Shown here one piece after another: positions 1 through 64,000 of a stretch of DNA of 64,000 nt. The DNA comes from Limisphaerales bacterium (lineage in GTDB: Bacteria; Verrucomicrobiota; Verrucomicrobiia; Limisphaerales; SXTU01): contig WRPG01000016.1 in assembly GCA_009773355.1 (NCBI GenBank), forward strand, positions 1 through 64,000. Direction: 5' to 3'. The notes under the pieces are model-generated. The model was not told the origin of the DNA. It was given only the letters and a program-made list of their open reading frames with translations, and made no database searches. A program made the position numbers and the translations under genes. Within the stretch, counting starts at the first letter, position 1. Every line of letters begins with the position of its first letter.

Positions 1-576
1 CGCCAACGGTGCGGCAACCGCAGGTGAGGCCGACGCCGCTGGCGCGCTGGCGCTGGCTGGCGGCGCAGATGGCGGCTCGGCGGAAGCGGGAACCGGGGCC
101 GGGGTTGAGGCCGTGGACGGCGCCGTCGGTGCGGGAGTGGCTGGCACCGGCTGGGCAGCGGGTGCGGGTGCGGCGACGGCCATCGGAGCCGGTGCCGGCG
201 CTGCGGCAAGCGGGGCGAGCTCGGCCGCGTGCTTGGTGATGTAATTGCGGATTTCCTCGTTCGCCAGCGGGGTGAGATCGCCCTGGCAGCCGGGGCAGGT
301 GACGGCCCCAGGCATTTCCTTCTCCGCCAGTTCGAGGTCGAACTTGTAGCGCGCACAGCAGGCACAGACGACTTTGATTTCCTTGAGGGGCCGGGAGCCG
401 GTGCCGACGGGCGGCGGCTCCTTGCCGGAAAGAAAGTCCACGAGCGCGTTGCAGGCGGACGTGGCCGGCGCGCCGCAGGTGGGGCAGACGAGGCCGTCCG
501 GCGCTCGCCCATTCACCAAGTCCATGCCGAACTTGAAGCGGTTGCCGCACTGGCAGGCGATTTTGGTGTCAATCAT
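1..576 (-). CDS. Zinc-ribbon protein with Ala/Pro-rich linker (3' end outside window)
   Basis: The frame opens with ATG at 576 and is still open at base 1, so at least 192 residues are encoded and the C terminus is missing. Cysteines occur in pairs at about residues 8/10 and 31/34, then 71/74 and 94/97 (CxC, CPTC, CACC, CPGC), which suggests two zinc ribbons. After residue 120 the protein becomes an Ala/Pro-rich low-complexity linker, so a further domain probably follows. Similar ribbon-plus-linker proteins occur in the membrane cluster at 13377-17270. It lies downstream of dnaA on the same strand. No function can be assigned. Confidence 0.75.
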   Translation of the reverse strand, partial: MIDTKIACQCGNRFKFGMDLVNGRAPDGLVCPTCGAPATSACNALVDFLSGKEPPPVGTGSRPLKEIKVVCACCARYKFDLELAEKEMPGAVTCPGCQGDLTPLANEEIRNYITKHAAELAPLAAAPAPAPMAVAAPAPAAQPVPATPAPTAPSTASTPAPVPASAEPPSAPPASASAPAASASPAVAAPLA

Positions 577-719
577 GGACGGTCGCGCCCGGCTAGTTTC
601 CCCAGTCCGTTGAAATCAAGTCGCGGTGACGGGCGGGTTCGTAACCCGAACGGGCACGCGAGCAAAGGAAAAATCCCCGCCCCATGCACCGCTGCGAAGA
701 AGCACTTCGCGCGCCGTGG

Positions 720-2087
720 TCAGCGCCGGAGTTTCTTCTCCAGCAGCATCACCGTCTGGCGGACGCCGGAGTCCACTTCCATGCGATCCTTCACGAGGCG
801 GCAGGCGTGCAGCACGGTGCCGTGGTCGCGCCCGCCGAAGGCCTCGCCGATGGTGTTGAGCGAGCTTTCCGTCATCTGCCGCGAGAGGAACATGGCGATC
901 TGCCGCGGGAAGGCGATGTTCTCGGGCCGGCGCTTGCTGGTCATGTCGGCGATGCGCAGGTCGAAGTGCTCGGCGACGCGCTTCTGGATGACCTCGATGC
1001 TGAGGGTGAAGCGGCTTTCCTCATGCAGCACGTCGCGCAGGAGGTTCTCCGCGACCTCAATGCTCATCGGCTTGCCGGTGAGCGAGGCGTAGGAGACGAC
1101 GCGGATGAGCGCGCCCTCGAGGCGGCGGATGTTCGTGCGGATGCGGTTGGCGAGGAAGTCCGCGATGTCGTCGGGCAGCGTGGAACCCATCGCCGCCGCG
1201 CGCTTGCGCAGGATGGCCATGCGCGTCTCGACATCCGGCGGCTGCAAGTCCGTGACCAGCCCCCACTCGAAGCGCGAGACGAGGCGCTGCTCCAGGCCCT
1301 GAATCTCACTGGCCGGGCGGTCGCAGGTCAGGACGATCTGCTTGTGCCCCTCGTGCAGCGCGTTGAAGGTGTGGAAGAACTCCTCCTGGATGCGCTCCTT
1401 GCCGGCGAGGAACTGCACGTCGTCAATCAGCAGCAGATCGGTCTGGCGATACTTCTTGCGGAAGCGCGCGAGGGAGTTGTCCTGCAAGCCGGCGATGAAC
1501 TCGTTGGTGAACTTCTCGGTGGTCATGTAGACCACGCGCGCGCCCTTCTTGTGCGCAGCGACATGGTGGCCGATGGCGTGGAGCAGGTGCGTCTTGCCCA
1601 GCCCGACACCGCCGTAGAGGAAGAGCGGATTGTAGGACTTGCCCGGGGCCTGCGCCACCGCGAGCGCCGCCGAATGGGCGAACTGGTTGTTGCCGACGAC
1701 GAAAGTGTCGAAGGTGTTGCGTGGGTTGAAGGCGGGATCGGCCTCTTGGGGCGCGTGGTTGCTGGTCCGCGCGGCGGCAGGCACGGCGGCTTCAACCAGC
1801 TTGCTCTTGACCGGGTGATGGTTCGGCGTGGGCGCATGCGTGGAAACCCGGAAGCGCACCTCCAACTGCTTGCCCGTCGCGCTCGCAATCACGTCGCGCA
1901 ACAGGCCGAGGTAGTTGTCCTTGAGCCACACCTCGCAGAAGTCGTCGGCGACTTCGAGGGTGAAGGCGGCGGCGTCCATGCCGACCGCGCGCACTGGCGC
2001 AAACCAGAGGTTGTAAATCTCGGGATTGAGGAGCGAGCGGAGATTTTCCTGGGCGGCTGACCAGATTTTTTCGGCGTTGGGCTGCAT
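720..2087 (-). CDS. dnaA: Chromosomal replication initiator protein DnaA
   Basis: DnaA binds DnaA boxes at the origin and opens the DNA for helicase loading. Domain I is recognisable near the start (IWSAAQENLRSLLNPEIYNLWF). The AAA+ domain has Walker A GGVGLGKTH and Walker B LLLIDD, and the C-terminal DNA-binding helix-turn-helix contains the signature GRDHGTVLHAC. The ATG at 2087 gives 455 residues, a normal family length. An in-frame GTG at 2132 would add 15 residues, and neither start has a clear ribosome-binding site. A small hairpin (CGGGTT/AACCCG, 634-648) lies downstream without a T-run. Identity is secure; only the start is uncertain. Confidence 0.96.
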   Translation of the reverse strand: MQPNAEKIWSAAQENLRSLLNPEIYNLWFAPVRAVGMDAAAFTLEVADDFCEVWLKDNYLGLLRDVIASATGKQLEVRFRVSTHAPTPNHHPVKSKLVEAAVPAAARTSNHAPQEADPAFNPRNTFDTFVVGNNQFAHSAALAVAQAPGKSYNPLFLYGGVGLGKTHLLHAIGHHVAAHKKGARVVYMTTEKFTNEFIAGLQDNSLARFRKKYRQTDLLLIDDVQFLAGKERIQEEFFHTFNALHEGHKQIVLTCDRPASEIQGLEQRLVSRFEWGLVTDLQPPDVETRMAILRKRAAAMGSTLPDDIADFLANRIRTNIRRLEGALIRVVSYASLTGKPMSIEVAENLLRDVLHEESRFTLSIEVIQKRVAEHFDLRIADMTSKRRPENIAFPRQIAMFLSRQMTESSLNTIGEAFGGRDHGTVLHACRLVKDRMEVDSGVRQTVMLLEKKLRR

Positions 2088-2132
2088 TCGCGTGGGTTTT
2101 CGCCAAAGCTCGGTTCCGTCCACCTTATTCAC

Positions 2133-2513
2133 GCCGCTCTGTTACAGCCGGGAAACACCGATAAAGGCGCGGAATTTCGCGCGCTTTTGGGCGGGTCCGG
2201 CAGATTGAACAAAGCGTTTCATGGGGGCGTGGTTGGCGGGTTGAAATCAGCTTAACAGGTTCAAGTTCAATTACTTAGAATTCAGGTCTTCCGGTTTTCG
2301 AGGAAAAACGTCCCTCAGTGTTATGACGACCGGAAGCGCATTGACTGAGACAGCTTGTAGGGCAGTGAAAGGGTGCTGGGAAGGACAATATATCAAGTCT
2401 TGTTCGCAGGTTATTCACAGACGGAGTTTGTCCAATAAAATCGGGGGTTTTCTGTATTTTTCCCGGCGTGGCGCACTGCTCCATCGGACTCCAGTGGTGA
2501 AAAAGCCGGCGCG
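2133..2513. other. Intergenic region upstream of dnaA with one DnaA-box match
   Basis: These 381 bases between dnaA and the PII gene contain no supportable gene. A perfect match to the DnaA-box consensus TTATNCACA (TTATTCACA) lies at 2411-2419, next to an A/T-rich stretch (about 2387-2460). A second near match (TTATTCACG) overlaps the alternative GTG start of dnaA at 2124-2132. An 8-bp inverted repeat, CTTCCGGT/ACCGGAAG, is at 2288-2295 and 2329-2336. It may hold the dnaA promoter with autoregulation, or part of an origin. One perfect box is too few to call oriC. Confidence 0.4.
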
Positions 2514-2924
<411 letters not shown>

Positions 2925-3872
2925 TTACTTTCGCCGCCACTCCACTTTGGGCGGCTCGGGCAGGCCCTGCGCGCGCAGCGCCGTGCGGAAGTGCATCTTC
3001 GCCACCCGCGCCAGCGTCCCGGCGCCGTGCTGCTCGACGATCTGCTTCGCCACCTTGTCCACCGCGGCGGATGCGCCCTTCGGTAGTTCCACGCCAATCT
3101 CCCGGCCCATCTTCGCCAATCCCGTCACGAACTCATGCCGCGCCAGAATCGAAGCCGCTGCCACCGCGAGGTCCGCTTCCGCCTTGTGCCGCTGCACAAT
3201 CTTCAGCTTCAACCCGCGCGCCTTCGCCTCGCGCGCAACGGTCGTCTCCGTCGCGGCGAACTGGTCAATGATGGCGTGCTCCGGCGGCGGGTTCAGATGA
3301 TGCGCCGGCGCGAGCACGGCGAGGATGGAGTTCACATGACCCTTCGCCAGCAGCGGGTTCAGGCTGCCGATGTCGCGGTAGCGCTGGTTGTAATTGGTGC
3401 CGCCCAGCGAAAGCACCTCGCTGTGGCAGCCGGGCGTCTCGCGGATGATCTTGGCGAGGTCCGCGATGCGCCGGTCGCTGCCGATGTTCTTCGAGTCCTG
3501 GATGCCGGCGTCCTTCCACGCGCGCACGACCGACTCGTTCACATACACCGCCGCCACGCAGAGCGGCCCGAAGAAATCGCCCTTGCCCGACTCGTCCACG
3601 CCGATGCGCGCCACGAACATCTCCGGGTGCAACACCTCCTCGTAGCCCAGCTCCGCCTGCTTCAAAATCTCCGGCTCCAGCACGAACTCGACAAATTCCT
3701 GCGTGCCCTTGCCCTGCACCACCAGCTTGCCGCTCTCGTAGAACACGACGTTCAGCTTGTCCTTCTCGCCGGCGAACCGCGCGTAAGGCACCGTGCGCGG
3801 CTTGAAACCATGCTCGCGAAGATGCGCGTCCAGCGCGGCGGCCTGCTCGTCCGTCAGCTTGCAAGTGTGCAT
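2925..3872 (-). CDS. rnhC: Ribonuclease HIII
   Basis: RNase HIII cleaves the RNA strand of RNA-DNA hybrids. The 315-residue product begins MHTCKLTDEQ and has an N-terminal TBP-like substrate-binding domain (about 1-85), then the catalytic core starting at DESGKGDFFGPL with Asp93 and Glu94. Later acidic motifs are at ADLAVAAASILAR and IIDQF. The ATG at 3872 was chosen because the extension upstream of it is repeat-derived (FELWTLSLEL) and overlaps the divergent mutY region. The usual length is close to 310. Confidence 0.93.
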   Translation of the reverse strand: MHTCKLTDEQAAALDAHLREHGFKPRTVPYARFAGEKDKLNVVFYESGKLVVQGKGTQEFVEFVLEPEILKQAELGYEEVLHPEMFVARIGVDESGKGDFFGPLCVAAVYVNESVVRAWKDAGIQDSKNIGSDRRIADLAKIIRETPGCHSEVLSLGGTNYNQRYRDIGSLNPLLAKGHVNSILAVLAPAHHLNPPPEHAIIDQFAATETTVAREAKARGLKLKIVQRHKAEADLAVAAASILARHEFVTGLAKMGREIGVELPKGASAAVDKVAKQIVEQHGAGTLARVAKMHFRTALRAQGLPEPPKVEWRRK

Positions 3873-3890
3873 CGTCAGCGGTTTCACAGG

Positions 3891-3989
3891 CGGGAGTTTC
3901 AGGTTTGGCGTTTCGGGATTCGAGTGCAAACTGCGCGCCGTGCCGCGTCCGCCCGCCAGTTCCAAGCTCAAGGTCCAAAGTTCAAAGTC
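3891..3989. repeat. Palindromic heptad element between rnhC and mutY
   Basis: The left arm reads as degenerate 7-mers (TTTCAGG, TTTGGCG, TTTCGGG, ATTCGAG). The right arm carries the complementary type (TTCCAAG, CTCAAGG, TCCAAAG, TTCAAAG). It sits between divergent genes and runs into the mutY N terminus, where it is read as SSKLKVQSSK. It belongs to the same word family as the elements at 7621-7711 and 8466-8680. Confidence 0.6.
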
Positions 3990-5118
3990 GCGCCGTGCCG
4001 CCACGCGCCCGGCTATTCCGCGTTCGCTCGTTCCCGCGCTGCTCGACTGGTTCGCCACCGCCGCCCGCGACCTGCCGTGGCGGCGCACGCTCGACCCCTA
4101 CGCGATTTGGGTCAGCGAAATCATGCTCCAGCAAACGCAGGTGAAGACGGTCATCCCTTATTGGGAGCGCTGGATGCGCGAGCTGCCCGATGTGACCGCG
4201 CTCGCCGCCGCACCGGAGCAACGGCTGCTGAAGCTCTGGGAGGGCCTCGGCTACTACACGCGCGTCCGCAACCTGCAAAAGGCCGCGCAGCACATCGTCG
4301 CCACGCACGCCGGCCAGTTCCCCCGCGCCTTCGAGGCCGTGCTCGCGCTGCCCGGCGTGGGTCGCTACACAGCGGGCGCGATTTCCAGCATCGCCTTCAA
4401 CCAGCCCGCACCCATCCTCGACGGCAACGTCATCCGCGTCCTCACCCGTAACTTTGCCATCGGCGAAAACCCGCGCGACAAGGCGACCAACGAACATCTC
4501 TGGCAACTCGCCACGCACCTCGTGGTAGCCGCCGCTCCGGTTACGCATTACGCATTACGCATTACGCCTCTTATCATCTCCGGCCCGTGTTCAGCGTTGA
4601 ACCAATCCCTCATGGAGCTCGGCGCGACCGTCTGCACACCGCAAAACCCGCAATGCCTCCTCTGTCCCGTGCGCACCCACTGCGTCGCGCATCGCGAAGG
4701 CCGTGTGGATGAACTGCCGAACCTCGGCCCGCGCGCGACCGCGACCAGCCGCGAGTTCCACACCTTCGTCGTGGAGCACGACGGAAAGTTTCTCGTGACG
4801 CAGCGACCCGCTGGCGTCGTGAACGCGGGCCTGTGGGAGTTCCCAAACCTCGAAATCACCGGACAGTGCGGCACTCCGGCGGCTTCGTTGAAACAGCTTC
4901 TCCAAGTCACCGCCCGCTGCGAGCCGCTGTGCGCGATCAGGCACTCCATCACGCGTTACCGCATCACGCAGCATGTGTTTCGCGTCAGGGTGGCGGGGCT
5001 GATGCGGCCTCCATCCCCCCTGCGCTGGCTTGCGCCGGGCGAATTGCCCCACTTGCCTTTCACCAGCGCCCACGGGCGCATCCTGCGTCGCCTTCAGCGT
5101 GGGAGCGCCGGCGCCTGA
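3940..5118 (+). CDS. mutY: A/G-specific adenine glycosylase MutY
   Basis: MutY removes adenine mispaired with 8-oxoguanine. Visible motifs are the catalytic Glu in SEIMLQQTQV (Glu60), the HhH region LPGVGRYTAGA, the catalytic Asp in LDGNVIRV (Asp161), the 4Fe-4S ligands CTPQNPQCLLCPVRTHC and a C-terminal NUDIX-like 8-oxoG recognition domain (FLVTQRPAGVVNAGLWEFPN). The GTG at 3940 is a guess: the first unambiguous family residues begin about 30 codons later and the segment between is repeat-derived. Residues about 200-214 (VTHYALRITP...) are an in-frame heptad-repeat insertion just before the conserved NQSLMELGA motif. Confidence 0.9.
   Translation: MPRPPASSKLKVQSSKSRRAATRPAIPRSLVPALLDWFATAARDLPWRRTLDPYAIWVSEIMLQQTQVKTVIPYWERWMRELPDVTALAAAPEQRLLKLWEGLGYYTRVRNLQKAAQHIVATHAGQFPRAFEAVLALPGVGRYTAGAISSIAFNQPAPILDGNVIRVLTRNFAIGENPRDKATNEHLWQLATHLVVAAAPVTHYALRITPLIISGPCSALNQSLMELGATVCTPQNPQCLLCPVRTHCVAHREGRVDELPNLGPRATATSREFHTFVVEHDGKFLVTQRPAGVVNAGLWEFPNLEITGQCGTPAASLKQLLQVTARCEPLCAIRHSITRYRITQHVFRVRVAGLMRPPSPLRWLAPGELPHLPFTSAHGRILRRLQRGSAGA
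4541..4568 (+). repeat. In-frame heptad repeat inside mutY
   Basis: Four tandem 7-mers (TTACGCA three times, then TTACGCC) lie inside mutY and are read as VTHYALRIT. The same words occur in the intergenic palindromes at 6975-7055, 27681-27752 and 60326-60416. Only one arm is obvious here. It lies in a loop between two conserved MutY segments. Confidence 0.75.
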
Positions 5119-5120
5119 GC

Positions 5121-5903
5121 CTAGGGCTGGGCCGGCGCCTTGGTCTTCCCGCGCGGGCGGAAGAGCACGTCGGCGACGTTGCGGACATACTGCTCATCCG
5201 CGATGCCCTCGACGGTGTCCGGAGGAAACTCCACGAGCGACTTGAAGTGCGCCGCCAGCTCGGCGAAGAGCTGCACGCGGGCCGTTGGCTCCAGTTCGTC
5301 GCGGCGCATGAGGGCCTGCAACGCTGCGCTCGCCTCCGCCGGGGAGACGCGCTGGCGGAGGCGGGCTTCGAGGTGCGGATGGGCGCGCAAGGAGTTGAAC
5401 TTGCCGGCGAGCAGTTGCTCCAGGTCCGGCTGACGCGGTTGTGGGTGGCGCACGACGATGGTGTTCGCCGCGAGGTCGCCGAGCCGCTGCGCGCGCTGGC
5501 TCACGAGGCAGGCGATGCCACCGACCAAGTAGGCCATCGGCAACCCGTCCACGGCGCGCAGCAGGTTGCGGATGACCACCTGGCTGAACTGGAGCTGCAA
5601 GCCCTGCGCGTCCATCACGCGCAGCCGCAGCAGGCGCTTGCCGAGCGTCTGGCCGCGCCAGAGCCACTCGCACCCGATGCCGTAGCCGATCTGCGCGACG
5701 AAGAAGAGCAGGATGCCCAGCGCCGTCGCGAAGTCCTCGCTGATCCAGCCGAGCATCCGGATCGCGGAATTGAGCAGTTGCGACACCACGCCCAGGCACG
5801 CGATGTCCACCAGCCACGCGAAGAAGCGCGTCACCGGTCCCGCCAGCGGCAGCGCGAAGACGATGCCCTCCGGCGTGCGGATGAGGAGCGTGTTCGTTTT
5901 CAA
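5121..5903 (-). CDS. RDD-family membrane protein
   Basis: This 260-residue protein has an N-terminal RDD domain: FFAWLVDIACLG (membrane segment with Asp), a middle hydrophobic segment with GYGIGCEWLWRGQTLGKRLLRLRV, and a third segment ending RLGDLAANTIVV. A soluble tail with Glu/Arg-rich helices follows residue 160. It is the last gene of the leftward MoxR/DUF58 cluster. The start is TTG at 5903, and TTGA overlaps the TGA stop of the SpoIIM gene by four bases, so translation is probably coupled. The junction touches a palindromic element and may have been altered by it. Confidence 0.82.
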   Translation of the reverse strand: MKTNTLLIRTPEGIVFALPLAGPVTRFFAWLVDIACLGVVSQLLNSAIRMLGWISEDFATALGILLFFVAQIGYGIGCEWLWRGQTLGKRLLRLRVMDAQGLQLQFSQVVIRNLLRAVDGLPMAYLVGGIACLVSQRAQRLGDLAANTIVVRHPQPRQPDLEQLLAGKFNSLRAHPHLEARLRQRVSPAEASAALQALMRRDELEPTARVQLFAELAAHFKSLVEFPPDTVEGIADEQYVRNVADVLFRPRGKTKAPAQP

Positions 5904-6964
5904 GGGTTTTGAGTTTTGAGTTCCGCGTTCTGAGTTGGCGCTCGGAGTAACGACTCAGAACTCGAAACCCGGAACTCAGAACCCCGCTTCCCCGACCGAG
6001 TGAGGAACACCGTGAGCAGCACCAGTTCGACCGTGCCGAACGCGATCTTGCCCGCGTAGAGCTGCGGCCCATGATACTGCGAAAGGAATGCCTCTACGAA
6101 ACCCGCCCAGACCAGCAGCACCGCCACGCCGAAGATCAGCGTCACCAAGTCCGGCCCCGCCGCACGCATCCGCGCGCGCAACGCCAGCCGGCTCCCGCGT
6201 CCGATGAGCGCGTTGCCCAGCACCAGCCCGACCTGCCCGGCGATGAGGATGGCGGGGATTTCCACCGAGCCGTGCGGCAGCAGCCAGGCCAGCAGAAACT
6301 TTGTCTGCCCCGCGAGCACGTAGTCCACCGCCACGCCGCCGAGGATGATGCCGTTGTAGAAGAGCAGCACGATGGTGCCGAGGCCCCAAGTCATGCCCAG
6401 CGCCATTGCGGTGATGGAGACCTTCGTGTTGTGGGTCATCAAGTGCGTGGAGAACTTGGCCTTGTTGCCTTCGAGATGCTTCCCGCCTTCCCGCTCCTCG
6501 CGCGCCACGCGCTTGGCCGGGTCCATCTCACCGTGACCGAACGGGAGCAAAATACTTTTCGCCTCGGAGTCGAACGCGACCGCCCCGAGGCCGAAGAACA
6601 CGCCGACCATCGTGATCGCCACGGAGAGCCACCATGCGCCCGCGTGCCGTCGGAAGGTCTGCGGGAACGTCTGGAAAAACCAGTCCAACGGCGCGAGCCG
6701 GTGCGGCTTCTCGCGCGTCTCGTGGATCTCGCCGTAAGCCCGCGCAACCAAGTTTTCCAGATAACGCCGCGTCTCCGGCTCGGAGGCGAACGTCACCAGC
6801 TTGCCGAGGTCCGCCGAGGTGCGCTCGTAGAGATAGTGCAGCCGCTGAAGCTGCTTCAAGTCCGGCCGCAGCCCAGCGTCCGCCTCCAGCTTCACGAGCA
6901 TGGCTTCCAGCTCGACCCAGTAAGGCCGTTCGGCGAGGACGAATTTTTCCAGATCAATGACCAT
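5900..6964 (-). CDS. SpoIIM/DUF95-family membrane protein
   Basis: The 354-residue product has a soluble N-terminal helical part (about 1-105) and several membrane segments, including SVAITMVGVFFGLGAVAF, VSITAMALGMTWGLGTIVLLFYNGIILGG and LVTLIFGVAVLLVWAGFVEAF, the pattern of the stage II sporulation M family. Such proteins occur beside RDD, DUF58 and MoxR genes in non-sporulating bacteria, with no firmly known function. The last 25 or so residues (from SGKRGSEFRV on) and the stop codon are encoded by a palindromic repeat and are probably not part of the ancestral protein. Confidence 0.85.
   Translation of the reverse strand: MVIDLEKFVLAERPYWVELEAMLVKLEADAGLRPDLKQLQRLHYLYERTSADLGKLVTFASEPETRRYLENLVARAYGEIHETREKPHRLAPLDWFFQTFPQTFRRHAGAWWLSVAITMVGVFFGLGAVAFDSEAKSILLPFGHGEMDPAKRVAREEREGGKHLEGNKAKFSTHLMTHNTKVSITAMALGMTWGLGTIVLLFYNGIILGGVAVDYVLAGQTKFLLAWLLPHGSVEIPAILIAGQVGLVLGNALIGRGSRLALRARMRAAGPDLVTLIFGVAVLLVWAGFVEAFLSQYHGPQLYAGKIAFGTVELVLLTVFLTRSGKRGSEFRVSSSESLLRAPTQNAELKTQNP
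5904..5985. repeat. Palindromic heptad element encoding the SpoIIM C terminus
   Basis: The left arm has GTTTTGA, GTTTTGA, GTTCCGC, GTTCTGA and GTTGGCG. The right arm carries the complementary words GACTCAG, AACTCGA, AACCCGG and AACTCAG. The element lies at the 3' end of the SpoIIM gene and is read in frame to its stop. Confidence 0.85.
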
Positions 6965-6974
6965 GGATTGGGGG

Positions 6975-7055
6975 CGTAAAACGTAATGCGTAATGCGTAA
7001 GCATGAGGCGCACGATCCTGTGGTGATTACGTTTCACGTTTTCCGTTTTTCCCGG
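6975..7055. repeat. Palindromic heptad element at the 3' end of the DUF58 gene
   Basis: The left arm contains GTAAAAC, GTAATGC, GTAATGC and GTAAGC. The right arm contains GATTACGTTTCACGTTTTCC. It begins nine bases past the DUF58 stop and ends ten bases before the SpoIIM start. It is the same word family as 27681-27752 and 60326-60416. Confidence 0.85.
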
Positions 7056-7063
7056 CAGCGCGT

Positions 7064-8464
7064 TCATATCAACTGCCTCCGCTTCACCTGGAGATACTGC
7101 GTCACGAGCTGCGCGCTGAGGCGTTCGTTGTCCAGCAGCGAGAACGAGACGCCGCGATGCTGGAGCGTCTTGCCCAGTTCGCGCAGGCGGTGCCAGAGCA
7201 AATGGCCGCCGAGGCGTTGATACACGTCGTCCACCTTCTCCACGTCGGGCGCGGAGAAGAGCGGGCGCGCGCCGGGCGGCTGCATCATGTTGACGAGGAT
7301 CAGGTGCTGGCGGCAGAGCAGCTCCATGCTGCGCTCGAACTGCTCCGCCAGCAGCGGGTCGTCCAGCGCGGTGAGCACGATGAGCAATGCCCGCCGCCGC
7401 AGCCGCACGCGGAGAAAAGCCGCCAGCTCCTCGAAGTCCGGCGAGACGAGCTGCGGCTGGAGCGTGTAGAGCGCGTCGCGGCAATGGGCGTAGTGCGCCT
7501 TGCCGTTCTTCGCGCGCACGAAGGACTGCACGCGGTCACTGAACGTGAGCAGCCCGAACAAGTCGCCCTGCTGCTCCGCCGCGAGGCCGAGGACGAGCGC
7601 GGCGGTGAGGTAACGCTCCAGAACCGAAGTTCCAGGTTTCAAGTTCAAGGTTCCAAGTTGAGCTTCCGTGGTCGCCAGCTTTGAACTTTGAACTTTGAAC
7701 TCGGAACTTAGAGCCGCTTCCCGCGCGCTCAGGCGCGACGCGTCAATGATGACATACACCTCCTGCGTGCGCTCGATCTGGAAGACCTTCGTCACCGGCT
7801 TGCCGCGCTTGGCGGTGGCCTTCCAGTGGATTTCGCCGTAATCGTCGCCGGGCACATACTCACGGAGCTTCTCGAAGTCGCGCCCCTTGCCGACCTGCCG
7901 CAGCGCGTGGATGCCGAACTGCCCGCGGTTGAGGAACAGCGCCGCCACGCTCTTCCGCTCCGTGAGCAGGTTCGGATAAACGCGGATCTCGCAGCGCGCC
8001 GGCGTGGTGCCGCGCACGGACCAGAAGCCCATCGGCGAAGGACACTCCAGACGGCAGTGGTCGAGGACGTAGTTGCCGCGCTTGAGCGGCTGGAACGGCC
8101 AGTTGAGCCGCGAGCGCTCGGCTTTCGCGGGCAGGAGCGTGGTCAGGTCTTCGTGCGGGGAGGCCAGCTCGCGCGGCAAGGGCAGGCCGAGCCGGACTTC
8201 GCGCTGGTGTTGCGGCGCGTTGATCAGGTGCAAGTCCAGGCCGCCGGGGCGGTCCTTCGAGAGGCGCACGACCTGGGGCAGTTCCACGCTCAGGCCGTCG
8301 AGCGCGCCAAGTCCCATCACCGCGTCGAGCAGCGCGAGCAGCACGAACAGCCCCGCCATTCCGCCGGCGACCAGCGCATACTCCGGCACCGCCACGGCCA
8401 GCGTGGCGAATGGCAGCGCCAGCAGGGCGAACCAGGTCAGGAGGCGTGTGCGGGGGACGATCAT
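7064..8464 (-). CDS. DUF58-domain membrane protein
   Basis: Two N-terminal hydrophobic segments (LLTWFALLALPFATLAVAV and YALVAGGMAGLFVLLALLDAV) are followed by an extracellular beta region. The DUF58 core is GDDYGEIHWKATAKRGKPVTKVFQIERTQEVYVIIDASRLS. The protein then has a VWA-like fold. DUF58 proteins pair with MoxR ATPases. The ATG at 8464 gives 466 residues; the frame upstream of it is repeat. Residues about 252-282 (SSEFKVQSSKL...GTLNLKPGTS) are an in-frame palindromic insertion. Confidence 0.9.
   Translation of the reverse strand: MIVPRTRLLTWFALLALPFATLAVAVPEYALVAGGMAGLFVLLALLDAVMGLGALDGLSVELPQVVRLSKDRPGGLDLHLINAPQHQREVRLGLPLPRELASPHEDLTTLLPAKAERSRLNWPFQPLKRGNYVLDHCRLECPSPMGFWSVRGTTPARCEIRVYPNLLTERKSVAALFLNRGQFGIHALRQVGKGRDFEKLREYVPGDDYGEIHWKATAKRGKPVTKVFQIERTQEVYVIIDASRLSAREAALSSEFKVQSSKLATTEAQLGTLNLKPGTSVLERYLTAALVLGLAAEQQGDLFGLLTFSDRVQSFVRAKNGKAHYAHCRDALYTLQPQLVSPDFEELAAFLRVRLRRRALLIVLTALDDPLLAEQFERSMELLCRQHLILVNMMQPPGARPLFSAPDVEKVDDVYQRLGGHLLWHRLRELGKTLQHRGVSFSLLDNERLSAQLVTQYLQVKRRQLI
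7621..7711. repeat. In-frame palindromic heptad element inside the DUF58 gene
   Basis: The left arm holds AAGTTCC, AGGTTTC, AAGTTCA, AGGTTCC and AAGTTGA. After a short spacer the right arm holds TTTGAAC three times, then TCGGAAC. The element is read through in the DUF58 frame without a stop, adding about 31 residues next to the VWA-like part. Words match 3891-3989 and 8466-8680. Confidence 0.85.
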
Positions 8465-8465
8465 G

Positions 8466-8680
8466 AAGAAGCTCCAAAACCCAAGCTCCAAGTTCCAAAC
8501 AAGCTCCAATCACCAAGCTCCAAGCTGCGGCACGCGATTAGGCGGCGTTGTGTGACACGGGTTGGGAAGCCCGCACCGAAGCCGACTTGGAAGTCTGTGC
8601 CACAAGGCTGCGCCCGCCTCCATTGGCGCTTGGAGCTTGGAGCTTCTTTGGAGCTTGGAACTTGGCGCTTGGGATTTCTC
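8466..8680. repeat. Large nested palindromic element between the MoxR and DUF58 genes
   Basis: Outer arms are heptads of the CCAAGCT/CCAAGTT type (8469-8525) and their complement GGAGCTT/GGAACTT (8624-8673). Between them is a second imperfect palindrome with GTGTGACACGG and CTGTGCCACAAG. It starts four bases after the MoxR stop and ends just before the DUF58 start, so it separates the two genes most often tightly linked in this module. Confidence 0.85.
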
Positions 8681-8683
8681 ATC

Positions 8684-9649
8684 TCATCTCGGCACGGCGA
8701 TTTCCTGCAACACCTTCTGAATCACCTCGCTCACCGTCACGCCCTCGATCTCGAACTCCGGGCGCAGGATGAGCCGATGGTCGAGGACGGGGACGGCCAT
8801 CGCCTTGATGTCGTCGGGCGTGACGAAGTCGCGGCCGGCAATCGCCGCCTGCGCGCGGCTGGCGAGCAGGAGCGACTGCGTGGCGCGCGGGCCGGCACCG
8901 ACCAGCACGCTCTCGTGCGTGCGCGTGGCGCGGACAATATCCACGGCGTAGGCGGCCAGTTCGTCGCGCAAGGTGAGCGTGGCGAGCTGTCCGCGCAGCG
9001 TGACAAGCGCGTCCGCCGTGACGACCTGTTGCACCGTGCCGCCTGCGAGCGTGGCTTCCGGCGAATCGGTGCCGAGCGTGCGGCGGGCGAGCGAAAGCTC
9101 CTCGTCGCGCTCCGGCGGGCGCATCGTGATCTTCAACATGAAACGGTCCTTCTGCGCCTCGGGCAGCGGGTAGGTGCCCTCGTATTCGATGGGGTTCTGC
9201 GTGGCGAAGACGGTGAAGTTCGGCGGCAGTGTGTGCGTGTCGCGATCAATCGTCACCAGCCGTTCCTGCATCGCCTGGAGCAGCGCGGACTGCGTCTTGG
9301 CGGGCGCGCGGTTGATTTCATCGGCGAGCAGGAAGCTGGTGAAGACGGGGCCGCGGATGAGGTTGAACTCGTTGCGCTGGAGGTTGAAGACGCTCGTGCC
9401 GGTGATGTCCGATGGCATGAGGTCAGGCGTGAACTGGATGCGCGAGAAGTCGCAGCCCAGCACATGCGCGAGCGTGCGGACGAGCAGCGTCTTCGCCACG
9501 CCGGGCACGCCCTCGATGAGCGCGTGCTGATTGGTGAAGATGCAGATGAGCGCGCGGTCCACGACCTCGGCCTGGCCGATGACGACCTTGGCGACTTCGG
9601 TGCGGGCGCGGGTGAGGATGTCTTTGAGTTGTTCGGCTTGTTCGTTCAT
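8684..9649 (-). CDS. MoxR-family AAA+ ATPase
   Basis: This 321-residue protein has Walker A EGVPGVAKT (residues 46-54), Walker B LLADEINR (107-114), sensor 1 FATQNPIEYEGTYPLPEAQKDRF and a C-terminal lid domain. MoxR ATPases act as chaperones in maturation of metal-dependent or membrane complexes, commonly with DUF58 and VWA partners, both of which are nearby. The length is typical. Confidence 0.94.
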   Translation of the reverse strand: MNEQAEQLKDILTRARTEVAKVVIGQAEVVDRALICIFTNQHALIEGVPGVAKTLLVRTLAHVLGCDFSRIQFTPDLMPSDITGTSVFNLQRNEFNLIRGPVFTSFLLADEINRAPAKTQSALLQAMQERLVTIDRDTHTLPPNFTVFATQNPIEYEGTYPLPEAQKDRFMLKITMRPPERDEELSLARRTLGTDSPEATLAGGTVQQVVTADALVTLRGQLATLTLRDELAAYAVDIVRATRTHESVLVGAGPRATQSLLLASRAQAAIAGRDFVTPDDIKAMAVPVLDHRLILRPEFEIEGVTVSEVIQKVLQEIAVPR

Positions 9650-9658
9650 ATGAAAAGG

Positions 9659-10078
9659 TCAGTTTCCAGATTCAGGTCGGGCATTGGTGGGGACGGGTGG
9701 CAGCCCGACACGCCGCCAAATTAACTCATACTCGCGGAGCGAGGCCAGCAGGTGGAGTCCCGCAACTGCCAACAAAAGTGGACTGAGAAAGCCGAGTGCC
9801 AGGCGGAGCGCGAGCATATAAAACAGCAGTTGATTCTCCGCCGAAGAAGGTGGGGAAGAGCTTGGCAACAGACGACTCTGCACCAAGAGGTCAGGAACCG
9901 CGTTCAGCGCGGAGAGCAAAAAGGCCACGCTCAACGCAAGCAGCGACCACTGTCGGCTTTTACGCCACCAAGCAAAGCACACAGCAGAGACCGAGGCGTA
10001 ACCAACGAGCTGTAGGATGCTGGCGGTTACCATCGGTGCTCCGATTGCCCACTGCGACATCGTGATGTTGGCTTGCAT
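9659..10078 (-). CDS. Small membrane protein of the MoxR cluster
   Basis: From ATG at 10078 this encodes 139 residues with about three membrane segments (PMVTASILQLVGYASVSAVCFAW, SLLALSVAFLLSALNAVPDLL, FYMLALRLALGFLSPLLLAVAGLHLL). I do not recognise the family. It lies between the DUF4350 and MoxR genes with gaps of 22 and 9 bases, so it is probably cotranscribed. The upstream extension to 10300 overlaps the DUF4350 gene and was rejected. Base composition is slightly lower in GC than its neighbours. Confidence 0.6.
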   Translation of the reverse strand: MQANITMSQWAIGAPMVTASILQLVGYASVSAVCFAWWRKSRQWSLLALSVAFLLSALNAVPDLLVQSRLLPSSSPPSSAENQLLFYMLALRLALGFLSPLLLAVAGLHLLASLREYELIWRRVGLPPVPTNARPESGN

Positions 10079-10100
10079 AATTAGGTTGTGGACCAGTTCC

Positions 10101-11474
10101 TCATTTTCGTTCCTTGTAGATGCGGCTGATCTCTTGGTAGGCGGCGACGGGCTGGCGCTCGCGGGCGGGACGGGCGGTCTCGGCTTGCAGCACTTGCTCC
10201 ATCCGTTCGCGGCGCGGGCGGAGATGGGATTGGGCGTGAGTGAAGGACTTCTTCCATTCCGCGAAGCAGACGGCGAGCACGTCGCCCGCCGGGATGCCAC
10301 GCCGGAGCAGGTTCACAAAGCCAGACGCGGAGTCCTTGCCCTCGACGAGATCGCCGCGACCATCGAGGCCGTCGTCGGGATGCGGCGGGACGAAGGGGGA
10401 GGTGCTCTTCCAGACGAAGAGCAGCGCCAGCACGAGCAGCGCACCGAAGAAGCCGTGCAGCCGGTAGCGGCGCGCAAGCGCGGCGACGCCGGGGTCGTTG
10501 TTCACGCCGAGGTGCGTCTCGTCAAAGACGACGCGGTGGTTTGCGCCGATGAACCACGCGAGCAGGCCGGGCTGGCGGTCCCGACGGAGCGCCTCGTTGC
10601 TGAAGGGATACGAGTCGGCGCAGAGGATGAGCGTGCCCCGGCCGAAGCTGCGCTCGACGACCACGGGCAGGCCGGTGCGGACGTAGTTGGTCCGCCACGG
10701 GCCGCCGACCTCGCGCTCGGGGACGGCCTTGTTCTCCGTGCGCACATAGTTCGTGCGCCACTGCGGGCCGAGGTCGCGGAAGTGGAGCGCGGTGCGGATG
10801 GCAAACTTCTCGGGCTGCGTGACGTCGTCGGAGACGCGCCGCGCCTCGACCGGCCGTGTCGCGCCGGTCTCATCGTGCGACAACGGCAAGTAGTCGAGCG
10901 CGACGGCCCATTTGGTTTTCAACTCCACGCGGCGCATTTCTTCCGGCAGGCGCTCTTCAGCCTCCTTCTTCTTGCGGCGGAGTTCGGCCTGCTTGTCGGG
11001 CGGTGATTTGCTTTCGGGCTGCTTGGCGTCCTTCTGCCTCTGCCGCTGTTTCGCGGCCGCTTCCTCCTCGTCGAGCCGTTCGGCAAGCGGCTTCGGCGGT
11101 CGCTTGGGCGCCGACGGGAAGGCGATCACGACGCGACCGCCGGCGTGCATGAACTCCTCCAGCTCCTTGAAATCGCGGCGCGGCATGAACTCCAAGGCAT
11201 AAGGATTGGTGCCGAGCACGAGCAACGTGGTGTCGCGTCCGCCGGCTTCGAGGCGGGGCAGCGGATCCAGCCAGCGGAGCGCGGTCACGTTCGGCATGCT
11301 GGCCAGGCTGTCGAGCAGCGCCTTGGTGCCGAGCGGGTCGGCGCGCAGCGAGGAGTAAGGCGGGTAGATGTCGCCGCCGGAGAAGCGCAGCGAGAAGAGG
11401 TGGAAGACGCCGAAGATGAGCAGCACCACCAGCGGCAGGCCGACGCAGAGCGCGACATTGAGGCGGCGGTTCAT
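10101..11474 (-). CDS. DUF4350-domain membrane protein
   Basis: The 457-residue product begins MNRRLNVALCVGLPLVVLLIF, a membrane anchor. It continues with a DUF4350-like fold (SLRADPLGTKALLDSLASMPN, LVLGTNPYALEF, GGRVVIAFPS, GRGTLILCADSYPFSNEALRR, VVFDETHLGV), a second membrane segment GFFGALLVLALLFVW and a cytoplasmic tail. A charged Glu/Lys/Arg coiled stretch lies at about 150-195. The peptide WRTNYVRT occurs twice 21 residues apart, each copy encoded by a hairpin. DUF4350 proteins accompany DUF4129 and MoxR genes; the role is unknown. Confidence 0.82.
   Translation of the reverse strand: MNRRLNVALCVGLPLVVLLIFGVFHLFSLRFSGGDIYPPYSSLRADPLGTKALLDSLASMPNVTALRWLDPLPRLEAGGRDTTLLVLGTNPYALEFMPRRDFKELEEFMHAGGRVVIAFPSAPKRPPKPLAERLDEEEAAAKQRQRQKDAKQPESKSPPDKQAELRRKKKEAEERLPEEMRRVELKTKWAVALDYLPLSHDETGATRPVEARRVSDDVTQPEKFAIRTALHFRDLGPQWRTNYVRTENKAVPEREVGGPWRTNYVRTGLPVVVERSFGRGTLILCADSYPFSNEALRRDRQPGLLAWFIGANHRVVFDETHLGVNNDPGVAALARRYRLHGFFGALLVLALLFVWKSTSPFVPPHPDDGLDGRGDLVEGKDSASGFVNLLRRGIPAGDVLAVCFAEWKKSFTHAQSHLRPRRERMEQVLQAETARPARERQPVAAYQEISRIYKERK
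10677..10758. repeat. Two in-frame hairpins inside the DUF4350 gene
   Basis: Hairpin one is GCGGAC-GTAGTTG-GTCCGC (10677-10695). Hairpin two is GCGCAC-ATAGTTC-GTGCGC (10740-10758). They are direct copies 63 bases apart. The stems differ by a paired change (G/C swapped to C/G on both sides) that preserves complementarity. Both are read as WRTNYVRT. Confidence 0.7.
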
Positions 11475-11516
11475 GGGAGTTGCGAATGGGCGGAGGCACC
11501 ACGACGCGCGCCGACT

Positions 11517-11640
11517 CCCTCTCCCTTCCTCGGAGGAGGGGAGAGGGCTGGGGTGAGGGGTTGCGTGCGTCGGCGTTGGCGGCCACACCCCTCATCCGGC
11601 CTGCGGCCACCTTCTCCCCTCATCCGATGAAGGGAGAAGG
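11517..11640. repeat. Composite palindrome, CCTCTCCC family, copy 1
   Basis: A hairpin with stem CCCTCTCCC/GGGAGAGGG and core CCTCGGAGG is followed by GGGGTGAGGGGTT and its near complement ACCCCTCATCC. It closes with a second hairpin CCTTCTCCC/GGGAGAAGG with core CATCCGATG. It lies between the DUF4129 and DUF4350 genes. The second copy is at 14912-15034 in inverted orientation. Confidence 0.88.
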
Positions 11641-11709
11641 CGCGTTTCGCCGCGTCCAGTTGGCATTCCACCGTGTTCCTGCGGGCATTGGAGGGATAGG
11701 CGTGGCGCT

Positions 11710-13380
11710 TCATTGGGCCGGCCCTCCTGTGGCGCGGATGCGCTGGACGTTCGACTCGAAGCGCTGGAGCGAATCGGCGTTGACCTCGTGCATCCCATAC
11801 CACGCGCGGTCGAAGCTGCCGACGTTCTCGGCGAAGGCCCCTTGCAGCTCCGGCCACGCGCGGGCGCGGCGGCGGAGTTCCAGCTCGTAATCGCGGTTGG
11901 ACTTGAAGCGCGCGATGACCACGAGTTCGCGTCGGCCCAGGTGCGCGAGGCTGGCGAGATACATCGCGCGGACGGCGAGGCGGAGTTCGCCGCGCCCGGC
12001 GAGTTCGCGCGCGAGCTTGAGCCAGTCGTCCTCGGGAAGCTGGTCGGCGGTGGTGTTTTCGTCGGTCAAATCCGGCGCGGCGGCGACGGCCTGGGCGAGG
12101 ACGACCGGGCGTTTGGAACGCTGCCGCCACGCGCGGACCAGCAGCACGGCCAGCACGCACGCGACAATGGCCAGCAGCACGAAGACGAGCAATTGCACGC
12201 CGCTCTGCCAGTCCATGGAGCCGGAGTCCTCCGAGTCCTTGCCGGGCTTGATCCAGCGGTCAAGGAACTGTTTGATCTTGCGATAGACCTTGGCCACGAA
12301 CTCGACGACGGCCTCAATCGCGTTTTTGACCGCCTCGACCGTGTCCACCATGATCTGCCGCAGCCAGCCCTTCGCCAGCGATTCCACCTTGTCGCGCGGG
12401 AGCCGCCACGCGAACTCCGGCTGGCTCAACGTGCGCTCGATGGACTGGCTCAAGTCGGGTGCCTGCACGGCGGCGGCCTTCGCCGGTTTCGTGGCCGGTG
12501 CAGTGTCTTGAGCAGCGACATTCGCGCTCAAGGTCAGCAATAGAGCCAGCCCCGCGCCCAGCCAGCCGGGCGCTTGCCTGGCGCGGCGCAAGTCCACGCG
12601 CAAGTCTTCGCCCGTGGAAAGCGACAGCCCGTAGAAGCAGCGCAGGACATAGACCGCCTTGAGCAGCGGATCGAGGCACAGCCACGCGAGCGCGACGGCG
12701 CTGGCGAAGAAAGTCGTGTTCAAGATGGTCCACTGGCCGCCGCGCGTGAACGCGGTCTCGATGCCGAGGAAGGTCTTGAGCAGGACCGGGCCGAAGACCA
12801 GGAACGTGACCACGTTGATGAACGCCGCGAGGCCGAAGAGCAGCCAGACCGCCTGCACGGTGCGTTGCTGCAACGGCCACAACGCCGCCTGCCGGCCCGC
12901 GCGGCGGACTGCGGCGCGCAGTCCGCCCGCCTCGCCGTCCGCGAGCACGGTGAGGCTTTGCAGAAAGCCGAACGCCTCGGGGACGATGATGACGAGCGGC
13001 AGCAGCGGCGCGAAGAAGAGCGCCGGGGCATGCAACGCCGCGTGCTCGACCGCGACGTTCGCGAGGCGGCGCGGGGCCCAGCGGGGCGGTTCACCGCCGG
13101 TGAGTTCCGTGCGGAGGCGGGCGGCGAAGACGCTTTGCCAGACCTTCATCCAGACAAATAACGCGGCCAGCAGCAACGCGCCGCCGGCGCAACGTCCGCC
13201 TGCCAGCGCGCCCCGGCTCATGTCCGCCCAGAAGTAGAGCAGCGCGAGCACAAACGGCACCGCACCCGCGTAGTAGGCCACGAACACGCCCGCCGGTGCG
13301 CCGCGCAGCAGATGCACGGCCTCCTCCAGCAGTTCGAACGCGGGCAGGCCCGCAAGCCGCTTCTTGGGGGGCGCGCTCAT
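11710..13380 (-). CDS. Multi-pass membrane protein with DUF4129-like C terminus
   Basis: The 556-residue protein has several membrane segments in the first 290 residues, then a soluble helical part (about 290-385), another membrane segment (LLVFVLLAIVACVLAVLLV) and a C-terminal DUF4129-like domain with LARELAGRGELRLAVRAMYLASLAHL and YELELRRRARAWPELQGAFAENVGSFDRAWYGMHEV. DUF4129 proteins are common partners of MoxR, DUF58 and DUF4350 proteins. It overlaps the upstream zinc-binding gene by ATGA, which supports coupled translation. Confidence 0.8.
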   Translation of the reverse strand: MSAPPKKRLAGLPAFELLEEAVHLLRGAPAGVFVAYYAGAVPFVLALLYFWADMSRGALAGGRCAGGALLLAALFVWMKVWQSVFAARLRTELTGGEPPRWAPRRLANVAVEHAALHAPALFFAPLLPLVIIVPEAFGFLQSLTVLADGEAGGLRAAVRRAGRQAALWPLQQRTVQAVWLLFGLAAFINVVTFLVFGPVLLKTFLGIETAFTRGGQWTILNTTFFASAVALAWLCLDPLLKAVYVLRCFYGLSLSTGEDLRVDLRRARQAPGWLGAGLALLLTLSANVAAQDTAPATKPAKAAAVQAPDLSQSIERTLSQPEFAWRLPRDKVESLAKGWLRQIMVDTVEAVKNAIEAVVEFVAKVYRKIKQFLDRWIKPGKDSEDSGSMDWQSGVQLLVFVLLAIVACVLAVLLVRAWRQRSKRPVVLAQAVAAAPDLTDENTTADQLPEDDWLKLARELAGRGELRLAVRAMYLASLAHLGRRELVVIARFKSNRDYELELRRRARAWPELQGAFAENVGSFDRAWYGMHEVNADSLQRFESNVQRIRATGGPAQ

Positions 13381-13700
13381 TCGTCAGGCACCTTCACCTT
13401 CCACATCGTGCCCTCGTGGAAGTCGGAGGGGAGCGCGAGGAGGATTTGCCCGGCGGCGTAGAACCACAGCCAGCAGGCGAGGAAGCCGAGCGCAGCCAGT
13501 CCCGCGCGGCCGATGAGATTCCACTTCGCGCGGCGCGCGGCGGGGGCGGCGGCCTGCTTGCGGAGACAGCCGGCGCAGATGATGACGCCGTCGTGCTCGG
13601 TGATGCACTCGCGGCAGAAGAACTGCGTGCAGGACGGACAGCGCGCCACGGCCTCGCGCGCCGTGTGGTTCAGGCAACGATGTTGCGTGAGGTCAGCCAT
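13377..13700 (-). CDS. Small B-box-like zinc protein with one membrane segment
   Basis: This 107-residue protein starts MADLTQHRCLNH and carries a cysteine/histidine cluster (CLNH, CPSC, CREC, CAGC) over residues 9-45. This resembles the B-box-type zinc finger seen at the N terminus of some bacterial membrane proteins. A hydrophobic segment follows (LAALGFLACWLWFYAAGQILL). It overlaps the genes on both sides by a few bases, so it belongs to one operon. Function unknown. Confidence 0.7.
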   Translation of the reverse strand: MADLTQHRCLNHTAREAVARCPSCTQFFCRECITEHDGVIICAGCLRKQAAAPAARRAKWNLIGRAGLAALGFLACWLWFYAAGQILLALPSDFHEGTMWKVKVPDE

Positions 13701-14859
13701 TGGCGGGCGGGGGCGGAGGAGGAGGGATTTCCAACGGCGGCGGAGTGACCGGTGGTGGCGGCATTGGAGGAGGCAGAGGAGAAACGGGCAGCGGTGGCCG
13801 GAACGTCGGCGGTGGTGGCGGCGTGGCAGCGGCAGTGGCGAGCAGCTCGCGGTCGCGGTTGTAGCGGGAGAGCAGCACGACGCCCGCGATGCCCAACGCC
13901 GTGGAGCAGATGCCCCAGACCACGAAGCTCACCAGCAGCCAGGTGTGCTCGAACGGGTCCAGCGACGCGAAGTGCCTCAGCGCGGTGTATTCGTTCTGCA
14001 CCTCGCCGGGCTTCTGGACCGCGTGGGCGATATAGACAACGAAGCCGTGCACGAAGAGCACGCAGAGGTAGCCCAGCGAAGTCCACGTCACGCGGCGCAC
14101 GGAGTTGGCGAGATCGGTGTCCTGCTGGCGGATGAGCGCGCCCACCAGCGTGAGGATGATGCCGAACAGCACGGTCATCTGCACCAAGGCCAGCGGCATG
14201 GAGTTCAGGAAGACGGCGGAGAAGTTCAGCAGGCCGTCCACCAGCAGCAATGCAAAGAGGATGGTGTGGAACGACCCGCGATAGGCCCGCACCTCCGGCG
14301 TTGCGCCCGCCCGCTTCGGAGCGGATGCGGCTGGTGCGGTGGCCAGGGTGGCGGCGCGCTCGCGTGCCTCGTCCGCGCTGAGATTGCCCTGCGCCTGCTC
14401 GATGTGCGGACGCAGGAGACCGAGCACCTTGCGCGCGGTGCGCAGGCGACCCAGCGAGGGAAGCTGCTCGCGCTGCACGGCGGACTGGAGGTGACATTCG
14501 CAGGTGGGGCCGAAGAGCGAATTGGCAATGAGGAAGCCGCCAAACACCGCCGCGATGGTGAGCAGGACGCCCTGGCCCACGTCATCGGTGATCAGGACCG
14601 CCCACAGGCAGAACATCGCGATGAGGCCGGTCAGGACGAGGTTCATCGTCCGGCCCTTGTGCGTCTTGCGCACGGTGATGGCCTGGATGTCGCGGAAGTA
14701 AAAACGCTTCAGCTCCTGCGCGTTGAGCGTCGAGTCCACCAGCAGCAGGTGGTCCTTCCCGAGCCACAGGCGTGACTGCCGGACGGCCCCGGCGATGAAG
14801 GTGCCCTCGCGACGGTTCCCGCGTCCCGGCAGCTTGCGGTATTCCTTGGGCTGGCTCAT
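13693..14859 (-). CDS. Membrane protein with proline-rich cytoplasmic tail
   Basis: From ATG at 14859 this encodes 388 residues. The N-terminal 80 residues look like a PH-type module (WLGKDHLLLVDSTLNAQELKRFYFRDIQAI). Two membrane segments follow, then a charged linker, then four more segments. The last 45 residues are almost entirely proline with a few hydrophobics. I do not recognise a named family. It overlaps the next gene by eight bases. The extension upstream of 14859 is repeat sequence and was rejected. Confidence 0.68.
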   Translation of the reverse strand: MSQPKEYRKLPGRGNRREGTFIAGAVRQSRLWLGKDHLLLVDSTLNAQELKRFYFRDIQAITVRKTHKGRTMNLVLTGLIAMFCLWAVLITDDVGQGVLLTIAAVFGGFLIANSLFGPTCECHLQSAVQREQLPSLGRLRTARKVLGLLRPHIEQAQGNLSADEARERAATLATAPAASAPKRAGATPEVRAYRGSFHTILFALLLVDGLLNFSAVFLNSMPLALVQMTVLFGIILTLVGALIRQQDTDLANSVRRVTWTSLGYLCVLFVHGFVVYIAHAVQKPGEVQNEYTALRHFASLDPFEHTWLLVSFVVWGICSTALGIAGVVLLSRYNRDRELLATAAATPPPPPTFRPPLPVSPLPPPMPPPPVTPPPLEIPPPPPPPANG

Positions 14860-14911
14860 GCAATCTCCCGGCGCAAAACGATACGGTGCCAACTGAAGGT
14901 CGCGCCGCGTG

Positions 14912-15034
14912 CCTTCTCCCTTCCTCGGAGGAGGGGAGAAGGTGGCCACAGGCCGGATGAGGGGTGGGGCCACCAACGCCGCCGACCGAACCCCTCACCC
15001 CGGCCCTCTCCCATCATCCGATGAAGGGAGAGGG
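14912..15034. repeat. Composite palindrome, CCTCTCCC family, copy 2
   Basis: This copy matches 11517-11640 when reverse-complemented, with stems and middle largely conserved. The hairpin cores differ by paired changes (CCTCGGAGG against CATCGGATG), so both hairpins are preserved. It lies 57 bases past the stop of the gene at 15092. Confidence 0.88.
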
Positions 15035-15091
15035 AGGCAGCGCGCGTCGCGGTCCTCCAGCGCTTCCACTGGATTGCATTTCGAAACAGTT

Positions 15092-15667
15092 TCATTTGAG
15101 GGCGAGGAACAGGAAGAACGCGATCCAGCCGAGGATCTCCAAAGTCGCGAGCACGCCGGCGACGACGAGGCGGGTCTTGCCGGGCTGGACGTAGTCACCG
15201 GGGGCGTTCCAGTAGCGGATCACGATGAACAAGGCGACGGGCGCGCCGACGATGGACGGCCACAAGCCCAGCAGCAGCGGCAGGATGGCGCAGACCAGCG
15301 CGGTGCGGTCGTGGAGGTCGCGGTGGTTTTCGAGGTTCTTGAGCCGGCCTTTCTTCCGGCCCACTTCGAGACACGCGGGGCAAAGATGCTGGTTGTTCAA
15401 CTCCACATCGCACAGCGCGCAGAGGAAACGTCCGCAGCCCTCGCACGGCACGATGGCCTTCTTTTGCGGGTGGAAGAAACAGCCCGCGTCGCCTTCGATC
15501 AGGATGGTTTCCGCCGTCGCCCCCACAGCGCGTTCGCGGAAGAGCGCGGGGAAAACTTCCACCAGGGTCGGCGCGGCGCAGCCCGGACAGGCGCGCAGCT
15601 CGCCCGCGTTGAAGAGGTCGCTCAGCGGGGTCCGGCACTTCGCGCAACTGACCGGCTGGGAGGTCAT
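15092..15667 (-). CDS. Zinc-binding membrane protein
   Basis: This 191-residue protein has an N-terminal zinc ribbon (CAKC, CPGC) and a middle B-box-like cluster (CFFHPQKKAIVPCEGCGRFLC, CDVELNNQHLCPAC). Two or three C-terminal membrane segments follow (LVCAILPLLLGLWPSIVGAPVALFIVI and LVVAGVLATLEILGWIAFFLFLAL). It resembles its neighbours in combining zinc ribbons with membrane anchors. No function can be assigned. It lies 12 bases after the preceding gene and is probably cotranscribed. Confidence 0.7.
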   Translation of the reverse strand: MTSQPVSCAKCRTPLSDLFNAGELRACPGCAAPTLVEVFPALFRERAVGATAETILIEGDAGCFFHPQKKAIVPCEGCGRFLCALCDVELNNQHLCPACLEVGRKKGRLKNLENHRDLHDRTALVCAILPLLLGLWPSIVGAPVALFIVIRYWNAPGDYVQPGKTRLVVAGVLATLEILGWIAFFLFLALK

Positions 15668-15679
15668 GTCCGCTCAGGG

Positions 15680-16438
15680 TTAGCCGTTTTTGATGACGCG
15701 CGTGTCGCAGATGCGGTCGTGGAGGGTCCGCTTCTCCTCGTCGAAGTTGGCCATGATGTAGCCGATGTAGCAGGTCAGGCCGCTGAGGATCTCGGCGAAG
15801 ACGCGGCCGCACGCGCGCCCGTAGGTCAGCGGCGAGCCGTCGGGCCGGACGACCTTGATCTTGCAGGCCATCTTGCCGGGCGTCGCGCCGAACCGGCCGA
15901 GGAAGAACGTGCCGTAGGCGACGTTGATGAGGACTTGGACGCCGACCGTTGCCGCCATAAAGGCCACTGCGGCGGTGGGATCACTGTTGGTCGCGCCCAG
16001 CGCCATGCCCAGCGCAAACGTCAGGCCCGTGTTGACCACCCAGAGAATCAGGCCGTCCAGAATCTTCGCGCCGAAGCGGATGCCGAAGCTCGCGTAGTCC
16101 AGCGCGCCGGCGATGACCGCGCCCTCCTGCATCCGCTGAACGAAGGTCGGCTTGCACGCGGCGCAGACGTAGCGGTCGCCGAACTTGACCACCTCATCCG
16201 CCGCGAAGGACTTGCCGCACTCGGCGCAGAGCATCCCGCCCGACGGAGCCGCCGCGCCGGGCGCACTCGGCGCGACCGCTGCGCCGCCGCCCACCGTGGC
16301 ATACGGCTTCCAATCAGCGAGGCCTTCGCGCCAAACCAAGGTCTCGCCGGTGATGGCGCCGTCCCTGGCGAGCGCTGCCAATTGCTCGTCCGTGACCGGT
16401 CCCTTTTGTTCCTGCCCGACGGCGTAATACCATGACAT
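15680..16438 (-). CDS. GYF-like/RDD membrane protein, copy 1
   Basis: The 252-residue product begins MSWYYAVGQEQKGPVTDEQL, a GYF_2-type domain (about 1-50) thought to bind peptides. A zinc ribbon follows (CAECGKSF...CAACK, about 70-95), then an RDD membrane domain (FGIRFGAKILDGLILWVV, FFLGRFGATPGKMACKIKVV, RTLHDRICDTRVIKNG). It is a tandem paralogue of the gene at 16587; the zinc ribbon is present only here. Confidence 0.8.
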   Translation of the reverse strand: MSWYYAVGQEQKGPVTDEQLAALARDGAITGETLVWREGLADWKPYATVGGGAAVAPSAPGAAAPSGGMLCAECGKSFAADEVVKFGDRYVCAACKPTFVQRMQEGAVIAGALDYASFGIRFGAKILDGLILWVVNTGLTFALGMALGATNSDPTAAVAFMAATVGVQVLINVAYGTFFLGRFGATPGKMACKIKVVRPDGSPLTYGRACGRVFAEILSGLTCYIGYIMANFDEEKRTLHDRICDTRVIKNG

Positions 16439-16586
16439 GTGCGGCTCCTTTGGTTGTGGTTTGGCAGTTGCCTGTGTTGTTCCCCGACTGGCTGAGTGAT
16501 GCGCGCTTCTCTGCCAGAGGCGCGGCGGGTTGCCAAGCAGATTTGCGCCCGCGAGCGAAAACAGCGGGCCAAGCCGGCACGCCCGG

Positions 16587-17270
16587 CTAGCGCGCCTTCA
16601 CCACGCGCGTGTCGCACATGTGGTCGTGCAACGCGCGCTTCTGCTCGTCGAATCCGGCGATGATGTAGCCGATATAGCAGACCAGGCCGCTGACGATCTC
16701 CGCAAAGGCCCGGCCGCAGGCGCGGCCATAGCTGGGCTTCGAGCCGTCGGCCTTGATGACCTTGAGGCCGCAGGCCTTCTTGCCCAGCGTCGTGCCCCAC
16801 GCGCCGACGAGCATCGTGTTGTAGAGAATGGTCATGGCGGTCAGGACAAGCTGGAGCACCAAATGCGCGACCGGCAGCAGGAACGCCATCTCCTGTCCTT
16901 TCTGGGTGATGGCCGCGAAACCGCCCATCCCCACGATGGCCACCACGACGACGGCCGCCATCGGAATCCCCAGCACGAGGCCGTCAATCAGCTTGGCGGA
17001 AAAGCGAATCCAGAAGCCGGCATACTCAAATTCGGTTGCGGCGGGACGGATGGATTGCCCACTTGAGGTCGGCGTGGCTGCTGCGGTTGCAGCGGCGGGC
17101 ACCGGCGGCATGGCCGGCCCACCCACGGTGCGCCACGGCTGCCAGCTCGTGAGGCCTTCGCGCCAGACCAGCGTGTCCCCGGTGATGACGCCGTCCTTGG
17201 CGAGCGCCTGCAACTGCTGCTCGGTGACCGGCCCCTGCTGTTGCTGTCCGACGGCGTAATACCAGTTCAT
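16587..17270 (-). CDS. GYF-like/RDD membrane protein, copy 2
   Basis: From ATG at 17270 this encodes 227 residues: a GYF_2-type domain (NWYYAVGQQQQGPVTEQQLQAL), a short Ala/Thr/Pro linker, and an RDD domain (FWIRFSAKLIDGLVLGIPM, GAWGTTLGKKACGLKVIKADG, ALHDHMCDTRVVKAR). It is the first gene of the leftward cluster and a diverged duplicate of the gene at 15680. A promoter for the operon should lie in or before the beta-lactamase-family gene upstream. Peptide binding through the GYF module is inference. Confidence 0.78.
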   Translation of the reverse strand: MNWYYAVGQQQQGPVTEQQLQALAKDGVITGDTLVWREGLTSWQPWRTVGGPAMPPVPAAATAAATPTSSGQSIRPAATEFEYAGFWIRFSAKLIDGLVLGIPMAAVVVVAIVGMGGFAAITQKGQEMAFLLPVAHLVLQLVLTAMTILYNTMLVGAWGTTLGKKACGLKVIKADGSKPSYGRACGRAFAEIVSGLVCYIGYIIAGFDEQKRALHDHMCDTRVVKAR

Positions 17271-17374
17271 AGGCGGCGTTGCTGAAACGCCTGTCTCGTC
17301 TGCCAGACCCCACCCGCGAAGCCAAGCCTTTCTTCCCGCTTGCCAGCGTCGCACGCCCGGCTGAAATCTTCGCC

Positions 17375-18625
17375 ATGCACCGCCGCCGTTTCCTCGCCGC
17401 CACGTCCGCTGCCGTCGCCAGTCCGTTCCTCGCCCGTGCGGCGGAAGCCCCTTCGCTCGCCAGCTTCGACCAGGCGATGGAGACGTTCATCGCGGCCCGC
17501 CAGATGCCCGGCGGCGCGCTCGCGGTGGTGAAGGACGGCCGGCTCGTCCACGCGCGCGGCTACGGCTGGGCGGACAAGGAAAAGCAGCAGCGCGTCGAGC
17601 CGACCTCGCTCTACCGCATTGCCAGCATCTCGAAGCCCATCACCGCCGTCGCCGTGCTCAAGCTCGTCGAGCAGGGCAAGCTCAAGCTCGACGACCGCGC
17701 GTTCGACTTCCTCCCGCTCAAGCCCCTGCCCGGCGCGAAGCCCGACCCGCGCCTGCGCACCATCACCATCCGCCAATGCCTCCAGCACACCGGCGGCTGG
17801 GATCGCGACAAGAGCTACGACCCGATGTTCCGCCCGAAGCTCATCGCCGAAGCCGCCAAGGAAGCCGCGCCCGCCAGCGCCAGCGCCGTCATCCGCTACA
17901 TGCTGGGCCAGCCGCTCGATTTCGACCCCGGCACGCGCTACGCCTACTCGAACTTCGGATACTGCATGCTGGGCCGCGTCATCGAGAAGCTCACGGGGAA
18001 GAGTTACGAGCAGTTCGTGAAGGACGCCGTGCTCGCGCCCGCCGGCATCAAGGCGATGCGGCTGGGCCGCTCGTTGGAAACTGGCCGCGCGCCCGGTGAA
18101 GTCCGCTACTACATGCCCGAGTCCGAGACGGCGGAGAATGTCTTCCCCGGCCTGCCACCCAAAGTTCCGTGGCCCTACGGCGCGTTCAATCTCGAAGCGA
18201 TGGACGCGCACGGTGGCTGGCTGGCCAGCGCCGTGGACCTCGCGCGCTTCGCCGCCGCACTGCATAACCCGGAGAAGTGTCCGCTGCTGAAGCCGGAAAC
18301 TTGGCGCGAGTTGCACACGCCGCCGCCCGCGACGGTCGCGCGCGCCACGGAAGGCCCGTCGAAGGGCACCTATTACTGCTGCGGCTTCATGTCGCGCCCG
18401 ATGGACGTGGCGGCGGGCCGGGTGAACTACTGGCACAGCGGCAGCCTGCCCGGCACTTACACGATGCTCGTGCGCCGCTGGGACGGCCTGAGCTGGGCCG
18501 CGCTCTTCAACCAGCGCAGCAAGGAACGCAAGCTCGATGGCGAGATTGACCCCGCGCTCCATCGCGCCGCCGACGTGGTGAAGGACTGGCCGAGGGGGGA
18601 TTTGTTTACGAAGTTCGTGGCATAG
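17375..18625 (+). CDS. Secreted serine hydrolase of the beta-lactamase/EstB family
   Basis: The 416-residue product starts MHRRRFLAATSAAVASPFLA, a Tat-like signal peptide. It carries the SxxK motif (SISK, about residue 84), the tyrosine motif YSN (in YAYSNFGY) and a C-terminal HSG (YWHSGSLPG) in place of KTG. This is the class C beta-lactamase/esterase/D-peptidase fold; the true substrate cannot be read. The ATG at 17375 was chosen because the signal peptide starts there. Confidence 0.88.
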   Translation: MHRRRFLAATSAAVASPFLARAAEAPSLASFDQAMETFIAARQMPGGALAVVKDGRLVHARGYGWADKEKQQRVEPTSLYRIASISKPITAVAVLKLVEQGKLKLDDRAFDFLPLKPLPGAKPDPRLRTITIRQCLQHTGGWDRDKSYDPMFRPKLIAEAAKEAAPASASAVIRYMLGQPLDFDPGTRYAYSNFGYCMLGRVIEKLTGKSYEQFVKDAVLAPAGIKAMRLGRSLETGRAPGEVRYYMPESETAENVFPGLPPKVPWPYGAFNLEAMDAHGGWLASAVDLARFAAALHNPEKCPLLKPETWRELHTPPPATVARATEGPSKGTYYCCGFMSRPMDVAAGRVNYWHSGSLPGTYTMLVRRWDGLSWAALFNQRSKERKLDGEIDPALHRAADVVKDWPRGDLFTKFVA

Positions 18626-18635
18626 TGATGCGCCT

Positions 18636-18711
18636 GTAGCTCGACATTCCAATGTCGAGAGCCGCGCGGGCTCGGACAGCCACAGCACTCGACATTGGAA
18701 TGTCGAGCTAC
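18636..18711. repeat. Nested palindromic element, CTCGACATT family, copy 1
   Basis: The left arm is GTAG followed by CTCGACATTCCAATGTCGAG. The right arm is its exact reverse complement. Each arm is itself nearly palindromic, so either a long hairpin or two short ones can form. It begins ten bases after the serine hydrolase stop and ends 20 bases before the convergent deacetylase stop. A second copy follows recQ (55530-55601). Confidence 0.95.
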
Positions 18712-18731
18712 TTGGGAGCGCCAGCCCCCCA

Positions 18732-19745
18732 TCAGCCCACTGTCCTCGCCACCGCCTCCAAGTCCGTCAGCACCGCCCGCTCGCGTTGCCGCGCGACGAG
18801 GTCGCAGATCATCTCCACCGTGCGGCACTCTGGGTCCACCACGCCGAGGCAGCTCGGGTGCGCGAGGAAGTCAAAGACCAGCCCGCGCTCGACGCAATGC
18901 TCCGCCGCCGCGCGCGTCACGCGCAGGAACCAGTCGAGCTTCCACCGGCCCGTGCGGAACGCGCCGATGTCGCTGATGGGGTTCATCGGGATTTCCACCA
19001 GCCCGCCGGGATAGCGGAACGGCTGCGCCTCCGCCTGCGCGCGCACCACGCTCGCGACGAGCGCCGCGTCCGGCTCCTCGCCGGGCTGCGCAGCCACATG
19101 GCTGGGATACTTGGAGCTGCACCAGGTGAAGCCGAGTTCGCGCAACGTCTGCTGAACTTGCGGCGCGTCAGCCAAACCGTTGCTGAAACCACCGGGCGTG
19201 CGGAAGCCGCTCGGCGCGACGCCCAGTCGCGATTTCATCGCCGCCGTGCATTGCGCGATGTTCTCGCAGATGACCGCCGCCGGCTCCTTGTCCGCGATGA
19301 GCCACGGCGCGCGCTGGAAGCGAAACTGAATCTGCTCCGCCTTCACGGCCTTCACATTCACATGATCGTAGGTGTGGTTGCCGATGCGATGGCCGTCAGC
19401 GAGCAACTGCTTCAACCAGTCCACGTTCTCCTGTTCCAGCGCGCGGCCCACGAGGAAGAAGTGGACGACGCCCCCGCGCGCCTTCACGCGCCGCGCGACC
19501 TCGACCGCGTAGCGCTTCGTCGCGTCGTCCAGGTTGCCCTTCTCGTAGTCCCAGTGCGTCTGCTCCCACGCCGGGAAGTTGCGCGACATCTCCAGGTCGA
19601 GCGTGATGGCGAGGCGGGCCTTCCTGGCCGGTGGCTCCGCCCCGTGAGCGGGCAGCCCGGCCACCGCCGCCGCGAGCGCGCAGCCCCGGAGAAACTCACG
19701 GCGTGGCAAACCGCCCGCTTGGATGGTGCTCTGTGCGCTGTTCAT
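18732..19745 (-). CDS. Exported polysaccharide deacetylase (NodB-like)
   Basis: The 337-residue product has a Tat signal (RREFLRGCALAAAVAGLPAHG). NodB motifs follow: TLDLE near residue 50 in place of TFDD, the metal motif NHTYDH (His124, His128) and RTPGG. The family removes acyl groups from cell-wall or exopolysaccharide sugars. The change of motif 1 may alter the metal site. It is divergent from the pelG region, so a role in exopolysaccharide processing is possible but not shown. Confidence 0.85.
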   Translation of the reverse strand: MNSAQSTIQAGGLPRREFLRGCALAAAVAGLPAHGAEPPARKARLAITLDLEMSRNFPAWEQTHWDYEKGNLDDATKRYAVEVARRVKARGGVVHFFLVGRALEQENVDWLKQLLADGHRIGNHTYDHVNVKAVKAEQIQFRFQRAPWLIADKEPAAVICENIAQCTAAMKSRLGVAPSGFRTPGGFSNGLADAPQVQQTLRELGFTWCSSKYPSHVAAQPGEEPDAALVASVVRAQAEAQPFRYPGGLVEIPMNPISDIGAFRTGRWKLDWFLRVTRAAAEHCVERGLVFDFLAHPSCLGVVDPECRTVEMICDLVARQRERAVLTDLEAVARTVG

Positions 19746-20113
19746 GCCGGGAAACTAGCCGAACGTGCCGAAGAACTGAAGCGGACGCTTGTTCGCGCGG
19801 CGGGGTTATGATTGGGTCCCGGCCGGAAGCCCAACTCCGATGCCCTTGGCCAGCCGTTCAACACCTGTGCGTTCCACCGTGCCTTCGCGGTCGCGGTATT
19901 GGCATCGGGCCGCACTGCTGGGCATCCGGATCATTTTGTGGGTGGTTTCGGGGGCAAGTTCCGGTCTCGGCCGTGTCGGTGGTGTTTGGTTTTTTACATT
20001 CGTCAGCGGTTCCTCGCGGCAGCGGCCTGGTGGCCTGGTTCTTTGTGAAGGACGGGGTGCCTGTGCAACTCACCTTTCCCGAGCGCCGCAATGAAGGCGG
20101 AGTCTGCTCGATC
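19746..20113. other. Intergenic region before the pelG remnant
   Basis: No conserved protein is recognisable in these 368 bases. An open + frame runs through them, but its peptide is low in conserved features. It may hold the promoter for pelG and the decayed upstream part of the remnant at 20114-20485. Confidence 0.4.
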
Positions 20114-20485
20114 ATGGCTTCCAATGCCGGAGGCATCACCTTCAGCACCAATTTCACGCTTCGCATTGCCGTGCCGCAGCGGTTCGAGCTCCCAGAGCAC
20201 CTGCCTGATGGCCGGTTCCGCCTGCGGTTTGGCGATCGGGACGGGCAGCCACTGCCGGCCGGCGCGGTGTCGAACTTTGCGGTCTGGGCGAGTTCTGACG
20301 TTCGCGGATTGAATTGGCTGCGCCTCACCATCAGCGACGGACAGGCGGTGGTGGATGCCCCTGACGCCGCCAACCAACCACTCCGTTTCTACCGGGTGGA
20401 AGAGCGTTGGCTCTTCGCTGGCAGCCGCGCCCGGCGAAATGAGTTCTTGGCTTCACCCGGCGCGACGCCATCCTTCCCGGCACAG
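20114..20485 (+). pseudogene. Remnant of a secreted PVC-type protein C terminus, in frame with pelG
   Basis: The translation contains LPDGRFRLRFGDRDGQPLPAG, then LNWLRLTISDGQAVVDAPDAANQPLRFYRVEE. This is the pattern of the short beta module that ends many Verrucomicrobia secreted proteins, where FYR is normally close to the C terminus. Here the frame continues with no stop into pelG. No signal peptide or upstream domain is left. I read it as the tail of a decayed gene; a functional fusion to PelG is less likely. Confidence 0.5.
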
Positions 20486-21865
20486 ATGGCGGGCGTTGGC
20501 TTTGAACTGAACAAGCTGCTGGCCAAGCAGGGTTACACCGGGCTGCTTCAGGCCTACGGCTACGCGGCGCTCATCGGCAGCGGGCCGTGGCTGGTGTCGG
20601 TGATCTCGCTGGGGATGCTCGGCGCAGTGCTCACCACGGTGAGCGATTCCGACGAGCTGCAAACCTTCTTCGTGAGCATCTCGCTGGTGTATGCGGTCAC
20701 ACTCGTCCTGAGCGGGCCGATCCAGATGGTTCTCACGCGGCACGCGGCGGACCAGGAGTATGCGCGCGAGCCGGAGAAGATTTACCCGACGTTCGTGTTC
20801 TCGATCGCGTGGAGCATGCTGCTCTTCTCGGTGGTCGGGCTGGTGATCTTTGTCGGGTGCGTGCCGGGGCCGCTGGTGTTCCGGCTGGCGGCGGCGATGC
20901 TCACGGCGTTCGTGGGCGGCATCTGGGTGGCGAGCATCTTCCTCACGGCCATCAAGGACTACGCGCAGGTGCTGTGGGGCTTCGCCATCGGCAGTGCGGC
21001 CAGCTTCCTCGGCGCGTGGGTGTGCGGGAACTGGCAGGGCGTCACCGGCGCGATGGTGGGCTTCACCCTCGGCCACGCGCTGCTGCTGCTGCTGCTCTTC
21101 CGCGCGATCTACAAGGAGGTTGGCAACCGCGAGGTGGGCGACCCCGAGTTCCTCCGCTGCTTCCGCCGCTACTGGCAGCTCGCCCTGTGCGGCCTCTTCT
21201 ACAACCTCGGCATCTGGATCGACAAATTCCTGTTCTGGTGGCTCGACCCGGCGGCGGAACAGATCGCGGGCTTGCTGCACTCCGCGCCCGTGTATGACCG
21301 CGTGGTGTATTTCGCTTTCCTCACCATCGTGCCGGGCATGGCGGTGTTTCTTCTGAAGCTGGAAACCGACTTCGCGGTTGCCAACGACCAGTTTTTCCAG
21401 CATGTGCTCAAGAAGGGCACGCTCGCGCAAGTCACCGAGCGCAAGCTGGGGATGATCGAGGCGCTGCGGGACGGCTTCGGGCTGCTGCTCAAGGTGCAGG
21501 GGCTGTTCACCATCGTGCTCATCTTGGGCGCGGAGCACGTCCTGCCGGTCATCGGCCTCGGCGCGGTGCAGGCGGGCATCTTCCAGATCGCGCTCATTGG
21601 CACGTTCCTGCTGGTCATCTTCATGTCGCTGCTGATGGTGCTGCACTACCTCGACAAGCGGCGCGACGCGATGATCGCCTGCGCGGTCTTCGCCGGAACG
21701 AACCTGCTCGTGACCTGGGGCAGCATCATGGCGGGCGAGCGGTGGTTTGGCATCGGCTTCCTCGTGGCGGCGGGCTTGGGCACGGTGCTGGCGGGCTTCT
21801 GGGTGAACCAGCACGTCCGCAACCTGGAATACGACACCTTCACGCCACAGCCGCTTTACGGCTAG
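20486..21865 (+). CDS. pelG: Pel exopolysaccharide transporter PelG
   Basis: The 459-residue product begins MAGVGFELNKLLAKQGYTGLLQAYGYAALIGSGPW, the characteristic PelG start, and has about 12 hydrophobic segments across its length. PelG is a MATE/MOP-like integral membrane protein thought to move Pel polysaccharide across the inner membrane, working with PelD, PelE and PelF. No other pel gene is in the window. The ATG at 20486 matches family length; there is no strong ribosome-binding site. Confidence 0.87.
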   Translation: MAGVGFELNKLLAKQGYTGLLQAYGYAALIGSGPWLVSVISLGMLGAVLTTVSDSDELQTFFVSISLVYAVTLVLSGPIQMVLTRHAADQEYAREPEKIYPTFVFSIAWSMLLFSVVGLVIFVGCVPGPLVFRLAAAMLTAFVGGIWVASIFLTAIKDYAQVLWGFAIGSAASFLGAWVCGNWQGVTGAMVGFTLGHALLLLLLFRAIYKEVGNREVGDPEFLRCFRRYWQLALCGLFYNLGIWIDKFLFWWLDPAAEQIAGLLHSAPVYDRVVYFAFLTIVPGMAVFLLKLETDFAVANDQFFQHVLKKGTLAQVTERKLGMIEALRDGFGLLLKVQGLFTIVLILGAEHVLPVIGLGAVQAGIFQIALIGTFLLVIFMSLLMVLHYLDKRRDAMIACAVFAGTNLLVTWGSIMAGERWFGIGFLVAAGLGTVLAGFWVNQHVRNLEYDTFTPQPLYG

Positions 21866-21941
21866 CCGGGCGAATGTTCCAAGCCTGCGGATCAAGACTC
21901 CTCCCGGGTCGGGCTTGGAGAAGTCCCCGCTCAACCGTGAC

Positions 21942-24900
21942 TCACTTGGCGGTCAGGCGGCGGGTGATGTATTCGCGGATGACGGGGATTTTGGCCTTGG
22001 CGAGGAGGAGCGCGCCTTTGGCGGGGTCGGCGGCGACGATGGGTTCGGTGGCATACCAATACATCAGCGGGAGGTTGTGGTCGGTGGCGTCCTCGGCGTG
22101 GGCGAGGAGGGCCTCGACGATGGGCAGGCGCTCGGCCACGGTCAGGCGCTGGCAGGCGCTGGCGAGGTAGAGGCGCACGACGGGCGACGGGTCTTCCTTT
22201 GCGAGGCGGGCGAATTCCTTCAGGGCGGCGTCGCCAGGTTTGTGGTCTTCGCAGAGGAGTTGGATGGTCCAGGCGCGGACGTGCTCATGCGCGTGCTTCA
22301 GCATACGAACGCCGAATTCTGGGCCGCGCCTGTCCAACGCGGAATGATTGTCCTTAAAGCCGCCGGCTACATGCAGTGCTCGCATCGTAGCTACAGTCAT
22401 TCGTGCCTCAAAATCAGCTCGCTCCCGGTCCGGGTTGAGTGGGTGCATCAATGTCTCTTGGAGGTTCCTTTGGAGTTCCCCTTTCACATCGGCGTCAAGT
22501 CCACGCTCTTGAACCAGACGCAATGCGTGCCGACTCTGCCAAGCGTTGTTCGCACCCCACACCCATTTGGCGAGCTCTTGGCCGTAGAGTGGGGTGAGGT
22601 CAACGCTTCGTCCCAGCAGCGCCGTCCGCTTGAGAGCTAGCTCGTGGGTGATCTTGTAAATCCGCCCGTTGCTGCGGTCATGCACGTTCGGGTCGCGCTG
22701 GTTGTGGCATTGCTGGCGGTCATACCAGTCAATCACGAAGACGTTGCCGTCCTGGTCAATCATCTGGTTGAGCGTCTGCGAGGCGCGGTCGTTGAAGTTC
22801 AGGAAGTCCGGCGCGTGTTTGCCCACGTAGCCGCTGCCCTTGCGCTCGGGGCTGTCCACGTTCAGGCGCTGGCCGTGGATGTTCCCGATGAAGAGCTTGC
22901 CGTGATACTCCTTGGGCCAGCTTCCGCCGAGGTAGCACATGAGGCCCGCGTGCGCGTGGCCGCCGCCGGCGGCGTCGGAGCGCGCGTTGCCGCCGTGCGG
23001 GCGGTCGCCGAGATAGTGGCGGTGGTCGGCGATGGTCTTGAGGTCGTCGTAGATGAACGGGTTGATGGGCTGCACCTTTGCGTCCTTGAAGGTGTAGGAG
23101 TTCTCCGGCTGGCCCTGCTGCGGGGAGAAGCTCTGGTCGAAGTAATTCGCCGCGACGCGCCGGGCCTCCACGAGGGTCGGCGCGTAGTGCTGCCCGGCCT
23201 GCCGGTGGTAGCGCCCGCCCTGAATCATGTGGAAGAGATGCGGGATGACGCACGCCTCGATGAAGCAGTGGCCGTATTCGTTGAAGTCAATGCCCCACGG
23301 GTTGCTCGTGCCCTCGGCGAAGACCTCGAAGCGTTTCTTCACCGGCTGGTAGCGCCACACGCCGGCGTTGATGAACTGCCGCTCGCTGTCCGGCGCGCCC
23401 GCGACCTTGACGTGCGAGTGCGTGAACACGCCGTGGCAGCCGTAGAGCCAGCCGTCCGGCCCCCAAGTGAAGGTGTTGAGCATCTCGTGCGTGTCGTGCC
23501 ACGCGAAGCCTTCGAGCAATTTCCTCGGCTCGCCGGCGGGCTGCGGGCCGGCCGCCGTCTCCTTCACGGGAATGTGCAGCAGCCACGGCGCGGCTCCGAC
23601 GAACACGCCGCCGAAGCCCCACTCGATGCCCGACGCGAGGTTCAGCCCCTCGATGAAGACCGTGCGCTTGTCGTGCTTGCCGTCGCCGTCCGTGTCCTCG
23701 AAGACCACGATGCGGTCGTCGCCCTTCTCGCCCGGCTTGCGGATGGGGTAGGTGTAGTTCTCGATGACCCAGAGGCGCCCGCGGTCATCAATGCACATGG
23801 CGATGGGCTGCTTCACGTCCGGCTCGGCGGCGAAGACCGTGACCTTGAAGCCCGGCGGCAACGTCATGGCCTTCACGGATTCTTCGGCGGAAAGGCCGTT
23901 GTGCTTCACCTCGTCGAGCGGCGCTGGCGGCGGCGCGGGAGCCTTGGGCGCGGTCTTCTGCGCGAGCGCGGCGAGGGCCTTGCCGGACATCTTCAGCTCG
24001 TTCGCGAACACGGGCCGCTCGTCGTAGAGCTTGAAGTCGTCGAAGTTGAGGTGGCCCCAATGCCCGCCGGCCTGCTCGTCCACCACGCGGATGAAGATTT
24101 CCTTGTTCTGGTGCCGCTCCAAGTCCGCGACCACGGGTGCAAGCGTCTCGGTCGAGTTGTTCGTCTCCTTGAACTTCTCCGGGTCGCCGCCGGGCGTGGA
24201 GAAAATCACGTTGCCGTTGCCCGTGTTCACAATCTCGACGCGCGTTGACGTGTAAGGCCCGGCCGCCACGAGGAACGCCGCGTAGCGGTGCGTGAGGCGG
24301 AAGGGTTTGCTGGTGAGCGTGCCGGTCGCCTCGTCGCCGAGACCGAGTTCGTAGGTTCCAATCCAGTATTTGCCGACGTGCTTGCTCTGGTTCGGCGCGC
24401 GGCGCGCGACCACGGTGTCGCCGAGGATGGGCTGCTGCTTGAACGCGTCGCCCGTCGCGGTCCAATCGCGCAGGTCGCCCGTCTCGAAGTCGGTGTTGAG
24501 CGGCTTGCCGTCGAGGCCGACGGGGAGGACGCCCTTGGTCGAAAGGGGCGGGTTGGCCTTCACATCGGCGGCGGCGAGCTGCACGGGCGCGGCGGCCTTG
24601 GCCTTCTTCGCGGGCGCGGCCTTGTCGCCCTTGCCGCCCGGCGGCTGCACCACGGCGGGCGTGCCGCTGGGGCGCGTGGTGTGGACGATGATGCTCATCT
24701 TCTCCATCGGCTGGTCGGTGAACGTGGGGAACTTCACGAGCGGCTGCGCCTTGGCGAAGGCGTCGGCGGAAACCGTCTTCGCCTCGTGCGTGAAGACGAA
24801 GGTGCCCATCTTGTTGCCGATGATGAGGTCCTGCTTTCCGTCGCCGTTCACGTCGGCGACGCCAATCTGCCGGCCCACGCCGGACGCGGTGTCAATGAGG

Positions 24901-26048
24901 TGCGGCACCCAGTCCACGGACTTGTCGGCTTTGCGCACGAGCTTGAACCAATACAGCACGCCCTCCTCGCCCGCGCCGGGCGCGACGGCTGGCCCGTGCG
25001 CCCAGTAGCAGTTGCCGGTGACGATGTCCTTGAGTCCGTCGCCATCCACGTCGAACAGCTCGACCGCGTGCAGCTCGGGGAAGTGGATGCCGTAGCGGTT
25101 TTCCGCCGGAGCCTTGTGCATGAAGACGTGCGAGCGCCACTTGGGCGAGCCGTTGTCGTCCTTTTCCGCGAGCTGCTCGTGCCACGCGAGGCCGTAGCCG
25201 TGCGCCGCGAGCGCGGTGACGATGTCCGCGCGGCCGTCGCCGTTCACGTCGTAGGCATACATCTGCGCGCTGGTGGGGGCGAAGTTGGTCTTGTGATGCT
25301 TCCACGCCGGGTCGCCCGCGAGCGACTTGGGCTGCTCGAACCAGCCGTCCTTGCAAATGAGGTCGAGCTTGCCGTCGCCGTTCACGTCGCCGACGCCGAG
25401 GCCGTGCGTGAAGCGCTGCCATTTGCCGCCCGCCGTGATGGGCGTGAACTTCCACTTCGCGGTCGGGTTGCTCCAATCGGGCGAGGCGTAGCCGTAGTTG
25501 CCCTCGTAATTGCAGACAATCTCCGGCTTCCCGTCGCCCGTGAGGTCCGTGAACGTCGGCGACTCGTTGTCCACATGGTCGAGCACCGTCGAGCGCTCCC
25601 AGTGCTGCTCCTTGCCCTTGGGATTGAGGTAGAGATACGCCGGCGTGTTCGGCAGGCCGTAGGTCAGCACGTCATTCCAGCCGTCGCCGTTGAAGTCGTG
25701 GACGAAGGCGAAAAAGTTGTCCGTCGAGTAGGCGTTGCGGCTGCCGAAGTTGCCCTCGAAGCCGGGGAACTCGACCTCCGCGCCCTTGAGGTTCTTGGTC
25801 TTCGTCGTGCGCGTGGCCGGGTAAATCTCGTGGCGCTTCTTGAAGTCCGGCCCTTCCCACCAATACGGCCCCGAGATGGCGTCGGGCTTCCCGTCCTTGT
25901 TCAAGTCCCCGAGCATCGCGCCTTCGGACCAGTAGTGCTTGTCGAGCTGCTGCTTCTTGAACGAGTGCAGCATCGGCTCGGCGGCGGAGACGATGAGAAC
26001 GGCGGCGGAGAGCGCGGCCAGAGCGGAGACGGGGAGACGGGACTTCAT
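21942..26048 (-). CDS. FG-GAP/VCBS repeat plus PVC membrane-bound dehydrogenase-type protein
   Basis: This 1368-residue secreted protein starts MKSRLPVSALAALSAAVLIV (signal peptide). About residues 25-490 contain repeated calcium-binding FG-GAP/VCBS motifs (DLNKDGKPD, DFNGDGWND, DVNGDGKLD, DVDGDGLKD, DVNGDGKQD). A beta-sandwich region with TDFETGDLRDWTATG lies near the middle. From LPPGFKVTVFAAEPDVKQPIAM the protein matches the Pirellula/Verrucomicrobium putative dehydrogenase (TIGR02604 type), a propeller, ending in a HEAT-like helical tail. The C-terminal heme domain often found in this family is absent. Substrate unknown. Confidence 0.85.
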   Translation of the reverse strand: MKSRLPVSALAALSAAVLIVSAAEPMLHSFKKQQLDKHYWSEGAMLGDLNKDGKPDAISGPYWWEGPDFKKRHEIYPATRTTKTKNLKGAEVEFPGFEGNFGSRNAYSTDNFFAFVHDFNGDGWNDVLTYGLPNTPAYLYLNPKGKEQHWERSTVLDHVDNESPTFTDLTGDGKPEIVCNYEGNYGYASPDWSNPTAKWKFTPITAGGKWQRFTHGLGVGDVNGDGKLDLICKDGWFEQPKSLAGDPAWKHHKTNFAPTSAQMYAYDVNGDGRADIVTALAAHGYGLAWHEQLAEKDDNGSPKWRSHVFMHKAPAENRYGIHFPELHAVELFDVDGDGLKDIVTGNCYWAHGPAVAPGAGEEGVLYWFKLVRKADKSVDWVPHLIDTASGVGRQIGVADVNGDGKQDLIIGNKMGTFVFTHEAKTVSADAFAKAQPLVKFPTFTDQPMEKMSIIVHTTRPSGTPAVVQPPGGKGDKAAPAKKAKAAAPVQLAAADVKANPPLSTKGVLPVGLDGKPLNTDFETGDLRDWTATGDAFKQQPILGDTVVARRAPNQSKHVGKYWIGTYELGLGDEATGTLTSKPFRLTHRYAAFLVAAGPYTSTRVEIVNTGNGNVIFSTPGGDPEKFKETNNSTETLAPVVADLERHQNKEIFIRVVDEQAGGHWGHLNFDDFKLYDERPVFANELKMSGKALAALAQKTAPKAPAPPPAPLDEVKHNGLSAEESVKAMTLPPGFKVTVFAAEPDVKQPIAMCIDDRGRLWVIENYTYPIRKPGEKGDDRIVVFEDTDGDGKHDKRTVFIEGLNLASGIEWGFGGVFVGAAPWLLHIPVKETAAGPQPAGEPRKLLEGFAWHDTHEMLNTFTWGPDGWLYGCHGVFTHSHVKVAGAPDSERQFINAGVWRYQPVKKRFEVFAEGTSNPWGIDFNEYGHCFIEACVIPHLFHMIQGGRYHRQAGQHYAPTLVEARRVAANYFDQSFSPQQGQPENSYTFKDAKVQPINPFIYDDLKTIADHRHYLGDRPHGGNARSDAAGGGHAHAGLMCYLGGSWPKEYHGKLFIGNIHGQRLNVDSPERKGSGYVGKHAPDFLNFNDRASQTLNQMIDQDGNVFVIDWYDRQQCHNQRDPNVHDRSNGRIYKITHELALKRTALLGRSVDLTPLYGQELAKWVWGANNAWQSRHALRLVQERGLDADVKGELQRNLQETLMHPLNPDRERADFEARMTVATMRALHVAGGFKDNHSALDRRGPEFGVRMLKHAHEHVRAWTIQLLCEDHKPGDAALKEFARLAKEDPSPVVRLYLASACQRLTVAERLPIVEALLAHAEDATDHNLPLMYWYATEPIVAADPAKGALLLAKAKIPVIREYITRRLTAK

Positions 26049-26263
26049 AGGGGTTGAACTGTGATGGAGGAGCTGACGGGGGTGCTGGAAGCGCGCTTCA
26101 GGCAACGGCATGAGAACTTGCGCATTTGATTTGAGATATTTCACACCACGCCGTCCACGGCGACGGCGGCAGCCGCCGGGGCGGGAGGAATCGGCTTCAT
26201 GCTGCTGGTTGTCGCAAGCAGCGCCGGAGGGGTCAAGCGGATTGGCCGGGCGGGGCCGGCAAC

Positions 26264-26968
26264 TCAGGCTGCCGTGGCGTTCTTGGCACGCAACCGCTCC
26301 AGCGCCGCGGCGGCGGCCTGGCTCTCCGCGAGCTTCTTGCTCTTGCCCCTGCCCCGCCCGATCTCCTCGCCCTTGTAGAACACCGCGCATTCGAACTCGC
26401 GGTCATGGTCCGGGCCGGTGGCGGTGAGGACCTGGTATTGCGGGGCCTCGGAGGAGATGGCCTGAAGGATTTCCTGGAGCGCGCCCTTGGGGTTGTCCGC
26501 CGTGGCGGCGCTTTCGATGTCGGTGAACTCATCGCGGAAGGTGTGCAGAATGAAGGCCCGCGCCACGTCGTAGCCACCGTCGAGGAACAACGCGCCGAGA
26601 ACGGACTCGTAGGCGTCGGCGAGGATGGACGGCCGTTCGCGGCCGCCGTTGAGCTGTTCGCCCCGGCTGAGGATGAGATGCTCACCGAGGCCGAGCGCGC
26701 GGCCCTGTTCGGCGAGGGAGACTTGGTTCACGAGCTGGGCGCGGATTTTCGTGAGCGGGCCTTCGTCGTGGTGCGGGTAGCGGTCGTAAAGCTCGCGCGA
26801 GAGCGCGAGCTGGAGCACGGCGTCGCCGAGGTATTCGAGCCGCTGGTTGTGGTCCTGGCTCGCGCCCATCTCGTGCGAGATGGACGGATGCGTCAGCGCC
26901 AGCCGCAGCAGCGCCGGGTCGCGGAACTGGTGGCCGAGGCGGGACTGGAGTTCGTCGAGACTGGACAC
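26264..26968 (-). CDS. rnc: Ribonuclease III
   Basis: RNase III cleaves double-stranded RNA in rRNA and mRNA processing. The 234-residue protein has the signature NQRLEYLGDAVLQL (residues 41-54) with Glu45 and Asp49, the later acidic pair in ILADAYESVLGALFLDGG (Asp118, Glu121) and a C-terminal dsRNA-binding domain (about 155-230) ending in GKSKKLAESQAAAAALERL. Gln42 replaces the glutamate found at the first signature position in E. coli (Glu38). It starts ten bases after the upstream gene ends. Confidence 0.95.
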   Translation of the reverse strand: MSSLDELQSRLGHQFRDPALLRLALTHPSISHEMGASQDHNQRLEYLGDAVLQLALSRELYDRYPHHDEGPLTKIRAQLVNQVSLAEQGRALGLGEHLILSRGEQLNGGRERPSILADAYESVLGALFLDGGYDVARAFILHTFRDEFTDIESAATADNPKGALQEILQAISSEAPQYQVLTATGPDHDREFECAVFYKGEEIGRGRGKSKKLAESQAAAAALERLRAKNATAA

Positions 26969-26978
26969 GAGACGGGCC

Positions 26979-27578
26979 TTACTTCGTGTGCTCCTCGCCC
27001 GCGCCCGCCAGCGCGGCGACGGGCGGCTGCTCCGGCGGGGCGATGTAGGCGGCGGGTTCGGCGGGCGTTTCCAGACTGCCTTCCATCAGCGCCGCGACCT
27101 GCCGCTGGACGGCTTCGAGCTGCGTAAGCTGCAATTCCGGGTCGGGAATCGTGAACACGTCGCCGGTCTTCGGCTGCTCATAGACGAAGATGCGCACGCC
27201 GTTTTCCTTCAACTGCGCCTTCACCTTGAGGATTTTCTTCCGCTCCAGCATCACGGCCAGGATGTAGGCGGCGGCGCGATACTGCGGGTCGTTTTTCTCC
27301 ATCAGCTTGCGCAGCAGCGTCTCGGCGGTCTCCTTCTGGATGGCGTCCGGCGCGGCGGCGGGCGGCGCCTGATACTCGCCGACCCAGTGCGAGATGAAGC
27401 CCTTGCGGTCGCTCGCGCCCTCGCTGAACTGCGCCGTCCAGCACGCCTCGCACACGTCCTGCCGCGCGAGTTCGTGCCGGTCGAACGCGAGCAGCGTGTG
27501 GTAGGACTGCCGGTTGGCGAAGGGCTTTTCGCAGGCCTGGCAGGCATGCGAGCGGCTTTGGATGTTCCAGTCGGTCAT
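26979..27578 (-). CDS. Uncharacterised CxxC protein upstream of rnc
   Basis: From ATG at 27578 this encodes 199 residues. Two zinc-ribbon-like pairs are present near the start (CQACEKPF and CEACWTAQF), followed by a helical middle (ETLLRKLMEKNDPQYRAAAYILAVMLERKKILK) and a strand with VRIFVYEQPKTGDVFTIPDPEL. I recognise this only as a conserved-looking PVC hypothetical protein. It is probably cotranscribed with rnc (10-base gap), which hints at RNA metabolism, but nothing in the sequence proves it. Confidence 0.7.
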   Translation of the reverse strand: MTDWNIQSRSHACQACEKPFANRQSYHTLLAFDRHELARQDVCEACWTAQFSEGASDRKGFISHWVGEYQAPPAAAPDAIQKETAETLLRKLMEKNDPQYRAAAYILAVMLERKKILKVKAQLKENGVRIFVYEQPKTGDVFTIPDPELQLTQLEAVQRQVAALMEGSLETPAEPAAYIAPPEQPPVAALAGAGEEHTK

Positions 27579-27680
27579 CAAAAAAGTTGAGTTGAGCGCG
27601 CCGGCGCTTAGGATGCGCGGACTGTATCGGCAGCCGGAAACCAGTGGCAATTCCTTTCCGGTGGCGGGCACCCGTGGTGG

Positions 27681-27752
27681 TTACGCATTACGTTTTACGT
27701 TTTCGCGGCCACCCGGCGCGCTCCGGCAGACACGTAAAACGTAATGCGTAAA
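27681..27752. repeat. Palindromic heptad element upstream of the M24-fold gene
   Basis: The left arm is TTACGCATTACGTTTTACG and the right arm CGTAAAACGTAATGCGTAA, reverse complements of each other, with a GC-rich spacer. It lies between divergent genes, one of the few cases not next to a stop codon. It shares words with 6975-7055 and 60326-60416. Confidence 0.92.
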
Positions 27753-27770
27753 GCGCAAGTTCCCCTTTCC

Positions 27771-28868
27771 ATGAACCCCGAACTCAAAACCAAACTCACC
27801 CAGGTCCGCGCACTCCTGCGCGCGCACAAGGCCAACGCCGCGCTGCTCGGCCTGCAACCCAACTTCTCCTGGCTCGCCTGTGGCGGCGAGGCGCACATCC
27901 CGCTCAACAGCAATCTCAGCTTCGGCCAGCTCGTCGTCACGGCGAAGGGCTTTTACGTCTTTGCCAGCCGGATCGAGATGCGCTGCTTGCAGGACGAGGT
28001 GGTGAAGGGCCTCGGCGCGACACCGCTGCTCTGGGAGTGGCACGACAACGCCAGCGCGCTCAAGGCGCTCAAGTCCGTCGCCGACCCGAGGCGCACGCTC
28101 TCCGACTGCGGCGACTGGGGCACGCAAGCGCGGCCCGAACTCTTCGCCCCGCTGCACTACTCGTTGCAGGACGCCGAGGTGAAGCGCTACCGCGCGCTGG
28201 GCAAGGCGGCGGAGGCGGCCTTGAACGAGACGTGCCGCAGCCTCCAGCCGGGCCAGTCGGAATTCCAAATCTCCGGCGTCCTCTCCGAACGTGCCTGGGC
28301 GCGCAACCTCACGCCCGTCGTCGTGCTGGTCGCCACCGACGAGCGCATCCGCAACTACCGTCACCCGCGCCCGACCACGAAGAAGCTCCGCAAGTTCGCC
28401 GAGGTCATCCTCTGCGCACGGCAGCACGGGCTGATCGTGGCGCTCACGCGCATGGTTCACTTCGGTCCCATCTCCAAGGAACTCCGCCGCCGGCACGACG
28501 CCGTCTGCGCCGTGGACACCGAGCTGCATCTCGCCACGCAAGTCGGCGCGACGGTGCAGGACGTTTTCCGTCAGGGCGTCGCCGCCTACGATGCGGTTGG
28601 CTTCGCCGACGAGTGGCATCTCCACCACCAAGGCGGCCCGTGCGGCTACCAAGGGCGCGACTACCTCGGCTCGCCCACCGCGCCCGGGGTCGTGCTGGAG
28701 AACCAGCCCTTCGCGTGGAACCCCTCGATCACCGGCACCAAGAGCGAGGACACCATTCTGGCCACCAGCCAAGGCCCGCAAGTCATCACGCCCGCGCAAG
28801 ACTGGCCGATGGTGAGCGTAGAAGGCGACGAAGGCGTCTGGCAGCGACCGGACATTCTGGTGCGCTGA
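27771..28868 (+). CDS. M24-fold (Xaa-Pro peptidase-like) protein lacking classical metal ligands
   Basis: The 365-residue product begins MNPELKTKLTQVRALL and has an N-terminal creatinase-like domain and a C-terminal pita-bread-like half. VVVLVATDERIRNYRHPRPTTKKL and ARQHGLIVALTRMVHFGPIS identify the subfamily. Where active M24 peptidases have Asp ligands, the sequence reads ILCARQHGLIVAL, and HHQGGPCGYQGRDY stands in place of HGxGHGxG. The usual set of five metal ligands is therefore incomplete, and catalysis as an aminopeptidase is doubtful. The ATG at 27771 is preferred over the in-frame ATG at 27744, which lies in repeat. Confidence 0.8.
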   Translation: MNPELKTKLTQVRALLRAHKANAALLGLQPNFSWLACGGEAHIPLNSNLSFGQLVVTAKGFYVFASRIEMRCLQDEVVKGLGATPLLWEWHDNASALKALKSVADPRRTLSDCGDWGTQARPELFAPLHYSLQDAEVKRYRALGKAAEAALNETCRSLQPGQSEFQISGVLSERAWARNLTPVVVLVATDERIRNYRHPRPTTKKLRKFAEVILCARQHGLIVALTRMVHFGPISKELRRRHDAVCAVDTELHLATQVGATVQDVFRQGVAAYDAVGFADEWHLHHQGGPCGYQGRDYLGSPTAPGVVLENQPFAWNPSITGTKSEDTILATSQGPQVITPAQDWPMVSVEGDEGVWQRPDILVR

Positions 28869-28886
28869 ACCGTTTGCCAAAGAGAG

Positions 28887-28970
28887 TGTTCAGTAATCAG
28901 TTTCAGTTTTCAGTGGTGCGGCCTGGTTCGGCACCGCGACTGAACACTGGTTACTGAACACTGATTACTT
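28887..28970. repeat. Palindromic heptad element supplying the cytochrome b stop codon
   Basis: The left arm is GTGTTCAGTAATCAGTTTCA and the right arm contains GAACACTGGTTACTGAACAC followed by TGATTAC, read as CAGTAAT-type heptads. The TAA stop of the cytochrome b gene (28965-28967) lies in the right arm. The plus-strand M24-fold gene ends 18 bases to the left, so the element sits between convergent genes. Confidence 0.9.
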
Positions 28971-30911
28971 GGTCCCGTTCTTCGGCGGCACATACCACTC
29001 GCCGCGCAGCCAGTCGGTGAGGAGGCCGAGCTGCTTCGCGTCCAGAATCTTCTTGTCCGCGAAGGCGGGCATGCGGTCGTTGCGCTTGCCGTAGAAGTCC
29101 GCGTGGTTCGGGTTGCTGATGAAGCGCAGCAACCACGCGCGCGAGCCGTAGCCGGTCAGGTCCGGCGCGGTGGCGTCCGGGTCCTTCTTGCCGAAGCTGT
29201 GGCAGTCGGTGCAGGCGAAGTCGCCCGTGATGAGCGCGCGGCCCTGCTTGATGAGTTCGGCATCAGCCTTGTCCGGGCCGGCCTGGGACTTGAGCCTCGC
29301 CTCGGCGGAGAGCGCGGCGATGACTTTCTTCAGGTCGCCGGCCTTCTCGGACGTGCAGTTCTTCTTCACCCACTTGACCATCTTGCCGTCCTTGAACTTG
29401 GTGCCGCCGAAGAAACGCGGGCCATCCACGCGGGCGGGGTCCATCAGGCCGGCCAGCCATTCGCGGGTGGCGAAGCCCTTCAAGTCCGGCGCCCACGGGC
29501 GGGCATAGACCGTGACCTGGTCGCCGGGCTTCAACGCGCGGCCGCCCAGGCTTTTGTTCAAGTCGCGCAGTTGCTCCGGCTTGGTGAAGCGGTATTCGGC
29601 GATGCTTTCCCAAGTGTCCCCGGCACGCACGGTGTAGGTGTTGAGCGGCATCCGCCCCGTGCCGTCGTGGCCGTCGAAGCGGTGGCAGCTCGCGCAGTTC
29701 TTGGCGAAGAGCTTGGGGCCTTGCGTGAAGGGGTCGTCACGCAGCAGCGCCGCGCCCCCGGAGGGCGGGATGCCGCGTTCGGACACGAGCTGGCGCATCC
29801 GCTCGGCGCTGCGGCGGTCGTGTTCCTTGGCGGTCAGATAGGTTTCATCCTTGCTGTCCTGGACGAGCGCGATGCGCGTGAGCGTGAGCGCGCCCACCGC
29901 CAGCACGCCGATGAAGAGGACGTTGAAGCGGTGGCCGTGCTTCCACTTGGCCACGAACGGCATGAGCGCGAGAACCGTCATCACCAGGCCGGGAATGACC
30001 ATCGCGCCCCAGACCTCGGTGCCGCCGGGGAAGTATTTCAGGAACTGGAACAGGAAAAGCATGAACCACTCCGGGCGCGCGGCGCTGTATTGCTCCGAGG
30101 GATCGGCGGGCGCGCCGAGGTGGACGCCCGGGGCGGCGCCGGGATTTTGCCAGAGCGGCACGAGCACGAAGCCCAGCAGCACGATGAGCACCGCGAGGCA
30201 GGCGGCGGCGTCCTTGAGGAACTGCGCGGGGAAATACGGCTCGTCCGGGCAGCCACAGTCCTTGGGCGCGTCCGCAAAGCCGTGCTTGCGGTTCAGATAG
30301 TAGTGTCCGCCCAGGACGAGCGCGACGATCAGCGGCAGCAGGCCCGCGTGCAGCGCCAGGAAGTGCGTGAGCGTGTGATGGCCGACCGACGAGCCGCCCA
30401 TCGCGATTTTTTGCAGCCACGGTCCGATGACCGGGGTGACGCCCATGATGCCAATCGGCACGCGTGACGCCCAAAAACCGTGCTGGTCATACGGCAGCAG
30501 CCAGCCCGTCGCGGACATCGCGATGGCCAACGGGAGCAGCAGCAGCACGAGCCAGAAGTTCACCTCGCGCGGCGCGCGATAGACGCCGTAGATGACCATT
30601 TGCAGCAGGTGCAGCACGAGCACCACCACGAACGCCTGCGCCCCGAAGTGGTGCAGCCCGCGCAGCAGCCAGCCGCCGGTCATCTCGTTCTGGATGAAAT
30701 GGATGCTCTCCCACGCGGTCTGCGTGCTTGGGCTGTAGGCCGTCCACAGGAAAAACCCCGTGACCGCCTGGAGGAAGAACACGTAGAGCAGCAGCGTGCC
30801 CCACGAGTAGCGCCACCGCGACCCGCCGGGAAGGTTTTGGAACAGGAACGCCTCCGCGAAGCGCCCCAGCCCCGTCCGTTCATCCACCCAAGCCAAGACC
30901 CGCTTAATCAT
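28965..30911 (-). CDS. Cytochrome b fused to diheme cytochrome c, with an inserted LysM domain
   Basis: The 648-residue protein is the core of a Rieske/cytochrome b quinol-oxidising complex. Residues 1-350 are cytochrome b with membrane helices and heme histidines in LLRGLHHFGAQAF, VLVLHLL and GHHTLTHFLALHAG. The quinone-site region carries PEW at residues 280-282 (RPEWFMLFLFQF). A periplasmic part has a first heme site CASCH (406-410) and a second CTDCH (567-571). Between CASCH and APDLKGFATREW lies YTVRAGDTWESIAE...LKPGDQVTVYA (about 425-471), a LysM module. The gene overlaps the Rieske gene by ATGA. Confidence 0.93.
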   Translation of the reverse strand: MIKRVLAWVDERTGLGRFAEAFLFQNLPGGSRWRYSWGTLLLYVFFLQAVTGFFLWTAYSPSTQTAWESIHFIQNEMTGGWLLRGLHHFGAQAFVVVLVLHLLQMVIYGVYRAPREVNFWLVLLLLPLAIAMSATGWLLPYDQHGFWASRVPIGIMGVTPVIGPWLQKIAMGGSSVGHHTLTHFLALHAGLLPLIVALVLGGHYYLNRKHGFADAPKDCGCPDEPYFPAQFLKDAAACLAVLIVLLGFVLVPLWQNPGAAPGVHLGAPADPSEQYSAARPEWFMLFLFQFLKYFPGGTEVWGAMVIPGLVMTVLALMPFVAKWKHGHRFNVLFIGVLAVGALTLTRIALVQDSKDETYLTAKEHDRRSAERMRQLVSERGIPPSGGAALLRDDPFTQGPKLFAKNCASCHRFDGHDGTGRMPLNTYTVRAGDTWESIAEYRFTKPEQLRDLNKSLGGRALKPGDQVTVYARPWAPDLKGFATREWLAGLMDPARVDGPRFFGGTKFKDGKMVKWVKKNCTSEKAGDLKKVIAALSAEARLKSQAGPDKADAELIKQGRALITGDFACTDCHSFGKKDPDATAPDLTGYGSRAWLLRFISNPNHADFYGKRNDRMPAFADKKILDAKQLGLLTDWLRGEWYVPPKNGTK

Positions 30912-31471
30912 GCGACTGGTTTCTTCTCCGTGACCCCGAGTTGAAAATCCTGGAACCGCACCCAGACCTCGTTCCGGTTGCGCACCTGGACTTCGAGAGT
31001 GTCCAACGGGCGCGGACTCGGGCTTTGCTCATCCTTCAGCCCGCCGTCCTTGAGGAACAGGCTGTTGTGGCACGGGCAGAGGAAGCCCTGCTGCTCCTCC
31101 ACGTAATCCACAAAGCAGCCCGCGTGCGGGCAGACCACGCTCAGGGCGAGCAGCTTGTCCTTCGCCTGCCGCTGGAGGAACACCGCGCCGATGGGCACCT
31201 GCGTGAACTTTGTCCACGCGTCGCGCCGGTCCGCGAGCACCGGGAACTGCACCGGCGTGCCGTCCTCCGGCAGCGTGTCCAGCGTCGTGACCTTGACGAA
31301 GTTTTCCACCGTCTTGAGGCGGGTGAGCGGGTCGAGAAAAACCCGCGTGCCCACCGCCGCCGGTGTGCCGACCGCCGCCACGGCGAGGCACGCGGCGCAG
31401 CCCTGTTTCAGGAACTCGCGCCGCGCCGGAGGCGACGCTGCTGCGCCGGGAGTGGCGGGGTCTTTTTGCAT
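30908..31471 (-). CDS. Rieske iron-sulfur protein
   Basis: This 187-residue protein carries a Tat signal (RREFLKQGCAACLAVAAVGTPAAVG), as exported folded Rieske proteins usually do. The 2Fe-2S motifs are CPHAGC (Cys114, His116) and CPCHNS (Cys132, His135), with a potential disulfide between Cys119 and Cys134. It is translated just ahead of the cytochrome b-c gene (four-base overlap), and together they should form a bc-type complex passing electrons from quinol to cytochrome c. Confidence 0.95.
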   Translation of the reverse strand: MQKDPATPGAAASPPARREFLKQGCAACLAVAAVGTPAAVGTRVFLDPLTRLKTVENFVKVTTLDTLPEDGTPVQFPVLADRRDAWTKFTQVPIGAVFLQRQAKDKLLALSVVCPHAGCFVDYVEEQQGFLCPCHNSLFLKDGGLKDEQSPSPRPLDTLEVQVRNRNEVWVRFQDFQLGVTEKKPVA

Positions 31472-31628
31472 GAGGCTATGACTTAAAACGTGTTGGTGAA
31501 TTCAGCGGCAATTCGTCGTGGCAGGTCAAGCGACGAGCACGCTCCGGGCCGCGCGGTTCACCGCTTTTTTTGCGTGCAAACCGTCCCCCCTCCGGCTACA
31601 CAGCCCCCCGCTCGACAGCACAACAATT

Positions 31629-32021
31629 ATGAAACGATTCACCATCACCCTCAGCCTCTGCGCGGGCCTCGCGCTCGCCCTCACCGCCACCGCCGCGGAC
31701 AAGAAACTCCCCCCGGCCGCCAAGAAATCCGGCCTGACGTTCGACAAGGACATCAAGCCTATCTTCGAGAAGGCCTGCGTCGAGTGCCACGGCGAGAAGA
31801 AGTCCAAGGGCAAGCTCAAGCTCGACACGCTCGCCAACACCCTCAAGGCCAGTGAAAACGGCAAGTCCGTCATTCCCGGCAAGAGCGCGGACAGCGCGCT
31901 CGTCAAGGCCATCGCCCGCGTGAACGAGGACGACGCCATGCCGCCCGAGGGCAAGGGCAAGCCGCTGACCAACGAGCAGATCGGCCTCATCCGCGCGTGG
32001 ATTGACCAGGGCGCGAAGTAA
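31629..32021 (+). CDS. Periplasmic planctomycete-type cytochrome c
   Basis: The 130-residue product starts MKRFTITLSLCAGLALALTA (signal peptide) and has one heme site, CVECH (Cys50, Cys53, His54), followed by the MPP motif (DDAMPPEGKG) and the closing RAWIDQGAK typical of PSCyt1 domains. It is divergent from the Rieske/cytochrome b operon and could be its electron acceptor, which is inference from position. A strong terminator follows. Confidence 0.9.
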   Translation: MKRFTITLSLCAGLALALTATAADKKLPPAAKKSGLTFDKDIKPIFEKACVECHGEKKSKGKLKLDTLANTLKASENGKSVIPGKSADSALVKAIARVNEDDAMPPEGKGKPLTNEQIGLIRAWIDQGAK

Positions 32022-32046
32022 GCCCGCTTCAAAACTCCTTTCGCCA

Positions 32047-32080
32047 AACTCCGGTCCGTTCGCGGGCCGGAGTTTTTTTT
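32047..32080 (+). terminator. Rho-independent terminator after the cytochrome c gene
   Basis: The stem AACTCCGGTCCG pairs with CGGGCCGGAGTT (one G-U pair) around a TTCG loop and ends in eight T. It is the only classical terminator with a long T-run that I could see in the window. Confidence 0.9.
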
Positions 32081-32086
32081 GCTTTC

Positions 32087-32152
32087 TGTAGCGGCGGCCT
32101 GTGACCCCGTCGGACGCGTTGGCGTGCTCGCCCCCCCCCGAACGCCACTACA
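32087..32152. repeat. GC-rich palindromic element, TGTAGCGGCG family, copy 1
   Basis: It starts TGTAGCGGCGGCCTGTGACC and ends GAACGCCACTACA, the reverse complement of TGTAGTGGCGTTC. The TAG stop of the convergent HAD gene (32148-32150) is inside it. A related element is at 57953-58015. Confidence 0.75.
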
Positions 32153-32771
32153 GCAGTCCCGCCGCCCGCACCGCCGCGATGGTCTGCTCCGGCGTCTGGT
32201 GATGCACCACCCGCCAGCCGCGCGCGTGGCCGGCGTCCACGTTTTCCTTCCGGTCGTCGAGGTAGAGCAGCTCCGCTCCGCGTCGCTTCGTGCGGTGCTC
32301 GACGATTTCGTAGATGCGGTGGTCCGGCTTCATCGTGCCCGCCTCGTGCGAGTAGATGTAGTCCGTGAAGTGCGCGAAGAACGGAAAGTTCGCGCGGATG
32401 TGGCGCACGGCGAGGTCGTTCGTGTTCGAGAAGATGAACGTCGGCACGCCACGCGTGCGGAGCTGGGCGTGCAGCGCAATCATCGGGTGAATCGCCGTGA
32501 AGATGTCGCCGAAGATGTCCGCGAACTCGTCGAACACGCCGGTGTAGCCGGTGAGCGAGGAAACCTCGCGGAAGAATTCATCATTCGTCATCTGCCCGCT
32601 CTCGAAGCGGAGCAGCAGCGGCGACTGGTCCAGCAGTCCGCGAATCTGCTTCGCGTCGCGCCCGCTGTGCGCCGCCAGCCGCCGCGCGACGATGCCATAG
32701 TCGAATTCCAGCAGCACCTTGCCGAGGTCGAAGACGACGGCGGTGGGGGCAAGTGTGGTTGTGGTGCTCAT
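32148..32771 (-). CDS. HAD-superfamily hydrolase
   Basis: This 207-residue protein has the HAD motif I variant VVFDLGKVLLEFD (Asp15), motif II FIFSNTND, a lysine motif in GTMKPDHRIYEIV and motif III LLYLDDRKENVDAG. This is the YihX-like group of sugar-phosphate or general phosphatases. The substrate cannot be inferred, and it stands alone between repeat elements. Confidence 0.87.
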   Translation of the reverse strand: MSTTTTLAPTAVVFDLGKVLLEFDYGIVARRLAAHSGRDAKQIRGLLDQSPLLLRFESGQMTNDEFFREVSSLTGYTGVFDEFADIFGDIFTAIHPMIALHAQLRTRGVPTFIFSNTNDLAVRHIRANFPFFAHFTDYIYSHEAGTMKPDHRIYEIVEHRTKRRGAELLYLDDRKENVDAGHARGWRVVHHQTPEQTIAAVRAAGLL

Positions 32772-32791
32772 GGGAGATGACCTGCGGACGA

Positions 32792-32894
32792 AGTAATCAG
32801 TAATCAGTAATCAGTAATCAGTAATCAGTGGTGGTGAAGCCGGACGCGTGTGGTGACTCGAAACTGAATACTGAACACTGATCACTGAATACTG
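32792..32894. repeat. Palindromic heptad element supplying the recR stop codon
   Basis: The left part holds five exact tandem heptads (AGTAATC). The right part reads CTGAATA, CTGAACA, CTGATCA, CTGAATA, the complementary type. The recR TGA stop (32882-32884) and the codons for its last four or so residues lie in the right part. Words match 28887-28970. Confidence 0.93.
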
Positions 32895-33484
32895 GTTCGT
32901 CCTTCGAGCGCCCGGCTCAAGGTCAGCTCATCCGCGAACTCCAGCCCGCTCCCCGCCGGCAACCCGTGCGCGAGGCGGCTCACCTTCACGCCGCGAGATG
33001 CAAGGCGTTTGGCGAGGTAGTGGCCGGTGGCGTCGCCCTCCACATCGGTGCCGAGCGCGAGGATGATTTCCTTCACCGGCTCGGAGCCGAGCCGGGTTTC
33101 CAGCTCCGCGATGCGCAAGTCCTCCGGGCCGACGCCGTTGAGCGGCGAAATCTTCCCGCCCAGCACATGGAAGCGCCCGTGGAACGCGCCGGACTTCTCG
33201 ATGCTGAAAATGTCCGTGGGCCGCTCCACCACGCAGATCAGAGAAGTGTCGCGACGCGGATCATCGCACAAGCCGCACGGCTGCCGCTCCGTCAGCGCAC
33301 CGCACACGCGGCAGAACCCGATGCGCTCACGCGCGGCGAGGATGGCGTTTGCCAGCGCCCGCACTGCGCCCGCCTCGCTCTGCACGAGATGCAACGCCAG
33401 CCGCTCCGCCGAACGCGGCCCGATGCCGGGGAGACGCGACAGGGCGGCGGTGAGAGCGATGATGGGTTCCGGGAGGGAGGGCAT
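32882..33484 (-). CDS. recR: Recombination protein RecR
   Basis: This 200-residue protein matches RecR length. It has the HhH region LSRLPGIGPRSAERLALHL, a four-cysteine zinc finger (Cys58, Cys61, Cys70, Cys73) and a Toprim domain starting ICVVERPTDIFSIEK. RecR works with RecO and RecF in loading RecA at gaps. The last residues (TSIQ) and stop are repeat-encoded. It precedes a ybaB gene in most bacteria; here ybaB is transcribed ahead of it. Confidence 0.95.
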   Translation of the reverse strand: MPSLPEPIIALTAALSRLPGIGPRSAERLALHLVQSEAGAVRALANAILAARERIGFCRVCGALTERQPCGLCDDPRRDTSLICVVERPTDIFSIEKSGAFHGRFHVLGGKISPLNGVGPEDLRIAELETRLGSEPVKEIILALGTDVEGDATGHYLAKRLASRGVKVSRLAHGLPAGSGLEFADELTLSRALEGRTSIQ

Positions 33485-33485
33485 G

Positions 33486-33566
33486 ACGTGTTCCGTGCTG
33501 CGTGTTGCGTGACTATTGCCGGATGCGTCCTGCGTGAATCACGCAACACGCAACACGGAGCACGTT
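33486..33566. repeat. Palindromic heptad element between ybaB and recR
   Basis: The left arm contains GTGCTGCGTGTTGCGTGA and the right arm TCACGCAACACGCAACACGG. These are heptads of the CGTGTTG/CAACACG type. It begins directly at the ybaB stop codon. The same words recur at 63928-64000. Confidence 0.92.
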
Positions 33567-33877
33567 CACATCATCCCCGGCAGGTTGAAGCCCTGCGTCA
33601 CCTTGCCCATCTCGGTGTTGGAGATTTCCTTCGCCTGCGCGAGAGCGTTGTTGGCGGCGGCGAGCACCATGTCCTCGATGAGCGACACGTCGGACGGGTT
33701 GACCGCCGCGGGGTCAATCTTGATGGCGGCCAGCGAGCCGTCGCACTTCGCGGTGACCTTCACCACGCCGCCGCCGCTCGTGGCCTCGACGGTCTTGGCC
33801 GCGAGTTCGCTCTGGACGCGCTCAATCTGCTGCTGCATCCGCTGCGCCTGCTTCATCAGTTTGCCAATGCTCGACAT
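33566..33877 (-). CDS. ybaB: YbaB/EbfC nucleoid-associated protein
   Basis: The 103-residue product starts MSSIGKLMKQAQRMQQQIERVQSEL and contains VEATSGGGVVKVTAKCDG and IDPAAVNPSDVSLIEDMVLAAANNAL, the standard YbaB pattern. The family binds DNA as a dimer and is usually encoded with dnaX and recR; dnaX is not in the window. The ATG at 33877 was chosen because upstream codons fall in a palindrome. Confidence 0.93.
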   Translation of the reverse strand: MSSIGKLMKQAQRMQQQIERVQSELAAKTVEATSGGGVVKVTAKCDGSLAAIKIDPAAVNPSDVSLIEDMVLAAANNALAQAKEISNTEMGKVTQGFNLPGMM

Positions 33878-33932
33878 ATGCCGCGAGGTTTGCAGGTTCG
33901 CGCGCGGAGCGCAATGCGGGGGTGTGGCGATA

Positions 33933-34006
33933 GGAGCGCAGGTGTCCAACCTGCGTGCCGAGCAGACGAGAGACCGACGCAGGTTGGACACCTGCGCTCC
34001 GGGCTA
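33933..34006. repeat. Palindrome with perfect 24-bp arms, supplying the sulfatase stop codon
   Basis: The left arm begins GGAGCGCAGGTGTCCAACC and its exact 24-base reverse complement follows after 20 bases. Each arm contains a smaller palindrome (GCAGGTGTCCAACCTGC). The TAG stop of the sulfatase (34004-34006) is the TAG of GTAGCCCGGAGCG, just outside the right arm. Confidence 0.95.
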
Positions 34007-35497
34007 CCGAATCTTCTGGTCCGGCAGTTCCTTCTTGATGCCCTCGTCCATCGGCATCTTGTCCGTCGCGGCGGTCAGGCCGGTCTGCTTCATCAGCTTC
34101 GCCAGCTCGGATTGCAGCTCCTTCACGACCGGCGCGTATTTCGGGTTGGCGATGAGGTTGTGCCGCTCGTCAGGGTCGAACTCCATGTTGTAAAGCTCGG
34201 CCATGTGGCGGTCGGCTTTCCCGTCGCCATGCGGGTAGTGGACGTATTTCCAAGTGTCGGTGCGGACGCCGCGGACGTTGGGCGTGTAGGGGAACTGCTT
34301 CTCGTAGTTGTAATGGTAGAACCACGACTTGCGCCATGCGGAGTCGCCGCGCTGGACGAGCTTCACCCAGGATTTGCCGTGAAGGTCTTTGAGCGGCGCG
34401 GCTCCGCAGAGTTCGAGCAGGCTCGGGGCCATGTCCACGGTGAGGACTTGCTGGGACACCACCTTCGACTGTGTCGGCAGCGTGAGGCCGGGGTAACGCA
34501 CGACGAGCGGGATGCGGATGCTGGCCTCGTGCATGGTGCGCTTGTCCACCATGCCGTGCTCGCCGTTGAGCAGGCCATTGTCGCCCATGTGGACGATGAT
34601 GGTGCTGTCCAGTTCGCCGCGCTCCTTGAGCAGCTCGTAGAAGCGGCCCACGGAATCGTCCACGCTGCGGATGGTGCCCCAGTAGGCGCGGGTCATGTTC
34701 GCGAAGTCCTTCACCGCCTCGGGCCGGCTGTCGGGAAAATTCTTCCGCCACTCGAAGAGCGGGCCGTAGATGCCGTGCCAGGTATGGATGCGGTCCTGCA
34801 GCCAGAGCGGCTTGTCGGCGAGGCGGAAGGCGCTTTCGGGATACGGAATCCAGACGTTGTCGAAGCTGTTCGAGTATTTCGGCTCGGGGAAATAGAAGCT
34901 GTGCGGGGCCTTGTGGCCGACCATCAGGAGCCAGGGCTTGCCGCCGTGGTCGCGCTTGAGCCAGTCCTCGGCGAGCTGCGTGACGACGTGCGTGTAGTAG
35001 CCGGGGATGACCTTGCCGCCCGCGCCGTTCTGGTTCCACTCGGTGTCGTAGTATTTGCCCTGGCCCTTGTGCGTGACGAACCAGTTGAAGCCGGGGCGCG
35101 GCTGGTCATTGTTCTCGCCCATGTGCCACTTGCCAAAGTAGGCCGTGTCGTAGCCCGCGCTCTGGAGCTGCATCGGGAAGCTGCGGAAGTTCGCGGGATA
35201 CTCGGTGAAGTTGTCCTGCACGCCGTGCGCGTGGGCATAGACGCCGCTGAGGATGCTCGCGCGGCTGGGCGAGCAAAGCGACGTGGTGCAGAAGGTGTTC
35301 TTGAAATACACGCCCTCCTTGCCGAGCCGGTCAATGTTCGGCGTCTTGAGATGCGGGTTGCCCGCGAGGCCGAGCGCGTCCCAGCGCTGGTCGTCGGTGA
35401 GGATGAAGAGGAGGTTCGGGCGCTTCGGCGCGGCACTGGCGACGAGCACCGAGGCCGTCAGCAAGGAGGAAGCCAGCAGGCGGATGAACTTGAGCAT
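34004..35497 (-). CDS. Secreted sulfatase (formylglycine type)
   Basis: The 497-residue product starts [22 protein letters not shown] (signal peptide). Metal residues are in [13 protein letters not shown], and the catalytic motif is [11 protein letters not shown] with Cys75, the residue converted to formylglycine. [19 protein letters not shown] and the C-terminal [13 protein letters not shown] are typical of PVC and Bacteroidetes sulfatases acting on sulfated glycans. The specific glycan is not determinable. Confidence 0.94.
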
Positions 35498-35560
35498 GGC
35501 GCGAGTGTGCGGGGAAAACCGGCCGGGTTCAACCGGCAAGCTGCGCGGAGTCTCGCCCGC

Positions 35561-38020
35561 TCAGTTCAGGTAGATGAACTCGTTCGCCGCGAGCAGCGAC
35601 TGGCAGAACACGGCCCACGCAGACGGGCTGGCTGCGGAGTCAGGCTTGAAGTCGGTCAGGAACTTTTTCGCGCGCGCCAACTCCTTCGCCGTCGGCGGGC
35701 GGGCGTAGGCCTTCAGGTAGGCGAGTTCGAGGCGGCGGGCGTCATCGCTGGAGGACGCGAGCAGCGCGGCGGCAAACTTCTCCGCCGCCCGTCCCACCAG
35801 TCCGCTGTTGAGCATCAGCAGCGCCTGCGGGGCGACGACGGTGGCGTTGCGATTTCCGTTCGGCACGGCGGGGTCCGGGAAATCGAACTGCTCGAAGAGG
35901 TCATAGACGTTGTTGCGCACGACCGGAAGGTAGAGCGCGCGGCGGGGGCTGTCGTAGGTGGTCGCGTCCTTGGAGGTGTGGTTGAAGAAGAACTCGCGGT
36001 TCTTCACGGGAATCGTCTTGCCGCCCATCGTGCGGTCGAGCGTGCCAGCGACGAAGTGAACCGCGTCGCGAACCTCCTCGGCTTCAAGGCGGCGGATGGG
36101 GAAATGCGCGAGCAGCTTGTTCTCCGGGTCCGCGACGGAGCGGCGAGCGTCCGATGCGGGCTTGGTCGCGCGCTGGTAGGCGGTGCTCGACATGATGAGC
36201 CGGTGCATCGCCTTCACGCTCCAGCCCTCGGCGATGAACCGGCGCGCGAGCCAGTCGAGCAACTCCGGGTGCGAGGGCCGGTCGCCGAGGATGCCGAAGT
36301 TGTCCGTGCTCGCGACCAGGCCCTGGCCGAAATGCCAGCGCCAGATGCGGTTCACCATCACGCGCACGGTGAGCGGGTGCTCCGGGCTGGCAAGCCACCG
36401 GGCGAGTTCGAGGCGGCCGCTTTGTTTTTCCGGCATCTCCGCGCGTAGGCTGGCCACCTGCATCACCTGTGGGAAGCCGCGCGAGACGGGCTTGCCGAGC
36501 GTGAGGTGGCTGCCGCGAATGTGGACTGGCAGCGTCTTCACCACGTTGGTGGAATCAGTCACGCCCATCGTGCTGGGCATCTCGGGTGCGGCGTCCTCCA
36601 GCTTCTTGAGATCGGCACGGAGCTGTTTCAACTCCGCAACCGTGTTGGTCGGATACTGGCTCTCCGCGTTCTTGGGCGCTTCCTTCAAGCCCTTGTCGGT
36701 GACGAGGGATTTGTTCGCCGATGCCACGAGTTTCGCGATAAGGGCCTTCTGCTCGGCCATCTTCTTCTGGTGCGCCTCGACGACCGCGCGCTCGGCGGGC
36801 GTGGCGACTTCCGGCTCATGCCACTTCGCGATGGTCTTGAGGTCGTCCATCGTGCGCGTGCTCTTGAAGATGGCGGCGAGCGCGTAGTAGTCCGTGGTGG
36901 GCACCGGGTCGAACTTGTGGTCGTGGCAGCGGGCGCAGCCGAAGGTCATGCCGAGGAGGGCGCGGCCCAGCGTCTCGATCTGCTCGTCAATCAAGTCCAT
37001 CTCCAGCTTCACCTTGTCCGGCTCGGCCAGCAGCTTCGGGCCGATGCTGAGGAAGCCCAGCGCGGTGAGCTGCTCGTGGCGCTGTGGCGTGCCTTCGGCG
37101 GGAAGCAGGTCGCCGGCGATTTGCTCCTGCACGAAGCGGTCGTAAGGCTTGTCCGCGTTGAAGGACTTCACCACGTAGTCGCGGTAGCGCCACGCGTTGC
37201 CGAAGGCGACGTTCTCGTCGAGGCCGTTCGAGTCCGAGTAGCGCGCCACATCGAGCCAGTGCCGGCCCCAGCGCTCGCCATAGGCAGTCGTGTTCAACAG
37301 CCGGTCAACGACTTTGGCGAAGGCCTCGGGCGACTTGTCCGTGAGGAACGCATCCACTTCCTCCGGCGTCGGCGGCAGGCCGGTGAGGTCAAAGGTGGCG
37401 CGGCGGATGAGCGAGCGCCGGTCAGCGGGCGCAGCGGCGGCGAGCTTCTTCTCGGCAAGTTTGGTGTTGATGAAGGCGTCAATGGGATTGGCGATTGCCG
37501 ATTGCCGATTGCCGATTTTGGGAACGGGCGGGTTCGCGAGCGGCTGGAAGGCCCAGAACTGCCGGCCTTCGTCCACCGTGAGCGCGCGTTTGCCTGCGGT
37601 CTGCGCCACGGCCTCCGTGCGCGGGTCGGGCGCGCCGAGCTTCACCCACTGCTCCAGGTCGCGCACCTGGTCCGGCGGGAGCGGACTCTTCGGTGGCATC
37701 TGGAGGTCGCGGTTCTTGTAGCGGACGGCCTCGATGAGCTTGGACTTCTCCGGGTCGCCGGGGACGAGGGCCGGACCGGCATCACCGCCCTTGAGCACAC
37801 CGTCGCGCGTGTCGAGGGTGAGGCCGCCCTTGTTTTTCTTCGCCGCCGCGCTGTGGCACTCGTAGCAGCGCTCGACCAGCACGGGACGGATTTTCTTCTC
37901 GAAGAATTCCAACTGCTCGCGGGGCAGCTCGGCGGCGTCCGCCCGCGCCGCCACCAGCCCGGCCAGCAGGCAAAGCGACGGGCTCGAAAACAATGGTGCA
38001 ATCAGGCGCATGAGGTTCAT
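35561..38020 (-). CDS. PSCyt1/DUF1549/DUF1553 protein, copy 1
   Basis: The 819-residue secreted protein has a signal peptide, a planctomycete-type cytochrome domain with CYECH (Cys52, Cys55, His56) and MPP motif, then DUF1549 (NPIDAFINTKL, RRATFDLTGLPPTPEEVDAFL, FGCARCHDHKFDPVP) and DUF1553 (LARWLASPEHPLTVRVMVNRIWRWHFGQGLV to the C-terminal LAANEFIYLN). A coiled segment lies between. These proteins usually pair with DUF1501 proteins, one of which is at 40652. A heptad insertion adds IGNRQSAIAN in the linker. Confidence 0.93.
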   Translation of the reverse strand: MNLMRLIAPLFSSPSLCLLAGLVAARADAAELPREQLEFFEKKIRPVLVERCYECHSAAAKKNKGGLTLDTRDGVLKGGDAGPALVPGDPEKSKLIEAVRYKNRDLQMPPKSPLPPDQVRDLEQWVKLGAPDPRTEAVAQTAGKRALTVDEGRQFWAFQPLANPPVPKIGNRQSAIANPIDAFINTKLAEKKLAAAAPADRRSLIRRATFDLTGLPPTPEEVDAFLTDKSPEAFAKVVDRLLNTTAYGERWGRHWLDVARYSDSNGLDENVAFGNAWRYRDYVVKSFNADKPYDRFVQEQIAGDLLPAEGTPQRHEQLTALGFLSIGPKLLAEPDKVKLEMDLIDEQIETLGRALLGMTFGCARCHDHKFDPVPTTDYYALAAIFKSTRTMDDLKTIAKWHEPEVATPAERAVVEAHQKKMAEQKALIAKLVASANKSLVTDKGLKEAPKNAESQYPTNTVAELKQLRADLKKLEDAAPEMPSTMGVTDSTNVVKTLPVHIRGSHLTLGKPVSRGFPQVMQVASLRAEMPEKQSGRLELARWLASPEHPLTVRVMVNRIWRWHFGQGLVASTDNFGILGDRPSHPELLDWLARRFIAEGWSVKAMHRLIMSSTAYQRATKPASDARRSVADPENKLLAHFPIRRLEAEEVRDAVHFVAGTLDRTMGGKTIPVKNREFFFNHTSKDATTYDSPRRALYLPVVRNNVYDLFEQFDFPDPAVPNGNRNATVVAPQALLMLNSGLVGRAAEKFAAALLASSSDDARRLELAYLKAYARPPTAKELARAKKFLTDFKPDSAASPSAWAVFCQSLLAANEFIYLN
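37488..37521. repeat. In-frame heptad repeat inside the DUF1549/DUF1553 gene
   Basis: Tandem heptads (GATTGCC three times with flanking variants) lie between the cytochrome and DUF1549 domains. They are read as IGNRQSAIAN on the minus strand. No inverted partner is visible. Confidence 0.8.
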
Positions 38021-38187
38021 CGGAAGCGCGAAAATATGACTTGGCCGGCCGGAAGGCCATTCACGCCCCGCATTGCTCCGGGGATTTCTTTGGACTTGTT
38101 GGCCCGCCGCCCAACTGGCAGGCTCTCCACGGTGCCGGATTCGGTTGGCGCTGTGAGCCACGGATTTGTCACAACCTGAAGTCAACT

Positions 38188-38313
38188 ATGCCTAACGTGC
38201 CCTTCGAAGACCCGAATGACAAGGAACGGTCCGGGCTGGGGACATGGTTTCTCGTGTTCCTCGGCGCGCTCGCCTTCTTCGGCGTGTTCATTTTCTTCGC
38301 GACGCGGTGGTGA
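38188..38313 (+). CDS. Small single-pass membrane protein
   Basis: ATG at 38188 opens a 41-residue frame, MPNVPFEDPNDKERSGLGTWF and then LVFLGALAFFGVFIFFATRW. It has a charged N terminus and one hydrophobic C-terminal helix, the shape of a small tail-anchored accessory protein. It lies between the DUF1549/DUF1553 gene (divergent) and the 38414 gene (convergent). No function is recognised. A real gene is supported by its clean architecture only. Confidence 0.55.
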   Translation: MPNVPFEDPNDKERSGLGTWFLVFLGALAFFGVFIFFATRW

Positions 38314-38413
38314 GATCGGGCGGAGCGAGCCGCCAACCTTGTAAAGCTGGCGGGCGGGGCGGAAGCTCGCGGGCGCGCCCGCTGGTTGCTGCGCTGCTCA
38401 TCGCTTCCGTGGT

Positions 38414-38854
38414 TTAACCGATTTCTTCCACCTCGGCCTTCGGTGCCGCAGACTTCGCCTTCGGCAGATACGGCTTCCGAAACGCCTCGAAGAAATCATA
38501 CCCGCCCTTGAAGTCGTCGCGGCTGTCGTTCTCGGTCTTCCCGAGCAGCGAGCTTTCCACCATGTTAAACACAATCTCCCCGAAGTCCTCGCCTCGGCGG
38601 ATGCCCCATTCCTCCAGCACCATCAGCGTCAGCGGGCCGAACTGCTCCAGCGCGTGCGCGCGGATGCCTTCGAGGAGCTGCTGGCCGCTGACGTGCGCGG
38701 GCTTGTCCTTGGCGGACTTGCCGCCGGCCTTGGCGAACTTCCGCTGCGCCACGTCCAGCGCCTCGCGCACGAAGTAGTAGGCCTCGCGCGGGTAGCGGGT
38801 GTCCTTGGCGACGATGGTTTCGAGGACTTGTTCGACGTCGATGGTTTTTTGCAT
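38414..38854 (-). CDS. Minf_1886-like conserved protein
   Basis: The 146-residue protein begins MQKTIDVEQVLETIVAKDTRYPREAYYFVREALDV and continues with HVSGQQLLEGIRAHALEQFGPLTLMVLEEWGI and FGEIVFNMVES. This is the pattern of a conserved PVC family named after Methylacidiphilum Minf_1886; my recall of the name is moderate. The function is unknown. It starts one base after the stop of the 44-residue gene at 38856, so the two are likely coupled. Confidence 0.8.
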   Translation of the reverse strand: MQKTIDVEQVLETIVAKDTRYPREAYYFVREALDVAQRKFAKAGGKSAKDKPAHVSGQQLLEGIRAHALEQFGPLTLMVLEEWGIRRGEDFGEIVFNMVESSLLGKTENDSRDDFKGGYDFFEAFRKPYLPKAKSAAPKAEVEEIG

Positions 38855-38855
38855 G

Positions 38856-38990
38856 TCAGCGAGCGGCTGCCGGCGGGTTGGACTGCGGCACGTGGGTGGA
38901 CGTTCGATACGCCTTCACGCCCAGCCCCAACAGGATCAGGAACAACAGCGTGAAGAGCACCGTCTGCTCCTGCCGCGTGAGCCACTTCAT
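38856..38990 (-). CDS. 44-residue membrane protein coupled to the Minf_1886-like gene
   Basis: The frame reads MKWLTRQEQTVLFTLLFLIL, then LGLGVKAYRTSTHVPQSNPP and AAAR. It has one membrane helix with a short periplasmic-like tail, reminiscent of the anchor of a truncated ComEA-type protein but lacking the HhH domain. Stop and next start are arranged TGACATG, so translation of the two genes is probably coupled. Confidence 0.6.
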   Translation of the reverse strand: MKWLTRQEQTVLFTLLFLILLGLGVKAYRTSTHVPQSNPPAAAR

Positions 38991-39051
38991 GGGCGGAACG
39001 TAGGGGGAAAGGACGGGAGCGACAACACGGAGTTATCCACCGGTAAGAAGT

Positions 39052-39171
39052 TTCAACCACGGATGAACACGGATTGACACGGATGAAAGGCGACAACGTG
39101 AACGCTGCGGATTGGTGACACGCGTGCCTGCCCTGTCTTATCCGTGTCCATCCGTGTTCATCCGTGGTTGA
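39052..39171. repeat. Palindromic element of 10-bp words encoding the HisA tail
   Basis: The left arm is CACGGATGAA, CACGGATTGA, CACGGATGAA preceded by TTTCAAC. The right arm is the complementary ATCCGTGTCC, ATCCGTGTTC, ATCCGTGGTT. The right arm is read in frame as the last residues of HisA (NQPRMNTDGHG) and its TAA stop. Confidence 0.93.
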
Positions 39172-39932
39172 TTCGCAGTCCTCCGGTTGAAAGCCACCGC
39201 GTCCGCGTAGCGCACGCCACTGCCGCCGAAGATGTCCAGCGCGGAGCCAATGGTCAGGTGCACGCGACCGCCGCTGGCCCAGGTGACTTCCTCCAAGTCC
39301 GCCAGCGACCGCGCTCCGCCCGCGTAAGTCACCGGGATGGGCGACCAGCGTGCGAGGTGCTCCACCAGCGCCAAGTCCACGCCCTGGCACAGCCCTTCCA
39401 CATCCACGGCATGAACGAGAAACTCCGCGCAATACGCCGCGAGCCGCGTGAGCGCGTCTTCGTTCACCTTGAACTCGGTGAACTTCTGCCAGCGGTCCGT
39501 CACCACCCAGTAGTCGCCGTCGCGCAAGCGGCAGCTCAGGTCGAGCACGAGCCGCTCCTTGCCAATCGCCGCCACGAGCGCGCGCACGCGGTCGAAGTCG
39601 AGCTGGCCGTCACGGAAGACCCACGAGGTGACGATGACGTGCGACGCGCCGGCGTCGAGCCAGCCGCGCGCGTTGTCGAGGTTCACGCCGCCGCCGAGGT
39701 GCAGGCCGCCAGGGAACGCCGCGAGCGCCTCGCGCGCCGCCGCCTCGTTGCCGGAGCCGAGCTGGATGACGTGTCCGCCGGTCAGCCCATCGCGCTGGTA
39801 GAGTTCTGCGAACCACGACGCGGGCCGCTCGCTGACAAAGTTGGTGCGCAGGCCGGCCCCGCCATCTTGCAGCGAGCCGCCGACGATTTGCTTCACCTTG
39901 CCTTCGTGCAGGTCAATGCAGGGACGGAACAC
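39138..39932 (-). CDS. hisA: HisA-type ProFAR isomerase, eukaryotic-like form
   Basis: HisA isomerises the fourth intermediate of histidine biosynthesis. The 264-residue protein begins MFRPCIDLHEGKVKQIVGGSL. It contains LRTNFVSERPASWFAELYQRDGLTGGHVIQLG and VHAVDVEGLCQGVDLALVEHL, a pattern closer to fungal/plant HIS6 than to the common bacterial HisA (this comparison is from memory). No other his gene is nearby. The last ten or so residues are repeat-derived. Confidence 0.85.
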   Translation of the reverse strand: MFRPCIDLHEGKVKQIVGGSLQDGGAGLRTNFVSERPASWFAELYQRDGLTGGHVIQLGSGNEAAAREALAAFPGGLHLGGGVNLDNARGWLDAGASHVIVTSWVFRDGQLDFDRVRALVAAIGKERLVLDLSCRLRDGDYWVVTDRWQKFTEFKVNEDALTRLAAYCAEFLVHAVDVEGLCQGVDLALVEHLARWSPIPVTYAGGARSLADLEEVTWASGGRVHLTIGSALDIFGGSGVRYADAVAFNRRTANQPRMNTDGHG

Positions 39933-39943
39933 GCGCGCAGCTT

Positions 39944-39976
39944 AAACTCCAAACTCCAAACTCCAAACTCCAAACT
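39944..39976. repeat. Single-arm heptad repeat between the PNPOx-like gene and hisA
   Basis: Tandem copies of AAACTCC (about five) lie five bases beyond the stop of the leftward PNPOx-like gene. No inverted partner is visible, so this may be half of an element. Confidence 0.9.
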
Positions 39977-39981
39977 GCCGC

Positions 39982-40584
39982 TCATGGCACCAGCCACAGG
40001 CCGCTCCACTTTGCGACGGTCCAGTTGAAGACCGCGCGGACATTGCCCTCGTCGGCGAGTTGCAGGAACTCGATCTGGTCCACGGTGGAGACGAGCACGG
40101 CGAAGTTCTCGTAGCCCGGCTCCAGTTGCTTGGCGGTGACTTTGGGGGACTTCAACTCAGGCGAAATCGCGTCGCCGGGTGCGTGGATGTCCGAGCCGGG
40201 CGGCTGGTTGGCGCAGTAGTTCCGGCGGTGTGCGAGCGGCGCACGCTGCCAATGATCGCGGGCGATGGCGTCGTTCTGGTGAACCATCGTGTGGGCGCTG
40301 ATGCGGAACTGAACACGGCGTGCGGGGTCGTAGAAAAGCCAGTGCGCCTGCTCGCAGAGCTTGAGCTGGTGGACCTTCTGCGCGCGGGCGTCCGAATAGC
40401 ACGCCAACTCGCGCTTGGCCCCGTCCGCGTGCCGCAGCGTGACGACGCGCATGGAGCATTCGAAGAGGTTGGTGGTGCCCAGCACCGGCGTGCGGAACGG
40501 ATTGGCCTCGTCGGTGACGGCACGCTCCAAGTCACGCCAGATGGCGCTGGGAAGCTCCTCAAGGTCGGTGGCGGCAAAACTCAT
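39982..40584 (-). CDS. PNPOx-like flavin-binding protein
   Basis: This 200-residue protein has an N-terminal FMN-binding split-barrel pattern: NPFRTPVLGTTNLFECSMRVVTLRHADGAKRELACYSDARAQKVHQL and AHWLFYDPARRVQFRISAH, as in pyridoxamine 5'-phosphate oxidase-related proteins. The C-terminal half (NFAVLVSTVDQIEFLQLADEGNVRAVFNW) fits the Alr4036-like subgroup. Whether it oxidises pyridoxamine phosphate is unknown. Confidence 0.78.
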   Translation of the reverse strand: MSFAATDLEELPSAIWRDLERAVTDEANPFRTPVLGTTNLFECSMRVVTLRHADGAKRELACYSDARAQKVHQLKLCEQAHWLFYDPARRVQFRISAHTMVHQNDAIARDHWQRAPLAHRRNYCANQPPGSDIHAPGDAISPELKSPKVTAKQLEPGYENFAVLVSTVDQIEFLQLADEGNVRAVFNWTVAKWSGLWLVP

Positions 40585-40651
40585 GCGCGAGATTCAGCCA
40601 CGAAAGGGCGCGGGAGAAAAGCGCGGTTGAAGAACGGCGGCGAGAAGCCGC

Positions 40652-42028
40652 CTAGCCCACCAGCTCGCGAATCGGCTCGGTGCCCGAATCCACGAGGTAG
40701 GTCGGACGGCCTTGGGTGTCCGTCACGGTGGCGGCGCTCACGTCAATGCCGAGGCAGTGATAGAGCGTGGCAAAAACCTCCTGGAACTTCACCGGCCGGT
40801 CGGCCACATCCGCCCCGATGCGGTCGGTCGCGCCGATCACCCGGCCGGTCTTCATGCCGCCGCCAGCCAGGAAGGCGAAGTTCGCGCGCGGCCAGTGGTC
40901 GCGGCTGTTCATGCTGTTGATCCTCGGCGTGCGGCCAAACTCGCCCCACATCACCACGGCCACGTCACGGTCGAGACCGCGCTCCTTCAAGTCCGTGAGC
41001 AGCGCGGAAAGGCCCTGGTCCAGCAAGGGGAACTCCTCGCGCGAGCTGGGGAAGTTCATGCCGTCGCCGCCGTGCCAGTCCCAGCGGCTGTAGTTGAGGG
41101 AGACGACGCGCGCGCCGGCCTCGACGAGGCGGCGGGCGACGAGGAAGTTGCGGATCATGCGCGGTGCGCCGTCGCGCATATAGCGGTCGTCGTTCAGGCC
41201 GTAGCGCGCGGCGACGGCGGGATGTTCCTTGGAGAGGTCAAGCGCGGCGGTGAGCTTCGAGTCGGAGAGGATGCCGAGCGCCTGCTGGTTGTAGCTGTCG
41301 AGGCCGGCCATCTGCCCGGCGGTGTCCGCGTCGCGGCGGAACTGGTCCACGGCGAAACGCAGACGCTCGCGGTCTTGGAGCCGGTCCAGCGTGATGCCCT
41401 GCAAGGTGAGGTTTTGAACGCGGGCGTGCGGGTCTTTCGCCACGAGCTGCATCGGCGAGTGCGCGTGGCCGAGGAAGCCGCCTTCGCCCGGCTCGCCCCA
41501 AGTGCGGTTGCCGGTGGGATACATCAGCGAGAGATGCGCGGGCGCGCCAGGCGTCGCTCCCTGCACCTTCGAGACACACGCGCCGAAGCTCGGCCAGCCG
41601 CCGGCGGGCGCGGTGCGCTTCTCCGACTGGCGACGGCCCGTCATGCACTGGTAGCAGTCGTGCGCGCCGTCGGAGTCGGCCAGCGAGCGGATGAGCGCGA
41701 ACTGGTCGCCCAGCTTCGCCAGACGCGGGAACAGCTCGCAAATCTCCATGCCGGGCACGTTCGTGCCGATGGGCCGGAACTCGCCGCGAACCTCCTTCGG
41801 CGCGTTGGGCTTGAGGTCGAACATGTCAATGTGCGACGGCCCGCCGGGCAGGTAAATGTTGATGACCGCTTTGTGCGACCGGCCCGTGCCGGCCTGCGCT
41901 TCGAGCTTGAGCAACTGCGCGAGGGACAACCCGCCCGCCGCCATGCCACCGATCTTGAGGAACTCCCGGCGCGCGATTCCATCGCAGTGGGCATTGCCGG
42001 CGATTCGTTGGCCGAAGAGGTTGAGCAT
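40652..42028 (-). CDS. Tat-exported DUF1501 protein
   Basis: The 458-residue product has an N-terminal IARREFLKIGGMAAGGLSLAQLL Tat-type signal. INIYLPGGPSHIDMFDLKPNAP, VVSLNYSRWDWHGGDGMNFPS and VVMWGEFGRTPRIN are hallmark DUF1501 (sulfatase-like fold) motifs. It is the usual partner of PSCyt1/DUF1549/DUF1553 proteins (35561 and 50798), though not adjacent to them. The exact reaction is not known for the family. The start at 42028 matches the typical N terminus. Confidence 0.92.
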   Translation of the reverse strand: MLNLFGQRIAGNAHCDGIARREFLKIGGMAAGGLSLAQLLKLEAQAGTGRSHKAVINIYLPGGPSHIDMFDLKPNAPKEVRGEFRPIGTNVPGMEICELFPRLAKLGDQFALIRSLADSDGAHDCYQCMTGRRQSEKRTAPAGGWPSFGACVSKVQGATPGAPAHLSLMYPTGNRTWGEPGEGGFLGHAHSPMQLVAKDPHARVQNLTLQGITLDRLQDRERLRFAVDQFRRDADTAGQMAGLDSYNQQALGILSDSKLTAALDLSKEHPAVAARYGLNDDRYMRDGAPRMIRNFLVARRLVEAGARVVSLNYSRWDWHGGDGMNFPSSREEFPLLDQGLSALLTDLKERGLDRDVAVVMWGEFGRTPRINSMNSRDHWPRANFAFLAGGGMKTGRVIGATDRIGADVADRPVKFQEVFATLYHCLGIDVSAATVTDTQGRPTYLVDSGTEPIRELVG

Positions 42029-42069
42029 GACAGTAAAGGTCTCTTTCACCGACGAGGTGGCGCGGAAAG

Positions 42070-42267
42070 TTATTCCTTCGGTCTTTTGCCGAGGCCCCAG
42101 ATGAGCCAGACGGCCAACGCGACCAGCAGAATCAGCCACCAGAAGTAACGCAGCTCCAGCGCGGCCATCTCGACGAAGGCCAGCACCGGCTTGAACAGCA
42201 GGGCCAGCAGCACCAGCACGGCGACGAGGACCAGCCAGCGGAGCGCGGCACGGAGCTGCGGGTTCAT
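42070..42267 (-). CDS. Small two-helix membrane protein of the SPFH operon
   Basis: From ATG at 42267 this encodes 65 residues with two hydrophobic stretches (LRWLVLVAVLVLLALLFKPVLAFV and LRYFWWLILLVALAVWLIWGL). Its start overlaps the stop of the upstream SPFH gene by ATGA, so it is translated with it. It could be a partner subunit for the SPFH proteins. The family is not recognised. Confidence 0.72.
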   Translation of the reverse strand: MNPQLRAALRWLVLVAVLVLLALLFKPVLAFVEMAALELRYFWWLILLVALAVWLIWGLGKRPKE

Positions 42268-43085
42268 GGGGCGGCAGGTTTCTCGGCGGGGCCGAGCGGC
42301 AGGAGCAACGCGGCACCGGTGCTGTTGGAATCGGCGGGCACGACGAGCGGGGACTTGCCGTTCCAACGCTCGACGATTTGCAGGCGCAGGAAGGCGGGGT
42401 TCAACTTGAGCGCTTCGCCGCGCACCTTGATGGCCTTGGCCTCGCCGCTGGCGCGGATGATGGCGGTCTCGGCCTCGATCTGCGTCTGCAACTGCGTGAA
42501 GCGCGCCTGCGCGGCCTGCTGCTCGGCCACCATCTTCGCCTCGATGGCGCGCTCCAGCTCAGGCGAGAGGTCAATGTTGCGGATGACGATGTCCTCGACC
42601 GTGAGCAGCGTGCCGATCTTCTGCTTCGCGGCGGCGATGGCCTTCTGCTTGACCTCCTCGCGGTTCTTTACGATCTGCTCGGCGGTCTGCGAAGCCGTGA
42701 CTTCTTTGAGCGCCTCCTGCACGCGCGGGGCGATGAGGCTGTCGAACGGGTCGCCGGCGAACTCCTTGAAAATCTGCACCACCGACGATTCCGGCACCCG
42801 GTAGAGCACGCGCACGTCCAGGCCGACCTGCTGCAAGTCCGAGGAAAAGCAGTCGGCCTTCACGGGCATGGTCTTCTGCCGCACATTCACGGGAAAAATC
42901 CGGGTGATGAACGGGGCCTTGAAGCCGAAGCCTTCCGGCAGGAACTGGTCCGCCGTCTTGCCGAGCGTCACCTTGACGCCACGGGTGCCGGGATCAACCA
43001 TGTAACTCGAAGCGGAGCCGAGGATGACGAGGACGAACACCAGCACCCCCGCGCCGATGAGCCTGGGCAGAAAGTTCGGGTTCAT
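42264..43085 (-). CDS. SPFH/band 7 (prohibitin-like) protein, copy 1
   Basis: From ATG at 43085 this encodes 273 residues. A membrane anchor (LPRLIGAGVLVFVLVILGSASSYM) is followed by the band 7 domain (VDPGTRGVKVTLGKTADQFLPEGFGFKAPFITRIFPVNVRQKTM...) and a coiled coil rich in Ala/Glu/Gln (IEAKMVAEQQAAQARFTQLQTQIEAETAIIRASGEAKAIKVRGEAL). Prohibitin-like proteins form membrane microdomain rings. It is a tandem paralogue of the next gene. Confidence 0.88.
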   Translation of the reverse strand: MNPNFLPRLIGAGVLVFVLVILGSASSYMVDPGTRGVKVTLGKTADQFLPEGFGFKAPFITRIFPVNVRQKTMPVKADCFSSDLQQVGLDVRVLYRVPESSVVQIFKEFAGDPFDSLIAPRVQEALKEVTASQTAEQIVKNREEVKQKAIAAAKQKIGTLLTVEDIVIRNIDLSPELERAIEAKMVAEQQAAQARFTQLQTQIEAETAIIRASGEAKAIKVRGEALKLNPAFLRLQIVERWNGKSPLVVPADSNSTGAALLLPLGPAEKPAAP

Positions 43086-43089
43086 CGCG

Positions 43090-43950
43090 CTACTTGGTGG
43101 AGCGGCGAACGGCGGGCGATTGAAGGTTGGTCGGGGCATTGGGTCGGGATTGGCGGAGGCGTTCAGCGTCCTGGAGCGAGAGCAGCAAATTGTCCCCGCC
43201 GCCGATGACCAGCGGCGTGAAGCCATCCCACTTGTCCACGATCTTCAAGTCCACGAACGCCGGGTTGTCCTTGAGCGCCTCACCGCGGATGCGGATGGAC
43301 TCGGCCTCGCCCTTGGCCTGGATGACGCCGGTGTCCGCCTCGATCTGCGCGCGCTGCTGGAGGAACTTGGACTTCGAGGCCTCCTGCTCCTGCACCATCT
43401 TGGCCTCGATGGCGTGGCCCAGCTCCTTGGAAAGCGCGATGTCCTGGATGACGATGTCCTCGATGACGAGCAGCGCGCCGACCTTCTTCCGGGCGATTTC
43501 GAGCGAACGCGTCTTGATCTGCTCGCGGGTCTTCACGATTTGCTCCGCGCTTTGGAGGGCTGTCACTTCCTTCAGCGCCTCATGGACGCGCGGGGCGATG
43601 AGGCTGTCAAACACCTGGCCGTGATACTCCTGAAACAGCTTCACCACCGAGGCCTCCGGGATGCGGAAGAGCACGCGCAGCTCAACGTGGATTTGCTGCA
43701 AGTCTGACGAATAGCAATCCGCCTTGTCCTCCGCCGTCTGCTGCCGGATGGAGACGGGATGGATAATCGTCACGACCGGAGCCTTCAGGCCGAAGCCCTC
43801 CGGTTTGAAGGCCGGCGAGACCTTGCCCATCGTGACCTCCACGCCGCGATAACCGGGCTGCACCACATACGTGCCCGACGACGCCATGATGACGGCGCAA
43901 AAAATCAGGAGGGCGATGCCGGCCGTCCGCGCGATGTTCTGGGGTGTCAT
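43090..43950 (-). CDS. SPFH/band 7 (prohibitin-like) protein, copy 2
   Basis: From ATG at 43950 this encodes 286 residues: a short membrane anchor (IALLIFCAVIMASSGTYVV), the band 7 domain (QPGYRGVEVTMGKVSPAFKPEGFGLKAPVVTIIHPVSIRQQT) and the coiled coil (EAKMVQEQEASKSKFLQQRAQIEADTGVIQAKGEAESIRIRGEAL). It is four bases upstream of copy 1 and the first gene of the operon. Two paralogues in tandem suggest a hetero-oligomeric ring (inference). Confidence 0.88.
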   Translation of the reverse strand: MTPQNIARTAGIALLIFCAVIMASSGTYVVQPGYRGVEVTMGKVSPAFKPEGFGLKAPVVTIIHPVSIRQQTAEDKADCYSSDLQQIHVELRVLFRIPEASVVKLFQEYHGQVFDSLIAPRVHEALKEVTALQSAEQIVKTREQIKTRSLEIARKKVGALLVIEDIVIQDIALSKELGHAIEAKMVQEQEASKSKFLQQRAQIEADTGVIQAKGEAESIRIRGEALKDNPAFVDLKIVDKWDGFTPLVIGGGDNLLLSLQDAERLRQSRPNAPTNLQSPAVRRSTK

Positions 43951-44250
43951 GCTGGCAATTTCCGACGGCCAGCGTCCACCTTGTCCAAGGCTGAAACAAG
44001 CCTGCATTTGCGATGCGCCGGGCACGAAACCCGTCTTTGCAACCACCGCGCCTGCCGCTACTCTCGCCCTAGTGCTGCCGCTGGAAATCAACGCAACGCG
44101 ACCCTTGCTCGTTTTGCCACCGGCAAAGTGGAGCGGTGGCTGAACATAGATGAAGAGTCGGCGACGGTGGCATCCGCCGGCCTCCTTTTCTTAACGAGCC
44201 TATTCAGGAGGCTGGCCCCTAGCGTGGCTTCCGGTTAAGCTTCTTTCGTC
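43951..44250. other. Divergent promoter region between the SPFH operon and the ImmA/DUF4411 pair
   Basis: These 300 bases contain no gene. An inverted repeat GCCTCCT/AGGAGGC (44180-44186 and 44206-44212) lies about 40 bases before the XRE-ImmA start and could be an operator for its N-terminal DNA-binding domain. This is position-based inference. Confidence 0.35.
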
Positions 44251-45444
44251 ATGGCGAGCAATCAGGCCATAGCAATCAATCCGTCGCTTCTCGCGTGGGC
44301 ACGCGCGGAAAGCGGCTATGCATTGGACCGGATCGCCAAACGCCTGAATGTAAAACAAGAACGGGTGGAGGCGTGGGAAAAGGGTGAACGCCAGCCAACA
44401 CTCAGGCAGGTCGAGAACCTCGCGCGCTTTTTTCATCGTCCGTTGAGCGTTTTCTTCATGCCGCGACCGCCTCAGTTACCGCCCTTGGCGACGGAGTATC
44501 GGCGCCTGCCTGATGTTGAGCCGGGACATGAATCACCCGAGCTGAGGCTGGCTTTGCGGCAGATGATCGCACGGCGCGAGAACGCGCTTAACTTGATGGG
44601 AGAGTTGGGCGAGAGGGCTCCGGAGTTTTCCTTGCGCGCTCACTTGCGGGACTCGCCGATCAAGGTCGGCCAGCGCTTGCGGCTTGCGATGAGTGTGGAT
44701 GCGGCAGCCCAACTCAACTGGGCCAACGAATGGGAAGCGTGGCGCTCATGGCGGGCGGCGGTCGAACAGTTGGGTGTGCTGGTATTTCAGTTCCCAAAAG
44801 TGTCGCTGGTTGAAGTGCGGGGTTTGGCGCTACTGCGCACACCGATGCCGGTGGCCGCAGTCAATGGAAAGGAGATACCTGAAGCCAAGGCGTTCACGCT
44901 GTGTCACGAGGTTGTTCATCTCATGCTGGCAGCGGAAAACGAGGAAGCGTCCGCAGCTCGTGAGCGGCGCGGGGGAAATGAATGGCTGGAAGTGGAGCGC
45001 TTTGCCGAAGTGGCTGCGAGTCACGCGCTTGTCCCAGAGGACGCGTTGCGCGGCGTGATTGGCCAACTCGGGTTGCATCGGGCGGAATGGGGCATCGAGA
45101 ATGTTCGCCGCGTGGCGAAAAAATTCCGGCTGACACCGCTCGCGACTGCGACGCGACTGCGGGAGTCAGGCTTCATGACTTGGGCGCAATACAATCAATG
45201 GCGTGCGCTATGGCAGGCTTATGTCGCCGCGCTGCCGCCGCGCAAGAGCGGCTTTGCCACGCCGATGGAGAAAGCGGTGAATCGAGCGGGAAGGCCATTC
45301 GCACAATTGGTGCTCGAAGCGTTGTCCGCAAACCGAATCACATCAGTGGATGCGGCGCGGTATCTCGATTTGAAGTTCGAGCACTTTGACAAATTGCGGG
45401 CACACCTGACAACTGGGCCTGGGGATACGTCAGCCGATGAGTAA
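44251..45444 (+). CDS. XRE-family regulator with ImmA/IrrE metallopeptidase domain
   Basis: The 397-residue protein starts with a helix-turn-helix of XRE type (LLAWARAESGYALDRIAKRLNVKQERVEAWEKGERQPTLRQVENLA). A middle linker and the ImmA/IrrE zinc peptidase motif HEVVH (His219, Glu220, His223) follow. ImmA-type proteins cleave or neutralise repressors and toxins. It overlaps the DUF4411 gene by eight bases, a recurrent toxin-antitoxin-like arrangement in which this protein would be the antitoxin. GC content is lower than in flanking genes, suggesting transfer. Confidence 0.9.
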   Translation: MASNQAIAINPSLLAWARAESGYALDRIAKRLNVKQERVEAWEKGERQPTLRQVENLARFFHRPLSVFFMPRPPQLPPLATEYRRLPDVEPGHESPELRLALRQMIARRENALNLMGELGERAPEFSLRAHLRDSPIKVGQRLRLAMSVDAAAQLNWANEWEAWRSWRAAVEQLGVLVFQFPKVSLVEVRGLALLRTPMPVAAVNGKEIPEAKAFTLCHEVVHLMLAAENEEASAARERRGGNEWLEVERFAEVAASHALVPEDALRGVIGQLGLHRAEWGIENVRRVAKKFRLTPLATATRLRESGFMTWAQYNQWRALWQAYVAALPPRKSGFATPMEKAVNRAGRPFAQLVLEALSANRITSVDAARYLDLKFEHFDKLRAHLTTGPGDTSADE

Positions 45445-45931
45445 TCCCACAGCCCTGTCAGTTTATTCGGTGGATTCAAGTTCCTTAATGGATTGGCAAG
45501 GGCGGTATTTCCCTACCGACGTTTTTACTGGACTGGTGGACCGCGTCGAAGAGTTGGTTGCCGCCGGGAGGTTTATTGCGCCAGCTTTGGTGAAGGAAGA
45601 AATCGGTGCGGTCGGAACGGTGGGCTTGATTACGTGGACAGAGAGTCACACCGGGATTTTTGTTCCAACCGCTGAAGTGCTCGCCGAAGCTCAGGCGATT
45701 CAAAATCAATTCGCCGGCTTGCGAGACCCCAAGTCTGAATACGAAGAGGCGGATGCTTACATCATCGCATTGGCGAAAATGCGCGGCGGGATTGTGGTGA
45801 CTCAGGAAACCCCGGCAGCGGAGAAACGCAATCCAAAGCGCACACACTTCATTCCCGACGTTTGCCGCGAGTTAGGCATTTCTTGCATCAGTCTTCTCGG
45901 TTTGATGCGCCGCGAGGGATGGAAGTTTTGA
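45437..45931 (+). CDS. DUF4411 protein, candidate PIN-like toxin
   Basis: This 164-residue protein carries YSVDSSSLMDWQGRYFPTDVF near the start. This is the DUF4411 signature, with the first acidic residue of a PIN-like active site. FAGLRDPKSEYEEADAYIIALAKMRGGIVVTQE is the later acidic cluster, and RTHFIPDVCRELGISCISLLGLMRREGWKF closes the family pattern. PIN-like proteins are usually ribonucleases. Partner: the preceding XRE-ImmA protein. The toxin role is inferred from family and context. Confidence 0.82.
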   Translation: MSNPTALSVYSVDSSSLMDWQGRYFPTDVFTGLVDRVEELVAAGRFIAPALVKEEIGAVGTVGLITWTESHTGIFVPTAEVLAEAQAIQNQFAGLRDPKSEYEEADAYIIALAKMRGGIVVTQETPAAEKRNPKRTHFIPDVCRELGISCISLLGLMRREGWKF

Positions 45932-46059
45932 TGCTTCACTGCTCATGGGCAATCCAACCGCACTCGTCCAACACCTTGGAATTGCTGTAACACTCTGCAC
46001 GGTGACGGCCAATCGCGAATAGAGGGATGCAGAATGAAGAAGGTGGAAGTTCAAACCCC

Positions 46060-47058
46060 ATGAGCGACCAGAACCAGTTCCTCCTCTACACCGCGCCAGA
46101 CGGGGCGGTGAAGGTGGACGTATTCTTCAAGAGCGAGACGGTCTGGCTGACGCAGAAGGCGCTGGCGGCGTTGTTCGGGGTGAGGGTGCCGGCCATCAAC
46201 AAGCACCTGAAGAACATTTTCGAGTCGGGCGAGTTGGTGGAGGCTTCAGTTGTTTCCATTTTGGAAACAACTGCCGCCGACGCCAAAAACTACCAGACCC
46301 GCTACTACAATCTCGATGCCATCATCGCCGTGGGCTACCGGGTGAACAGCTACCAGGCCACGCAGTTCCGCATCTGGGCCACGAAGACGCTGCGGGAGTT
46401 CATCATCAAGGGCTTCGTGCTGGACGACGAACGGTTGAAGCGCGGCAAGCAGGTCTTCGGCAAGGATTACTTCGATGAACTGCTGGAGCGCATCCGGGAA
46501 ATCCGGGCGAGCGAGCGGCGCTTTTACCAGAAAATCACGGACATCTACGCCCTTTCACTGGATTACAGCGCGGACGCGCCGCTGACGAAAGAGTTCTTCG
46601 CCACGGTGCAGAACAAGCTGCATTGGGCGATCACGGGGCAGACGGCGGCGGAGCTGATCTACACCGCCGCCGATGCGACGAGGATTTACATGGGCCTCAC
46701 GACTTGGAAGCACGCGCCGGGCGGGAAGATTTTGAAGTCCGACGTGACGGTGGCGAAGAACTACCTGAGCGAGGCGCATGTGAAGGAGTTGAACCGCATC
46801 GTTTCCGCCTACCTCGACCTGGCGGAAAACCGGGCCGAGCGCGGCATCCCGATGAAGATGACGGACTGGGTCATGTTCCTGCACAGCTTTCTGGAGTTGT
46901 CGAACTACCCGATTCTCCAGGACAAGGGCAAGGTGAGCGCGCTGGAGGCGAAGCTCAAGGCCGAGGGGGAATTCGAGGTTTACCGCCAACGGCAGGACGC
47001 GGACTACATCTCGGACTTCGACCGGGAAATCAAACGCATCGAGGGCAAGAAGCCATGA
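46060..47058 (+). CDS. RhuM-family protein, copy 1
   Basis: This 332-residue protein (from ATG at 46060; an in-frame ATG at 46027 is also possible) has a winged-helix-like N terminus (ETVWLTQKALAALFGVRVPAINKHLKNIF). The family core follows (YYNLDAIIAVGYRVNSYQATQFRIWATKTLREFIIKGFVLDDERL), then a helical C-terminal part. RhuM proteins occur in pathogenicity islands and next to restriction-modification genes; their biochemical role is unknown. It overlaps copy 2 by ATGA. A near-perfect palindrome lies at codons for VVSILETT. Confidence 0.87.
   Translation: MSDQNQFLLYTAPDGAVKVDVFFKSETVWLTQKALAALFGVRVPAINKHLKNIFESGELVEASVVSILETTAADAKNYQTRYYNLDAIIAVGYRVNSYQATQFRIWATKTLREFIIKGFVLDDERLKRGKQVFGKDYFDELLERIREIRASERRFYQKITDIYALSLDYSADAPLTKEFFATVQNKLHWAITGQTAAELIYTAADATRIYMGLTTWKHAPGGKILKSDVTVAKNYLSEAHVKELNRIVSAYLDLAENRAERGIPMKMTDWVMFLHSFLELSNYPILQDKGKVSALEAKLKAEGEFEVYRQRQDADYISDFDREIKRIEGKKP
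46248..46272. repeat. Palindrome inside RhuM gene copy 1
   Basis: AGTTGTTTCC pairs with GGAAACAACT around ATTTT (10-bp stem, extendable to 11). It sits at the same codon position as the palindrome of copy 2 at 47267-47291, whose stem differs by paired substitutions. Confidence 0.9.
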
Positions 47059-48089
47059 GCGGCCTGATTCCATCCGCGCCCGCACCCGGCGGCGAATTCC
47101 TCTTTTACCAGACGGATGATGGTCGCACGCGGCTGCAAGTCCGGTTGGAAGCAGAAACGGTCTGGCTGTCGCTTAACCAGATGGCGGAGTTGTTCCAGCG
47201 GGACAAGTCGGTCATCTCGCGGCATATCAGTAACGTGTTCGACGAGGGGGAGTTGGTTCGGGAACGAGTTGTTGCAAATCATGCAACAACTGCCGCCGAC
47301 GGGAAGACCTACCAAGTCGAGTTCTTCAACCTCGATGTCATCATCTCGGTGGGCTACCGGGTGAAATCGCAGCGCGGCACGCAGTTCCGGATCTGGGCCA
47401 CGCAACGGTTGCGGGAATACATCGTGAAGGGCTTCGCGATGGATGATGAGCGATTGAAGCAGCGCGGCGGCGGGAATTATTTCGAGGAACTGCTGGCGCG
47501 CATCCGCGACATCCGGTCGTCGGAGAAGGAGTTTTGGCGCAAGGTGCTGGAGATTTACGCGACGAGCATTGATTACGACCCAAGCGCGGAGGCGTCGCGG
47601 CAGTTCTTCGCGACGGTGCAGAACAAGATGCACTGGGCGGCGCACGGCCAGACGGCGGCGGAGGTCATCCATGCGCGGGTGGACGCCGCGAAGCCGCAGG
47701 CGGGGATGACGAACTGGGTGGGCGCGAAACCGAGCAAGGCGGAAGCGGTCATCGCCAAGAATTACCTGTCGCCGGAGGAACTCAACGTGCTGAACCGCAT
47801 CGTGGTGGCGTATCTGGAACTGGCGGAGGTGCAGGCGCTCAACCGGAAACCAATGTATATGCGGGACTGGATTGCGAAGCTGGATGACTTCCTGCGCCTG
47901 AGCGGGCGGGACATTCTGAAGCACGCGGGAAAGATTTCGCACGAGCAGGCGGTGATGAAGGCGGAACTGGAGTTCGAGAAGTTTCACCAAGCGCAACTCG
48001 CCGAGCCGTCGCAGGTGGAGAAGGATTTTGAGGCGGTGGTGAAGGAGTTGAAGAAACTGCCCGCGCCCAGCCGGAAGAAGAAGTCGTGA
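47055..48089 (+). CDS. RhuM-family protein, copy 2
   Basis: The 344-residue paralogue starts MSGLIPSAPAPGGEFLFYQTDD. It keeps the winged-helix region (ETVWLSLNQMAELFQRDKSVISRHISNVF) and the core FFNLDVIISVGYRVKSQRGTQFRIWATQRLREYIVKGFAMDDERL. The start lies within the end of copy 1 (ATGA), so both are made from one transcript. The two proteins share the fold but differ clearly in sequence, so the duplication is old or they were acquired as a pair. Confidence 0.87.
   Translation: MSGLIPSAPAPGGEFLFYQTDDGRTRLQVRLEAETVWLSLNQMAELFQRDKSVISRHISNVFDEGELVRERVVANHATTAADGKTYQVEFFNLDVIISVGYRVKSQRGTQFRIWATQRLREYIVKGFAMDDERLKQRGGGNYFEELLARIRDIRSSEKEFWRKVLEIYATSIDYDPSAEASRQFFATVQNKMHWAAHGQTAAEVIHARVDAAKPQAGMTNWVGAKPSKAEAVIAKNYLSPEELNVLNRIVVAYLELAEVQALNRKPMYMRDWIAKLDDFLRLSGRDILKHAGKISHEQAVMKAELEFEKFHQAQLAEPSQVEKDFEAVVKELKKLPAPSRKKKS
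47267..47291. repeat. Palindrome inside RhuM gene copy 2
   Basis: AGTTGTTGCA pairs with TGCAACAACT around AATCA. Compared with copy 1, TCC/GGA changes to GCA/TGC on both sides of the stem, so complementarity is kept while the amino acids change (VVSILETT against VVANHATT). Confidence 0.9.
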
Positions 48090-48204
48090 GCAATCGTCGG
48101 TATCCGCTCACTTCGGCAGCCACTTCTCCCATTCGCTGTTCGGGCCGAGCGGCAGGAAGAGTTCAGACTTCATTCTCCCCCGCCGCTCCCGCATTCTCCC
48201 GCCC

Positions 48205-48972
48205 GTGACCGCCGAACAAGCCGCCACCCTCCTCGACGCCTTCCGCGCCGGACGCGCCAGCCGCGATGACGTGCTGCGCGCCTTTCAGGCCGCGCCCATC
48301 GCGGACCTCGGCTTCGCGCAGGTGGACACGCACCGCGCACTGCGCAAGGGCTTTCCCGAGGTCATCTTCGGCTCGGGCAAGACGCCGGCGCAGGTTGCTG
48401 CCATCGCGGGCAAGCTTGTCGAGCGCGAGCAGAACGTCCTCGTCACGCGCCTCGAGCCGGAGGCCGCGCGACTGCTCAAGCGCAGGTTCAAGCGCGCCGT
48501 CTGGCACGAGGCCGCGCGCGCCGTGACCATCGAGAAGAGGCCCTTGCCCAAGCGCCCCGGCTTCATCGCCGTGCTCTGCGCCGGCACGAGCGATTTGCCC
48601 GTGGCCGAGGAAGCCGCCGTCACCGCCGAGGTGATGGGCAACAGCGTCGAGCGCATCGCCGATGTGGGTGTGGCCGGGCTGCACCGGTTGCTGGCAAAGC
48701 TGGAAATCCTCCAGCGCGCGAACGTGCTCGTGGTCTGCGCCGGGATGGAGGGCGCGCTGCCCAGTGTGGTCGCCGGCCTCGTCTCGAAGCCTGTCATCGC
48801 CGTGCCCACGAGCATCGGCTACGGCGCGGCCTTCGGCGGGGTGGCGGCACTACTGGGAATGCTCACGAGCTGCGGCAGCGGCGTGACGGTGGTCAACATA
48901 GACAACGGCTTCGGTGCTGGATACGCGGCGAGCCTGATCAACGCGCTGGCGAACCAAGGTGGCGCCGATTGA
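48205..48972 (+). CDS. larB: LarB, nickel-pincer cofactor biosynthesis carboxylase/hydrolase
   Basis: This 255-residue protein has an N-terminal helical part (DLGFAQVDTHRALRKGFPEVIFGSGKTPAQV) and a C-terminal AIR-carboxylase-like domain (AVLCAGTSDLPVAEEAAVTAEVMGN, VCAGMEGALPSVVAGLVSKPVIAVPTSIGYGAAFGGVAALLGML, SGVTVVNIDNGFGAGYAAS). This is the LarB pattern. LarB carboxylates nicotinic acid adenine dinucleotide in nickel-pincer cofactor synthesis. larC and larE are not in the window. Confidence 0.92.
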   Translation: MTAEQAATLLDAFRAGRASRDDVLRAFQAAPIADLGFAQVDTHRALRKGFPEVIFGSGKTPAQVAAIAGKLVEREQNVLVTRLEPEAARLLKRRFKRAVWHEAARAVTIEKRPLPKRPGFIAVLCAGTSDLPVAEEAAVTAEVMGNSVERIADVGVAGLHRLLAKLEILQRANVLVVCAGMEGALPSVVAGLVSKPVIAVPTSIGYGAAFGGVAALLGMLTSCGSGVTVVNIDNGFGAGYAASLINALANQGGAD

Positions 48973-48978
48973 CCCGCC

Positions 48979-49183
48979 GCGTCTTGGACTGCGGCGGCAA
49001 GCGAAGCGCGACGCCGCTTTCAATTCCCGCGGAGCGGTCGTGAAGCGGACACTCCTGTCCGCCATGCTCATCACCCAAACTCCCTGAACTTGGGGACAAG
49101 AGTGTCTCCCTCACTCCAGTTCCGCTTCGCGGGACACCAAAGCGCCGTCGCCGCTGCGCTCTGCCGGCGCACTCCAAGACGCC
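48979..49183. repeat. Large nested palindrome after larB
   Basis: The outer left arm begins GCGTCTTGGACTGCGGCGGC and the outer right arm ends GGCGCACTCCAAGACGC, its near reverse complement over about 43 bases. The inside has a second pair, GGACACTCCTGTCC and GGGACAAGAGTGTC. It begins six bases after the larB stop. Confidence 0.88.
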
Positions 49184-49226
49184 ACGGTGGTGAATTCACC
49201 CTCCCCCCTCGCGTCATTCCTTCCGC

Positions 49227-50561
49227 ATGTTCACTCGGCTGTTTGTCAGTGTGCTGGCGCTCGCCGCTTCATCCGCCCTTCACGGTGCGGAGACGGACAC
49301 GCACGCCGCCGCCGCGATGACCATTCTCCGCGCGCATTGCTTCAGTTGCCACAACGTCGAGAAGAAGCGCGGCCAACTCGACCTGACTTCACGCGAGGCG
49401 GCCATCAAGGGCGGCGAAACCGGCCCCGCGCTCAAGCCCGGCAAGTCCTCCGACAGCCCGCTCGTGAAGCAGCTCCTTCCCGGCTCCGACCCGCACATGC
49501 CGCCGAAGAAGCAGCTCCCGGACAAGCTCATCGCCACGTTGCGCGGCTGGGTGGACGCCGGCGCGCCGTGGGACGCGGGCGTGCTCAAGCTCCTCACGCG
49601 CGAGACGAAGTCCGACGAACTCAAGGCGCTCCCCGCGAGCTACACGCCCGTGCTCGCGGTCTCACTCGCGCCGGACGGCAAGCGCCTCGCCAGCGCACGC
49701 GGCAACCAGCTCCTCATTCACACGCTCGGCTCGACGAACCGCACGCTCACCGCCACGCTCACCGGCGCGCGCGACGCCATCCAATCCATCGCGTGGAGCG
49801 CGGACGGACGCTGGCTGGCGGCGGGTGAGTTCCGCCGCGTGCTGCTCTTCGATGCGAAGACGCTCCAGCCCTTCGGCACGCTCGACAAGCCGCTCGCGGG
49901 CCGGGCCACCGCCGTCGCGTTCACGCCGGACGGCAGCACGCTCGCGGTCGCGGACAGTCCGGGCGGCGCGGCGGGGCAGGTTCACTTGTGGAAGATGGGC
50001 GATGAGAAACCGTTCGCCTCGTGGACCGCGCACAACGACAGCATCCTCGACCTGAAAATCAGCGCGAGCGGCAAGCTGCTTGCCACCGGCAGCGCGGACA
50101 AGCTCGCGCGCGTGTGGAACCTCGCCACGCAGAAGGAGGTCGCCAAGCTCGAAGGCCACACGAGCTACGTGCAGGCCGTCGCGTTCGGGAAGGACGATGC
50201 CGTCCTCGCCACCGGCGGCGCGGACAAGGAAATCAAGATTTGGGACATCGCCAGTTCCGGGCGCGAAGGCGCCTTCTCGAACCGCAGCGCCGCCGTGACC
50301 GCGCTGCACTGGACCACCGGCGGCACCAACCTGCTGGTCGTTGCCGAGGATGGCAGCGCCTCGACGATCACCGACCTCAAGCGCCACAGCGGCGAGCAAA
50401 GCAGCTCGCCGGGCACCGAGCGCAAGCTCTCCGCCATTGGCGAAGTGCTCTACGCCGTGACGGCCACGCCGGACGCAAAGACCGTCTTCGCCGGCTGCCA
50501 CGACGGCAGCGTGTATGTGTGGGAGGGCGGCAAGACGGCGACGAAGCTGGAGGCGAAATGA
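49227..50561 (+). CDS. Secreted PSCyt1 plus WD40-repeat protein
   Basis: The 444-residue product has a signal peptide and a planctomycete-type cytochrome domain with CFSCH (Cys38, Cys41, His42) and the MPP motif (DPHMPPKKQL). It then has a WD40 propeller of about seven blades (VLAVSLAPDGKRLASARG, QSIAWSADGRWLAAGEF, TAVAFTPDGSTLAVADS, ILDLKISASGKLLATGSADKLARVW, VQAVAFGKDDAVLATGGADKEIKIW). Such proteins accompany DUF1549/DUF1553 genes, and one follows here. Binding partner unknown. Confidence 0.92.
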   Translation: MFTRLFVSVLALAASSALHGAETDTHAAAAMTILRAHCFSCHNVEKKRGQLDLTSREAAIKGGETGPALKPGKSSDSPLVKQLLPGSDPHMPPKKQLPDKLIATLRGWVDAGAPWDAGVLKLLTRETKSDELKALPASYTPVLAVSLAPDGKRLASARGNQLLIHTLGSTNRTLTATLTGARDAIQSIAWSADGRWLAAGEFRRVLLFDAKTLQPFGTLDKPLAGRATAVAFTPDGSTLAVADSPGGAAGQVHLWKMGDEKPFASWTAHNDSILDLKISASGKLLATGSADKLARVWNLATQKEVAKLEGHTSYVQAVAFGKDDAVLATGGADKEIKIWDIASSGREGAFSNRSAAVTALHWTTGGTNLLVVAEDGSASTITDLKRHSGEQSSSPGTERKLSAIGEVLYAVTATPDAKTVFAGCHDGSVYVWEGGKTATKLEAK

Positions 50562-50571
50562 GTTTGTTCAG

Positions 50572-50770
50572 CCACAAAGAGGCGCAAAGAGGCGCAAAGC
50601 AGTTGACCACCAGCCGCGCGGCGAGGGGCGGCGCGCATGTGGAGTGCGGCGACTTGTCGCTGTCTTGCGCAAGGACGCGCTTGGTTGCCGACGAGCCGCT
50701 GCGCTGCGGCTCTGCTTGGCGGACAAGTCCGCCAAGCCGTAGAAGCGGTGACAAGTCACCGCACTCCAAA
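50572..50770. repeat. Nested palindrome between the WD40 and DUF1549 genes
   Basis: It opens with direct 10-bp repeats (AAAGAGGCGC). An inverted pair follows: GGAGTGCGGCGACTTGTCGC (50641-50660) and GGTGACAAGTCACCGCACTC (50747-50766). Each arm contains its own hairpin, GCGAC-TT-GTCGC against GTGAC-AA-GTCAC, differing by a paired C-G to T-A change. Confidence 0.88.
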
Positions 50771-50797
50771 GCGCGGGTCGTCACACTTCATCGGTCT

Positions 50798-53218
50798 TTG
50801 ATAATCCTGCTTGCGCTGTTCTCCGCCTGCACGCCGCCGCAGAAGTCCGCTTCGCCGTCCGCACCGCAGCCCTTGCGCGCGATCGCTTCGCTCGCGGTTT
50901 TCCCGGCGGAGCTGCCCTTGCTCGCCGGCTCCGCGCCGCATCGCATCGCGGTCACGGCCACGGACAAGAACGGCTTCGAGCTGCCCGCGCCCGCGAAGCT
51001 CGCGTCCGACAACCCCGCTGTCGCCACCGTCAGCGCGGACGGCAAGGTGCGTCCGCTGACTGCCGGCTCTGCGACCATCACCGCGAAGTTCGCCGGCACT
51101 GGCCCTCAACTCAGCTTCGTCAACGACGTGCTGCCCATCCTCAGCAAGGCCGGCTGCAACCTCGGCTCCTGCCACGCGAAGTCCGACGGCCAGAACGGCT
51201 TCAAGCTCACCATCTTCGCCTACGACCCGCGCGCCGACTATCTGGAGATCGTGAAGGACGCGCGCGGCCGCCGCGTGTTCCCGGCGTTTCCCGAGGAGAG
51301 CCTGCTGCTCACCAAGGCCACGCTCGCCGTGCCACACGACGGCGGGCTGCGCCTCGAACGCGACTCGGAGGATTACCAGGCGCTCGTGAAATGGATCGCG
51401 CAGGGCATGCCTTACTCGCGGACCAACGAGCCGTCGCTCACGGGCATCGAGGTCTTCCCGAAGGAGCGCCGCTACCGTCGCGAGGCGCGGCAGCCGCTGC
51501 TCGTGCAGGCCCGTTACTCGGACGGCGCGGTGCGCGACGTGACCGAGCTGGCGGAATACATGTCGAACGAAAAGTCCCTCGTCACCGTGGACGACGAGGG
51601 CGTGGTGAACGTGGGCAAGTTCAGCGGCGAAGGCGCGGTGGTCGCGCGCTTCCTCGGCAGCGTGGCCGTGAGCACGGTCATGGTGCCCAGCGACCGCGTG
51701 CTGCCGGCGGAGCAGTTCGCCTCGCTGCCGGTCCACAACGACATTGACCGGCTGGTTTATCAGCGGCTCCAGAAACTCGGGCACCTGCCCTCTGAAGGCT
51801 GCACGGACGCGGAGTTCCTGCGCCGCGCGTCGCTCGACACCATCGGCACGCTGCCGACGGCGGAGGAGACGATGGCGTTTCTTGAAGACAAATCGCCGGA
51901 CAAGCGCGCCAAGCTCATTGACCGCCTGCTCGACCATCCCGTATGGGCGGACCACTGGGCCGTGAAATGGGGCGACCTTGTGCGCGGCAACCCGTCGCGC
52001 GTCGGCGTGAAACCGGTCTTCCTGATGGACCAGTGGCTGCGTGACTCGTTCCGGCAGAACAAGCCTTACGACCAGTTCGTGCGCGAGCTGCTCACCGCGC
52101 AGGGCAGCACGCACAAGCTCGGCCCGCCCGCGCTCTTCCGCGACAAGCGCACGCCGGAGGACGCGAGCGGCTTCGTGAGCCAGGTCTTCCTCGGTGTCCG
52201 CCTCGACTGCGCGCGCTGCCACCACCACCCGAGCGAGAAGTGGGACCAGAAGGATTATTACCAGTTCGCCGCGTTCTTCAGCGGCACGCGGCGCAAGGGC
52301 CAGGGCATCTCGGCCCCGATCAGTGGCGAGCCGGAATACATCTGGGCCACCAGCAGCGTCGCGATGAAGCACCCCGTCACGGGCGAGGACTTGAAGCCCC
52401 GCGCGCCCGGCGGACCCGAGGCCGTCATCGCGCCCGACCGCGACCCGCGCGCGGCGCTGGTGGACTGGATGGTGCAGCCGGAGAACCCGCTCTTCGCGCG
52501 CGCCGCCGTGAACCGCGTCTGGTCGCAGTTCTTCGGACGCGGCATCGTGGACCCGGTGGACGACTTCCGCGCCTCGAACCCGCCGAGCAACGAACCGCTC
52601 CTCGACTGGCTGGCGAAGGACTTTGTCGCGCACCAGTTCGACCTCAAGCACCTGATGCGGACCATCCTCCGCTCGCACACCTACCAGCTCAGTTCCGCCG
52701 CGAACGAGACCAACGCCGGCGACACGCGCAACTACTCCCGCAGCTACCGCCGCCGCCTGCCCGCCGAGGTGCTGCTCGACGCCGTGACGCAGGTGACCGG
52801 CACCAGCGAGAGCTTCACCGGCCTGCCGGACGGCGCGCGCGCGCTGCAAACGTGGAACCACAAGCTGAACAGCGATTTCATGGACGCCTTTGGCCGGCCG
52901 AACAGCAGCGCCGAGTGCCCGTGCGACCGCGACGCCAAGCCCAGCATGGTGCAGGCGCTCCACATGATGAACTCGACGAAGCTGAACACGAAGGTCACCG
53001 CCAGCGAGGGCCGCGCCCGCCTGCTCGCCGCCAGCAAGGCGACCGGGGAGCAAATCGTGACCGACCTCTACCTCAGCGCCTTCAACCGCAAGCCCACGGC
53101 CGAGGAACTCGCGCTCGCCTTGAAAGCCTTCACCGCGAAGGACGCCACCCGCCAGTCCGCGACCGAGGACATCCTCTGGGCGCTGCTGAACTCGGCGGAG
53201 TTCGTGTTCAACCACTGA
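50798..53218 (+). CDS. Big_2-like/DUF1549/DUF1553 protein, copy 2
   Basis: The protein contains a lipobox-like stretch (LLALFSAC), a bacterial Ig-like region (TDKNGFELPAPAKLASDNPAVATVSADGKVRPLTAGSATITAKF), a planctomycete-type cytochrome part with CNLGSCHAKSDGQNGF, DUF1549 and DUF1553 domains. The DUF1549 heme/metal motif is DCARCHHHPSEKWDQ and the DUF1553 domain ends SAEFVFNH. The start is unresolved: no ATG lies between the palindrome end and the lipobox, so TTG at 50798 is a guess with a very short signal. Loss of the original start through the upstream element is possible. Confidence 0.85.
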   Translation: MIILLALFSACTPPQKSASPSAPQPLRAIASLAVFPAELPLLAGSAPHRIAVTATDKNGFELPAPAKLASDNPAVATVSADGKVRPLTAGSATITAKFAGTGPQLSFVNDVLPILSKAGCNLGSCHAKSDGQNGFKLTIFAYDPRADYLEIVKDARGRRVFPAFPEESLLLTKATLAVPHDGGLRLERDSEDYQALVKWIAQGMPYSRTNEPSLTGIEVFPKERRYRREARQPLLVQARYSDGAVRDVTELAEYMSNEKSLVTVDDEGVVNVGKFSGEGAVVARFLGSVAVSTVMVPSDRVLPAEQFASLPVHNDIDRLVYQRLQKLGHLPSEGCTDAEFLRRASLDTIGTLPTAEETMAFLEDKSPDKRAKLIDRLLDHPVWADHWAVKWGDLVRGNPSRVGVKPVFLMDQWLRDSFRQNKPYDQFVRELLTAQGSTHKLGPPALFRDKRTPEDASGFVSQVFLGVRLDCARCHHHPSEKWDQKDYYQFAAFFSGTRRKGQGISAPISGEPEYIWATSSVAMKHPVTGEDLKPRAPGGPEAVIAPDRDPRAALVDWMVQPENPLFARAAVNRVWSQFFGRGIVDPVDDFRASNPPSNEPLLDWLAKDFVAHQFDLKHLMRTILRSHTYQLSSAANETNAGDTRNYSRSYRRRLPAEVLLDAVTQVTGTSESFTGLPDGARALQTWNHKLNSDFMDAFGRPNSSAECPCDRDAKPSMVQALHMMNSTKLNTKVTASEGRARLLAASKATGEQIVTDLYLSAFNRKPTAEELALALKAFTAKDATRQSATEDILWALLNSAEFVFNH

Positions 53219-53225
53219 GCGCGCC

Positions 53226-53243
53226 GCCCTGCGCCGGCAGGGC
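53226..53243 (+). terminator. Hairpin after the DUF1549/DUF1553 gene
   Basis: GCCCTGC pairs with GCAGGGC around GCCG, eight bases after the stop codon. It lacks a T-run, so termination here may be Rho-dependent or weak. Confidence 0.4.
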
Positions 53244-53319
53244 AAGGATCGCCCTTTGGCGGCGAGCGTTCCCCGTGCTTGCCATCTGTCCCGCTGCCGG
53301 AAATCCTTCCGTCATTCCG

Positions 53320-55533
53320 ATGCCGGATTCACCCGATCTCCTTGCGCTGCTGAAGCAATACTTCGGCTTCGCGTCCTTCCGCCCGCTCCAAGAGGAGATC
53401 ATCCGTGACGCGCTTGCGGGCAAGGACGTGCTCGCGCTGCTCCCGACCGGCGGCGGCAAGTCGCTGTGCTTCCAGCTTCCCGCGCTCGCCCGTGACGGCC
53501 TTACGGTCGTCGTCTCGCCGCTGATTGCCTTGATGAAGGACCAGGTGGACGCGCTCACGGCGAGCGGCGTCCCGGCGACGTTCCTGAATTCCTCGCTCAA
53601 GGCCGACGAGTCACGCGCCCGCCTGCGCGGCCTGCACAACGGCGAGTTCCGCCTGCTCTACGCCGCGCCCGAGCGGCTCATGCTCTCGGGGATGCTCGAC
53701 GACCTCCAGCGCTGGCGCGTGAACCAGTTCGCGATTGACGAGGCGCACTGCATCAGCGAGTGGGGCCACGACTTCCGTCCCGAGTATCGGCAGATCGCGC
53801 AGCTCCGCGAACGCTTCCCGCAGGTGCCCTTCATGGCGCTCACCGCCACGGCGACCGAGCGCGTGCGCGCGGACATCGCGACGCAGCTCAAGCTCCGCGA
53901 CCCCGCGCGCTACGTCGCGAGCTTCAACCGCCCCAATCTTACCTACCGAATCCACGCGAAGACCGGCGCTTACGGGCAGGTGCTCGACTTCCTCCGCGCG
54001 CACCCGCGCGACAGCGGCATCATCTACTGCCAGGCGCGCAAGACCGCCGAGTCGCTCGCCGAGAAGCTCCGCGCGGACGGCATCAAGGCCGCGCCTTACC
54101 ACGCGGAAGTGGCGAAGGAGGAGCGCTCTTCGAATCAAGAAGGCTTCCTCCGCGACGAAATCCGCGTCATCTGCGCGACCATCGCGTTCGGCATGGGCAT
54201 CAACAAGCCGAACGTCCGCTTCGTCATCCACTACGATTTGCCGAAAAACATCGAGGGCTACTACCAGGAGACGGGCCGCGCGGGCCGTGATGGTTTGCCG
54301 AGCGAGTGCATCCTGCTTTTCAGCGCTGGCGACGTGCAGAAATACCTCGGCTTCATCACCGAGAAGCCGCCGGGCGAGCAGGTCATCGCGCGTGAGCAGT
54401 TGAGCCAGATGGTCCACTACGCCGAGTGCTCCGGCTGCCGGCGCGTGGAGCTGTTGGCTTACTTTGGTGAGACGTTTGGTGTCCCGCCTTCAGGCGGCGA
54501 GGCGACCGAACCGGCTGAAGCCGGGACAACCAACTGTGGCGCGTGCGACAACTGCCTTTCCCCGCGCGCGACCTTCGACGGCACGGTCGCCGCGCAGAAG
54601 TTCATGTCGTGCGTGTTCCGCATCCGGCAGGCGGGCAGTTTCGGCGTCGGGCTGAACCACATCGTCGAGGTGCTCACCGGCGCGCAGAGCGAGCGCGTGC
54701 TCAAGTGGGGCCACCAGAAGCTCACCACCTACAACATCGGCCACGAGCACACGCGCTCCGAGTGGGCCGCCATCGGACGCGAACTCATCCGCCTCGGCTA
54801 CCTGCGTCAGACGACGGACAAGTTCCCCGTCGTCGAGCTGACCAACGAGGGCCGCGCCGTCTTGAGCGCGCGGACCAAAGTCACTTTGACCAGGCCCGTC
54901 GCCGCGCCGGAGAAGGCCGTCAGCCACGTCGGCGAGATCGCCTGCGACGAGCTGCTCTTCGAGAAGCTCCGGCGGCTGCGCAAGGAACTCGCCGACGCCC
55001 GTGCCGTGCCGAGCTACATCATCTTCTCCGACGTGGCGCTGCGGCAGATGGCGCGGCTCTACCCGCAGACCGAGGGCGAGTTCAGCCGCATCAGCGGCGT
55101 GGGCGCGAGCAAGCTGCGCGACTTCGGCGCGCAGTTCCTGGAGGAAATCGCCGCGCACCTGCGCGCGAACCCGAAGCAAATCTTCGCCGCCGACTCCTTC
55201 ACACAGAAGCCCGCCGCGCTCCCGCCGCAGCGCAGCAAGCTCACCGAAACCGTCGTCGCCACGCTGCATTACTGGCGCGGCGGCCGGACGGTCGAGGAAA
55301 TCGCCCGCCTACGCGACGTGAAGCCCACGACCATTTACGGCCACCTCGCCGATGCGGTCGAGGCAGGCGAAGCCATTGACCTGAACAGCGTGCTGACCGC
55401 CGACCAGCAGACGCGGGCGGCGAAGGCGTTTTACCAGTTCGGCTGGGGCAACCTGACCGGTGTGAAGGAGTCGCTGCCGGACATTGACTACGGCCCGCTG
55501 CGCCTCTTCCGCGCGGTGAAGCAGCGCCAGTAG
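53320..55533 (+). CDS. recQ: ATP-dependent DNA helicase RecQ
   Basis: RecQ unwinds DNA 3' to 5' in recombination and repair. The 737-residue protein has Walker A LPTGGGKS (41-48), DEAH (140-143), helicase motif VI ETGRAGRDG, a zinc-binding module (CSGCRR...CGACDNC), winged helix and HRDC domain (SYIIFSDVALRQMARLYPQTEGEFSRISGVGASKLRDFGAQFLEEI). A helix-turn-helix tail follows (GGRTVEEIARLRDVKPTTIYGHL). About 20 residues (386-405, GVPPSGGEATEPAEAGTT) are an in-frame palindrome insertion within the zinc module. The stop TAG is the start of a second palindrome. Confidence 0.96.
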   Translation: MPDSPDLLALLKQYFGFASFRPLQEEIIRDALAGKDVLALLPTGGGKSLCFQLPALARDGLTVVVSPLIALMKDQVDALTASGVPATFLNSSLKADESRARLRGLHNGEFRLLYAAPERLMLSGMLDDLQRWRVNQFAIDEAHCISEWGHDFRPEYRQIAQLRERFPQVPFMALTATATERVRADIATQLKLRDPARYVASFNRPNLTYRIHAKTGAYGQVLDFLRAHPRDSGIIYCQARKTAESLAEKLRADGIKAAPYHAEVAKEERSSNQEGFLRDEIRVICATIAFGMGINKPNVRFVIHYDLPKNIEGYYQETGRAGRDGLPSECILLFSAGDVQKYLGFITEKPPGEQVIAREQLSQMVHYAECSGCRRVELLAYFGETFGVPPSGGEATEPAEAGTTNCGACDNCLSPRATFDGTVAAQKFMSCVFRIRQAGSFGVGLNHIVEVLTGAQSERVLKWGHQKLTTYNIGHEHTRSEWAAIGRELIRLGYLRQTTDKFPVVELTNEGRAVLSARTKVTLTRPVAAPEKAVSHVGEIACDELLFEKLRRLRKELADARAVPSYIIFSDVALRQMARLYPQTEGEFSRISGVGASKLRDFGAQFLEEIAAHLRANPKQIFAADSFTQKPAALPPQRSKLTETVVATLHYWRGGRTVEEIARLRDVKPTTIYGHLADAVEAGEAIDLNSVLTADQQTRAAKAFYQFGWGNLTGVKESLPDIDYGPLRLFRAVKQRQ
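54475..54534. repeat. In-frame nested palindrome inside recQ
   Basis: GGTGTCCCGCCTTCAGGCGG is followed after 13 bases by CCGGCTGAAGCCGGGACAAC, an imperfect reverse complement. Each arm is itself a hairpin (CCGCC-TTCA-GGCGG and CCGGC-TGAA-GCCGG). It is read as FGVPPSGGEATEPAEAGTTN. Confidence 0.9.
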
Positions 55534-55601
55534 CTCGACATTCCAATGTCGAGTGACCGCGCCGTGACCGCCAAACTCGACATTGGAATGTCGAGCTACT
55601 T
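55530..55601. repeat. Nested palindromic element, CTCGACATT family, copy 2
   Basis: GTAG followed by CTCGACATTCCAATGTCGAG, then after a 23-base GC-rich spacer the reverse complement CTCGACATTGGAATGTCGAG and CTAC. The TAG of the leading GTAG is the recQ stop codon. Arms match 18636-18711, while the spacer is unrelated. Confidence 0.95.
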
Positions 55602-55647
55602 GACGCGTGCGTTGACAGCCTGCCCTTTGCCCGCCGACACTCGCGTC

Positions 55648-57036
55648 ATGTTCCGCCGCACTTTGCTTTGCTCCGCCTTGGCGCTCCTGCTCGCCGCGTT
55701 CGCCGCCTGCACACACACACCGACCGCCTCCAACTCGCCCCGCCTCGTCGGCGTGGCGCAGGTGGACCTCACGCCGGACTATCCCGTGCGATTGAACGGC
55801 TACGGCGGGCGCCGCCTGGAATCCGAGGGCATCGAGCAGCGCATCCGCGCGAAGGCGCTCGCCATCGGCGGCGATGCGGAGGGGCCGTTCATCCTCATCA
55901 CCGTGGACAACTGCGGTGTGCCGGAGTGGATTCGCACCGAAGTCATCAAGCGCCTCGCGGCGAAGCGCGTCACCAGCGAGCGCTTCGCCCTCTGCTCCAG
56001 CCACACGCACTCCGCGCCGATGCTCAACGGCGTGCTGCCGACCATCTTCGGCATTCCCATCCCGCCGGAGCACCAGCGGAACATTGACCGCTACACGCGC
56101 GAGTTCACGGACAAGCTGGAGCAGCTTTGCCTCGCCGCGCTCGCCGACCGGAGGCCCGGGCACCTCGCGTGGGCGAAGGGCCAGGTCACGTTCGCCAAGA
56201 ACCGCCGGAAGCCCACGCCCGCCGGTTTCCAAAACGCCGAGAACCCCGCCGGCCCCACCGACCACGAGCTGCCGCTGCTGCGCGTGACCGCGCCGGACGG
56301 CAAGCTCCGCGCCGTGCTCGCGAGCTACGCCTGCCATTGCACGACGAGCGGCTTCAACAAAATGCACGCGGACTGGGCAGGCTGCGCGCAGTTCGCCATC
56401 GAGAAGGCCCATCCCGGAGTCGTTGCCCTCACGGCCATCGGTTGCGGCGCGGACCAGAACCCTTACCCGCGTGGCAGCTACGAGCTGGCGGAGAAGCATG
56501 GGCAGGAACTGGCCACCGAAGTTTCTCGGCTGCTGAAGGATGGCAGGTTCATCCCGCTCGACGGCCCGCTCACCGGCGTGACCAAGCGCATTGAGCTGCC
56601 TTACGACAAGCTGCCGACGCGCACCGAATGGGAGGCGGATGCGAAGAAAACCGGTGCGATTGGCCTGCGCGCGCAGTTCGCCCTCGCGAAGCTGGACAAA
56701 GGCGAAAAGATTCCCGACCGCCTGCCGTATCTCGTGCAGGTCTGGAGCTTCGGGCGCGACCTCGCGATGGTCTTCCTGCCCGGCGAAGTGGTGGTGGACT
56801 ACGGCCTGCGCATCAAGCGCGAGTTCGACGGCGCGCGCGTCTGGGTGAACGGCTACTCGAATGACGTGCCCTGCTACATCCCCTCGCGCCGCGTGTGGGA
56901 CGAGGGCGGCTACGAGGCGGGCGGCGCGATGGTCTATTACAACCGCCCGAACCGCTTCGACGGCACGCAGGAGACACGCATCTTCGACGCGGTGCAGGCG
57001 CTGATGCCGAAGGCGTTTGCGGTTCCAGCCAAGTAA
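55648..57036 (+). CDS. Neutral ceramidase-like lipoprotein
   Basis: The 462-residue product starts MFRRTLLCSALALLLAAFAAC with a lipobox (Cys21). VGVAQVDLTPDYPVRLNGYGGRR, CSSHTHSAPMLNG and YACHCTTSGFNKMHADWAG match the neutral/alkaline non-lysosomal ceramidase family common in PVC genomes, with zinc-binding histidines in SHTHSAP. The natural substrate in bacteria is usually unknown. It lies 34 bases before the esterase gene. Confidence 0.88.
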   Translation: MFRRTLLCSALALLLAAFAACTHTPTASNSPRLVGVAQVDLTPDYPVRLNGYGGRRLESEGIEQRIRAKALAIGGDAEGPFILITVDNCGVPEWIRTEVIKRLAAKRVTSERFALCSSHTHSAPMLNGVLPTIFGIPIPPEHQRNIDRYTREFTDKLEQLCLAALADRRPGHLAWAKGQVTFAKNRRKPTPAGFQNAENPAGPTDHELPLLRVTAPDGKLRAVLASYACHCTTSGFNKMHADWAGCAQFAIEKAHPGVVALTAIGCGADQNPYPRGSYELAEKHGQELATEVSRLLKDGRFIPLDGPLTGVTKRIELPYDKLPTRTEWEADAKKTGAIGLRAQFALAKLDKGEKIPDRLPYLVQVWSFGRDLAMVFLPGEVVVDYGLRIKREFDGARVWVNGYSNDVPCYIPSRRVWDEGGYEAGGAMVYYNRPNRFDGTQETRIFDAVQALMPKAFAVPAK

Positions 57037-57070
57037 CCTTCGTCCACGTTCAACGTCCGCTTCACACACC

Positions 57071-57946
57071 ATGACCTCCTCCGTTCGCCCGTTCGCCGTC
57101 CTCTTCCTCAGCCTGTCACTCGCCGCCCACGCCGCCGAACTGGCCGTGCCGGACAACGTCACCTTCGAACGCGACATCACCTACGCCGAAGCAGGTGGCG
57201 CGCGGGTGCAGCTCAATCTGGCGCGACCGAAGAACGCACACGGGCCGCTGCCCGCCGTGCTGTGCATCCACGGCGGTGGTTTCCGCGCCGGCAGCCGCGA
57301 GGGCTACAACAAGCTCTGCCTCACGCTCGCGCAGCGCGGTTTCGTGGCGGCGACCATCAGCTACCGGCTCGCGCCGACGCACCAGTTCCCCGCCGCCGTT
57401 CACGACACGAAAGCCGCCGTGCGCTGGCTGCGCGCAAACGCGGCGAAGTATGGCATCAACCCCGACCGCATCGGTGTGACCGGCGGCTCGGCGGGCGGGC
57501 ATCTCGCGCAGTTCCTCGGCGTGACGGCGGGTGTGAAGGACTTCGAGGGCGCGAACAACCCCGGCTTCTCCAGCGCCGTGACGTGCGTGGTGAACGTCTA
57601 TGGCCCGAGCGACTTCACGAAGTCCTATGGCAAGAGCGTGGACGCCCACGTCGTGCTGCCCATGTGGCTCGGCGGCGACGTGAACACCGCGCGCGCGAAA
57701 CATATCCAGTCCAGCCCGCTGAACTGGGTCACGCCCAACGCTGCGCCCACGCTCATCCTCCACGGCACCGAGGACAAATACGTGGCCCACGAGCAGGCCA
57801 TCTGGATGCGCGACCGGCTCACGGCCTGCGGCGTGCCGGTGGAATTGCTCACGCTGGAAGGCGCGGGCCACGGCTTCAAGGGCGCGGACGCGGAGAAGGC
57901 CGAGGCGGCGCTCATCACCTACTTCGAGAAGCGATTGAAGAAGTGA
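57071..57946 (+). CDS. Secreted alpha/beta hydrolase (esterase type)
   Basis: The 291-residue product has a signal peptide (VRPFAVLFLSLSLAAHAAE). The oxyanion motif HGGGF precedes the nucleophile motif GGSAGGH. Asp in ILHGTEDKYVAHEQ and His in EGAGHGFKG complete the triad. This is the BD-FAE/acetylxylan-esterase-like group that acts on polysaccharide esters. It is likely cotranscribed with the preceding lipoprotein. Confidence 0.9.
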   Translation: MTSSVRPFAVLFLSLSLAAHAAELAVPDNVTFERDITYAEAGGARVQLNLARPKNAHGPLPAVLCIHGGGFRAGSREGYNKLCLTLAQRGFVAATISYRLAPTHQFPAAVHDTKAAVRWLRANAAKYGINPDRIGVTGGSAGGHLAQFLGVTAGVKDFEGANNPGFSSAVTCVVNVYGPSDFTKSYGKSVDAHVVLPMWLGGDVNTARAKHIQSSPLNWVTPNAAPTLILHGTEDKYVAHEQAIWMRDRLTACGVPVELLTLEGAGHGFKGADAEKAEAALITYFEKRLKK

Positions 57947-57952
57947 CCTGCG

Positions 57953-58015
57953 GCGCTGTGGCGGCGGCCGGTGACCGCCGTTCACGCAACCGGCGCTCGC
58001 AGAGCGCCGCTACAA
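57953..58015. repeat. GC-rich palindromic element, TGTAGCGGCG family, copy 2
   Basis: It contains TGTGGCGGCGGCCGGTGACC and ends AGAGCGCCGCTACA, the complement of TGTAGCGGCGCTCT. An inner hairpin GGCGCTCGCAGAGCGCC is present. It begins six bases after the esterase stop. Confidence 0.75.
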
Positions 58016-58121
58016 TGGCATCGGCGTTCTCAGCGGTGGATTTGCGCATTGACGGTCCCCCGCCCGTCTCTAACATCCGCCGCCTGTTGGTATCTGACCT
58101 CATCCCGGACACGAACCTTAA

Positions 58122-59183
<1,062 letters not shown>

Positions 59184-59317
59184 GCCTCGGCGCAAGGCAG
59201 TTCCAGCGAACGGCGTTCCGGCAACGGGACGCCGTTTGGCTTTGCCGGAGAGCTTCCCGCCTGGCCCATCCTGCTTTTGGGCTTTGCACTTTGCCGGCCA
59301 GACTTCTTCAATCAGCC

Positions 59318-60322
59318 ATGTCCGCGCCGTCCATCCTCACCACCGTCGTCGGCAGCTATCCCGTGCCCGCGTGGCTGGCCGCCTTTCCCACCGCCACCGC
59401 GCTGCGCGACGCCATCCTCGTCGTGCTCAAGACGCAGGAACTGACCGGCCTTGATGTCATCGCGGACGGCGAGCTGTCGCGCTTCGACGTGAACCATCCC
59501 GAGACCAACGGGATGATTGACTACTTCATCCGTCCGATGAGCGGCATCCACACGGCTCTCTCGCGTGAGGAACTGGCGAAGTTCCGCGCGGCGCAAGGGA
59601 TGAAGTTCCGCACGCAGCCGGCGGGCGTGGTGCGCGGTGAGATTGGCGAAGGCAACTTGAACCTCCCCGCTGCGTGGCAGTCCGTGAAGGGCCTCACGAC
59701 GCGCCCGCTCAAGTTCACGCTCACCTCGCCCTACATGCTCGCGAAGACGCTCGTGAACGAGTTCTACCCCGACACGCGCGAACTCACGATGGCGCTCGCC
59801 GAGGCGTTGCGCCGGCAGGTCGCGGACATTGACGCCGCCGTCGTGCAAGTGGACGAGGCGAATCTCCCCGGCCATCCCGAGGACGCCGGCTGGGCGCACG
59901 AACCGATCAATCACGTCCTCAAGGGCGTGCGCGGCCAGAAGGGCCTGCACCTCTGCTTCGGCAACTACGGCGGGCAAAGCATCCAGAAGGGTTACTGGAG
60001 CAATCTTCTGCCCTTCCTCAACCGCCTCGACGTGGACCATCTCGTCCTCGAATTCGCCCGGCGCGGTTATGACGAACTCGACGCCTTCCGCGACCTCCGC
60101 CCCGGCATCGCCCTCGGCCTGGGCGTCATTGACATCAAGGACAACGAAGTCGAATCGCCCGACCTCATCGCCACGCGCATCGCCCATGCGGTGAAAGTGC
60201 TCGGGGCCGAGCGCATCAAGTGGGTTCACCCCGACTGCGGCTTCTGGATGCTGTCGAGGAGCGTGGCGGACCGGAAGATGGCGGTGCTGGTGGCGGGGCG
60301 GGACAGGTTTCTTGGGAAGTGA
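59318..60322 (+). CDS. MetE-like methyltransferase (cobalamin-independent methionine synthase C-terminal type)
   Basis: The 334-residue protein starts MSAPSILTTVVGSYPVPAWL, the usual start of the short MetE-like family. It contains VDEANLPGHPEDAGW, LHLCFGNYGG (His/Cys zinc ligands) and VHPDCGFWML (second Cys ligand). Full-length MetE has a second N-terminal barrel that is absent here, so the methyl donor may differ from methyltetrahydrofolate-triglutamate. The 5' region lies close behind gap. Confidence 0.88.
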   Translation: MSAPSILTTVVGSYPVPAWLAAFPTATALRDAILVVLKTQELTGLDVIADGELSRFDVNHPETNGMIDYFIRPMSGIHTALSREELAKFRAAQGMKFRTQPAGVVRGEIGEGNLNLPAAWQSVKGLTTRPLKFTLTSPYMLAKTLVNEFYPDTRELTMALAEALRRQVADIDAAVVQVDEANLPGHPEDAGWAHEPINHVLKGVRGQKGLHLCFGNYGGQSIQKGYWSNLLPFLNRLDVDHLVLEFARRGYDELDAFRDLRPGIALGLGVIDIKDNEVESPDLIATRIAHAVKVLGAERIKWVHPDCGFWMLSRSVADRKMAVLVAGRDRFLGK

Positions 60323-60325
60323 AGT

Positions 60326-60416
60326 CGTAAAACGTAAAACGTAATGCGTAAGCAAGTTCGAGCGCACCCGGCCTGACCATCCCCCCCCTTACGTTTTACG
60401 CATTACGTTTTACGTC
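60326..60416. repeat. Palindromic heptad element after the MetE-like gene
   Basis: The left arm is CGTAAAACGTAAAACGTAAT followed by GCGTAAG. The right arm reads CTTACGTTTTACGCATTACG then TTTTACG, its near reverse complement. It begins three bases after the MetE-like stop and ends three bases before the next start. The spacer includes a run of eight or more C. Confidence 0.93.
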
Positions 60417-60419
60417 CCA

Positions 60420-60782
60420 ATGAAACTCCGCCTCTACGCCTACGCCGGCTGCGACACCTGCCGTCGCGCGAAGAAGTTCCTCGAAGCGCGCGGCCTCGCC
60501 TTCGACGTCATCCCCATCCGCGAGCAACCGCCCACGCTGGCCGAGCTGAAGCGGATGCTGGCGCTTTACGGGGGCGACCTCCGCCGCCTCTTCAACACCT
60601 CCGGCGGCGACTACAAGGCGATGAAGCTCGCCGAGCGGCTGCCCAAGCTCACCGTGGAGGAAGCCCTCGCCCTGCTCGCCGCGAACGGCAACCTCGTAAA
60701 GCGTCCCTTCCTCCTCACGGACAAGAGCGGCCTCGTCGGCTTCAAGGAGGCGGAGTGGGAGAAGCTGCTCGGCGCGAAGTGA
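60420..60782 (+). CDS. ArsC/Spx-family thioredoxin-fold protein
   Basis: This 120-residue protein has the CxxC pair CDTC (Cys11, Cys14) in LYAYAGCDTCRRAKKFLEARG. The ArsC-family pattern FNTSGGDYKAMKLAERL and the end LVKRPFLLTDKSGLVGFKEAEWEKLL follow. This matches the arsenate reductase/Spx-like family. Whether it is a reductase or a regulator cannot be decided. No arsenic resistance genes are nearby. Confidence 0.88.
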   Translation: MKLRLYAYAGCDTCRRAKKFLEARGLAFDVIPIREQPPTLAELKRMLALYGGDLRRLFNTSGGDYKAMKLAERLPKLTVEEALALLAANGNLVKRPFLLTDKSGLVGFKEAEWEKLLGAK

Positions 60783-60826
60783 TGACTCGCCAAGTCCGAC
60801 TCGTCCGTCGCATCTTCCGCCCGACG

Positions 60827-61945
60827 ATGATGAACCTTCGCACCACGCTTTGCCTGCTGGCCTTGGCAGCAGCCGCCGTCGCCGTCGCACAGCCGATTGA
60901 TCCGGCGAAGCTCAACACGATGATTGAGGCGCTCACCCGTCTCGGGCCGGAGGCGGTCAACGCCAACCCCAAGCTCAAAGAAGCCCTCGGCAAAGTCCTC
61001 GCCGCCACGCGCGGCACGCCACAGTTCGTGCAGCTCGTCGAGCAGTTCAAGCTCGCCGATCAGAACGCCGGCCTGCTTGAAGTCTCCGCCAAGCATCCCG
61101 CCGACGAGGCCGGCGTCACCGCGCTCCGTCTTGTTCTCGCGAGCAACGGCACCGCCGCACTCTCTGCCGCACTCACGGGCAAGGACGTGTCCGCCGCCAC
61201 GAAGCTTGTCGAGGCACTCGGCAACACCGGCGCGAAGCAGCTCCCCGCGCTCCTGCTTCCGCTCGTGTCCGACACCACGCGTGACGCGGCCCTCCGTAAG
61301 CAGTCCGTCCGCGCGCTCGCCCGCACACAGGACGGCGCGGCGGCACTGCTCAAGCTCGCGCGCGAGGACAAGCTGCCCGCCGACCTCCGGTTCACCGCCA
61401 CCGCCGAGTTGAACGCCGTGCGCTGGCCCGAGCTGAAGGCCGAGGCCGCGAAGCTGCTGCCGTTGCCGCCGGGCCAGGGCGATAAGGCGCTGCCGCCCGT
61501 CGCCGAGCTGCTCGCGATGAAGGGCGACGCCAAACGCGGCGCGGAAGTTTTCTCCCGCGAGACCGTCGGCTGCGCGAAGTGCCACATCGTGAACGGGCAG
61601 GGCGTGGACTTCGGCCCCGCGCTCTCCGAGATCGGCAGCAAGCTGCCCAAGGACGCGCTGCTCGAATCCATCCTCGACCCCAGCGCCGGTATTTCCTTCG
61701 GCTTCGAGGCGTGGTCCGTGGAGACCAAAGTCGGCGAGGAGTTCTTCGGCCTCATCGTGAGCGAGACGGGCGAGGACGTGTCCGTGAAGACCGTCGGCGG
61801 TGCGGTGACGAAGGTGAAGAAGGCTGAACTCGCCCGCCGCCAGCAGAGCAAGCTCTCCATCATGCCCGCCGGCCTCCAGCAGACCATCACCGTTCAAGAG
61901 CTGGCCGACCTGCTGGAATATCTCGCGACGCTGAAGAAGAAGTAG
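60827..61945 (+). CDS. Exported heme protein with TIGR02603-type C-terminal domain
   Basis: From ATG at 60827 the product has 372 residues, with a signal peptide (MMNLRTTLCLLALAAAAVAV). A HEAT-like helical middle (about 25-230) is followed by a C-terminal planctomycete/verrucomicrobial heme domain with CAKCH (Cys249, Cys252, His253) and LLESILDPSAGISFGFEAWSVETK. In-frame ATG at 60782 overlaps the previous stop, but it would put the signal peptide too far inside. The C-terminal domain is the one missing from the protein at 21942. Confidence 0.9.
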   Translation: MMNLRTTLCLLALAAAAVAVAQPIDPAKLNTMIEALTRLGPEAVNANPKLKEALGKVLAATRGTPQFVQLVEQFKLADQNAGLLEVSAKHPADEAGVTALRLVLASNGTAALSAALTGKDVSAATKLVEALGNTGAKQLPALLLPLVSDTTRDAALRKQSVRALARTQDGAAALLKLAREDKLPADLRFTATAELNAVRWPELKAEAAKLLPLPPGQGDKALPPVAELLAMKGDAKRGAEVFSRETVGCAKCHIVNGQGVDFGPALSEIGSKLPKDALLESILDPSAGISFGFEAWSVETKVGEEFFGLIVSETGEDVSVKTVGGAVTKVKKAELARRQQSKLSIMPAGLQQTITVQELADLLEYLATLKKK

Positions 61946-62045
61946 TAGCGATCCGTGCCGGCGGTTGGCAACCGCCGTCCGGGGGTTCCAGCAGGACGGG
62001 CGCGTCAATGTCTGCGCGTCATTGCAGACGGCGATGGCAAATCGT
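61946..62045. repeat. Palindromic element between convergent genes
   Basis: A hairpin CGGCGGTT-GGC-AACCGCCG (61959-61977) is followed by GTCAATGTCTGCGCGTCATTGCAGAC, a looser palindrome. It fills the gap between the heme-protein stop and the TRAP permease stop and may terminate both. Confidence 0.6.
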
Positions 62046-62053
62046 CGGCCCGG

Positions 62054-63919
62054 TCATCTGCCCAGCAGTTTCGGCAGCCACGTCGTGAGCGGCGGGAAGT
62101 AGGTGATGAGCAGCACGCCGACGATGAGGACGCCCTGCATGGGCAGCACGGCGCGCGAGACTTCCATCACGGGCTTCTTGAAGCGGTAGGAGGCGAGGAA
62201 GATGTTGATGCCCACCGTCGGCGCGAGCAGGCCCAGCTCCATGTTCGCGAGGAAGATGATGCCGAGGTGGAGCGGGTCTATCCCATACGCCGAGCCGAGC
62301 GGCACCAGCAGCGGCACGACGACCACGATGGCGGAGAAGGTGTCCATGAAGCAGCCGACGAGGAGGAGCAGGACGTTCAGCGCGAGTAGGAACAGCAGCT
62401 TCGACTTGATGGTGGCGGTCACCCACTCAACGGCCTTTGCGGGGATTTGCGCGTCCACGAGGTAGTTCGTCAGGCCGAGCGCCACGCCGAGAATCATCAG
62501 CACACCGCCGACGAGCAGGCCGCACTCGGTCAGCACGCGCGGGATGTCGGTGGTGAGCTTGAGGTCGCGGTGGATGAAGACGGTGGCGATGAAGACGTAG
62601 AGCGCCGTGACCGCCGCCGCCTCGACGGGCGTGGCGAAACCGCCGAACAGTGCGGTCAACGCGACGAATGGCACGGCGAGTTCCCACTTCGCCTCCCACA
62701 TGGCCGCGCGGGCGGTGGCTCCGCAGAACTTGGGCCGGTCGGCATCGTCCTTCGGACCACGGCTCACGCCCCACCACGCGGTCAATGCCACGAGCAGCAG
62801 GCCGGGCAGGAGGCCGGCGAGGAACATCTTCTCGATGGTCACGCCGGCAGCCTGCGCCTTCGAGCCGGCGATGATGGCGTAGAGAATGAGCGGCAGCGAC
62901 GGCGGGAAAAGCAGCCCCAGCGCGCCGGAGCCGGTGAGCAGGCCGAGGGCGTTGCGCTCCGAGTAGCGCGCCGCGAGCATCACCGGCATGAGCAGGCCGC
63001 CCATCGCGAGGATGGTCACGCCGCTCGCGCCGGTGAACGAGGTGAAGAACGCGCAGACCAACGCCGTGACGATGGCCGGCCCGCCGCGAAACGAGCCGAA
63101 CAATGCTTGGAACACGGCGACCAGCCGCTTCGACGCGCCGCCTTCCGCGAGGAGATAACCGGCGAGCGTGAAGAGCGGAATCGTCGGCAGCGTGGCGTTG
63201 GTCACGAGCCGGTAGTGGTCGAGCGGGATGACGGCGATGGGCAAATCCTCGCCCCAGAACAGAATCATCGCCGCGCCGCCGAGCGTGACGAAGATGGGTG
63301 CGCCCAGCACGGTCGCGACGAGCAGCGTGGCGATGGCGGGCCAGACCAATTTCGCCGGGTCGGTGGGCGGATGCGTGGCAAGCCACACGAGCGCGCCGCT
63401 CGCGACGAAGACGATGGCGCGGCCCCACCATTTCGGCGACGCGTTCCACAGCAGCCGCCACGTCACGAGCGCGAAGCCGACGGGGGTGATGATTTGAACC
63501 CACCAGATGGGCATGGTGCCCACGAGGATGTTGCCGCTGTCCTTCTCCGTTTTCACGAACTCGACGCTGGCGACGGTGAGGAACAGCGTGACGGTCGTGG
63601 CGATGGTGCCGCTGAACAGCGCGGCGAAGAGCTTGCCCTTCTCCGGCAGGATGGTCGGCAGCGCGGACATGGCGAGCAGGCGGCTGTCGCGCGCCGCGAG
63701 CGCGCCGCCGAGCATGCCGATGATGAGCGTGAAGTGCTGGACGAGGACGGTCGCGCCGGGGATGCCGGTGGTGAAGACCTTGCGCAGGAGCGCCTCCAGC
63801 AACGGCAGCACCATCAACGCGACGAGGATGGAACTGAGGAGAAGATTCTCGCCCTGACGCAGCCAGGCGCGCGGGCCCGTGGCAGGGACGGGCTGGGTGG
63901 CGGAGTCCGTTACCAGCAT
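62054..63919 (-). CDS. TRAP transporter fused permease (DctQM type)
   Basis: The 621-residue membrane protein has a small N-terminal four-helix part (about 1-175) resembling the DctQ subunit, followed by a large DctM permease part with about 12 helices. Examples are PTIPLFTLAGYLLAEGG, FTSFTGASGVTILAMGGLLMPVML and GLLAPTVGINIFLASYRFKKP. TRAP transporters move carboxylates or similar compounds using ion gradients and need a separate periplasmic DctP binding protein. No dctP is in the window to the left; it could lie to the right. Confidence 0.92.
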   Translation of the reverse strand: MLVTDSATQPVPATGPRAWLRQGENLLLSSILVALMVLPLLEALLRKVFTTGIPGATVLVQHFTLIIGMLGGALAARDSRLLAMSALPTILPEKGKLFAALFSGTIATTVTLFLTVASVEFVKTEKDSGNILVGTMPIWWVQIITPVGFALVTWRLLWNASPKWWGRAIVFVASGALVWLATHPPTDPAKLVWPAIATLLVATVLGAPIFVTLGGAAMILFWGEDLPIAVIPLDHYRLVTNATLPTIPLFTLAGYLLAEGGASKRLVAVFQALFGSFRGGPAIVTALVCAFFTSFTGASGVTILAMGGLLMPVMLAARYSERNALGLLTGSGALGLLFPPSLPLILYAIIAGSKAQAAGVTIEKMFLAGLLPGLLLVALTAWWGVSRGPKDDADRPKFCGATARAAMWEAKWELAVPFVALTALFGGFATPVEAAAVTALYVFIATVFIHRDLKLTTDIPRVLTECGLLVGGVLMILGVALGLTNYLVDAQIPAKAVEWVTATIKSKLLFLLALNVLLLLVGCFMDTFSAIVVVVPLLVPLGSAYGIDPLHLGIIFLANMELGLLAPTVGINIFLASYRFKKPVMEVSRAVLPMQGVLIVGVLLITYFPPLTTWLPKLLGR

Positions 63920-63927
63920 GGCGGAAG

Positions 63928-64000
63928 CGCGTTGCGTGTTGCGTGCCGCGTGCTGGCTGCCGACACCGTGCTGAGTTCACGCAGCACGCAACACGCAGCA
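63928..64000. repeat. Palindromic heptad element upstream of the TRAP permease gene
   Basis: The left arm reads GCGTTGCGTGTTGCGTGCCG and the right arm CACGCAGCACGCAACACGCA, complementary heptads of the CGTGTTG type as at 33486-33566. It reaches the window edge, so its right end may continue. Confidence 0.88.

Follow-up and report, generated by a model that had tools for sequence, protein, structure and literature searches.

A genuine LysM domain lies inside the first cytochrome c domain of a cytochrome b-dihaem cytochrome c fusion protein (648 amino acids) encoded on the minus strand at positions 28965-30911 of the window, the 64,000-nucleotide stretch of DNA analysed here. The domain spans residues 423-470 (29502-29645, minus strand), with the Pfam core at residues 426-468 (29508-29636), and is placed between the CXXCH helix and the P-x-L loop of this class I cytochrome c. 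The LysM family binds GlcNAc-containing glycans such as peptidoglycan, and the insert is proposed, with somewhat more confidence than doubt, to be a putative peptidoglycan-binding tether that would hold the periplasmic cytochromes of a bc-type complex to the cell wall. The same module occupies the equivalent loop of a multihaem cytochrome that most likely belongs to a second, differently built Rieske/cytochrome b complex, and it is this recurrence in two differently built complexes that raises the finding above a curiosity.

The open reading frame of the fusion is intact, and Pfam recognizes in its product cytochrome b, two cytochrome c stretches and LysM (PF01476). The cytochrome b part (29847-30911, minus strand; residues 1-355) is assigned from Pfam (PF00033/PF13631), fold match, hydropathy and motif positions, with seven transmembrane helices predicted from both the AlphaFold model and hydropathy, a PEW motif at residue 280 and two invariant bis-His haem pairs (H87/H101 and H188/H203) that have b6-type spacing. 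A structure search matches this part to bc1 cytochrome b with a best Z of 30, and a helical link joins it to the first cytochrome c domain. In that domain the haem motif CASCH is located at 29682-29696 (minus strand; residues 406-410) and the P-x-L loop, APDLKGF, follows the insert at 29472-29492 (minus strand), as placed by alignment with insert-free orthologues. The second haem motif, CTDCH, is located at 29199-29213 (minus strand; residues 567-571). Met511 (29379-29381) and Met614 (29070-29072), both on the minus strand, are candidate axial ligands of the first and second haem c, respectively, a role suggested by their conservation, as both haem motifs and both methionines are invariant in an alignment of 28 orthologues. 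Each domain thus contains the CXXCH, the P-D-L motif and the invariant Met of class I cytochromes c (PF00034/PF13442). Retention of the haem motifs and the candidate axial Met supports the prediction that the haem domain hosting the insert remains functional.

A gene for a Rieske [2Fe-2S] protein with a TAT-like signal (30908-31471, minus strand; PF00355, 34.8 bits) immediately precedes the b-c gene and shares 4 bases (ATGA) with it, suggesting one transcript. A Rieske motif is found just upstream of the b-c gene in 15 of the 15 related loci checked, and on its sequence features the gene pair is a two-gene Rieske/cytochrome b (b6f/bc1-type) complex with predicted quinol oxidase activity. Cytochrome b6 and subunit IV of the b6f complex together have seven transmembrane helices and a cytoplasmic N terminus, which directs the domains that follow to the P side. 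Seven helices after a cytoplasmic N terminus would similarly direct the c domains of the fusion to the periplasm, and this topology, together with the covalent attachment of haem c, supports a periplasmic LysM domain, the side on which it had been placed in a preliminary description of the window. Divergent from the adjacent Rieske gene is a gene for a small planctomycete-type cytochrome c (PSCyt1; 31518-32021, plus strand), a possible electron acceptor. Elsewhere in the window, a large protein containing FG-GAP and DUF7133 regions is encoded at 21942-26390 (minus strand), where a weak TcdB_toxin_midN match overlaps the FG-GAP region and most likely reflects just the repeat fold.

The identity of the insert as a genuine LysM domain is confirmed by profile and structural comparisons. 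The match to PF01476 scores 25.2 bits against a Pfam cut-off of 20.9, and a six-frame search of the whole genome returns the same segment (29508-29636) with 30.2 bits (E 3.3e-6). The AlphaFold model of the whole protein has a strand at residues 423-427, helices at 434-440 and 445-451 and a second strand at 465-469, with pLDDT of about 85-89. A structure search with this whole model gave cytochrome b only among the structures listed, and the c domain was therefore folded separately, giving the LysM strand-helix-helix-strand arrangement with pLDDT of 91-96. The top Foldseek matches in the PDB are LysM structures (probability 1.00, rmsd 1.2-1.8 over 45-50 residues, 40-42% identity), with modest E-values (0.01-0.04) as expected for a very small domain. 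A profile built from the inserts alone, containing no haem motif, matches solved LysM domains with E 3.9e-19. In several homologues the Pfam LysM score is below the cut-off, and the inserts of two records (L009 and L011) read TNETW, the Gly of GDT having been lost (NET in place of the usual GDT/GET). The preliminary description, made from the letters alone, had located a LysM-like domain inside one cytochrome c domain of the fusion; its coordinates (29499-29639, equal to residues 425-471) are correct, and the assignment is borne out by the Pfam profile, by the beta-alpha-alpha-beta fold seen with AlphaFold and Foldseek and by the same insert in other lineages and in five further members of the genus.

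The insertion site is defined by orthologues lacking the domain, in which 12 residues (e.g. TGKPVKDAQSAA) separate GHDG from DLKGF. In the LysM-bearing orthologues the interval is 56-58 residues, with one case of 73, and the flanks of the site align between the two forms without length change. The 12-residue linker is common to most orthologues and occurs in nearly all lineages, outgroups included. The same b-c fusion is present in Planctomycetota, Gemmatimonadota and Acidobacteriota, where the records fetched have linkers of at most 34 residues (7-34 in the planctomycetal relatives aligned). No insertion scars were readable in a DNA comparison of L144 with L168, the two sequences being too diverged. 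A different insert of ~70 amino acids occupies the same site of the b-c fusion in family f2 (L012, L049, L051, L052 and L128-L143, marine records included), where it forms one clade with the consensus ..DELxxRTG..SRFxSxDAVHPDWLARKSGTQNEWQTVQSIL..EGxFDVIA... This insert gave no match in Pfam, to LysM or to any other family, and hhalign did not relate it to the LysM inserts, profile comparisons that lend no support to a diverged LysM; its unrelated appearance indicates that the loop accepts other cargo.

The LysM-bearing form is found in 13 of the 320 genomes of the order that were searched (this genus accounts for six, out of its 11 genomes, family f7 for another six and family f25 for one) and in one further verrucomicrobial record labelled Opitutia (L042), most members of the order having no LysM domain at the site. 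Three genomes of the same genus carry a distant, insert-free version of the gene with about 52% identity, so that LysM status tracks two gene lineages. The distribution of the insert-free (L028, L032 and L033) and LysM-bearing (L006-L011) records within one genus suggests replacement of the complex by transfer. The title of record L036 (RFVF01000065.1), 'Proteobacteria bacterium', looks mislabelled, the record being a match to a genome of this verrucomicrobial genus. No LysM-bearing b-c fusion from outside the order was found in the 384 genomes sampled from the class (order members among them) or in the 337 sampled from the phylum. Weak haem-plus-LysM matches in G356, G011 and G514 turned out to come from other cytochromes, with no LysM domain after the haem motif.

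A gene tree of 80 proteins was calculated with the insert columns removed, together with 200 bootstrap trees. The presence of LysM needs six changes on the tree, all forced by well supported branches, and a single LysM origin is seen in 0 of the 200 bootstrap trees. Placing all LysM-bearing sequences in a single clade is rejected by the AU test (p-AU 2.9e-70) at a cost of 641 log-likelihood units. Uniting L122 with L126/L127 as one clade is compatible with the data (p 0.38), meaning that the count is five or six and not six for certain; five or six separate acquisitions of the LysM domain have thus probably occurred.

Pairwise comparisons within the clade of the window give the LysM domain a dN/dS of 0.11-0.85 (mostly 0.24-0.57), compared with about 0.05-0.18 for cytochrome b; these values are rough because some pairs approach saturation of silent changes. 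The mean dN of the LysM domain is about 3.5 times that of the cytochrome b part. The insert is, on these rates, under purifying selection and less constrained than the protein that hosts it.

The search of the class also identified a multihaem cytochrome (L177, P0001) with a LysM domain scoring 29.3 bits between CYACHRI and APTLAKI, a position equivalent to the insertion loop in one of its cytochrome c domains. The domain is present in 8 of the 8 members of this multihaem family examined, from families f63, f65, f67 and f71, and a remote homologue in G669 is without it. In G335 and G346 the gene order is Rieske, cytochrome b6-like, petD-like and, last, the multihaem cytochrome; operons of this kind, with a multihaem cytochrome c of about 1150 amino acids, are represented by L177, L263 (5516-8980) and L264 (7554-11048). 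It is the position of the multihaem gene at the end of such a run that makes its membership of another Rieske/cytochrome b complex likely.

The proposed tether would work through binding of the LysM domain to GlcNAc-containing peptidoglycan strands, which would fasten the complex and its electron-delivering haem domain to the wall, limiting diffusion of the complex and setting how far it lies from the wall and from the electron carriers of the periplasm. The end of the complex that delivers electrons would then be held at the wall. The main argument for a function is the recurrence of one module at one loop in Rieske/cytochrome b complexes of two distinct builds. The evidence is evenly poised on the broader proposal, that two architectures of bc-type complex in the Verrucomicrobiota have been independently anchored to the wall by a predicted peptidoglycan-binding LysM domain in a haem c domain. 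Against a tether stand the faster change of the insert relative to cytochrome b, the lost Gly and the sub-threshold Pfam scores, the unrelated-looking insert of family f2 and the many members of the order that do without LysM.

Several of these observations would also fit a loop after the CXXCH helix that simply tolerates insertions, in which LysM has been caught most often and has little or no function. LysM is small, has adjacent ends and is very common in periplasmic proteins, and the f2 insert, the planctomycetal linkers of up to 34 residues and the faster evolution of the insert are all compatible with such permissiveness. This explanation is nevertheless considered unlikely, because five or six lineages have LysM at the site compared with one that has another insert, because purifying selection and an intact frame are seen across lineages with many silent changes, and because the second type of complex has LysM at the equivalent loop in every member found, across four families.

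The origin of the insert is a question independent of its function. A single ancient insertion followed by many losses, or by recombination of the LysM segment between genes, would account for a site that is identical in every case, and change counts alone cannot separate gains from losses on a tree. Such a history is judged quite unlikely, as the short linker is near-universal and extends to the outgroups, and the inserts of two lineages (L126/L127 and L124/L125) find their closest matches outside their own clades among ordinary LysM domains, not among the inserts of other clades. The most recent gain is that of G194, whose sister in the same genus, G196, and other close relatives in the family are without LysM. 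Repeated gain is accordingly favoured over a single origin.

It is improbable that the LysM fold has been co-opted for docking or assembly, contacting a protein (a soluble cytochrome, an oxidase, a partner protomer or a glycoprotein) rather than the wall. That some residues typical of LysM have been lost within the clade to which the window belongs, that several members have weak Pfam scores and that the domain is located on the part of the complex that passes electrons on could be read in this way, but the insert profile still best matches peptidoglycan-binding LysM domains, and specific protein docking accounts less easily for separate acquisitions of one sugar-binding fold. Nearly all the sequences are from draft, metagenome-assembled genomes, yet chance and an assembly or binning artefact can be dismissed, given that the reading frame stays open in 14 sequences, which come from many assemblies (those of five further members of the genus with LysM in frame among them), and given the conserved flanks and the structure.

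The underlying architecture, cytochrome b fused to a dihaem cytochrome c, is already known, and it is the internal LysM domain for which no precedent was found. The mycobacterial and corynebacterial QcrB/QcrC (bcc) complexes share the cytochrome b fold (Z about 30) and have a dihaem c component like that of the fusion. In those complexes b and c are separate and there is no LysM domain, whereas here b and c are fused and the b part has seven transmembrane helices. A further counterpart is Kuste3096-3097 of the anammox bacterium Kuenenia stuttgartiensis (PMC12954380), a Rieske protein together with a polypeptide that joins cytochrome b to a two-haem c domain; the gene pair of the window likewise combines a Rieske gene with a single polypeptide of cytochrome b and two-haem c but differs in the LysM domain, of which that paper makes no mention. 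Redox chemistry is also tied to wall-binding domains in extracytosolic redox (flavinylation) gene clusters, which encode separate wall-binding proteins with SLH, LysM and other domains (PMC8238504). In those flavin clusters the wall-binding part is a separate large protein, in contrast to a LysM domain within the cytochrome c domain of a bc-type complex. The insert resembles PF01476/CBM50 domains, such as the LysM pair of the T. thermophilus NlpC/P60 endopeptidase (4uz2 and 4uz3), in fold, length and sequence pattern; among the LysM examples listed, wall hydrolases, transpeptidases, chitinases and receptor kinases predominate, in contrast to the redox domain that hosts the present one. A full-text search of mainly open-access papers found no description of a LysM domain inside either a cytochrome c or a bc complex, in line with the initial remark that no such arrangement was known.

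A single cytochrome c loop accepts a whole domain with the haem motifs retained, which is useful for protein engineering. The natural insert-free orthologues, one small domain apart from the LysM-bearing forms, provide a clean test of the tether. Respiratory complexes are usually pictured as diffusing freely in the inner membrane, and if a LysM wall module recurs in complex III-like haem domains, this would be evidence that evolution fixes such complexes in place.
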